41,236 nucleotides of DNA from Planctomycetota bacterium (GTDB lineage Bacteria; Planctomycetota; UBA8742; UBA2392): positions 1 through 41,236 of the forward strand of contig JADLBZ010000097.1 of the NCBI GenBank assembly GCA_020847415.1, in the 5' to 3' direction. The notes under the pieces were generated by a model that was given only the letters and a program-made list of their open reading frames with translations, was not told the origin of the DNA and did no database searches. Made by a program: the position numbers and the translations under genes. Shown here in pieces: positions 1-41,236 of this stretch (the stretch's first letter is position 1; every line of letters begins with the position of its first letter).

Positions 1-2066
1 GTCTTGCCCGAGGAATCCTGCGGGATCTGCGGCAGGAAGAGAATGGTGGTGGGACGCCGGCCCGGCTCCAGGCGGCCCTGCAGATGGGCCTCGAGCAGCT
101 CGGTCATGTGCTGTTCCTGGGCCGCGTCGCGGGGCAGGCGGCCGTCGGCGGCGCCGCCCTCGAAGGTGCCCTTGCGCATGACCACCCAGGTGGTGACCTG
201 CGGGCCCTTGCGCGCGTCCTGCACGCCCACGCTGGCCGCCATTTCCACCTGGGCATGGGCAAACAGGGCCTCGTCAATCTCGCGGGGCATGAAGCGCTTG
301 CCGTCGCGGATAATCTCCTCACCCTTGCGGCCCAGAATGTAGAAGAAGCCGTCCGGGTCCTGGCGGGCCACGTCGCCGGTGTGGAACCACCCGCCGGCAA
401 AGGCGGCCGGGTTGGCGGCGGGGCGGCGGAAGTACTCCTTCATCACGTTCTCGCCCCAGATGCAGAGCTCGCCGGGCTCGCCTACTTCGGCAGTGGGGAA
501 GATAGGCGGGTTCATGCGGGCGAGGCCCGTGGGCTGCCAGTTGTCTTCCAGGGGCCGGGCCGGGCGCCGGTCGTCCTGGATGGCGGCCTTGTTGCCCACG
601 GTGGGGCCCACCGAGCCCAGGCGACGCGTGCCGTCCATGGGGTTCAGGGTTGCAAAGCAGGTGGTCTCGGCCATGCTGAAGCCCTCAATGACCGGCACCA
701 GGAAGCACTGCTCAAAGGCCTTCTGGGCCGCGCGGGGCAGCGGGGCCGCACCGCACACCAGCATGCGCAGCGTCGAGATGTCGTGACCGCGCGCCAGTCC
801 TTGCTCGCGAGCCTCGGCATCATCGCGCGCGCAGGCGGCACCGGGGCTCTCGTGGGCCGCGGGCCAGGGCAGGTCGGTGCGAGAAACCCGCGCGCCGGAA
901 AGCTCGCGCGCGGTCAGGATGCCCACCATGGAGGGCACCGCCACCGCCACCGAGGCCTTGTAGCGCTCCACGGCGCGCCAGAAGCGGTTCACGCTGAAGG
1001 CGCGCGAGATCACCACCGTGGCGCCCAGCACCAACGGCAGGAACACGCCCATCACCTGCGCCTTGGTGTGGAACAGAGGCAGCGTGCACATCACGCGTTC
1101 GCGTTCGTCCAGCTTCAGCCAGGTGGCCAGCCAGCGCGCCGACGTCATGAACTGCCGGTGCTGCAGGATGACGCCCCGGGGGTTCTTGATTTCGGACTCG
1201 GTGTATATCAGCGCCGCCTCGTCCCACCAGCGCGGCACGGGCGAGCTCACGGCGCTGCTTGACGCCAGAGCACAGCAGGCATCCAGCGACAGCACAGGCA
1301 CAAAGCCGCCGTCGGGAGCCAGGTTGCGATGGTCCTGACCCACCCGCACGCCGCCCAGCTCCGTGGCGCCGCCGGTCAGCAGCACAGCCTGCAACCCCGG
1401 CAGCGAGTCCACCATGCTGGACACCCGCTGCCAGTTGGCGGGGCTGGTCACCAGCAGGCTGGCGCCGCTGTCCTCCAGCGCGCTGCGCAACTGCACGGGG
1501 CTGAACGCCTCGTTCAGGGGCACCGCCAGCAGGCCGCTCTTCATGGCGCCCAGCAGCACAAACACCGCGTCGGCGGAGTTCTCCAGCAGCATGGCCACGC
1601 GGGCACCGTTGCCGGCACCCAGCTCGCGCAGCAGGTTGGCAACGCGAGTGGTTCGGTCGTGCAGCGCGCGGTAGCTGTACTCGCGGCCGTCGTCCTCGCA
1701 GACCAGAAAGGGCTTGTCGCCCAGCCGCGCGGCCTGGCCCTCAATCAGGTCGCGAATGTTCTCGTGCTCGTTGAAGCGGCGCAGCGGGTCCGTGAAGCGC
1801 GCGCGCACGCCGATGCTGCCGGTGGTCTTGCGCACGGGCGCCTGAACATAAGCGGGAACCGGCGGCTTCGCCGCGGGGGCTGTCGGGGTGCGAGGCGGCT
1901 TCTGCTGTGGCGCGGGTTTTGCGGGCTTCTTGTTGCCGGCGCGCTTTGCTTTGACCGGTTTGGCGCGGGTGGCTTTAGGGGCACGCTTAGGCGCGGGCTT
2001 GCGGGCTGCCTTAGGCGCGGGCTTGCGGGCGCTGCGTTTGGCTGGCTGCCGTGAAGACTTGCGCAT
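1..2066 (-). CDS. Acyl-CoA synthetase / AMP-dependent ligase (ANL superfamily) with Lys/Ala/Pro-rich N-terminal tail; 3' end runs off the window
   Basis: Own reverse-strand translation from ATG at 2066: MRKSSRQPAKRSARKPAPKAARKPAPKRAPKATRAKPVKAKRAGNKK... followed by ANL-type sequence (LLTGGATELGGVRVGQDH, EGFSMAETTCFATLNPMDGTRRLGSVG, GELCIWGENVMKEYFRRP, GGWFHTGDVARQDPDGFFYILGRKGEEIIRDGKRFMPREIDEAL, PQDSSGKT). Not in the ORF track, presumably because it lacks a stop in the window. Confidence 0.88.
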   Translation of the reverse strand, partial: MRKSSRQPAKRSARKPAPKAARKPAPKRAPKATRAKPVKAKRAGNKKPAKPAPQQKPPRTPTAPAAKPPVPAYVQAPVRKTTGSIGVRARFTDPLRRFNEHENIRDLIEGQAARLGDKPFLVCEDDGREYSYRALHDRTTRVANLLRELGAGNGARVAMLLENSADAVFVLLGAMKSGLLAVPLNEAFSPVQLRSALEDSGASLLVTSPANWQRVSSMVDSLPGLQAVLLTGGATELGGVRVGQDHRNLAPDGGFVPVLSLDACCALASSSAVSSPVPRWWDEAALIYTESEIKNPRGVILQHRQFMTSARWLATWLKLDERERVMCTLPLFHTKAQVMGVFLPLVLGATVVISRAFSVNRFWRAVERYKASVAVAVPSMVGILTARELSGARVSRTDLPWPAAHESPGAACARDDAEAREQGLARGHDISTLRMLVCGAAPLPRAAQKAFEQCFLVPVIEGFSMAETTCFATLNPMDGTRRLGSVGPTVGNKAAIQDDRRPARPLEDNWQPTGLARMNPPIFPTAEVGEPGELCIWGENVMKEYFRRPAANPAAFAGGWFHTGDVARQDPDGFFYILGRKGEEIIRDGKRFMPREIDEALFAHAQVEMAASVGVQDARKGPQVTTWVVMRKGTFEGGAADGRLPRDAAQEQHMTELLEAHLQGRLEPGRRPTTILFLPQIPQDSSGK

Positions 2067-2682
2067 GCATACCCCCTGCGGCGGTTCTAGAGGGCAGATT
2101 ATTCGGGTGTGCTGCGGCTGCAAGTTAGAGCGGCGGAAGGGGAGTGTCAGCAACCGTAGTCAACTTGCCCACAGAGAATGTTGATAAGGTGTCAGAATCG
2201 CAGTAGCTCCGGCTGGCGGCGACGTCAAACCTACAAAGTCGCCAATCAAGGGCCAGTGAAGACGGAATTCCGCCTAATCGCACAAAGCCGTAAGTCATTC
2301 TACTCTAGCGGCTTGTGGACGCGGAGTGGACGAGTGGCCTAGTTGCGGAGCGAGCAAGACCTGCGACTGGGCGACGTGAAATACATCAAAGCCGACAATG
2401 CAATCGCGGAGCTCGTGTGGATAACCACGCAAAGAAACGCATTCCCGGCCGGCGTGCGCAGCCCGGGAACAACGGTGCAAGTAGCCTGGCCCGGATGTCT
2501 CGCTGGGTGTGTGGAAAGTTGGGGATGGTCTGGTTTTGGCTGCGGGCGGGTAAATCGAGTGCTTTCCGGCCTGCCTGCGCAAGGCCGCCGCGGCTCAACG
2601 AGCATCCTCTGGCGTTGGATGTTCTTCGCCCCGGTCTCGTGACGTAACCTCGGGCTGCGCACCGGGCGTTGCGATGTAGGCT

Positions 2683-4038
2683 GTGGCGGTGCGACCGCTG
2701 CCCAACATCCCCGCCACCGCGCTGGCCCGCCGGGTGATTCGACGCCTGCGCGAGCTGGGCCACGAAGCCCTGCTGGCGGGCGGGTGCGTGCGTGACCTGC
2801 TGCTGGGCCGCGAACCCAAAGACTACGACGTTGCCACCAGCGCCCTGCCCGATGCCGTGGAGGCCGCCTTTGCGCGTACCGTGGCGGTGGGCAAGCAGTT
2901 CGGCGTGATCCGCGTACTGGACGAGAACCTGCCCGAGATCGCCATCGAGGTCGCCACCTTCCGGCATGACGGCCCTTACCTGGACGGCCGCCACCCCAGC
3001 AGCGTGGCCTTCACCAGCGCGCCCGAGGATGCCGCCCGCCGCGACTTCACCGTGAACGCCCTGTTCCTGGACCCCGAGACCAGCGAAGTGCACGACTACG
3101 TGGGCGGGTTGGCTGACCTGAAGCGGCGGGTCATCCGCGCCGTGGGCATTCCCCGGGCACGCTTTGAAGAAGACAAGCTGCGCCTGTTGCGCGCCGTGCG
3201 CTTTGCGGCGGGGCTGGGCTTTGACATCGCCGACGAGACCCTGGAGGCAGTTACCGCCATGGCGCCGCAGGTGTGCCAGTGCAGCGGCGAGCGCATCCGC
3301 GACGAGCTGGCCCGCCTGCTGACCGCCAAGGGTGCTTCGCGCGGGCTGCGCCTGATGCTGCAGACCGGCCTGCTCGACGCCATCCTGCCCGAGGTGGCTG
3401 CCATGCACGGCGTGCGCCAGCCGCCCGAGTTTCATCCCGAGGGCGACGTGCTGGTCCACACCATGCTGGCGCTGGACATGATGGACCAGCCGGCCTCTCT
3501 CACGCTGGCGCTGGCCGTGCTGCTGCACGACGTGGGCAAGCCGCCCACCTTCGACGACAGCGGCGACCGCATCCGCTTCCATGGCCACGATAAGCTGGGG
3601 GCGCAGATGGCCGGCGAGATCCTTTTGCGGCTGCGCTTTCCCGGCGAGGTGATTGCCCGGGTGGCCTCGCTGGTGCAGGACCATCTCAAGTTCATCAACG
3701 TGCCCAAGATGAGCACCGCCACCCTGAAGCGCTTCCTGCGCAAAGAGCACTTTGACGAGGACCTCGCGCTGCACCGCCTGGATTGCCAGGCCAGCCACGG
3801 CAAGCTGGACACCTGGTGCTTTGCCCGCGACAAGCTGGCCGAGTTTGCCCGCCAGCCGCAGGCCCTGCGCCCGCCCCTGCCCCTGGACGGCAACGACCTG
3901 AAGGCCCTGGGCCTGCCCCCCGGCCCGGTCTATCGCGAGTTGCTGACCGCGCTGGAGGACGAGGTGCTGGAAGGGCGCGTTGCGAACCGCGAGCAGGCCC
4001 TGGCCTTTGTAAAGGGCAGGGCAGGTCTGCGCGGTTGA
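2683..4038 (+). CDS. cca: CCA tRNA nucleotidyltransferase / poly(A) polymerase family with HD domain
   Basis: LLAGGCVRDLLLGREPKDYDVATSALPDAVEAAF nucleotidyltransferase motif; RDFTVNALFLDP; HDVGKPPTF HD motif. GTG start. Confidence 0.9.
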   Translation: MAVRPLPNIPATALARRVIRRLRELGHEALLAGGCVRDLLLGREPKDYDVATSALPDAVEAAFARTVAVGKQFGVIRVLDENLPEIAIEVATFRHDGPYLDGRHPSSVAFTSAPEDAARRDFTVNALFLDPETSEVHDYVGGLADLKRRVIRAVGIPRARFEEDKLRLLRAVRFAAGLGFDIADETLEAVTAMAPQVCQCSGERIRDELARLLTAKGASRGLRLMLQTGLLDAILPEVAAMHGVRQPPEFHPEGDVLVHTMLALDMMDQPASLTLALAVLLHDVGKPPTFDDSGDRIRFHGHDKLGAQMAGEILLRLRFPGEVIARVASLVQDHLKFINVPKMSTATLKRFLRKEHFDEDLALHRLDCQASHGKLDTWCFARDKLAEFARQPQALRPPLPLDGNDLKALGLPPGPVYRELLTALEDEVLEGRVANREQALAFVKGRAGLRG

Positions 4039-4115
4039 ACGGCACTTGTGCTTGCGCCGGGCGCCTTCCGGGGTGAAGATGCCCGTTCCCCGTCTCACCC
4101 CGGTCGAGAGTCCCG

Positions 4116-5750
4116 ATGAAGGCTACGTTCCTGCTTGCCAGCCTGTTGATGGCGTCTGTGCTGGGCGCCCAGGCGCCCAGTGTCGCGGGCGGCTTCGCGC
4201 TGGATGTGGTGCTGAACCCGGTGGTCACCGGCCGGGCGTTCGCGTTTTCGCCCGACGGGCGGCTGTTCTACACCGAGCACAGCACGGGCCAGATCATGGT
4301 GGTGACCAACCCCACCACCACGCCGGGGGCGCCCACGGTGTTTGCCACGGTCTCTGGTTATGTGGGCCCGACCAGCAACGACTGCGGCCTGCACGGCATC
4401 GTGTTTGACCCTGCCTTCCCAGCCAGCACCAGCGACCCGAACAACCGCTACATCTATGTGGCCCACACCACGGGCACAGCGGGCGCGCCGCAACTGGTGG
4501 TCAAGCGCTTTACCGAGAACGTGGCTGCCCTGGGCACTGCCCTTGGCGGCTCCGAGACCGCCGTGGTGCCTGCCATTGCCATGGGCAGCGCCACCGGCAC
4601 CAACCTGGGCGGGCGGCTGCGCTTTGGGCCGGACGGCAAGCTGTACGTGGGCGTGGGCGACGGCGGCGCGGCCCTGGCCATTGCCGGGGCGGCTGCCCAG
4701 AGCACGACCAGCAGCCTGGGCAAGGTCTTGCGCTACAACAGCAACGGCAGCGTGCCCGTGGACAACCCGGTCTCCCTGAACCCGTACTGGGCGCGCGGCC
4801 TGCGCAACCCCCGCGGCCTGGCCTTCAACCCGAGCACCAACGATCTCTTTGCCACCGACAATGGCAACCCGCCCACGGGCGCCGATGAATTGAACGTGGG
4901 CGTGGCAGCCGGCAACTACGGCTGGGACACCACCGGCACCAGCGGCACCCAGGTCAACCCGGCCTACAACAACCCGGCCCTGGTGCTGCCCGCGGACTTT
5001 GAACCAAGCGGCATCGCCTTTCATCCCTCCAGCGGCGGGTCTTTCCCGGCGGCGGGCTACCGCGCCGGGTGCCTGTACCTGGGTTGCGAGAACACCGCGG
5101 CCTCGGTGACCTTTCCTGTGGTGGGCGCCAAGGCGGGCGCCATGGTGGTACGTGTGGTGCTTTCCGGCGGCAACGAGCGCACCGCCGTGGGCATGTGGCC
5201 CCTGGTCACGTCCTTCACCACAGCCGTGCGCGACCTGGCCTTCGGCCCGGACAACCACTTGTACATCCTGACCGACACGGTGCTGTACCGCCTGCGCTAC
5301 ACGGGCAACACCAGCGTCAACGCGCCGGTGGCGGTGGCAGGCGTGGACCAGACAGTAAATGAGGGTGCGCCGGTGACCCTGAACGGCGCCGGCAGCTCAG
5401 ACGCCGACGCGGGCGACGTGCTGCGCTACACCTGGCGCCAGATCGGCGGCAGCACGGTGGTCAGCCTTACTAACGCGACCACCAGCGTGGCAACGTTTAC
5501 CGCCCCGTCCGTGCCCTTCACCCAGAACTTCACCTTTGAGCTGCTGGTGGAAGACGGTAACGGCGGCGTGGCCAGCGACGTGGTGCTGGTTACGGTCAAC
5601 GATGTCGGCGGCGGCGGTGGCGGCGGCGACAGCGACAAAGAACTGCTGGAAGCCCCCGGTGAGGGCGGGTGCGCCGCCCACCTGGCGGGTGGCGCTTTGG
5701 CCCTGTGGCTGTTGCCCCTGGCGCTGTGGCGGCGTCGCAGGCGCGCGTAA
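4116..5750 (+). CDS. Secreted PQQ-dependent sugar (glucose/sorbosone) dehydrogenase-like beta-propeller with PKD-like domain and C-terminal Cys-TM-Arg sorting-type signal
   Basis: Signal peptide MKATFLLASLLMASVLGAQA; LRFGPDGKLYVGVGDGG, WARGLRNPRGLAFNP, GDNLYILTDTVLYRLRY-like motifs; APVAVAGVDQTVNEGAPVTLNGAGSSDADAGDVLRYTWRQ PKD-like region; C-terminus GGCAAHLAGGALALWLLPLALWRRRRRA. Confidence 0.82.
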   Translation: MKATFLLASLLMASVLGAQAPSVAGGFALDVVLNPVVTGRAFAFSPDGRLFYTEHSTGQIMVVTNPTTTPGAPTVFATVSGYVGPTSNDCGLHGIVFDPAFPASTSDPNNRYIYVAHTTGTAGAPQLVVKRFTENVAALGTALGGSETAVVPAIAMGSATGTNLGGRLRFGPDGKLYVGVGDGGAALAIAGAAAQSTTSSLGKVLRYNSNGSVPVDNPVSLNPYWARGLRNPRGLAFNPSTNDLFATDNGNPPTGADELNVGVAAGNYGWDTTGTSGTQVNPAYNNPALVLPADFEPSGIAFHPSSGGSFPAAGYRAGCLYLGCENTAASVTFPVVGAKAGAMVVRVVLSGGNERTAVGMWPLVTSFTTAVRDLAFGPDNHLYILTDTVLYRLRYTGNTSVNAPVAVAGVDQTVNEGAPVTLNGAGSSDADAGDVLRYTWRQIGGSTVVSLTNATTSVATFTAPSVPFTQNFTFELLVEDGNGGVASDVVLVTVNDVGGGGGGGDSDKELLEAPGEGGCAAHLAGGALALWLLPLALWRRRRRA

Positions 5751-5751
5751 C

Positions 5752-6435
5752 GTGCCCCTGCGCCACGCCGCCCAGGAAGGCCGCCGCGCCTGGCGTAACG
5801 CACGCGCCCTGAAGAAGCGCTTTGATGCCTTTGTGCGCGAGCTGGCATTCTGGGGCGGCTGGGCGGGCATCGGGCTGTGCCTGCTGTGCGGCCTGTTGTG
5901 GCTGTTGCCGGAATCAAGCTGGGACGGCGTCTTGGGCCTGAGGGCAGGCTCGCTGCCCGTGTACACGGTGCTGGCGCTGGCCCTGGCGGCTTTGGCCGGG
6001 TGGCGGTTCGTCAACGCCGGGCAGGACCGCATCACCCGCCGGGTGGGCCGCAACGTGGGCCGTGTGGCCTTTGTGGCGCTGCCGCTGGCCTGCCTGGCAA
6101 TCGGCTGGTTCTTGGAACCCGTGTCGCGCTGGACCGGCTTTGAGCCGCCCAGCCATCCCTTCTGGATCGTGGTGCGCTGGTACCCGCCGGTGGCGGCGCT
6201 GGTGTGCGCGGCGGTGTTCCTGGCCTGGAAGTCGCGCCCCCGGCGCAACGTGTTGTGGGACCGCGGGCTCTGGTACGCCCTGCTGCTGCTGCCCTATGCG
6301 TTGCTGTTTGCCACGCTGGAACTGGGCCTGCATGTGGACTGGTTCGAGGCCCAGCACCGCGAGACAGTGCGCAGCCTGGGCAGCCACGCCATCATCCTGC
6401 AACTGCTGCTGGCCTACTTCGTGGGCGGCGATTGA
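5752..6435 (+). CDS. Hypothetical multi-pass membrane protein
   Basis: GTG start directly after the stop of the previous gene; several hydrophobic segments (LAFWGGWAGIGLCLLCGLLWLL, VYTVLALALAALAGW, VAFVALPLACLAIGWFL, VAALVCAAVFLAW, YALLLLPYALLFATLELGL). Confidence 0.7.
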   Translation: MPLRHAAQEGRRAWRNARALKKRFDAFVRELAFWGGWAGIGLCLLCGLLWLLPESSWDGVLGLRAGSLPVYTVLALALAALAGWRFVNAGQDRITRRVGRNVGRVAFVALPLACLAIGWFLEPVSRWTGFEPPSHPFWIVVRWYPPVAALVCAAVFLAWKSRPRRNVLWDRGLWYALLLLPYALLFATLELGLHVDWFEAQHRETVRSLGSHAIILQLLLAYFVGGD

Positions 6436-6460
6436 ACTTTGAAGCTGCGATGCCGTGCAA

Positions 6461-7267
6461 TCAGGCTACGGCGGGCTGTCGCTTGTGGCTGTAGTGGAGC
6501 AGGGCACCGGTAAGCAGCGCTCCGCCGATGGCGTTGCCTGCCGTGACAGGCAACTGGTTCCATAGCAGCCACTGCTCCAAGGAGATGTCGGCGCCCAGCA
6601 GCATGGCGGTGGGAATGACGAACATGTTCACGACCGAGTGCTCCAGTGCTAGGGCAAAGAAGGTGGCAATTGGCAGCCAAACGGCCATGACCTTGCCGAT
6701 GGTGGACGACGAGACCATGCCCAGCACGGTTCCCAGGGCAACCAGCCAATTGCAGAGCAGACCCTTTACCAGCGCAGACATCCATCCGTTGAAGCCGTCG
6801 TGCTGGTAGTCGACGGTCTTGGAGAGTGCGGTGGCGATGAGCTTATCGCCTAGGGGGCCCGGCTCGTGTAGGAAGCCCTTGGTCAAGGCAAAGGCCAGCA
6901 GCGCACCCACGAAAAGACTGCCCAGCAGGTTTCCCAGCATCACCCACGACCAGTTCCGCAGGGTGGCAGAGAGGGTGATCTTGCGGCCCAGCACGCCCAT
7001 GGTCAGGACGGCGAAGTTGCCGGTCACCAGTTCAAGCCCGAGCAGCACAATAATGGCAAAGCCCACCGGAAAGGTTGCGCCGGCGACCAGGTTGGCGACG
7101 CCGCCGCTCAGCCCGTCAAAGGCGCGGAAGGCAAACACCGTGGAAAGCGCCAGCAGCGCGCCGGACAGAGCGCCCTTCAAGAGCATGCTGTGGATGTCGA
7201 GGTGCGCTTTCTTAATGCTGGCGCTATGAACCTCGTCCATCAGCTTCTGCGGTGTGTTGTGGTCCAT
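6461..7267 (-). CDS. Formate/nitrite transporter (FNT) family channel
   Basis: MDHNTPQKLMDEVHSASIKKAHLDIHSMLLKGALSGALLALSTVFAF...GFAIIVLLGLELVTGNFAVLTMGVL...NLLGSLFVGALL; pattern characteristic of FNT proteins. Confidence 0.88.
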   Translation of the reverse strand: MDHNTPQKLMDEVHSASIKKAHLDIHSMLLKGALSGALLALSTVFAFRAFDGLSGGVANLVAGATFPVGFAIIVLLGLELVTGNFAVLTMGVLGRKITLSATLRNWSWVMLGNLLGSLFVGALLAFALTKGFLHEPGPLGDKLIATALSKTVDYQHDGFNGWMSALVKGLLCNWLVALGTVLGMVSSSTIGKVMAVWLPIATFFALALEHSVVNMFVIPTAMLLGADISLEQWLLWNQLPVTAGNAIGGALLTGALLHYSHKRQPAVA

Positions 7268-7332
7268 GGCGCTGCCCCAAAGTACGCGTCCCGCCCGCAG
7301 GCGTCTGCCTGATCAACAAGGAATAGCGGCCC

Positions 7333-7665
7333 TCACTCCGACAGGCGCGAAGGATCCGAGTCCATTGCGGCCCGCAAGTACACCAGGCACCCGAACAGCC
7401 AGAGCAGCGAGCCCAGCCCCATCCCCACCAGGGTGGAAATCAGCAGCGGCGAGGCGCCGTCTTGGAGCATGTCGGTGAAGTCCTCGGCTGTGTCGCCCCG
7501 GAAATTGATGATGCAGTAAACGACGATACTGGCCACTGTAACGATCATGCCTTGGGCCATCATGGCCTGTCCGCGACGCATTTCTACTTCACAGTGGTCA
7601 CGCTCGGCTTGGGGGATCTCTGCTGCCACCGGCTTGGTTACTACCGCGCTTTCCTTGGCACTCAT
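7333..7665 (-). CDS. Small hypothetical membrane protein (110 aa)
   Basis: Two hydrophobic segments (MIVTVASIVVYCIINF, LLISTLVGMGLGSLLWLFGCLVYL); start overlaps the stop of the TDT transporter gene (ATGA). Confidence 0.65.
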   Translation of the reverse strand: MSAKESAVVTKPVAAEIPQAERDHCEVEMRRGQAMMAQGMIVTVASIVVYCIINFRGDTAEDFTDMLQDGASPLLISTLVGMGLGSLLWLFGCLVYLRAAMDSDPSRLSE

Positions 7666-8813
7666 GACAAACCTCCGATCTTGCTGTCTGTAAGTGCTTC
7701 CGTGATGCGTGTTGCTGCCACCGGTGGCCGCGCTGCCAGAACCAGCACGTACACCATGCGCCCCGCCAGCCCGGACATCACCAGAGTCCAGGCAATCAAC
7801 GCGGCGACCACAAATGCCTGGGCGATGCCCACCAGGAAGGGGGCCTGCAGCACGCCGGCGATCTGGAGAGTGCAGACCGAGTACATGCCCAGCGGGAATA
7901 CCAGCCCCCAGTAGAGCGGGTCATACTTGAAACCGAACCCGCGCACCCTGTGGCGCCAGATGCCGAGGATGACAAGAATGGGGATCCACCAAGTTGCGGT
8001 AGCCCAGTACATTAGGGCCAGGCCCTTGATGAACGGCAGCAGGGGCGCGAGCAGTTGCGAGTTAACGCCGGCCTGCGCCAGCTTGGCACCGGCCAGGGTC
8101 GAGATGGCCACCGCACCCCTGTTGATCCAATAGGGTGGCATCAGGTCTGACGGCGCGAACTTGAAGAACATGTAGCGATAGAAGATCAGCGAAATCATCC
8201 AGATATACAGCATGCCGCCGCAGAGCCACAGCGACGTCAGCACATACAAGGCGATCTCGGGGTCCATCAGCCGTTGCGGGCCGGCTACACAACCGAGCAC
8301 GCAAACTGACTGCGGCGCCACTACGGCCAGCAGCCACCCGCCGTTAATGCCTTCCGCCAGTGATGGTTTCTGCTCCTTTACACTGAGCAGCACAAACACG
8401 GCGCAGGTGATGCACCCCCAGAGTGCGAGCGCCACCCACCACAACACGGCCCCTAGCGCGGGGTTATCCAGCAGCGTCGTGAGCTGAACGCCGATGACGC
8501 TGGTACCTGCAACCATGGTGAAGAAACCCGGGCCGCGCTGGTGGCTGGCCAGGTCTGCCAGAATGCGAGCGGGATGGCGTACGATCCGCGCCAGCAGCGC
8601 CACCCACAACACGCCGTAAGCCGGCAGGTTGATCCACAACAGTGCCCTTGCCGCCAGTTCGAGTTCAAGAAGGTTGCAAGCAATGGAAACGATGCCGGTG
8701 GCCATGGTCAGCGCAAAATAGCCGGGATGCATGGCGGCCAGCCGCTCGTTGAGGAAGCTAAGCGCGCCCGCAGGTGTCGCTGCAATCGTCTGGGAGGCGG
8801 TGGTGTGCGGCAT
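7662..8813 (-). CDS. TDT/SLAC1 family transporter (tellurite-resistance/dicarboxylate/sulfite-type anion channel)
   Basis: MPHTTASQTIAATPAGALSFLNERLAAMHPGYFALTMATGIVSIACNLL...; about 10 TM segments. The track ORF extends to 8927 but 8813 (ATG) avoids overlap with the response regulator. Confidence 0.82.
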   Translation of the reverse strand: MPHTTASQTIAATPAGALSFLNERLAAMHPGYFALTMATGIVSIACNLLELELAARALLWINLPAYGVLWVALLARIVRHPARILADLASHQRGPGFFTMVAGTSVIGVQLTTLLDNPALGAVLWWVALALWGCITCAVFVLLSVKEQKPSLAEGINGGWLLAVVAPQSVCVLGCVAGPQRLMDPEIALYVLTSLWLCGGMLYIWMISLIFYRYMFFKFAPSDLMPPYWINRGAVAISTLAGAKLAQAGVNSQLLAPLLPFIKGLALMYWATATWWIPILVILGIWRHRVRGFGFKYDPLYWGLVFPLGMYSVCTLQIAGVLQAPFLVGIAQAFVVAALIAWTLVMSGLAGRMVYVLVLAARPPVAATRITEALTDSKIGGLS

Positions 8814-8907
8814 GCCACCAAGTATCGGCGTGCAGGCCAGGGTGTGGCATCGGCGGACGTCTGATTCGGGTGTAAGACCTTTGGGGGTGCGCCTGTCCGT
8901 GTTTGTC

Positions 8908-9546
8908 CTACACAGCCAGGTCCACAATGCCGTGCTGAATCGCGTACTGCATCAGCTCCGCGTTCGAGTTCAAGTTCATCTTCTCGAGTATGCGGGTGCG
9001 ATAAGTGCTTACGGTCTTGACGCTTAGGCACAACTCGTGAGCGATATCCGACACCGACCGTGCGCGCGCAAGCATGAGCAGAATCTCGTACTCACGCGGC
9101 GAGAGTGTCTCATGCGGCTTGCTTTCGCCCCCCGTTGCCAGGTGGTCGGCAATCTGCTCGGCCAGTGACTCGCCGATGTAACGCTTGCCCGACAACACCG
9201 CGCGGATGGCGCGAAACAGCTCTTCCGGCGCGCGCTCCTTGGTCAGGTAGGCTTGCGCGCCTTCGCGCAGCGCGCGAATCACAAACTGTCGCTCGCCGTG
9301 CATCGAGAGCATGATGACCGGTAGTTTGGGGCGCAGCGAGCGAAGATCCGGCAAAATGTTCAGGCTGTTCTGGCCGGCCATGGACACGTCAAGGACCAGG
9401 ACGTCCCATTCGCCACCGCGCACGGCCGCGAGCACGTCGGGGCATGCTGCAGCTTCGCCGATGACGCTGTCGGGAAACTCCTGGTCGAGGATCTGCTTGA
9501 GCCCCGAGCGCACAATGGCGTGGTCATCAGCCAGCAGGATGCGCAT
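8908..9546 (-). CDS. NarL/FixJ-family response regulator (REC + LuxR HTH)
   Basis: MRILLADDHAIVRSGLKQIL...DVLVLDVSM...LSPREYEILLMLARARSVSDIAHELCLSVKTVSTYRTRILEKMNLNSNAELMQYAI. Confidence 0.93.
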   Translation of the reverse strand: MRILLADDHAIVRSGLKQILDQEFPDSVIGEAAACPDVLAAVRGGEWDVLVLDVSMAGQNSLNILPDLRSLRPKLPVIMLSMHGERQFVIRALREGAQAYLTKERAPEELFRAIRAVLSGKRYIGESLAEQIADHLATGGESKPHETLSPREYEILLMLARARSVSDIAHELCLSVKTVSTYRTRILEKMNLNSNAELMQYAIQHGIVDLAV

Positions 9547-11314
9547 CCCTTGCCTCCACGGTCACGGCCCGGGGCAGGCGGACCATGACGCAGGTGCCGC
9601 CGCCGGGGCGCGATTGCACCCTGAACGTGCCGCCGACCAGAGTGGCACGCTCCTTCATGCCCAGCAACCCCAGCGATTGCGCGCCCGTTATTGCCGGCAT
9701 TCCTGCGCCGTCGTCACGCACGGCAAGTTCGACCTCGTCGCCGTGGTCACGCAACTCAACCAAGGCCGATTTCGCATGGGCGTGGCGCACTACGTTGGTC
9801 AGTGCCTCCTGAGCGATCCGGAACAATGCAACCGAGATCAACCACGGCAGGGGCGCATCGCCCAGCTTGACATCCACCAGCACGCTGAGCTCGGTGCGAC
9901 TTTCAATCTCGCGGGCCTGCCATTGCAGCGCCTCCGTAAGGCCCAGCCGGTCCAGCACCGCCGGCCGCAGTTCGGACGACAACCGCCTCACAGAGTCCAC
10001 CACGCCGTCAATGCGGGCGCTGAGTTCAGCCACCCCTTGTAATAGGGCTTCCGCGCACGCGGCGCCAGCGTCTTCGCCGCAGCGGCGCTTCAGGGTCGCC
10101 AGGTCCAGTTTCAGCGCGGTAAGCGCCTGCCCGATCTCGTCATGCAGCTCGCGGGCAATGCGGCCGGCCTCTTCCTCGCGAGTCAGCTGAAGACGCTGCG
10201 ACAGCGCGCGCAACTCGTCGCGCGCCGCCGTGTTCTCCGCGTCGCGAGCCGCCAGCGCGGCAGCCATGGTGTTGAAGGAAATCGCAAGTTCGCGGATCTC
10301 GCCCTTGCCGCGCGAAACGCGCGCTCGCGCGCTTAACTCGCCGCTGCCAAGCCTGTGCGCGGTCATGTTCAGCACGCGCAGGGACCGAAGTACGGAAACT
10401 TCGGCAGCGACAAGCGTGGAGCCGACCGTGAAAACCGTCAGCAGTGCCAGCGCCGCCAGGGTGCGGAAGAACGCCCGGTCGGCCTCCGACGTCACCCGTT
10501 CGTAAGGGAGGCCTGCCACCACATACACGCCGGGCACGCTGTCCATGGGCGATCCGACAAACAGCCGGCGCCGCCCGCTTCCTTCATCGGCAAGCACGCG
10601 CCCCGAATCGCCGCCGATCACCGAGTCCAGCCCGGCGATCGTGGACCCAACGCTGAGAGAATCGGCGGTCAATTCGCCCCCGCTGGCCAGGATGCGCGCC
10701 TCGCGATCTGCAATGACCAACGAGCAGTCGGAGGGCAGGTTGGCCTGGCGGGCCAGCTCGTCAAACCACTGTAGATCAAGCGCCACAAACAGCACCACGC
10801 TGATCTCGTCGTTATCCTTGCGCACGGCATACGCCATCTGCACCAGCGGCCGGTGCACAATCGCGCCAATCAGGTACTGTCCGGTCTCAACGTCGTGAGA
10901 TTTCAGGGCGCGCACAAATGCCGGGTTGTCGCGCCAGGACGTCGGGCGATCCGCGGGCTGGGCGCTGGCCATCACGTCGCCTGCCGCAGAAAGGTAGCCG
11001 ATATTCGCGAAATGCGGAAAGGCAGCCAGCAGCGAGGGCAGCAGCTCCTGGTGTGCGGTCAGCAGCGTATCGTCACTTCGGAGCCTGCCACCCAGTTGCA
11101 TTAGCAGCCTGCGCGCACCTTCGAATTGCTGGCGATGTTCCCGCGACGCCATCATCGCAACGTGCCTGGCCTCTGTTTCCATGCGCCGCACGGTAGCCTG
11201 CCGCTCGTTGTTCGCCGCGTAGAACGTGAACAAAAGCGCAGGAAGCGTGGCCGTGCACACCAGCAATACCAGCCGGCCACGCAGCGACAACAACCATGAG
11301 TACGCGATGCCCAT
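9527..11314 (-). CDS. NarX-like sensor histidine kinase (N-terminal TM + Cache-like sensor, HAMP, HisKA_3, HATPase)
   Basis: MGIAYSWLLSLRGRLVLLVCTATLPALLF; HAMP region; IARELHDEIGQALTALKLDLATLKRR; LFRIAQEALTNVVRHAHA; VRDDGAGM. Overlaps the response regulator gene by 20 nt. Confidence 0.9.
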   Translation of the reverse strand: MGIAYSWLLSLRGRLVLLVCTATLPALLFTFYAANNERQATVRRMETEARHVAMMASREHRQQFEGARRLLMQLGGRLRSDDTLLTAHQELLPSLLAAFPHFANIGYLSAAGDVMASAQPADRPTSWRDNPAFVRALKSHDVETGQYLIGAIVHRPLVQMAYAVRKDNDEISVVLFVALDLQWFDELARQANLPSDCSLVIADREARILASGGELTADSLSVGSTIAGLDSVIGGDSGRVLADEGSGRRRLFVGSPMDSVPGVYVVAGLPYERVTSEADRAFFRTLAALALLTVFTVGSTLVAAEVSVLRSLRVLNMTAHRLGSGELSARARVSRGKGEIRELAISFNTMAAALAARDAENTAARDELRALSQRLQLTREEEAGRIARELHDEIGQALTALKLDLATLKRRCGEDAGAACAEALLQGVAELSARIDGVVDSVRRLSSELRPAVLDRLGLTEALQWQAREIESRTELSVLVDVKLGDAPLPWLISVALFRIAQEALTNVVRHAHAKSALVELRDHGDEVELAVRDDGAGMPAITGAQSLGLLGMKERATLVGGTFRVQSRPGGGTCVMVRLPRAVTVEARDAHPAG

Positions 11315-11811
11315 GAAGTGACGGTAGCAGCCCGGTGCCTGCATGATACGAATTGCGCAACAGCATGATCCACAATTGCACGCGGGTTCCATGAGAAAGT
11401 CCACGGTTCCTCGCTGTCTGTCGCGGAAACTGGAGCGCGGGCGTGCCAGCGGCGCAGGCACGCAGCCTTGCAAGGCAACTGCGTCTGAAAGCGAAGTTAC
11501 GGAGTACTGCCAAGGCTACTGCACATCCACCGTTGAACATGGATGCACACAGACAACTGCTTCCAGCGCCACTGGCTCATCCGCACCTATCTGCAGTTTT
11601 CCGTGGATAACAGCAGTTGCCTTTCTCTGCGTCCCTGCATCTCGGCGGGAGCTTGCAGTTGAACACCCGCTGCTGACACGAAGAATGCGACGGACGGCCC
11701 GGTTCAGGAAGCAGACTGCAAGGAGCGGTCGGCAGCAACTGCGGCTGCGCACCGTATCGGCACGATGCAGCAATCCGACAAGCCTGGCTGCAATCGGACG
11801 AGCGGCCGGCC

Positions 11812-12459
11812 CTACTTCGCCTTGTGCCGGATGCGCCAGCTCCGCGACGTACCGCGCGGCGATTTCGCGCTGGGGTCAAAGCCCGGCCTGGCGCCCGAGA
11901 ACTGGCTGCGGAACGCCTCTGAGCACAGGATGTCGCCGGGCTCGCCGATGTCCTCGCCCAGCTTGCAGGCCACGTTGACCTCCTGGCCGTATACGTCCTG
12001 GTCGCCGAACTTCAGCACCGGGCCGTAGCCCAGGCCAATGGAGAGCAGCAGGCGCTCCTCCAGGGGGCGCTTGCGGTTGTAGCGATCGCCCGCCCGCTGC
12101 ATGGCCAGCGCGCAGTCCAGGGCGCTCTTGGCGTGCCGGAACAGTACCAGCATGCTGTCGCCCTCCACCTTCAACAGCACGCCGTCGTGCTCTTCCACGA
12201 TGGGAATGTAAACGCGGAAGGACTCGAAGATCACCTGCAGAAAGTGGGTAATGCCGAAGCGCTCGGTGGCACGCGAGAAGCCCGCCAGGTCCGTGAACAT
12301 CACCGCCCAGGTCTCGCCGTAGAGCTCCCACATGTGGCGATCAATGGCCTCTTTGTCGCTGCCGGCCTGGGCGCGGTCGCGCAGCAGGCGATTGATGCGC
12401 TGCTGCATGGCCGGGTACGTAACGGCATGAGAGAGCGGCAGCAGCACGTGGTTAAGCAT
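11812..12459 (-). CDS. Class III adenylate/guanylate cyclase domain protein
   Basis: AVMFTDLAGFSRATERFG; GVLLKVEGDSMLVLF; LGYGPVLKFGDQDVYGQEVNVACKLGEDIGEPGDILCSE. Confidence 0.85.
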   Translation of the reverse strand: MLNHVLLPLSHAVTYPAMQQRINRLLRDRAQAGSDKEAIDRHMWELYGETWAVMFTDLAGFSRATERFGITHFLQVIFESFRVYIPIVEEHDGVLLKVEGDSMLVLFRHAKSALDCALAMQRAGDRYNRKRPLEERLLLSIGLGYGPVLKFGDQDVYGQEVNVACKLGEDIGEPGDILCSEAFRSQFSGARPGFDPSAKSPRGTSRSWRIRHKAK

Positions 12460-12613
12460 GTTTCCCCCCGGGGTTGCCGGCATTTGAGCATGGCCGCGCG
12501 TCCGGTGCCACGGCTGCGCCGGGCTTGCGGGGGACTACCCGGCGCCTATAGTGCCGGCAGTGCGGGGCCCGTGCCTCGCGTCACGCCTGCCCTGCCGGCG
12601 CCGCCCGGCCCCT

Positions 12614-13546
12614 ATGAATTTCGTAGACGAGCTTGTTGAGCAGCGCCGCCGCTTCGTCGAGGCCATGGTCCTCGCCGTGGCACTGCCCGGCGTTGCGGGG
12701 GCGGTCAACGCCGCGGGCGTCATGGCCATTGGCGCCTACACCTCGCACGTCACGGGCATGGTGGCGCGCTTTGGTGACGAGATTGCCTACGAGCACTTCA
12801 ACACCGCAGCCGCCACGGCCCTGCTGGTTATGGCCTTTCTTGTGGGCGCCATGGCGGCAACCGTGTGCGTGGAACTGGCCCGTCGCCGCGGCACGGCGCG
12901 CTATTGGCACGCGGTGGTCCTGGAGATCGTGTTGCTTGCAGCGTTCGGCGTCATTGCGGCGCAGTTGCCCGAGGCCGAGCGAACTGCCAACCTTGGCCTC
13001 ACCCTGCTGGTGACTGCGGCCATGGGCCTACAAAACGCCATGGTCAGCAGGCTTTCCGGCGCCGTGGTGCGCACCACCCACATGACGGGCGTGGTCACCG
13101 ACATCGGCATCGAGAGCGTGCGGCTGGCGTTTCTGGCCCGCGAGGTCTCGGCCCGCGGCGGCAAGCGTTCCACCTGGCGCGAGTTCATGGACACCGAGGG
13201 CCGCCGGCTGGTGCTGCTGTGCACCATCTTCGCCTCGTTTGTCTCCGGGGCGATTGCAGGCCCGCTGGTGTACTTGTGGATCGGGCTGTGGTCTGTCGCG
13301 GTGCCCTGCGGTGTGCTGGCCCTGCTGGCAGGCATTGACTACGCCATCGGCCTGCGCTGGCACCCCGACGCGCACTTGCCGCCCCAGGCCAGCGCGGCAA
13401 GCTCGGGCAGCTCTGTGCGCATGCCCGCCGTGAAACGCGAAGAGCCAAGCGACCTCGACGACCTGGAACTCGAAACCCCCGTCGTGCTTGGCCATCGCGC
13501 GCCTAAACCAGACTCGGAACGCCCCGAGCCGCCCGCAAAGCCCTGA
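12614..13546 (+). CDS. DUF1275 (YoaK-like) membrane protein
   Basis: MNFVDELVEQRRRFVEAMVLAVALPGVAGAVNAAGVMAIGAYTSHVTGMVAR...GLTLLVTAAMGLQNAMVSRLSGAVVRTTHMTGVVTDIG, characteristic DUF1275 pattern. Confidence 0.88.
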   Translation: MNFVDELVEQRRRFVEAMVLAVALPGVAGAVNAAGVMAIGAYTSHVTGMVARFGDEIAYEHFNTAAATALLVMAFLVGAMAATVCVELARRRGTARYWHAVVLEIVLLAAFGVIAAQLPEAERTANLGLTLLVTAAMGLQNAMVSRLSGAVVRTTHMTGVVTDIGIESVRLAFLAREVSARGGKRSTWREFMDTEGRRLVLLCTIFASFVSGAIAGPLVYLWIGLWSVAVPCGVLALLAGIDYAIGLRWHPDAHLPPQASAASSGSSVRMPAVKREEPSDLDDLELETPVVLGHRAPKPDSERPEPPAKP

Positions 13547-13547
13547 G

Positions 13548-14111
13548 ATGGCCGCCGCCGAGATCCTGCTCTTCCACAAGCCGCGCGGCCTGATCGTGAC
13601 CAGCCGTGACGAACGCGGCCGCCGCACCGTCTTTGACGCCCTGCCGTCCTGGGTGCGCGAGCGCGGCTTTATGCCCGTGGGCCGCCTGGACCTGGACAGC
13701 CGTGGCCTGCTGCTGTTCACCCCCGACGGCAAGCTGCAGGAAGCCCTGGCCCGTCCGGGCAGCCACGTCAAGGTCTACGAGGTCTGGGTGAGCGGCACCG
13801 TAACCGCGGAGCAGGCGCGGCAGCTTGAGCAGGGGGTGCCGACGCCCTTGGGCGAAATGGCCGCCGAGCAGGTCGAGCTCAAGGGTGGCGTGGGCCCCAA
13901 ATCGCGCCTGCTGGTGACCCTGCGGGAGGGCAAGAACCGCCAGATCCGTCGCATGCTGGCAGCACTGACCGACGCACAAACGGGCAAACCCCTGAAGGTG
14001 CTGGAGCTTAAGCGGGTTGCCTTCGGCCCGTTGCGGCTGGACGTGCCCAGCGGCCAGTGGCGCATGCTGACGGAAGCCGAGTGCGCGGCGCTGGTGCTCC
14101 GTGACGGTTGA
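13548..14111 (+). CDS. rRNA pseudouridine synthase (RsuA/RluB/E/F family, no S4 domain)
   Basis: ILLFHKPRGLIVTSRDERGRRTVFDALP; PVGRLDLDSRGLLLFTPDG; LREGKNRQIRRMLAAL. Confidence 0.9.
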   Translation: MAAAEILLFHKPRGLIVTSRDERGRRTVFDALPSWVRERGFMPVGRLDLDSRGLLLFTPDGKLQEALARPGSHVKVYEVWVSGTVTAEQARQLEQGVPTPLGEMAAEQVELKGGVGPKSRLLVTLREGKNRQIRRMLAALTDAQTGKPLKVLELKRVAFGPLRLDVPSGQWRMLTEAECAALVLRDG

Positions 14112-14349
14112 ACGTAGGGGTTCCATGCAACGCGTGCGGTCGTTTCCGCGACAGCGAGCGACAGAAGCCCGAAGGGCGCGTGTCGCGAGCGTCCGTCGCG
14201 GCCTGACGCATCGGCGCGACGGAGCTGACGCCCCCAGGTTCAAGAGGCATGGACTGCTGGGGGCCTGAGCGTTGCCTGCACCGGCGGGGGCGGCTATTGT
14301 CCGGCCCCTGTTGCGGGCAAGGCCCGCAGCCCTCAGTAACGGAGCCGCC

Positions 14350-16059
14350 ATGTCGCCAGCCGCCGGCCTTGAGAATCCCTCTTCGCGCCCCTCTTCGCGC
14401 ATAGAAACCAAAGTGGCCCAGGCCCAGCGCCAGAGCCAGAAATGGGTCGAGAACGTCGCCGCCTTCAACGCGCTGATTGACCAGCACCGCAAGGCCTCCG
14501 AGAAGCTGCGCCTGGGCGGCGGCCCCAAGGCCATTGAGAAGAAGCAGGCGGCCGGCCTTTTGCCCCCGCGCGCCCGCGTGCAGCGGCTGCTGGACAAGGA
14601 CTCGCACTTCCTGGAGTACGGCCTGTACGGCGGCCTGGGCATGTACGACGAGTGGGGCATTCCCAGCGCCAACGTGATTACCGGCGTGGGGCGCATCAAG
14701 GGCCGCGATGTGATGGTGGTGGTCAATGACAGCACCATCAAGGCCGGCGCGTTCTGCCCCATGACCAGCAAGAAGGTGCTGCGCGCCCAGCGCGTGGCCA
14801 TGGAGAACCACCTGCCGCTGGTCTACCTGGTGGACTCGGCGGGCGTGTTTCTGCCCCTGCAGGACGAGGTGTTCCCCGACAAAGACGACTTCGGAAAGGT
14901 CTTTGACTACGCCGCGCGCATCAGCGCCATGGGCATCCCGCAGATCGCGGCAGTCATGGGCCTGTGCGTGGCGGGAGGCGCGTATTTGCCCGTGATGTGC
15001 GACCACGTGCTGATGACCGAAGGCAGCGGCATGTACCTGGCCGCGGCAGCCCTGGCCAAGGCCGCCAAGACCACCACCGGCGACGTGACCAACGAAGAAA
15101 TCGGCGGCGCCCGCGTGCACGCCGAGAAGTCCGGCACTGCCGACTACGTGCTGAAGACCGACGAGGAGTGCATTGACAAGATCCGCGAGCTGGTGGGCCT
15201 GATGGCGCGCCGACCCGCGGCCCCGTTTGACCGTATCGAGGCCAAGGCTCCCGCGCTGGACCCCGTGGACATCAAGGGCCTGGTGCCCGCCAACGGCAAC
15301 GGCAACTACGAGATGCGCGAGGTGATCGCCCGCCTCGTGGATGACAGCGCCTTCCACGAGTACAAGCCCGACTACGGCAAGACCCTGATCTGCGGCTACG
15401 CGCGGCTGGGCGGCTGGGCGGTGGGCATTGTGGCCAACCAGAAAGAAACCATCCGCAACAAGGAAAAGCCCTGGGAACACGGCGGGGTGATCTACCACGA
15501 CGCCGCCGACAAGGCCGCGCGCTTCATCATGGACTGCAACCAGCTCAAGGTGCCGCTGGTCTTTCTGCACGACGTGAACGGCTTCATGGTGGGCCCCGAG
15601 AGCGAACACAACGGCATCATCCGCAAGGGTGCCAAGATGGTGAACGCCATGGCCAACTCGGTGGTGCCCAAGTTCAGCATCATCATTGGCGGCAGCTTCG
15701 GGGCAGGGCACTACGCCATGTGCGGCCGCGCCTACCGGCCGCGTTACATCGCGGCCTGGCCCACGGCGCGCTATGCCGTGATGAGCGGCGACTCGGCGGC
15801 GGGCACGCTGCTGACCCTGCAGGTGGCCAAGATGCAGGCCCAGGGCAAGGAAGTCTCCGAGGCCGACAAGCAGGCCCTGCTGGCGGACATCCGCAAGCGC
15901 TACACGGACGCCATGGCCCCTTCGTTTGGGGCCGCGCGCCTGTGGCTGGACGCGATCATTGACCCGCTGGAGACGCGCGACGTGCTGATCCGGGCCATTG
16001 AGATGGCAGCCAACAACCCCGAGATCGGCACCTACAACACGGGCGTGCTGCAGACCTGA
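14350..16059 (+). CDS. Acyl-CoA carboxylase carboxyltransferase (beta) subunit
   Basis: GGPKAIEKKQAAGLLPPRARVQRLLDKDSHFLEYG; NDSTIKAGAFCPMTSKKVLRAQ; AVMGLCVAGGAYLPVMCDHVLM; GGSFGAGHYAMCGRAYRPRYIAAWPTARYAVM. Confidence 0.92.
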   Translation: MSPAAGLENPSSRPSSRIETKVAQAQRQSQKWVENVAAFNALIDQHRKASEKLRLGGGPKAIEKKQAAGLLPPRARVQRLLDKDSHFLEYGLYGGLGMYDEWGIPSANVITGVGRIKGRDVMVVVNDSTIKAGAFCPMTSKKVLRAQRVAMENHLPLVYLVDSAGVFLPLQDEVFPDKDDFGKVFDYAARISAMGIPQIAAVMGLCVAGGAYLPVMCDHVLMTEGSGMYLAAAALAKAAKTTTGDVTNEEIGGARVHAEKSGTADYVLKTDEECIDKIRELVGLMARRPAAPFDRIEAKAPALDPVDIKGLVPANGNGNYEMREVIARLVDDSAFHEYKPDYGKTLICGYARLGGWAVGIVANQKETIRNKEKPWEHGGVIYHDAADKAARFIMDCNQLKVPLVFLHDVNGFMVGPESEHNGIIRKGAKMVNAMANSVVPKFSIIIGGSFGAGHYAMCGRAYRPRYIAAWPTARYAVMSGDSAAGTLLTLQVAKMQAQGKEVSEADKQALLADIRKRYTDAMAPSFGAARLWLDAIIDPLETRDVLIRAIEMAANNPEIGTYNTGVLQT

Positions 16060-16191
16060 GCGCCCTGACGCCTGCCGCTTCCGGATCGCGCCCGAAACGG
16101 CGTTCTGTTTCTGAAATGCCGCGTCGCGCGGCATCCGCACCATTGCGTTCCATTCCCGTTAGGGTGTGCAAGGCCCGCCCGGGAGAACGCC

Positions 16192-17551
16192 GTGAGAACC
16201 CTGCTGCTGCTCTGCACACCGCTTGTTCTATTTTGCCTGCCCAGCCGCAGCCCCGCCCGCGCCGAGGCGGCCCCCGGGCCCGGCCAGCGCCGAGCTGACG
16301 CCGGTGACCCTGCAGCACATCGTGCAATCGCCCTACCTGGGGCGCCTGACGGCAGCCGACGGCACGTCCTTCAAGCTGGGCTCGCGGTCGTTTACGGGCA
16401 AGCTTAAGAAGGGCGCCCTGCATCTCTCGCCCGGGGGCGAAGTGCCGCCCGGGGGAGCCACGCTGGCCTTTGGCGACCGGCACCTGGCCGTGTACCCGGA
16501 CGCGTTGGGCCGGATGCAGTGCTTCCCGGCGGACGCCCTGAAGGCTGAGTTCGATGGCTTGACGCTGCTGTTTGTAGACGCGGACTTCAATGGCAAGCAC
16601 TTCGACGAAGGCGCCGACTACGTGATCTTCGGCGAGAACGGCCGCTACGCGTTTCCGTACTACGCCGTCATGCCGCTGCCCGGCGGCCTGTACACCTTCG
16701 CGCCGGACAAGGGCCGCAGTCTCAAGTTCACCCGCCAGGAAGTGGACGTGCCCGGGCAGGCCCGCCGGCTGCAGGAGGGGCTCAACCGCATCCGCATGGA
16801 TTTCGGCTTGTTCCCCACGGCCTGCGACCCCGTGTACTCGCGTAACTGCCAGAAGCACGCCGAGTACCTGCGCCAGAACGGCAAGCTGACCCACGACGAG
16901 GTCGCCGGCAACCCCGGCTACAGCAAAGAAGGCCACGACGCGGGCATGAGCTCGCTGGTCACGGTGATGCAGGAACCGGCGGGCATCGCGTTCTCGCTGT
17001 TCGACACCCCGCTGCACGGTTTTGACCTGCGCGCCCCATGGTTCACGCAGTCGGCCTTTGGCGCCGGCGAGGGCTACGGCGTGATTCGCGTCGTGGGGGT
17101 CAAGCCCCGCGCCATGACCTTCGTGGCGCCCGCAGTGTTCCCGCCCAACAACGCCGTCAATGTGCCCACCGGCTGGGCTCGCGAGACCCCCGACCCGCGC
17201 CTGGACCCCGCCAAGGGCTCGGGCTATCCCATCACCCTGTACTTCCGCTGGTGCGAGCTGGGCAACCCCGCCACCATGACCGCGCGGCTGGAAGCCCTCG
17301 AGGGCGAACGCTGGACGGAGCTGCCCTGCCAGGTGACCTTCAACGCGGCCACCCTGTCGCAGGCTGCCCGCAGCGTGTACAGCAAGGCCTGCCCGGTTTT
17401 TGTGCTGCCCCATGCCTCGCTGGCGGCGGACACGCTGCATCGCCTGACTGTTGTCTATTCGGGCGGCAAGGGCGAGCCCCTGGTGAGCTGCTTCACCACG
17501 GGCAGCAACCGGGGCCAGCACGCCTGGGACACCACCCAGGCCGGCAAGTAA
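16192..17551 (+). pseudogene. Secreted CAP/SCP-domain-like protein with apparent frameshift between signal peptide and mature region
   Basis: GTG at 16192 with SD GGGAG (16181-16185) starts MRTLLLLCTPLVLFCLPSRSPARAEA (signal peptide) in frame 1; the body (AELTPVTLQHIVQSPYLGRL...LQEGLNRIRMDFGLFPTACDPVYSRNCQKHAEYLRQNGKL...HDAGMSSLV) continues to 17551 in frame 2. Break is near the ccccc homopolymer 16271-16275. CAP assignment is by pattern only. Confidence 0.6.
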
Positions 17552-17558
17552 CCCGGGG

Positions 17559-18308
17559 CTATGTTTGCGGCCACCAGCGCATCAGCGCCCAGCCCAGCGC
17601 GACCAGCGCGCCGTTGCCCACCATGTGAAGCAGCACCGGGGCCAGCAGGCCCCGGCGGCGCTCGTAGATGTAACCGAACACCAGGCCGCCCAGAAACTGG
17701 TTGATGGGCCAGGCAACGTTGTGAACCAGGGCAAACACCACGGCCGAAATCACCAGCGCATACCAGCGACCAAAGTCGCGCCGCAGGGCCGGGTACATGA
17801 CGGCCCGATACCAGAACTCCTCCAGGATCGGGTACAACACGCAGACTGCCACGATGTTGGCCACGGACATGTCGCGGAAGACAGCCCGCCACAAGACTCG
17901 CTGCAGGGCGCGGTCGCGGTCGTCCTCAAACCAGCCAACTCCCACGTAGTACGCACCGATCACCAGGGCGTACACGCCTGCCATGGCGGCCACCGCCACC
18001 GCAAACGTAAGCAGGTCGGCGCCCAGCCCTTCGGTGCCCAGGCCCAGGCCACGAAGTGGGGCGTTCTTGGCCCGTCGCCACCACAGCAACATCAGGCCCG
18101 CAAGGCCGGCCATTAGCAACAGCTGCACGGCAGACGGGGGCAACCATTGGGGGAGCGAGATCGAGCCGCGCTCCTGCAAGAAGGCAAGGCCGGTCACCGC
18201 CGCCTGCAGAAGGAACAGCCAGACAATCGCTTGCGGCGTGGTGATAGGCGCCTTGTTAAGAAAGGCGGCCCAAGGGTCGGCGGAAGCGGAATTCGGCTCC
18301 GGGTTCAC
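17559..18308 (-). CDS. CPBP-family intramembrane protease
   Basis: EExxxR motif in ILEEFWYRAVMYPALRR and LVHNVAWPINQFLGGLVFGYIYERRRGLLAPVLLHMVGN; GTG at 18308 is the probable start (the track ORF extends into the HU gene). Confidence 0.82.
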   Translation of the reverse strand: MNPEPNSASADPWAAFLNKAPITTPQAIVWLFLLQAAVTGLAFLQERGSISLPQWLPPSAVQLLLMAGLAGLMLLWWRRAKNAPLRGLGLGTEGLGADLLTFAVAVAAMAGVYALVIGAYYVGVGWFEDDRDRALQRVLWRAVFRDMSVANIVAVCVLYPILEEFWYRAVMYPALRRDFGRWYALVISAVVFALVHNVAWPINQFLGGLVFGYIYERRRGLLAPVLLHMVGNGALVALGWALMRWWPQT

Positions 18309-18374
18309 AGGCGTAACCTGTTCGGCTTTCTGGCGTTGCGCGCAAATAACGGGCAGAAAATGCCCCCGGATTGC

Positions 18375-18402
18375 TTGCAATATGCCCCTTGAGCGATATA
18401 CT
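18375..18402 (+). promoter_or_regulatory. Candidate sigma70-type promoter upstream of the HU gene (TTGCAA-16-TATACT)
   Basis: ttgcaa 18375-18380, tatact 18397-18402, 16-nt spacer. Confidence 0.45.
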
Positions 18403-18469
18403 AAGTAATGTTCCGGCTTTGTGTTAGGCGAATTTCTGCCACGCACGGCACGGCTCGGGCGGGTGGGAT

Positions 18470-18895
18470 ATGACAGCGCGTCGGACAATCACGAAGAAAG
18501 AACTCGTGCTGCGCATCGCCGAGTCCACCCACCAGAAGCAGACGGTGACGCGTGACATCATTCAATTGTTCATTGATGAGGTGATTGGCGAGCTCGCTCG
18601 CGGCAATCGCCTTGAGCTGCGCGACTTCGGCGTCTTTGAGGTCAAGGTCCGCGGCGCACGCAAGGCGCGCAATCCTAAGACCGGCGACGAAGTGCGCGTC
18701 CCGGAGAAGCGCGTCGTTACCATCAAGCCCGGCAAGAAGATGAAGGAGATGATCAACCTTCACGCCGAGGCTGAACTGGCAGCACAGCTTGCCGGCGGGA
18801 CGGCAGCCACGCCTGGCGCTGTGGCACCCGCCCCCGTGCCCGTTGAGCACGACGACGACCTGGACGACCTGGACGACCTGGCCGACGAAGACTAG
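18470..18895 (+). CDS. HU/IHF-family DNA-binding protein with acidic C-terminal tail
   Basis: [91 protein letters not shown]; tail [16 protein letters not shown]. Confidence 0.92.
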
Positions 18896-18908
18896 TCCGC
18901 CTTTTCCC

Positions 18909-19448
18909 GTGAAACGACCTGAACCACACAAGCCGCCCGCGGCGCAGCCCGCTTCTCTGCTGGCTCCCGGCGACGACACCTTCATGCGCGCCGCCTTGGA
19001 CGAGGCCATCAAGGCCTCCGACAAGGGCGAGGTGCCCGTTGGTTGCGTCATCGTACGCAACAGCCGCATCATTGGCCGCGGCCACCCCCTGCGCGAGACC
19101 CTTCAGGACCCCACGGCCCACGCCGAGATGCTGGCCATCACGGCTGCCGCCGAGGACGCGGGCCAGTGGCGGCTGGACGACTGCACGCTGTACGTGACGC
19201 TGGAACCTTGCCCGATGTGCGCCGGCGCGATCGTGAACGCCCGAGTTTCGCGCGTGGTGTTTGGTGCAGACGACCCCAAGGCCGGGGCTTGTGGAACCCT
19301 TTTCAATGTGGTACAGGATTCCCGTCTCAACCACAGGGTTGAGCTGGTGCGCGGCGTGCTGGCAGAAGACGCCGCCGATTTGTTGAAGGCGTTTTTCAGG
19401 CAATGTCGCGCCGGGCGCGGCATGAAACCCCAGAAGAGGAAGCCATGA
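18909..19448 (+). CDS. tadA: tRNA-specific adenosine deaminase
   Basis: [79 protein letters not shown] start. Confidence 0.92.
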
Positions 19449-19549
19449 GGCCGCAGAAGATGAAGACCCGCAACCGCGTCCGCGGTGCCAAGACAACCCA
19501 CAAGTGGCCCAAGCAGAAGAAGTGGGGCAAGAAGCAGAGCCCCCGCTAG
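19445..19549 (+). CDS. Putative 34-aa very basic small protein overlapping tadA stop (ATGA)
   Basis: ATG at 19445 overlaps the tadA TGA (19446-19448); translation [34 protein letters not shown]. Below the ORF-track size limit. Confidence 0.55.
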
Positions 19550-19591
19550 GCCGCGTTGCAGCCGCAACCGCGGCGCGTTAGCAGCGTGCAT

Positions 19592-19681
19592 GGAGAGGTG
19601 GCAGAGTGGTTGATTGCGTCGGTTTCGAAAACCGATTTGGCTGAAAGGTCAACGGGGGTTCGAATCCCTCCCTCTCCGCCA
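19592..19681 (+). tRNA. tRNA-Ser (anticodon CGA), CCA encoded
   Basis: Acceptor GGAGAGG/CCTCTCC, anticodon stem TCGGT/ACCGA with loop TTCGAAA (CGA), long variable arm, GGGGGTTCGAATCCCTC T arm, 3' G-CCA. Confidence 0.95.
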
Positions 19682-19688
19682 GTTGAAC

Positions 19689-19716
19689 AGCCCCGCGATC
19701 GCGGGGCTTTCTGTTT
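19689..19716 (+). terminator. Rho-independent terminator after tRNA-Ser
   Basis: agccccgcgatcgcggggct hairpin followed by ttctgttt. Confidence 0.8.
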
Positions 19717-19731
19717 GCGGGCGTCCACCTG

Positions 19732-20277
19732 CTACGGCTGCATCTCCGGCTCCAGGTCAATGCCCAGGCCGTCGGCCAGCCGGTTCAGGTGGTTGAAGTA
19801 GCCAATGATCTGCGCTGCCGAGGCGATCTCTTCGTCGCACCAGCCGTGGTCACGCAGCCCCTGCACGTCGTTGCGGCTGCAGGTGGCCGGTTGCAGGGTG
19901 AGCTTCTCGGCCCAAAGGCAAAGGGCAAGGTGCGGTGCGTCCAGGCCCGCGGCGCGAAAGTCCTGCTGCACGGCCCCGGCCAGCGTTTCGTCACGGGACA
20001 TCTGCGCCAGATCCAGCGCATGGGCGCGCATTCAGTAGACGCAGCCGTTGGCCTTGCTGACCACAGTGGCCAGCAGCTCGCGCACCCAGCGGCGCAAGGG
20101 CCCCTTGCCCAGCATGACGCGGGTGTAGAAGTCCATGGTCGCGTCCAGGGCATCGGGCGTGAGCGACTGGATGCGCAGGATGTTGAAGACCTTGCCCGCA
20201 CGCTTGAGGCCGGCTTCGTACTGGGTCTTCAACAGCCCCTGGGCATCCTGGGGCTCAACTTGGCGGATATAGGCCAT
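19732..20277 (-). CDS. Carboxymuconolactone decarboxylase/AhpD-like peroxidase-related protein, probable selenoprotein (in-frame UGA at 20032-20034 read as Sec; U82)
   Basis: MAYIRQVEPQDAQGLLKTQYEAGLKRAGKVFNILRIQSLTPDALDATMDFYTRVMLGKGPLRRWVRELLATVVSKANGCVY-U-MRAHALDLAQMSRDETLAGAVQQDFRAAGLDAPHLALCLWAEKLTLQPATCSRNDVQGLRDHGWCDEEIASAAQIIGYFNHLNRLADGLGIDLEPEMQP. The two track ORFs 20032..20367 and 19732..20031 are contiguous and in the same frame; UGA replaces the second Cys of the CxxC(x3)H motif. Confidence 0.85.
19999..20022 (-). promoter_or_regulatory. Candidate bacterial SECIS stem-loop downstream of the in-frame UGA
   Basis: RNA CAUGCGC-UGGAUCUG-GCGCAGAUG: UGCGC/GCGCA stem (extendable by CA/UG across a 2-nt bulge), apical loop containing GG at 18-19 nt after the UGA. 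Confidence 0.6.
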
Positions 20278-20335
20278 GGGGCCAGTAAAGCGCCGCGGCT
20301 CAGGACCGGGAAGTGATTTCGAGCGCCAAAAAGAA

Positions 20336-20356
20336 GGGGCCCGCAATGCGGGCCCC
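20336..20356 (-). terminator. Terminator of the downstream-facing minus-strand gene 20377-21345
   Basis: ggggcccgc-aat-gcgggcccc perfect 9-bp stem, followed on the minus strand by TTCTTTTT. Confidence 0.85.
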
Positions 20357-20376
20357 CGTGAGTACACGGCGTCTGC

Positions 20377-21345
20377 TTACTTCCACTGCATCCAGTCGTA
20401 GTTGGCGACCCAGCCGGAGAACTGGCCGGCTGCGTTGGTGTGGAAGCTGGAAATGCTGGGCAGGTCCAGCATCACCTTGGTGTTGCGGGTGTTGTTCTGC
20501 CAGTCGAAATCCTGGTCAAAGCGCAGGCACAGGAAGGCGTCGCCCTTGTCGGAGTGGAACCAGTACGCGACGCTGTTGGTGTAGCGGTTCAGCAGCACAG
20601 TCGGCTTCTCGCCCATCTCGCCGATCTTCTGCAAGCGCTTGGCCAGCAGGGCATAGGGGTCCACACCCTCCTGCACGCCCGAGAGCAGCTCCAGTGTCTG
20701 GCTCTCCCACTCGGAGATACGCTCCTTCAGCTTGGCAGCGTCGCCCTTCTTGATGGCCTCGCGCAGCTCGGCGATCTGGGGCGAACCGTAGTCCACGTCC
20801 AGCTCCGAGAGGCGGTAGTTGCCGAGATACCAGTTGGGCTTGGCCTTGGGTGCCTCTTCGCCCTCCGGAACCTCAGCCCCTTCGTTGGCGTCTTCCAGGA
20901 CCATGCGCACCAGGTGGGTTCCCTTGGCGCTCTTGACCGGGATGACCGCGTAGGTGCCCACGGTGTTCTGGGCGCTGGCATTGCCCACTTCTTCGCCGAC
21001 GGACTTCAGGAACTTGGCAAGCACCTGCAGGTTGGTCAGCTTGTCGTCGCCGCCGTCCCAGCTCTCTTCGTCGGCGCTGTCGCGTCCTTCCTTCAGCAGG
21101 CAGGCCTTAAGGTCGGCCAGCTTGTCTTCCTTGGCGGCCTTCAACGCGCGGGCCAGCACTTCGCCGGGCTTCTTGAAGCCCTCGTCGGTGCCGTCCTTCA
21201 TGATCAGCTCACCCGGGGCGGGCAGCTTCTCGCCCATCTGCACCAGGGCCGGAGCTTCCTTGGTCTCGTCAGCCTGGACCGGACCGACGAACACAGCGCC
21301 CACCAGCAACGCCGCAGCAGCGGCAACGGCAACAAACCTCTTCAT
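20377..21345 (-). CDS. Hypothetical secreted protein
   Basis: MKRFVAVAAAAALLVGAVFVGPVQADETKE signal peptide; 322-aa body with no recognised motif. Confidence 0.7.
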   Translation of the reverse strand: MKRFVAVAAAAALLVGAVFVGPVQADETKEAPALVQMGEKLPAPGELIMKDGTDEGFKKPGEVLARALKAAKEDKLADLKACLLKEGRDSADEESWDGGDDKLTNLQVLAKFLKSVGEEVGNASAQNTVGTYAVIPVKSAKGTHLVRMVLEDANEGAEVPEGEEAPKAKPNWYLGNYRLSELDVDYGSPQIAELREAIKKGDAAKLKERISEWESQTLELLSGVQEGVDPYALLAKRLQKIGEMGEKPTVLLNRYTNSVAYWFHSDKGDAFLCLRFDQDFDWQNNTRNTKVMLDLPSISSFHTNAAGQFSGWVANYDWMQWK

Positions 21346-21401
21346 AGAATTCCTTTTGGTTTTGGCCCCGGCGCGGCCATCCCGCGCCCGTCGTGGCAAA
21401 G

Positions 21402-21429
21402 AGGTTACAATTTGCACAGCAAACGTCAA
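21402..21429 (-). promoter_or_regulatory. Candidate promoter for the 20377-21345 gene (TTGACG-16-TAACCT)
   Basis: On the minus strand TTGACG (21424-21429), 16-nt spacer, TAACCT (21402-21407). Confidence 0.35.
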
Positions 21430-21507
21430 TTCCGTCAAAAGTGCGACTGCACAAACACACCCCCACAGGAGGACGGGTGACCGAGCATCGAATCTTCAGG
21501 CTGGACC

Positions 21508-21535
21508 TTGCCTCTCACGCGCAAACATGTATAAG
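21508..21535 (+). promoter_or_regulatory. Candidate promoter for sat (TTGCCT-16-TATAAG)
   Basis: ttgcct 21508-21513, tataag 21530-21535. Confidence 0.35.
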
Positions 21536-21577
21536 CTCGCCCCGACACGGGCCGCCTATGCACAAGGGAAACATGTC

Positions 21578-22759
21578 ATGTCTATTCCCCAATCGCCGGT
21601 TGGCGGCCGGCTCGTGGATCGCGTCCTGAACCCGCAACAGGCCGCGGCGCTGCAACTTTCAGCGGATTCTCTTTACTCGATACGGCTGGCGCCCAGCGAC
21701 GTCTGGGACCTGAAGCTGCTTGCCGTGGGCGGCTACTCGCCGCTTACGGGCTTCCAGGGCGAGGCGGATTACCTGAGCGTGATCCGTCGCGGCCGCCTTG
21801 CCGACGGTACGCCCTGGACCGTGCCCGTCACCCTGGGGGTGGACGAGGCCCAGGCCCGCGAGCTGACCCCGGGGGCGCTCGTGGCCCTGCGCGACCAGGA
21901 GCGCAACCTGCTGGGCAGCCTCACGGTGCGCGAGGTCTTTGCCCGTCGCCTGGACGACGAAGCCAGGGGCGTGTTCCAGACCCTGGAAGATGCCCACCCC
22001 GGCGTGGCCCGAATCCGCCGCGCCGGCCAGTGGCTGGTGGCCGGCGAGGTCAGCGTGCTGCCCGCGCTGCTGCCCAGCCACGAGCAGGGGCTGATCTATC
22101 GCCCCGCTGAAGTGCGTGCCGAGATCGCCCGTCGCGGCTGGCGCACCGTGGTTGCCTTCCAGACTCGCAACCCCATTCACCGGGCCCACGAGTACCTGCT
22201 GCGCACGGCGCTGGAAACCGCCGACGGCCTGCTGGTGCACCCGCTGGTGGGCGAGACCAAGGGCGACGACGTGCCCGCCGAGGTTCGAGTGCGCTGCTAC
22301 CGCGCCCTGCTGGAAAAGCACTTCCCGCCCGAGCGCATCATTCTGGCGGCCCTGCCCGCCCCCATGCGCTACGCGGGCCCCAAGGAGGCCATTCACCACG
22401 CGCTGATCCGCCGCAACTACGGCGCCAGCCACTTCATCGTGGGCCGCGATCATGCCGGGGTGGGCAACTACTACGGCACCTACGACGCCCAGCGCATCTT
22501 TGAAACCTACGCGCCCGGCGAGCTGGGCATTGCCACCCTGAACTTTGAGCACAGCTTCTGGTGCAAGGGCGTGGGGGGCTTTGCCACCACCAAGACCTCG
22601 CCCTTCGGGCCAGAGCACCGCATCCAGGTCTCCGGCACGCGGCTGCGCGAGCTGCTGGCCAAGGGTGAGTTCCCGCCGCCCGAGATTGTGCGCCCGGAGC
22701 TGGCGGCCATCCTGATGGAGCATTACCAGTCCGTGCGCGAACAGGCCCCCGTGGCCTGA
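21578..22759 (+). CDS. sat: Sulfate adenylyltransferase (ATP sulfurylase)
   Basis: GYSPLTGFQGEADY; VVAFQTRNPIHRAHEYLLRTALE; HPLVGETKGDDVPAEVRVRCYRALL; FIVGRDHAGVGNYYGTYDAQRIFE; FWCKGVGGFATTKTSPF; SGTRLRELLAKGEFPPPE. Confidence 0.95.
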   Translation: MSIPQSPVGGRLVDRVLNPQQAAALQLSADSLYSIRLAPSDVWDLKLLAVGGYSPLTGFQGEADYLSVIRRGRLADGTPWTVPVTLGVDEAQARELTPGALVALRDQERNLLGSLTVREVFARRLDDEARGVFQTLEDAHPGVARIRRAGQWLVAGEVSVLPALLPSHEQGLIYRPAEVRAEIARRGWRTVVAFQTRNPIHRAHEYLLRTALETADGLLVHPLVGETKGDDVPAEVRVRCYRALLEKHFPPERIILAALPAPMRYAGPKEAIHHALIRRNYGASHFIVGRDHAGVGNYYGTYDAQRIFETYAPGELGIATLNFEHSFWCKGVGGFATTKTSPFGPEHRIQVSGTRLRELLAKGEFPPPEIVRPELAAILMEHYQSVREQAPVA

Positions 22760-22797
22760 TGGGCGCGGCGACTGGTGATCTACAGTGGCGCAGTACC

Positions 22798-22827
22798 GGC
22801 CCGCGCGGTTGATGGACCGCGCGGGCC
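22798..22827. repeat. Perfect 11-bp inverted repeat (hairpin) between sat and dapB
   Basis: ggcccgcgcgg-ttgatgga-ccgcgcgggcc; no T-tract. Confidence 0.8.
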
Positions 22828-22861
22828 AACCCACAATGCGGCCCTTTCCCGGGAGAGCACC

Positions 22862-23650
22862 ATGGCCCTCAAACTTGCGATCAACGGCGTTCTCGGCCGC
22901 ATGGGGCGCGCCATTGCGCGCCTGGCTGCCGATGCCGGCCACACGGTCACCGCAGCCATTGACGTGACCCAGCACGGACAGCCGCTGGCTGCCCTGCTGG
23001 GCGACGCCCGCCAGAAGGCCGTGGTGATGCCGGTGTACCCCGGCGGGGCGGACGTGCTGATTGATTTCAGTTCCCCGGCGGGGTTTGCGGCCCGCGTGCA
23101 CGAGTGCATGAACCTGCGCACCGCGCTGGTCAGCGGCACCACGGGCCTGGAGGCTGCACAGCAGCAGCTGATTCCCGTGGCGGCGCAGAAGATCCCCTTT
23201 CTGTGGGCGCCCAACTTCAGCCTGGGCGTGAACCTGCTGCTTTCGCTGGTGCGGCAGGCTGCCAAGGCCCTGCCCGAGGGCTACGACATCGAGATCATTG
23301 AGACCCACCACCGCCGCAAGGAAGACGCGCCCTCGGGCACCGCCATTGCCCTTTTGCAGGCGGCCTGCACGGGGCGCGGCCTTGACCCCAAAACAGCCGT
23401 GCGCCACGGCCGCGAAGGCCGCCCCGGTGCCCGCACTCCACGCGAGGTGGGTATGCACGCCGTGCGCGGCGGCGACGTGGTCGGGGACCACACCGTGCTG
23501 CTGGCGGCCGAGGGCGAGCGCGTGGAGCTGACCCACAAGGCCAGCACTCGCGACACCTTTGCGGCAGGCTCGATCAAGGCCGCCGAGTGGCTGGCCGGCA
23601 AACCGGCCGGCGCCTACGGAATGGCCCAGGTGCTGGGCCTGCAGGGCTAA
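22862..23650 (+). CDS. dapB: 4-hydroxy-tetrahydrodipicolinate reductase
   Basis: LAINGVLGRMGRAIARLA; LVSGTTGLEAAQQQLIPVAAQKIPFLWAPNFSLGVNLL; YDIEIIETHHRRKEDAPSGTAIAL. Confidence 0.93.
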   Translation: MALKLAINGVLGRMGRAIARLAADAGHTVTAAIDVTQHGQPLAALLGDARQKAVVMPVYPGGADVLIDFSSPAGFAARVHECMNLRTALVSGTTGLEAAQQQLIPVAAQKIPFLWAPNFSLGVNLLLSLVRQAAKALPEGYDIEIIETHHRRKEDAPSGTAIALLQAACTGRGLDPKTAVRHGREGRPGARTPREVGMHAVRGGDVVGDHTVLLAAEGERVELTHKASTRDTFAAGSIKAAEWLAGKPAGAYGMAQVLGLQG

Positions 23651-24582
23651 TGGCCGAGACTCGCGCCCCCGGCAGCAACCGCGGCACGTTTTGTGGCAGC
23701 CTGTTGCCGGCGAGGGGTTCCATGCATAGCGCCAGCCAGAGAATGCGCCGCTCCCTGGAAGCACTCGCCACCGGCGATGCCTTTGGCGAGTTTGGCGCTG
23801 CCTCGCCCGGGCACCGCACGCTCCGCAACGGCCCCTGGCCCTGGACCGACGACACCGCCATGGCCCTGGGCATTGTTGAGGTATTGACCCGTCAAGGCCG
23901 GATCGACCAGGACGACCTTGCCAACGTGTTTGCCCGCAACTACGTGAACGACCCAGGCCGCGGCTACGGCCCCGGCCAGCACAAGCTGCTGCAGCAGGTC
24001 TCCAACGGCCGCTACTGGCGCGACGCCGGCGCTGCCCTGTTCGCGGGCGGCTCCTTCGGCAACGGCGGCGCCATGCGCGTTGCCCCCTTGGGGGCGTACT
24101 TCGCCGACGACCTGGGCAAGGTCGTCGAACAGGCGGCCCTGGCCACAGCCGTGACCCACGCACACCGCGAGGGCATCGCGGGCGGCATCGCTGTAGCCGT
24201 GGCGGCCGCCGTGGCTGTGGGGCTGGAAGGCAAACACCCGGGCCCGGCGGAGTTGCTGGAGAGGGTGATCGCCCACACGCCCAAGGGCGAAGTTCGCGCC
24301 GGCCTGGAGAAGGCGCTTGGTGTCGGGCCCGAGAACTCGGCACAGACGGCGGCAACGGCCCTGGGCAACGGCAGCCGTATCACGGCCCAGGACACCGTGC
24401 CGCTGTGCGTCTGGTTGGCGGCCAAGCACCTGGGCAGCTACGAAGAAGCGCTCTGGCAAACAGCACAAGCGGGCGGCGACCGCGACACGAACTGTGCCAT
24501 CGTGGGCGGCATCCTCGGAGCGCGTGGCGACGCGATCATCCCGCCGGAGTGGCTGGCGCGGCGCGAACCCCTGCCGGCGTAG
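23650..24582 (+). CDS. ADP-ribosylglycohydrolase (DraG-like) family protein
   Basis: LEALATGDAFGEFG; WPWTDDTAMALGIVEVL; GNGGAMRVAPLGAYFADD; GGDRDTNCAIVGGILGA. Confidence 0.9.
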   Translation: MAETRAPGSNRGTFCGSLLPARGSMHSASQRMRRSLEALATGDAFGEFGAASPGHRTLRNGPWPWTDDTAMALGIVEVLTRQGRIDQDDLANVFARNYVNDPGRGYGPGQHKLLQQVSNGRYWRDAGAALFAGGSFGNGGAMRVAPLGAYFADDLGKVVEQAALATAVTHAHREGIAGGIAVAVAAAVAVGLEGKHPGPAELLERVIAHTPKGEVRAGLEKALGVGPENSAQTAATALGNGSRITAQDTVPLCVWLAAKHLGSYEEALWQTAQAGGDRDTNCAIVGGILGARGDAIIPPEWLARREPLPA

Positions 24583-24595
24583 CTGCGCCGGCGCC

Positions 24596-25186
24596 CTACT
24601 CGCGCCAGCCGCGGGCGGCGGCGTCGCGCTCGGCAGCCTCGCGCAGGGCCTTGGCCCGCGCCTCGGCCTCGCCCTTGCGCGCGGCCTCCGCCTCCTGCAA
24701 CTCGCGCAGCGACTTGCGATAGTCCAGCCCTTCCAGCCGCCGGGCTGCCGCTGCCGCATCCTCGCCGGCCATGGCCAGGCCCCACACCTGGGCCCAGCGG
24801 CGCAGGAACTCCTCCTGCCGGAACTGGTTGGCGCGGATCATCTCGGCCGTCAGGGGCTCAATGGCTTCAAAGAAGGCCTGCAAAACGCCGGTTACGGTGC
24901 TGCGTTCCGCGGCGGGGTCCGGGTCACGCAGGTCTGCCAGGGCAGCCACCGTGGCTGTGCGCAGGCTGGTTGCGGCCAGCAGGTGGGCCAGCATGCCCAT
25001 CTGCTCGGCCGTGCGCGGGCCGGGTTTGCCGCGCCACTCGTTCAGGCGCGCATCGGCAACGGGGGCCATGCCCGCCAGGCGGAACAGGTCGTTGACCACG
25101 GCACAAGCGAGGTCCCACGCATAGGGCGAGTGCAGCGGGGACGCCGCAAGTTCTGCCTGGATGCGCTTGAGGTCCAGCTCGGCCAT
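24596..25186 (-). CDS. Hypothetical protein (196 aa) with charged C-terminal helix
   Basis: Continuous ORF MAELDLKRIQAELAASPLHSPYAWDLACAVVNDLFRLAGMAPVADARLNEWRG...; no recognised motif. Confidence 0.6.
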   Translation of the reverse strand: MAELDLKRIQAELAASPLHSPYAWDLACAVVNDLFRLAGMAPVADARLNEWRGKPGPRTAEQMGMLAHLLAATSLRTATVAALADLRDPDPAAERSTVTGVLQAFFEAIEPLTAEMIRANQFRQEEFLRRWAQVWGLAMAGEDAAAAARRLEGLDYRKSLRELQEAEAARKGEAEARAKALREAAERDAAARGWRE

Positions 25187-25215
25187 GGCGGGTCATGCTA
25201 CCACGGCGCGCGGGG

Positions 25216-27555
25216 CTATGCGCCGGCGGCCTGGAGCACCCCGGCGACAGCCTTGGAAAGCTGGGTGCCGCTGAACGGCTTGTGAAGGAAGCCCGCGACG
25301 TTGGGGCTGTCCAGACCTTCCATGCCGCGGTCCAGGGTGCCGCCGGACTCAAACAGCACCCGCACGGAGGGGTCCAGGGCCACCAGCTCGCGCAGGGTGT
25401 CCACCCCGTTCAGGCCGGGCATCATCATGTCCAGCATCACCACATCAATGCGTTCGCCGTCGCGCCGGTAGATGTCCACCGCCACGCGCCCGCTTTCAGC
25501 CACCAGCACCTTGTAGCCGAGCTGCGTCAACATGTGCGAGGCCAGGTCGCGCACGAAGGGCTCGTCATCCACGAACAGCACGGTGCCCTTGCCCGGAACG
25601 GGGGCAGACTCTGCCTGGCGGGCTTGCTCGGCGGGGCTGGCCAGCAAGGGCAGATACACATGGAAGCGACTGCCCCGGCCCAGCTCGGTTTCTACTTCAA
25701 TGGCGCCGCCGTGGTTGCGCACCGTGCCGTACACGGCAGCCAGCCCCAGCCCGGTGCCCTTGCCCAGGCCCTTGCGAGTGAAGAAGGGCTCAAACAGGTG
25801 CGAAACGGTCTCCTGGTCCATGCCCGTGCCGGTGTCAGAGACGGTGATCTTGATGTACTCGCCATCGGGCGTGTCAAAGCCGCGCGCCGTGAACTGGCCT
25901 GTTTTCAGGCGCGAGATGGCCGTCGAGATAGTCAGCTCGCCGCCCTCGGGCATGGCGTCACGGGCGTTAACGCCCAGGTTCAGGACGGCGTTGCGCAACT
26001 GGGTGGGGTCGCCCTTCACGTCGTGGCGCGGGGCACTGGCGTGCACGGCAAGCCGGATGCGCGGGTCAATGGCGTGCTCCAGCAGCTTGGCCACATCGTT
26101 GGCCACCTCGTGCATGTCCACCGCCACGGCCTGCATTTTGCCGCGCCTGGAGAAGGCCAGCAGCTGCGAGACCAGCTCGGCGCAGGAGTCGGCGGACTTC
26201 ACGATGCGCTGCGCCATCTCGGCTTCCTGGGGCTTGCCTTCAAGGCGCATGCCCAGCACCTCGGCCCAGCCGCGCATGCCCATGAGCATGTTGTTGAAGT
26301 CGTGGGCAATGCCGGCCGCCAGGCGACCGACGGCGTCCATCTTCTGGCTCTCGCGCAGGGCCTCGTCCATGCGGCGCAGTTCATCGTGGGCGCGCTGGCG
26401 GGCCTCCATTTCGGCCTGCAGGCGGGTGTTGGCCTCGGAGAGCTCGCGGGTGCGTTCCGCCACGCGGCCTTCCAGCACTTCCTTTTCCATGCGCGCCTGT
26501 TCGCGGGCACGCTCCAGGGCCCGCAGGGCATCCATGGTCTCATTCACCTGGCGGGCCAAGTCAGTCAGTTCGTCGGCACCTTCCAGGGGCAGTTTGTCCG
26601 CGGCGCCTTCCTGCTTGCGAATGCGCAGCAGGTCGCGGCCCATGCCCGCCATGCGGCGGATCACCTGCTTCTGCAGCACAAACATCGTGGCGCCTGCCAC
26701 CAGCAGGCCGGCCAAGGTCAGCAGACCCATGGTCAGCCACAGCATGCGCCGCGCGCCGTTGGTGATGGTGCGGGCGTGCTCGACTTCAATGACCAGCAGG
26801 GGCTTGCCGGCGATGTCGTTGATCGCGCGGAACGTATCCAGCGTTTCGCTGTTCTCGACTTCAAACTGGGTGCTCTCGGGGCGTGCCAGTGCGGCAGCAA
26901 CCGGCGCGCGCGAGGCCTCGGGGCCCTCGGCCGGCAGCAACCGGAACTCCAGCCGGGTCTGGTCCTTCAGGGCTTCGATGTACTTGGCATCTACGAACTT
27001 GCCGAACAGGAACTTGCCGCGAGTCGGCTTGTTGCGTTCGCCGGGCAGGATGTCGGCAAAGGCCACAATCGCCGGGCCCTTGGGTGTAATGACCAGCCCA
27101 GCCACGCCCTTGCTGGCATCGGGCACCAGGTTCAAGGGGCCGGACTGCTTCCACTGGGCGTCGGTGTACAGCGGCTCCGGGTCCGGGGTTGAGTTGCCTT
27201 CGGTGCTGCAGTAGCTGAACACCGCGGTGTTGTCCTCGCGGCAGATGTACAGGAAGTTCAGGCCGCGGGTCTCAAAGGTCTCCAGCGTGATGCCGACCTT
27301 GATGTACTCGGGGTCCAGCGTTTCCATGTAGTTGTACGTGTCGTCCCACCAGGCGTAGTCCACCGTGAAACGCAACTGGTCGTCGCACTTTGCCTGGACG
27401 GCCTCTGCAACGCGAATGGCGTTGCGCTCGGCCTCCTGCCGTTCCAGTTCTTCAAAATACGGGTACACGCCAAAGCGCAGCACCAAACCGATGACGACCA
27501 AGTACACCGCAAAGGTGCCCAGGACGATGGTGCCTGTCTTGCCGCGCAGCTGCAT
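25216..27555 (-). CDS. Hybrid sensor histidine kinase (CHASE4-like sensor, HAMP, HisKA, HATPase, REC)
   Basis: [23 protein letters not shown] (CHASE4-like); [89 protein letters not shown]...[14 protein letters not shown]. Confidence 0.92.
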   Translation of the reverse strand: [779 protein letters not shown]

Positions 27556-27726
27556 AGAAATCCCAGTTTGCGACTCTCGTCAACAACAATAATAGCAATA
27601 GTAGCAAAACAGGCCAAATCCGCCAAGACACTTGTAAGTCGTGGTGTACAACAACGTCGTCCTGCCATGGTTCGTTGCACGTTGTATCTTCAACGCTCCG
27701 GGCATCCGCGGGGACAAAGGTCGGCA

Positions 27727-28566
27727 TTGAGCAAACAAACCATTCGTGTCCTCTGCCTTGGAGATCTGGTTGGGCGGCCGGGTCGCCGTGCCGTGCGCGA
27801 GTGCTTGCCCACGGTTCGCGCCGAGCACGCCATAGACCTGGTAATCCTGAACGTCGAAAACGCCACCAACGGGGCCGGCATCCGCCGCAAGGAAGCAGAA
27901 GAGCTGCTGGGCTACGGGGTCGAGTGCCTGACCACCGGCGACCACGTGCTCGACTTTGCAGAAGTGCACGAGTACTTGGCGGCGGAACCCCGGCTGTTGC
28001 GGCCCATTAACTACGAAATGCCCGGCTGGGGCGCCCAGGTTTACACGGCGGCAGGCGGGGCACGGGTAGGCGTCGTGAACGTCTGCGGGCACGTCTTCAT
28101 GAAAGAGCGCTGCACCGTGCGCAACGCCTTTGCCGCTGCCAAAGAGGCGGTCGAGAAGCTGCGCGCCGAGACGCCGCTGGTGCTGGTGGACATGCACGCC
28201 GAGGCCACCAGCGAGAAGCTGGGCATGGGCTGGCACCTGGACGGCCTGGCCAGTGCGGTTTTCGGCACCCACACCCATGTGCAGACGGCCGATGTCCAGG
28301 TGCTGCCCAGCGGCACGGGCTACATCACGGACCTGGGGATGTGCGGGCCGCACTTCGGCATCATCGGCCGCGACAAGGACGTGGTCCTGAAGCGCTTCAC
28401 CGGCGAAGAGAAGTCCTACATGAAGGTCGCGCGCCGCTGGATCCGGTTGTGTGGGGCCGTGTTCGAGCTGGACTGCGCCACGGGCCGCTGCCTGGACGCG
28501 CGCCTCTTCCGCCACGACTTTGAGCCAGCCGACGACCCCGCCATGGCCGCCGGCGAGAGCGATTAA
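27727..28566 (+). CDS. YmdB-like metallophosphoesterase (TIGR00282 family)
   Basis: IRVLCLGDLVGRPGRRAVRECLP; LVILNVENATNGAGIRRKEAEELLGYGVECLTTGDHVLDFAEV; LVDMHAEATSEKLGMGWHLDGLASAVFGTHTHVQTADVQVLPSGTGYITDLGMCGP. Probable TTG start. Confidence 0.9.
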   Translation: MSKQTIRVLCLGDLVGRPGRRAVRECLPTVRAEHAIDLVILNVENATNGAGIRRKEAEELLGYGVECLTTGDHVLDFAEVHEYLAAEPRLLRPINYEMPGWGAQVYTAAGGARVGVVNVCGHVFMKERCTVRNAFAAAKEAVEKLRAETPLVLVDMHAEATSEKLGMGWHLDGLASAVFGTHTHVQTADVQVLPSGTGYITDLGMCGPHFGIIGRDKDVVLKRFTGEEKSYMKVARRWIRLCGAVFELDCATGRCLDARLFRHDFEPADDPAMAAGESD

Positions 28567-28833
28567 TGCGGAGAACCCGGGTGACGTCGCCGGGTTGCGG
28601 GCGCCTGGCAGCCGGCGGCGCTTCGGACTCAGGACAGACTCAGGATTCGTGGGTGTTTTGGATTGGTGGTTTCGGATTTCGGATTGGTGCGAGTCGGGCG
28701 GCAACAGCCGATCAATCGAAACTCCCCAATCCCGATTTACCCACCTCTCCTGCCCTCTACCCCATGTGCTGGACAGCTACAGTTGCGGCCGGATTTCTTG
28801 GACCGGCTTGTCGGGTGCGCGCGCAAACCCTTG

Positions 28834-28998
28834 AGAGCCTGTTAAAAAAGTCGTTCGCCAGCTACTGCTTGCGGCGGGCATCGCGGGCCGGCGTTCGCCT
28901 CGCTTCACATGGCTTCCAGCCATGCTCCGGCTCGGCTGCCTTGCCCCGCTTGCCCGGCGCAGCGCATTAGCAAGGCTCAGGCATCTTAGACAGGCTCT
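28834..28998. mobile_element. Candidate MITE-like element, about 165 bp, with AGAGCCTGTT/GACAGGCTCT terminal inverted repeats
   Basis: agagcctgtt at 28834-28843, gacaggctct at 28989-28998; non-coding, intergenic, with internal hairpin catggct-tcc-agccatg. Confidence 0.5.
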
Positions 28999-29472
28999 GA
29001 GTCACGGCTGGTTGGGGCGAGCAGAAAAGTGCACGGAGACGCGGTATCTGCAGCGGGAGCGCAAGTGACCGCCCCTGTCCAGTCGCGCATCGAGCGGCAA
29101 TTCGCCCGCCGCACAGGGCCACTCGTTTGCACTCGTGGCTCGGAAACGGCGCAGGCGCTTTCTTCGCGGGCTTCGCGACAGTAGTTGCCGTTTTGAACTG
29201 CAGCGGCAGTGCGGGTGAGGACGCCCGCATCACGAACGGCACGCGGACGGGACGGCCACGCCGAAACGGCAACAGCAGTTGACGCGAAGTACTGAAACAG
29301 CGAAGAGCGACCGCCCGCGCTTGCTGCTCTTCGATCCTTGCGGCTCTGCGAGAATACGCAGTGCCAATTCTTGGCAACCCTTGCGACCTTCACCACCCTT
29401 GTGCCCGCGCGTGAAACAGCAGTTGTCCTTGGTTGTTCTCTGTCCGCAGAAGATGGTGTGGAGCCAAATGGC

Positions 29473-29496
29473 AGCGGGCCCCCGAAGGGGCCCGCT
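29473..29496 (-). terminator. Hairpin with UUCG tetraloop downstream of the IPT/TIG lipoprotein gene
   Basis: Minus strand AGCGGGCCCC-TTCG-GGGGCCCGCT, 10-bp perfect stem 17 nt past the stop codon; no clear U-tract. Confidence 0.7.
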
Positions 29497-29512
29497 TGTG
29501 GCAATGGCGGAA

Positions 29513-32500
29513 CTACTCCATCTTGCCGACGCCGTAGATGTACACGGCGCCCTGTGTCAGTGACTGGCCGCCCGGCTTGATCTCCTCGTGCGTGCCGATG
29601 GCATTGTTGTTGGTGCGGTCGAGGTCCAGCTTGCTGAAGGTCAGCGTCGAGCGCGGGGGCGGGCTGCCCGTGCCGCTTCCGCCCGAGGAACCCTCGCCGA
29701 AGTAGAGCGTGTAGCGGCTGGTGCCCTGGTACCAGCCCATGCTGCGGCTGACCTTGACGCCGCCCACCGGGATCTGCGTGGCGGAGTAGGTCAGCGCGGT
29801 GGTGTTGTCGTTCAGGGCGGTAACCATGTCATTCACCACATACAGCGAACCCGCAACGGACCCGCTGTAGCGATAGCTCTCCGGGAAGCCCACGGTGCCC
29901 TTGACGAATGCCACGGCGCCGCCGTCGGGCGTGGGACAGATGGCCTTGATAACCCCGGCGCCGCCCACGTTGCTGACGTTGACCGCCGCGGCCGGCAACG
30001 GGCTGGCCAGGCTGCTCATGGTCAGCACGTAGACTTCTTCTTCGCCGGCCGCCTCCTCCGAAACGACATACATCCACTCGCGCGTGAACGTGCTAAGAGA
30101 CGGCCCCTGCAGCGAGACAATCTGGTTGCCCCAGTGCTCAAGGCCTACTGAACCGGCCGGGTCCTCCGCAAAGCCGTTGGGCAGGTAGGTGTTCTCGGTG
30201 GACGAGCCGGTGGTGGTGTTCGAGCGCAGCTTGACCTTGGCGCCGTCATGGGCACGGGTCACGCTGGTGGCCAGCGTGGAGACGCCGTCGCGCAGGTCCA
30301 GGTACAGCAGCTCGTTGCTGCGGGCTTCGACCAGGAACAGGACTTCGCCGCCACGGGACGGAAAGCCGCCGAAGTAGTTGTAGTAGGGCTGGGCCGCAAG
30401 CACGTTGTAGGGCGGCGCCTGGGCTGCCTCGCTGCGGTCATAGACGGCAAGCAGGTTCACACCCCCGCCGGTGATGCTGAAGTTTGCGGTGTAAAGGTGC
30501 TGGCCGGCGCCCGTAAGCGAGGCCTGCCCCGAAGCCGTGAACACCAGGCGCGAATTCATGCCCGAGTTGGGGATCTTGCGGGGAAACCAGAAGCCCGGGG
30601 AGACATTCATGTCCCGGTGGAAGTTCGAGCCTCCACCGAAGTTGCCGGTGGTTGCGCTGAGCACGCGGACGCACTGGTTCACAATGGCGCTGCCCACGCG
30701 GGCCACATACATGTAGTACTGCACAAAGGCAGGCGTGGTGCCGGGGGTTTCCGCGAGATTGCGGTCTTCTCGGGTGGCAAAGGCGCACAGCGTGCCATCG
30801 TAGTTCATCACCACGTCGCTGCGGGACAGGACCGTGGTAGATGCGAAGTCATTCACTCCGGCCATGTACACGCGGCGGTCGTTGGCGCCGTTGTCAATGT
30901 TCTGCGAACCATAGGTGCTGCTGCTGCTGTCGCCCAGGTTCCAGAACACCAGCTGCTTGGCACCTCCTGCGGTGGCCGTGAAGTTCGTCACCGCCGTGAT
31001 GCTCGTGTTTCCGGTGTGGGCGTTGAGAATGGTGAACACGTCGTGCGTCGTCGGCGGCGCCGGCGGGTTGTACGGCACCACCACCGGGCCCGGATCCGTG
31101 AAAACCGTCGTGCCGGTGCCCGCAATGAAGCACAGCACCTGCCCGTTGCCGGAAAGCGCAAACTCGTCGCCCACAATGGTGTGGCTGCCCGTGGCGGGCC
31201 AGGTGCACGCCACGGCAGCGGGATTGGTGCTTGGCGTCGCAGTGTCCACCGGCGAGCGATACACGTTGCCCGTGCTGGTCGAGAAGTACAGGTAGTCGCC
31301 CGCCAGCTTCAGGCTGCACTGCTGGATGGTGCCGTTGACCGCCGCGCAGTCCACCTCATTGGCGTTGGCGCCGCTGGCCGTGAAGTCCAGGCCGTCGCAG
31401 CGCCCCACGAAGATGCGCAGCGGTGTTGATGCCGTGGCCACCGCAAAATACGGCTTGCTGGCAAATTGCTCGTGAATCTCGATTTCCTCGTGTAGCGAAG
31501 TACCGCCCACGTTGAACACCTCGACTTCACCATTGCTGTACACGGCAAAGAAGTTGTCGTCTGTCCCGGTGGGGTTGGCAAAGGACTCCGTGTTCGTCGT
31601 GTGGTACAGCCGCCCCACCACCGGCTTGTTCACCGTCGGGGGCGCAGGCTGGCCGGTCGCCACAGCCGGAATGTAGGTGCGGTTGATCTCGGGCAGCACA
31701 AAGTGGCTGAACGTGCTGCTGGCTTCGCGCCATGACGTGCCGCTGTTCAGCAACGGGGCGGGGTAGAAGTGGGTGCCGCCAGGGGCCAGCGCCATGGAGC
31801 CGTTGAACATGTAGCGCGAGGTCAGGCCCGTCACCTGGGTCACGCTGTCATAGGCTTTGTCGAACACGCTGACGGTGCGCACGAACGAGTCGGGCGCATT
31901 CTGGGGGTTAGGAGCAAAGAGGCCCGACGCCACCACGTATTCTTCCGGGGGAGGCGCAGGCGGCGTGCCGGTGTGGTTGTAGGTCAACGGGTTGCCGTCG
32001 GTGGGGCTGTTGGGAGCCGAGGCGACCACCGGCACGGTCAGGCTGCCGCCCGAGAAGGTGCAACTCACCGTGACCTGCAACGTACCGGTGGTGAAGTTCT
32101 CGGCGGCGGGCACCGCCGGGATCGTGCATGTCCAAGCGTCGTCCATCACCTGGGTAGCCACCAGGTTCACGGCTCCCGTCGAGAACAGGAAGCCGACCAC
32201 AATCTGGATACCCGCAGCCAACGGCACATTCGTGCCCGTGAAACTCATGTTGGTGCCGCCGAACTCGTCACTGGTGTTGGGTGACATGGTCAGCACCGTG
32301 GGCAGCGCCGGGCTGCCCGAGAGGTAGTAGAAGGCGTTCGGAAGTTGCAGGGTGGGCGGGTTCTGCCCGTTGATGAAGACCTCAACGTCCACGGCACCCG
32401 GCCCGGCTGCCGCCGGAGCGGTAAACTTGCCGTTCGGGGCGGTGGTGCTGGTGATCTGCGAGCCGCCCAGGTTCACCACGCCCTGAAACTGCAGCGTGCC

Positions 32501-32746
32501 GAACGTGACTGTGGCAGAGGCCAGCGGCAGTAGATTAGCCCCATTGATCACGAACTCCGTAGCCGACGCAACCGGCCCCACATTGGGCGACAAGTTCACC
32601 AGGCGCGGAACTTTGGTTGACGGCGGCGGCGTACCACCACTTTGTCCTTGGCTGAACCTCGCCCCGGAACTGACAACAACTTCCGTGCAACCGCTGAAGG
32701 CAAGAAGCGCCGACAACGCTGCCAACGCAAGCAGGGTATTGCGCAT
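29513..32746 (-). CDS. Large lipoprotein with N-terminal IPT/TIG-like repeats and propeller-like body
   Basis: MRNTLLALAALSALLAFSGC lipobox; VPRLVNLSPNVGPVASATEFVINGANLLPLASATVTFGT and TVLTMSPNTSDEFGGTNMSFTGTNV TIG-like patterns. Confidence 0.75.
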   Translation of the reverse strand: MRNTLLALAALSALLAFSGCTEVVVSSGARFSQGQSGGTPPPSTKVPRLVNLSPNVGPVASATEFVINGANLLPLASATVTFGTLQFQGVVNLGGSQITSTTAPNGKFTAPAAAGPGAVDVEVFINGQNPPTLQLPNAFYYLSGSPALPTVLTMSPNTSDEFGGTNMSFTGTNVPLAAGIQIVVGFLFSTGAVNLVATQVMDDAWTCTIPAVPAAENFTTGTLQVTVSCTFSGGSLTVPVVASAPNSPTDGNPLTYNHTGTPPAPPPEEYVVASGLFAPNPQNAPDSFVRTVSVFDKAYDSVTQVTGLTSRYMFNGSMALAPGGTHFYPAPLLNSGTSWREASSTFSHFVLPEINRTYIPAVATGQPAPPTVNKPVVGRLYHTTNTESFANPTGTDDNFFAVYSNGEVEVFNVGGTSLHEEIEIHEQFASKPYFAVATASTPLRIFVGRCDGLDFTASGANANEVDCAAVNGTIQQCSLKLAGDYLYFSTSTGNVYRSPVDTATPSTNPAAVACTWPATGSHTIVGDEFALSGNGQVLCFIAGTGTTVFTDPGPVVVPYNPPAPPTTHDVFTILNAHTGNTSITAVTNFTATAGGAKQLVFWNLGDSSSSTYGSQNIDNGANDRRVYMAGVNDFASTTVLSRSDVVMNYDGTLCAFATREDRNLAETPGTTPAFVQYYMYVARVGSAIVNQCVRVLSATTGNFGGGSNFHRDMNVSPGFWFPRKIPNSGMNSRLVFTASGQASLTGAGQHLYTANFSITGGGVNLLAVYDRSEAAQAPPYNVLAAQPYYNYFGGFPSRGGEVLFLVEARSNELLYLDLRDGVSTLATSVTRAHDGAKVKLRSNTTTGSSTENTYLPNGFAEDPAGSVGLEHWGNQIVSLQGPSLSTFTREWMYVVSEEAAGEEEVYVLTMSSLASPLPAAAVNVSNVGGAGVIKAICPTPDGGAVAFVKGTVGFPESYRYSGSVAGSLYVVNDMVTALNDNTTALTYSATQIPVGGVKVSRSMGWYQGTSRYTLYFGEGSSGGSGTGSPPPRSTLTFSKLDLDRTNNNAIGTHEEIKPGGQSLTQGAVYIYGVGKME

Positions 32747-33061
32747 GCGTCCTCCTGGACCCGTTAAGCGGGCCACGCCTCAACAGAGTGCCAGTGCACC
32801 CTGTGCCTCTCCATGACAGTTTGTCAGCAAGACCCATGCCTCGGGGCGCGCCCCATCGCACGAGTCTTACAGCAGGCTGTCACCTCGTTTGGGTAGGGCC
32901 AATACTATGCCCACGGCCGTGTTGTGCAAGCGGAACCCCTGCCGGTGGCGGTTGCTGCACTGGATTGGGGTACGGGAGCGTTACCTGCGGTCCCCAATGC
33001 CAAACCAGTGTGGGTTCTTTTTATACACACCGTAAACGGCGCGACCACCAGCGTTGCCAGT

Positions 33062-33210
33062 CTAGCAGGGTGTTGAAATAGTCCGTTTCAACACCCTGCC
33101 CGGCCCGCGCGGCTGCACGGGCCGGCCGGCGAGCGGCTTCACGCCGCAAGCCGGGCAGTTGCTTTCCGTTGAGGAAGGCGCCAACGGCGACTTTCGCAAC
33201 GGCCTGCTAG
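33062..33210. mobile_element. Candidate MITE-like element, 149 bp, imperfect TIRs with CTAG at both ends
   Basis: Left end CTAGCAGGGTGTTGAAATAGTC, right end (reverse complement) CTAGCAGGCCGTTGCGAAAGTC, 17/22 identical; left end also holds a 14-bp perfect hairpin (gcagggtgttgaaa-tagtccg-tttcaacaccctgc, 33065-33099). Confidence 0.5.
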
Positions 33211-35192
33211 GGGGGGCCCAGAGCGGCTGAACTGCGCCAGTCGGGCACAGCCAGTCCTTCTGTCCCTTGGCGCATGGCCTTGAGCAGGGCCGGGTTCTCC
33301 GCCTGCATCCGCCGGTGCTGCTCGGGTTGCAGCTCCTTGAGGGACTCCAGCAGGGCAAGTCGCAGCAAAGGCGGAAGCGTTTCCGGCATGACGCCGCGGA
33401 ACAGGCGCGGCGGCCGACCCTCGGCGCGGGCGCGATCCAGCTCATCCAGGGCGGCTTCTGCCCGCTCCAGGATGCGGCGGCGCGCCGGATACTGCGACAG
33501 CTCGCCTCCTGCCAGCACTTCGCGCATGCGAGCCACCAGCGGGGGCGCCATGGCGCGCGTGAACTCGCCGGCCTCAGCCAGGCACAAGGCGACCTGCGGC
33601 CTCAACACGCGCAAGAACACGTGTGCCAGCGGCAACCCCGCCTCGCCGGACGGTCCAAACGAAGTACGCACGCCGGCCAGGTCTTCCAGGGCGCCCGTGG
33701 CATCGCCCTGCAGCAGCCGGTAACCAAGCCGGTTGAGTCGCACTGCCCATGCGGTGGTCTGCGGCGGCTCCAAGGTGAAGTCGGCCAGCGAGGCTGTCAC
33801 GAAGTCCATGGCTTCCTGCAGGCGGCCCTCCTGCCAGGCAACGGCGGCCAGCACGTCATAGCTTGCGCTGGCAGCGCCGCCGGTGGGTACCCCCGCGGTG
33901 CAGGTACGCAGGGATCGCCGCGCGGCGGCGGCGGCTTCCGCATAGCGTTCCTGCGCCAGCCGCAACGAGGCCAGGCTGCGGTCAGCCCGCGCCGCCCACT
34001 CGTCGTTGGCCGCCAATTGCGCAATCTCGGCTGCCCGCGCAACGTGTGCTTCGGCACGGTCGAAGGCGCCAATGTTCGCCAGCAGGTTCGTTACGGCCAG
34101 CCGCCGATCAAGTTCTTCGCCGGTTTGCTCCATCTCGCGGAACTCGTTTGCGGCTTCTTCGTACAGTTGAACCGCGGGCAAGGGCCGTCCGTGAAAGAAC
34201 CGCTCCAGTTGCGCAAGGTTGTGCAGCAACACCGCGCGATACCGCCGGTTGCCGATGGCGGTAGCCAGTTGCAGCGCCTGGCGGTAGGTCTTCTCAGCGT
34301 CCTCCGCCATGCTTGCATTCGCATAGGCCACGCCGGTGTTGACCAGGATACTCGCTTCCTGTTCCCGCGCGCCTGCCCGCCGCGCCAGCTCCAGAGCCGA
34401 TCCCTGCAGACCCACGCACCGCGTGGTGTCGCCGGTGCGGTCGTGCTCGCGGCTGGCCAGCGTCGAGAGAATGCCGGCCCGGCCTGCCAGATTGCCCGTG
34501 CGGGCCATCAGCGCGTCGGCTTCGGCCAGCAGTGCCTCGGTGCCGGGGGTGTCGTCGCCGCGCGCACAAGCCAGCAGGGTCGCGCCCAGCACGTCATCGT
34601 CGCCGGCCGCACGGGCCGCTTCGAGTGCCTCTGCCATAAGCCGTTGGCCATCACCGTTTCGGCCGGCGGCAAACATGCTCACGGCAAGCTCCCTGGCCGC
34701 CCGGGCGATCTCCGCCTGCATGCCGTGCTGTCGGGCCGTTTTCAGGGCCTGCTGTTGCAGGTCAGTAGCCTCAGAAAGGCGGGCGGTGCGCGAACACGCC
34801 GCGGCAGCATCCAGCAGGGCAGCAGCGGCCTGCGCCGGGGTTGCCAGGGGGTGCTCCGCCACGCGGCGGCCCCACGCCATCACCTCTGCATGGTGAAACG
34901 CCCGCTGAGCGGCAGTCGCCGCCCGTACCGCGAAATACAGCTCTTTTCGCGCCAGGTGCTCCAGTGTGTCAGCGGGCAATGCGCTGTCTGCGCTACAGGC
35001 CATGCGCGCGTGGTGCGCCAGCTCGGCGGCGCCGGCGTCCAGCACAGCCGGGTCCCCGGCTGCGCCGTAGTGCGCCTCCAGAATGGAAAACGCCGTGCCG
35101 TGGAGGGCCGCACGCTCGGTGGGCGGCTGCAACTGCATGGCTACTTCGCGCAGCAGCGCGTGCCGGAACACATAGGCGGTCTCGGCGTCCAT
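33207..35192 (-). CDS. TPR-type helical repeat protein resembling the C-terminal half of AAA/STAND predicted ATPases
   Basis: MDAETAYVFRHALLREVAMQLQPPTERAALHGTAFSILEAHYG, then repeated helical TPR-like units. Track ORF extends to 35414 but overlaps the next gene. Confidence 0.75.
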   Translation of the reverse strand: MDAETAYVFRHALLREVAMQLQPPTERAALHGTAFSILEAHYGAAGDPAVLDAGAAELAHHARMACSADSALPADTLEHLARKELYFAVRAATAAQRAFHHAEVMAWGRRVAEHPLATPAQAAAALLDAAAACSRTARLSEATDLQQQALKTARQHGMQAEIARAARELAVSMFAAGRNGDGQRLMAEALEAARAAGDDDVLGATLLACARGDDTPGTEALLAEADALMARTGNLAGRAGILSTLASREHDRTGDTTRCVGLQGSALELARRAGAREQEASILVNTGVAYANASMAEDAEKTYRQALQLATAIGNRRYRAVLLHNLAQLERFFHGRPLPAVQLYEEAANEFREMEQTGEELDRRLAVTNLLANIGAFDRAEAHVARAAEIAQLAANDEWAARADRSLASLRLAQERYAEAAAAARRSLRTCTAGVPTGGAASASYDVLAAVAWQEGRLQEAMDFVTASLADFTLEPPQTTAWAVRLNRLGYRLLQGDATGALEDLAGVRTSFGPSGEAGLPLAHVFLRVLRPQVALCLAEAGEFTRAMAPPLVARMREVLAGGELSQYPARRRILERAEAALDELDRARAEGRPPRLFRGVMPETLPPLLRLALLESLKELQPEQHRRMQAENPALLKAMRQGTEGLAVPDWRSSAALGPP

Positions 35193-35220
35193 GGCAGGGA
35201 TTGTATGCGCCGGATGCGGG

Positions 35221-37161
35221 TCAGTCTGTCTTGATTTCGCCCATGGGCGGCAACTCGGGCTGATCGGGCGCGACCGGTGCCGCAGCGACGGGCGGCTGGG
35301 CCGGGGTCGCCGGCGTTTCCGGAGCCGCCCAGCTTGGCGCGGGGGGCTGCGGCAACGCAGAACCCGGCGGCGGCGATGCGCTTTGCGACTCGCCCCGGCG
35401 CAGCGCCTCGCCAATCAGGCGCGAGACGCGGCGGTGGCTGACCAGGTTGCTCAGCAGCAGGCCGCCGCCGATCAGCCCGGCTCCCAGCATGAACGAAAGC
35501 CAGCGTTCGGCGTAGGCGTCAGCCTGCGCGCCATAGTGCGTGGAGCCGCCTAAAGAGACCAGGCCGGCCCGGGCGTCAGCGCCGCCTGCGGCCGCGCCGA
35601 AATAGGCACCCTGCACCGGCGAGAACTGGGCCATGTAGGCGCGCTCGTCCGAAGGGTCCGAGCCGCCAATGGCCTCGGCGATGTACGGCACCACCACCCA
35701 CACTGCCAGCAGCAGGCCGGCCAGCACGCCGCACACGCCGCGACTGAGGCCCGACAGCGACAGCCGCCAGGCCGCCTGGGCCGCCACCAGCAGCGTTGCC
35801 AGCATGGCCCCGCACATCATGAGGAAGCCCTGGAAGTACCCCTCAAAGTACTTGCCCATGGCCTCGCGCATCTGCCCGTCGGTCAGGTGCGTCGGCACGG
35901 CAATGGCGCCCGCACCGTGCACCATGGGTGCGGCGGTCGGGTTGCTGATCACCGGCAGCACATGCTCGCTGAAGTCCGCCACCAGTTTGGCGCGCTCCTC
36001 CAGCCGGTCATCCAGCGCGCCAAAGCACACCCGGGCTGTCAGCACCAGCAGCAGAAAGCCGACCACGCTGATCAGCGTCAGGTGCAGCACCCCCCGGGCG
36101 CCGCCGGGGTAGAAGATCCTGCCGCCGGCGTTCAGCAGCCCCTGGGGCAGTTTCTCCATCTCGCGGCGCACGCGGCGGCTGGGCAGGGGTGGCTCGGCCG
36201 GGAAACTCAGCGCCGGCACCAGCAGCATGGCCGCCAGATAGATCGTGCCGGTGACCAGCGTGCCCAGGGCGGTACCCACGCTGGGAATGCGGGCGAACCA
36301 GAAATAGCCCGCCACCACCGCCGGCTGAACCACCACCACGGTGGTCCAGAAGAGGCGCATATTCGTGCTCTTGTTGTGCGAAGTGGGCTTGAGGCGGTTG
36401 GTAGTGGAGAGGAACAGGAAGGTGCAGTAGACGGCGCAGTTGGCGGTGGCGCCGGCCACGTAGAAGATGCCCTCGTTCAGTGTGGGGTCGGAAAAGAAAC
36501 TCAGCACCGGCAGCGCCGCCGTGGAGATGCCCCGCGCCGCCACCAGCGACACAAACACCACCAGGATCACGAACCCGATCACAAACGAGAACAGGTAGGT
36601 CACCAGCACCGCCGGGATGGCCCGTGTGACCAGGCTGGACGCATACACGCCTATGAAGCTGATCAGGACCGAGAACAGCACCAGACCCCACAGCGTCACA
36701 AAGAACACGCCGCCCTGGATGCCGCCGAACAGGTTGGCCATGGCAAACAGCGGCACCGTCGCAATGAGAAAGACACTGGCCTGGATGGCCGCCGCCATGA
36801 ACTTGCCCAGGGCGATTTCCCAGGGCGACAGCGGAGTGAGCATGAGCAGGTCAAAGCTCTTCTTCTCGTGCTCCGACGCGATGGCCGTGGACGAAAACGC
36901 GGGGAACACCAGCATGACCACCGCCACCAGCACGATGGAAAGCGTGATGAACAGGCCGCTGCCGATGCTGGTCGGGTCGCGGAATATGCCCTTATCGTTC
37001 TTGGCAAATATCCAGATGGCGAAGATGGCGCCCTGGATCAGCAGGTAGATGCTGAGAAACACCACCAGCTTCCAGCTCCGGCAGGCGTGGCGGATCTCCC
37101 GCAACGCCAGCGGGTTCAGGAACAGGCGCTTCAGCACCCCGGGTGTCTCAAATGCAGCCAT
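35221..37161 (-). CDS. ABC-2 type transporter permease (GldF-like), Pro/Ala-rich C-terminus
   Basis: NPLALREIRHACRSWKLVVFLSIYLLIQGAIFAIW...FSSTAIASEHEKKSFDLLMLTPLSPWEIALGKFMAAAIQASVFLIATVPLFAMANLFGG. Confidence 0.8.
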   Translation of the reverse strand: MAAFETPGVLKRLFLNPLALREIRHACRSWKLVVFLSIYLLIQGAIFAIWIFAKNDKGIFRDPTSIGSGLFITLSIVLVAVVMLVFPAFSSTAIASEHEKKSFDLLMLTPLSPWEIALGKFMAAAIQASVFLIATVPLFAMANLFGGIQGGVFFVTLWGLVLFSVLISFIGVYASSLVTRAIPAVLVTYLFSFVIGFVILVVFVSLVAARGISTAALPVLSFFSDPTLNEGIFYVAGATANCAVYCTFLFLSTTNRLKPTSHNKSTNMRLFWTTVVVVQPAVVAGYFWFARIPSVGTALGTLVTGTIYLAAMLLVPALSFPAEPPLPSRRVRREMEKLPQGLLNAGGRIFYPGGARGVLHLTLISVVGFLLLVLTARVCFGALDDRLEERAKLVADFSEHVLPVISNPTAAPMVHGAGAIAVPTHLTDGQMREAMGKYFEGYFQGFLMMCGAMLATLLVAAQAAWRLSLSGLSRGVCGVLAGLLLAVWVVVPYIAEAIGGSDPSDERAYMAQFSPVQGAYFGAAAGGADARAGLVSLGGSTHYGAQADAYAERWLSFMLGAGLIGGGLLLSNLVSHRRVSRLIGEALRRGESQSASPPPGSALPQPPAPSWAAPETPATPAQPPVAAAPVAPDQPELPPMGEIKTD

Positions 37162-37164
37162 GCC

Positions 37165-39477
37165 TTACTCGATGCGCTTGATGACGTGGATGCCGAACTG
37201 GGTCTCGCACCAGCCCACCTCGCCCACTTTCAGGCGCCCGCCCAGCTTCTTGAAGGGGTCCACCAGGCCGGCGTCGGGGCTGATATCGTAAACGGCGTCC
37301 GCCTGGCTGTCTTCGTTGTACTGGCGCTGCATGGCAACAAAATCGGCCCCCGCCTCGGCGGTCCTGGCCAGGACTTCCTGCACCAGCTTGCGCGCCTGCT
37401 CTTCCGTGCGCTGCGGGTCCTTGGGCTGGGCGCCTGCGAACTTGCCCTTCCAGGTAATCAGGATGTGCCGCACCTTGCCCGAGTACGGCCCGATGTCCAC
37501 GTAGTCCTGCGGCCAGGCAAACAACCAGTACAGCTCCCCGGCGTCGGCCCAGAAGGCGGCCTCGCTGCCGTCGGCCTCGACGCGCAGCACAGCCACGCGG
37601 CTGTCCGCCACACGGCCAAAGCGCAGCAACACGTTGCGGCGGCCCCCGGTGGCGTCCGAAATGGCCAGCTCCATGCGGCGAGTATTGGTATCGAGGCTCA
37701 GTTCCCACTGGGTGCGATCCAGTGCCCCCGCGGGGCGGCCGTTCAGCGCGGAAAGGCGATCCAGCAGGGTCGTCAGGGCCGCGGCGTCGGCCTTGCCCGT
37801 GGGCGCGTTCAGCCGCCACTCACGTCCGGGCGAGGACTCGTCGCCCTTCAGCTCGGCATCCAGCAGGTTGGCGCCGTCCAGGATGCGCAGGTGCGACACA
37901 TCGCGCGCGGCGGCGAGAATCGCTTCCTCGGCGATGTAATCCGCGGGCGGCACAAACAGGCCCGCAACGGCGTCTTCCTCCAGCCAGAACACGCTGTCGG
38001 ACGCCCCGGCCTCCCGGCGCAGCAGCGGTACTTCGCCGTCGTGGCTGGGCCCGAAGTACAGGCTCACGGTTTTCTCGGCCGGTACGGCCTCGCCTTCTTT
38101 GCGCGGCGTGAAGCGGATCTCGATCCAGCGTTTGCAGGTCGCGGGCTCAATGCCCAGGGCTGCCAGGTCCACGGTGTCGGACACTTTCTGGCCGCGCAGG
38201 GCCGAAGCGCTGGTCTGCAGGTTGGACAAGGCAAAGCGGTCGGCCTTGCCTTCGGGCGAGTTCAACACCCATTCCTTCCTGGCGGCGCCCTCGGCTGCCT
38301 TGTTCTCGGCATCCACCAGGCGGTCGCCGTCGCGCACCACCAGCCGCGATGCCTCGGCCCCCACCGGCAGTACGCCCACCTCGGTCCGGCGCACAAACTC
38401 GGCGGGGCGGCGGAACAGCCGCTCCATGCTGTACTTGCCCACCCAGTAAACCAGCGCGCCCTGGTCTTCCTTCTTCAGCAGTACAGCCACGTTGCCGTCC
38501 TTCTCTGTGCCGAAGTAGACGCGCGCCGTGGCGGCCTTGCCGTCCTGGGTGTACTCAACCTCCACGCGACGCTTGCTGTCGGTGACTCCCAGGCCGGGGC
38601 CTTCCGGGTGCGTGCGCCCGGCGACATCCAGCGCCGAGAGGTTGCCCAGCGCCTCCACCAGGCCCCGCACCGCCGCGCCATCGGCCTCGGCCGAGCGAGG
38701 CTGGGACATGCCCCAGTCGTCCTTCTCTGCCTCTGTGCCGTGCCGGCGCCGGAACTCGATGGCCTTGTCGCCGTCCACCACCAGCACGCGCTGGGCCGTG
38801 GCCTCCAGGGGCAGCACGCGGAAGCCGGCCAGGTCCAGCCAGCGCTTGGCGTCCGGCTCGTCGTCTGCGTTCAGGTTCAGGCGGCTGTAGAGGGAGTCGA
38901 ATTGCCCGCCTGCGGCGGTCAGTTCGAACATCCCGGCGGGCGCACCAGCCCCCGCCAACCGCACAAAGTCGCGCGAGCCTTGCTCGGCCCTGCCGACCAT
39001 CAGGTGGATCAACTCCTTGCCGTCGGCGCCAACCAGCGCCAGGTGCACGGCATCGTCGTCGGCCAGGCGGTACAGCGCGAAGCGCGCGGCCTCCTCGGTG
39101 GCGGGGCGCGACCAGCGCCGCGCATCCACCACCTTGGAGATCAGGCTTTCCACGTCGGCCTTGTCGGCTGAGGCGTCGAAGCGGCTGGGCAGGCGCCAGG
39201 TGCCTTCCACGCGCTTGATGTCCAGTGCCGCTGCCTTGTCGCGCCAGATGCGCACCAGGGCCACGTCGTCTTTCTTGAAGGCCGGGGCCTCGGCAGTGCC
39301 GCCGATCAGAAGCACTTCACGGGTGCCTTCGTCGGGGCGGCTGGTCCAGCGGGTCAGGGCCACCAGCCCCGCGAGCACAGTCACGATAACCACCAGCACG
39401 GTCAGCTGCCGGTTGCGTTGGCTCGCCACCACTTCGTCGGGCGAGGCGTTGGCGCGGGTTGCCGCCGGGTCGCTCAT
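37165..39477 (-). CDS. DUF4340-type repeat protein fused to C-terminal parvulin (PpiC-type) rotamase domain
   Basis: N-terminal TM (LTVLVVIVTVLAGLVAL) and repeated DUF4340-like units (REWRLNAPTGKADAAALTTLLDRLSAL etc.); C-terminus VRHILITWKGKFAGAQPKDPQRTEEQARKLVQEVLARTAEAGADFVAMQRQYNED...FKKLGGRLKVGEVGWCETQFGIHVIKRIE. Confidence 0.8.
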   Translation of the reverse strand: MSDPAATRANASPDEVVASQRNRQLTVLVVIVTVLAGLVALTRWTSRPDEGTREVLLIGGTAEAPAFKKDDVALVRIWRDKAAALDIKRVEGTWRLPSRFDASADKADVESLISKVVDARRWSRPATEEAARFALYRLADDDAVHLALVGADGKELIHLMVGRAEQGSRDFVRLAGAGAPAGMFELTAAGGQFDSLYSRLNLNADDEPDAKRWLDLAGFRVLPLEATAQRVLVVDGDKAIEFRRRHGTEAEKDDWGMSQPRSAEADGAAVRGLVEALGNLSALDVAGRTHPEGPGLGVTDSKRRVEVEYTQDGKAATARVYFGTEKDGNVAVLLKKEDQGALVYWVGKYSMERLFRRPAEFVRRTEVGVLPVGAEASRLVVRDGDRLVDAENKAAEGAARKEWVLNSPEGKADRFALSNLQTSASALRGQKVSDTVDLAALGIEPATCKRWIEIRFTPRKEGEAVPAEKTVSLYFGPSHDGEVPLLRREAGASDSVFWLEEDAVAGLFVPPADYIAEEAILAAARDVSHLRILDGANLLDAELKGDESSPGREWRLNAPTGKADAAALTTLLDRLSALNGRPAGALDRTQWELSLDTNTRRMELAISDATGGRRNVLLRFGRVADSRVAVLRVEADGSEAAFWADAGELYWLFAWPQDYVDIGPYSGKVRHILITWKGKFAGAQPKDPQRTEEQARKLVQEVLARTAEAGADFVAMQRQYNEDSQADAVYDISPDAGLVDPFKKLGGRLKVGEVGWCETQFGIHVIKRIE

Positions 39478-41236
39478 GGCTGGCCTCCGCTGAATGCCGC
39501 CTCGTGCTCCTGCCGCCGCCGCGAACGCGCCGCCAGCCGGAACATGGCCAGGGCTGCCAGCACCGCGGGCGCGCCCAGCAGGCACAGGGCGTACCACATC
39601 ACGCGGCTGCCCGGCTCGACGGGCCCCTTGATGCGCGGCGCCACGCCCGTGCGGGCGCGCAGGCCGGCCAGGTCTTCGCCGTACATCGCAGCCTCCACCA
39701 TGTTGCGGTAGAAGACCAGGCCGCGCTGGATGATGAGCGGTTCGATCTCTTCCTGGGGGTATCCCCACAGGTAATCAATGCTCAGCGTGCCCGCAGAGGA
39801 CACCACCACCAGGTTGCCCGGCTTGGCCTTCAGCTCGGGCGCTGCCTTGCCTGCCAGCATGTCGTCTTTGGGGGTACCCTCCCAGGCCGGAACCGTCCGC
39901 CCTTCGCCGGCCCAGAAGCTCTTGAACTGTCCGCGCAGCGAAGTCGCCACCAGCGGCGCATGGTCCAGCCGCTGCAAACGGATGCCTTTCTCGGGCGTGG
40001 CAGAGGGGCTGGCCTCAACCTCGGCGGGGCTGTTCAGGTTCAAGCGCAACGGAAGCTGCGGGAAGGCCGGGTTCTCCGGGATAAACCGGTAAACTTCGTC
40101 CTGCAGGGTAATCACGTCCTGCCGGGTCAGTCCGGCGGCGCCCACCTTGGCGTCATCCAGCTTCAACTCAACCATGAAGGGCAGCGTCATGCCGCTGAGG
40201 CCGCGGCCATACACGCTCTCGCCGTTCACGTCGCCGGCGTCCACCACGCCCGCCAAGGGCACGCTGCCGGGAACGAGCTCTTGATAGCGGTTGTTGCGGA
40301 TGCGGTAGGGCGCCAGCTTGCCGCGCTTGTGGATCAGCAGGTCCTGCCCGAACTCCAGGCCCACCGTCTTGGCCCACTCCTCAAAGTGCGGCTCGACGTT
40401 GACCTTGTTCAGGATCAGGCTCTCCGTCATCCCGCCTGTCTGGCCCACGTCAATTTTGCTCTGCCAGCCCTGGAACAGGAACACCACGTTGCCGCCCTGG
40501 GCGAGGTAGCGATCAATCTCGTACAGCTCGCGGGCGGGCAGGCGATTGGGCTCAAACACCACCACGCAGGCCACGTCGGCGGGCACGCGCTTCTGTTCGG
40601 CGAGCTTCAGTTCCAGTGTTTCATAACCGAACGTGCCCCGGATGTAGTTCATCAGGGGCAGATAAGGGCTCTGCGGCGCGCCCATGCCTTCCATGCCCGG
40701 AGCGGCCTCCGGCGGCAGCACCATGGCCAGCCGCGCCCGCGGCTTGACCAGCTCGTAGGCTCCCTCCCCCACACGATCCAGAATCTGCTGGACGGTAGTC
40801 AGGTCCTCCAGGCCCATGACAGGATAGGCGCGATCCGCGGCAATCAGAATGATGGCAGCGAAATAGAAGTTCGGCCCACTGCGGCCGGGCTGGTTGGGGT
40901 CTACGGTTGGTTCTTCCGTGCTGGTGCCAAAGCGCTGGGTTTGCGGGTCCGGCAGCCGGTTCCACGGAATCAACTGCTCCTCGCAGCGCACGTTCTGCCC
41001 GCCCAGGCGCTGCAGCTCCTTCACTGTGTCGCGAATGGTCAGGCCCAGCTTGGGGTTCTTGGCGGGCATCTGCTCGCTGAGCAGCGCCACCACCTGCACA
41101 GGCTCGGACAGGCTCTTCAGCAAGCGCTTCAGGGGCGCCTTGGTGCCCTTGCTGCGCATCTGCAACACGGTGAACGTGATATCAAACTCCAGCGTGTCCA
41201 CGCGGTGCTCACGGCCTTCGTCCATCTCGTCCACCA
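39474..41236 (-). CDS. GldG-like ABC-type auxiliary transport protein (partial; 5' end beyond window)
   Basis: TLEFDITFTVLQMRSKGTKAPLKRLLKSLSEPVQVVALLSEQMPAKNP...VACVVVFEPNRLPARELYEIDRYLAQGGNVVFLFQGW; C-terminal TM RVMWYALCLLGAPAVLAALAMF. Overlaps the DUF4340 gene (ATGA). Confidence 0.78.
   Translation of the reverse strand, partial: VDEMDEGREHRVDTLEFDITFTVLQMRSKGTKAPLKRLLKSLSEPVQVVALLSEQMPAKNPKLGLTIRDTVKELQRLGGQNVRCEEQLIPWNRLPDPQTQRFGTSTEEPTVDPNQPGRSGPNFYFAAIILIAADRAYPVMGLEDLTTVQQILDRVGEGAYELVKPRARLAMVLPPEAAPGMEGMGAPQSPYLPLMNYIRGTFGYETLELKLAEQKRVPADVACVVVFEPNRLPARELYEIDRYLAQGGNVVFLFQGWQSKIDVGQTGGMTESLILNKVNVEPHFEEWAKTVGLEFGQDLLIHKRGKLAPYRIRNNRYQELVPGSVPLAGVVDAGDVNGESVYGRGLSGMTLPFMVELKLDDAKVGAAGLTRQDVITLQDEVYRFIPENPAFPQLPLRLNLNSPAEVEASPSATPEKGIRLQRLDHAPLVATSLRGQFKSFWAGEGRTVPAWEGTPKDDMLAGKAAPELKAKPGNLVVVSSAGTLSIDYLWGYPQEEIEPLIIQRGLVFYRNMVEAAMYGEDLAGLRARTGVAPRIKGPVEPGSRVMWYALCLLGAPAVLAALAMFRLAARSRRRQEHEAAFSGGQP

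Follow-up and report, generated by a model that had tools for sequence, protein, structure and literature searches.

The analyzed stretch of DNA, here termed the window, comprises 41,236 nucleotides of a Planctomycetota MAG (3.58 Mb in 327 contigs, 85% complete). Two open reading frames on its minus strand, located at 20032..20367 and 19732..20031, lie in the same frame with a TGA (20034-20032) as their sole separator, exactly as described in an earlier, sequence-only reading of this DNA. Read-through from the ATG at position 20277 indeed yields the proposed protein of 181 residues (...ATVVSKANGCVY-U-MRAHALDL...), which possesses C79, U82 and H86. This ATG is the likely start of the gene, since homologues open with MAYIRQV at the same point, while the GTG at 20367, with which the upstream ORF opens, precedes a terminator-like hairpin (Table 1). 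The latter hairpin suggests that the gene is transcribed separately from its same-strand upstream neighbor. A promoter scan at the locus recognized none for this gene, and no clear Shine-Dalgarno sequence is visible ahead of the ATG at 20277. The ATG at 20031, with which the downstream ORF opens, is merely the codon following the UGA and occupies a variable position (M, T, A, V or I in homologues), and is therefore not a start, in agreement with the earlier view that this ORF is not an independent gene. Standard annotation would thus cut in two what is really one gene.

Table 1. Coordinates and strands of the features identified at the AhpD-like locus of the window.
Feature	Position	Strand	Remarks
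Very probable AhpD-like (TIGR01926, peroxidase-related) selenoprotein gene	19732..20277	-	181 codons plus TAG stop, UGA as Sec82; read-through translation
Sec UGA codon, residue 82, second Cys of CxxC	20032..20034	-	TGA at this column in 86/91 genes
SECIS-like hairpin UGCGCU-GGAUCU-GGCGCA	20003..20020	-	Stem of 6 bp; loop of 6 nt with GG at its start; 17 nt past UGA; -7.8 kcal/mol
Terminator-like hairpin separating the AhpD-like gene from the same-strand gene upstream	20335..20357	-	Consensus match only
GC-rich hairpin just past the stop of the AhpD-like gene	19689..19708	.	Consensus match only

A tRNA-Ser(CGA) gene (19592-19681, plus strand) is convergent to the AhpD-like gene and is located just downstream of its stop; when considered as a candidate tRNA-Sec it was rejected, its model score of 40.5 bits being below the cut-off of 47. 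The GC-rich hairpin located in this region was scored as a terminator of the plus strand, where it would come after the tRNA-Ser gene. Just upstream of the AhpD-like gene, and on the same strand, an ORF of 353 residues (20377-21438) matched nothing in Pfam; the actual protein may be shorter, as an internal ATG opens a stretch (MKRFVAVAAAAALLVGAVFVGPVQA) that resembles a signal peptide. None of the neighbors in the window, i.e., a CAAX protease, HU, a TadA-like deaminase, this 353-aa ORF and ATP sulfurylase, was found within 1.5 kb of the homologues from the same taxonomic family, and the genomic context therefore indicates neither a function nor a pathway.

The read-through protein matches the NCBIfam model TIGR01926 'peroxidase-related enzyme', which we take to be equivalent to COG2128, with 124.2 bits (E 4.7e-36; curated cut-off 81.8 bits) across residues 4-177, a match to which both halves contribute, while it also matches Pfam CMD (E 2.8e-9). 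An AlphaFold2 model (pLDDT 88.4) is all-helical and its predicted fold is AhpD-like, the nearest PDB fold being that of 6K40, the AhpD of Deinococcus radiodurans (E 5.8e-10, TM 0.75). This protein and the peroxidase-related proteins 2PFX, 2OYO and 3C1L share the fold and length of the window protein at about 30-36% identity, yet their active site reads CxYC-x3-H, with a Cys where the window protein has Sec. The active site of the latter is E67-x11-C79-V-Y81-U82-x3-H86, of which the E67, C79, Y81, U82 and H86 columns are invariant in the homologue alignment (with U taken as C), and the AhpD proton relay pattern E-x11-C-x-[HY]-C-x3-H is present. In PA0269 from Pseudomonas this relay consists of E36, C48, Y50, C51 and H55 (PMC3141380). 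Both PA0269 and the AhpD of Mycobacterium tuberculosis possess the five-residue relay with a spacing identical to that of the window protein, which resembles PA0269 in having a Tyr at the relay position in place of His132 (PMC3141380). The overall identity of these two proteins to the window protein is low, and the M. tuberculosis AhpD is a weak fold match (TM about 0.5).

The claim that the UGA sits exactly at the second Cys of the AhpD active site was substantiated by the homologues, which carry Cys or Sec at this column. Among 91 distinct Planctomycetota genes that were aligned, the U82 column is TGA in 86 (window included) and Cys in five, and none of the 91 contains another in-frame stop. 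The six rows scored as Cys in the alignment table hold five genes, L031 and L093 being one and the same, while L098 (from genome G087) had no stop in the phylum search listing, yet the retrieved DNA has TGA at the site and it was counted among the 86. The TGA is thus found on the catalytic Cys position in 85 other genes, with no further in-frame stop in any of the 86, which places its location far beyond chance; a random stop at this position had already been judged unlikely from the single gene. Within the taxonomic family of the window, whose homologues in public records stem from Planctomycetota MAGs and thereby assign the window to this phylum, the gene is present in nine of 16 genomes (including that of the window), each time with a single TGA. 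Furthermore, 120 of 392 sampled Planctomycetota genomes contain a match at E <= 1e-25, nearly all with a single TGA, and the TGA form is present in 114 of the 392. A quick tree of low support groups 81 Sec forms in one main clade, to which none of the Cys forms belongs; the latter are intermingled with a few Sec forms. In each of eight same-family comparisons, the window gene showed a dN lower than dS both upstream (dN 0.10-0.34) and downstream (dN 0.25-0.40) of the UGA, with dS ranging from 0.55 to 1.50, and the part following the UGA is therefore under protein-level selection in the same frame. What is encoded is thus one continuous protein, with selection acting both before and after a conserved in-frame UGA. 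Several Planctomycetota genomes (G148, G292, G211, G189, G043, G035, G075, G145 and others) contain two TGA-containing paralogues, and the second copies G075:C364 and G354:C10 also have a TAG inside the matched stretch.

The presence of selA, selB, selC and selD in the source genome had been put forward as a test of the selenoprotein reading, and all four were found: matches were obtained for selA (552 bits), selB (310 bits) and selD (387 bits), and a tRNA-Sec (selC) with a UCA anticodon is encoded. The selD gene is itself of the Sec type, with the motif HGAGUGCK and one in-frame TGA (L015 1468-2532; G000:C85:10546-11469), and represents a second selenoprotein of this genome besides the AhpD-like one. 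Across the phylum sample, selA was detected in 109 of the 114 genomes with the TGA form versus 132 of the 278 others (Fisher p 3e-22, not corrected for phylogeny); incompleteness of the MAGs could explain the five TGA-form genomes in which no selA match was obtained. Seven genomes of the same family (G007, G008, G010, G011, G013, G014 and G004) possess selA and have no Sec AhpD match; the Sec system of these genomes may be kept up by other selenoproteins, or the MAGs may have gaps. In G325, a genome without an AhpD-like match, a selA homologue (G325:C70:13854-15215) contains one TGA and one TAA, possibly reflecting decay of the Sec system.

The published bSECIS model entails a loop of 3-9 nt, a stem of 4-16 bp, a spacing of 16-37 nt and an MFE <= -7.5, as well as a G among the first two loop positions (PMC13188914). 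A search downstream of the UGA, as advised by the sequence-only reading, identified a hairpin that fits this model (Table 1), being marginal for the window alone; when a longer stretch was folded, a competing fold was found to beat it. The evidence is considerably more pronounced across the homologues: the best bSECIS-shaped hairpin following the UGA in the 86 genes has a mean energy of -7.76, compared to -4.15 in synonymous recodings (z -9.8), while the same test at ten other offsets along the gene returned z from -4.3 to +2.3. When stretches of 58 nt were scored by plain MFE, their z-scores did not stand out (+0.58 for the window), and the folding energy in 45-nt windows is low elsewhere in the gene too (for example, z -8.7 at offset -135), so that generic MFE is not specific evidence for a SECIS; a location-specific signal was given only by the bSECIS-shaped hairpin test.

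The hairpins were found to occur in two registers (L016-L024 versus L032-L092). In the window's family and in a few others, the hairpin has a GGA(C/U) loop and lies at about +17/18, while that of most other homologues has a loop of the GGUC or GUG type and lies at about +24/25, the former thus being ~7 nt closer to the UGA. When the window's family is set aside (77 genes left), 78% of cells are paired in the +24/25 register, compared to 35-47% when this is slid by 1-3 nt, and compensatory pair types are observed (e.g., C-G/G-C at 17-36 and C-G/T-A at 20-33). RNAalifold gave no helpful consensus for the nine same-family sequences; as the members differ in hairpin register, it placed its pairs around the UGA itself. 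Given the two registers, the recoding signal may have moved within one gene family. We consider the chances to be evenly balanced that the Sec form is the rule in this TIGR01926 subgroup across Planctomycetota, with Cys being rare and the SECIS occurring in two alternative registers.

A continuous frame interrupted by TGA may also arise in other ways. A nonsense change of TGC or TGT to TGA in an ordinary Cys-containing AhpD-like gene, be it in a pseudogene or through an assembly or sequencing error, would need a single base change, and the MAG at hand is a draft in 327 contigs. This explanation is refuted by the recurrence of the TGA across genera and families, at the identical column in 85 independent homologous genes that lack other stops; the presence of TGA at the same site in other assemblies also argues directly against a sequencing error, a point which the sequence-only reading had proposed to check. 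As dN furthermore remains below dS downstream of the UGA and the genome encodes selA/B/C/D, a pseudogene or error is exceedingly improbable. Genome-wide reassignment of UGA to a standard amino acid, or its read-through as Trp or Cys, formally predicts a continuous protein too, yet the other genes that were examined, both in the window and elsewhere in the genome, read as open under table 11, a dedicated Sec system is encoded, homologues without the TGA always have Cys at the aligned residue, and a SECIS-like hairpin follows the UGA; a code change was rejected on these grounds and its likelihood is negligible.

The gene product is consequently almost certainly an AhpD-like (TIGR01926/COG2128) thiol/selenol redox protein that contains Sec. 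SelB would bind the hairpin and bring Sec-tRNA(Sec) to the UGA. In the product, the selenol of Sec82 would attack and the thiol of Cys79 would resolve, while E67, Y81 and H86 may constitute the proton relay known from AhpD. The substrate to be reduced would be a peroxide or an oxidized/disulfide partner, after which the protein would be re-reduced by an electron donor. It is possible, although rather unlikely, that this Sec-containing family member is not a peroxidase and is instead another thiol-redox or CMD-fold enzyme, e.g., a disulfide reductase or a Bmp8-like reductive dehalogenase. The fold also matches that of the debrominase Bmp8 (6ohi/6ohj, TM about 0.67), and most TIGR01926 proteins are functionally uncharacterized, the name 'peroxidase-related' denoting no assayed activity; however, the closest relatives by both sequence and fold are AhpD or peroxidase-related proteins, and the proton-relay residues are conserved.

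Sec-containing AhpD-like proteins, which the sequence-only reading correctly cited as known in bacteria, have been in the literature since 2005, when the Sargasso Sea selenoproteome yielded 27 sequences of CxxU AhpD-like selenoproteins of COG2128 (PMC1088965). 'AhpD-like 1' was subsequently reported as abundant in the 2008 GOS data, with 299 sequences (PMC2398784), and a 2026 catalogue lists an AhpD-like protein of TIGR01926 with CxxU, MCB9421940.1 (PMC13188914). The window protein shares the family model, the CxxU motif and the Sec position with these proteins (MCB9421940.1 being compared by its catalogue description) and differs from the catalogued members in its origin from a Planctomycetota MAG. 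It also shares the AhpD core with CxxU (E 6.7e-15) with NF041238, the AhpD_rel_CFYUT alkylhydroperoxidase-related (seleno)protein, yet that family is longer (357 positions) and the 55.2 bits obtained fall below its cut-off of 175, and the window protein is thus not a member. In a non-exhaustive search of the open-access literature on planctomycetes, selenoproteins and AhpD, one paper was identified (PMC1794560), and the passages located in it contain no description of the gene for this phylum. The CxxU AhpD-like selenoprotein is therefore a known kind, of which the present member is new, while the near-fixed Sec form in a Planctomycetota subgroup and the SECIS hairpins in two registers may be undescribed.

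The present analysis corrects a gene that is otherwise split by standard annotation into two hypothetical ORFs, and indicates that in a large and little-studied phylum the AhpD-like redox protein of this subgroup would almost always be a selenoprotein. If true, the two alternative SECIS registers would furthermore represent a natural data set on, and a natural test of, the tolerance of SelB to spacing.
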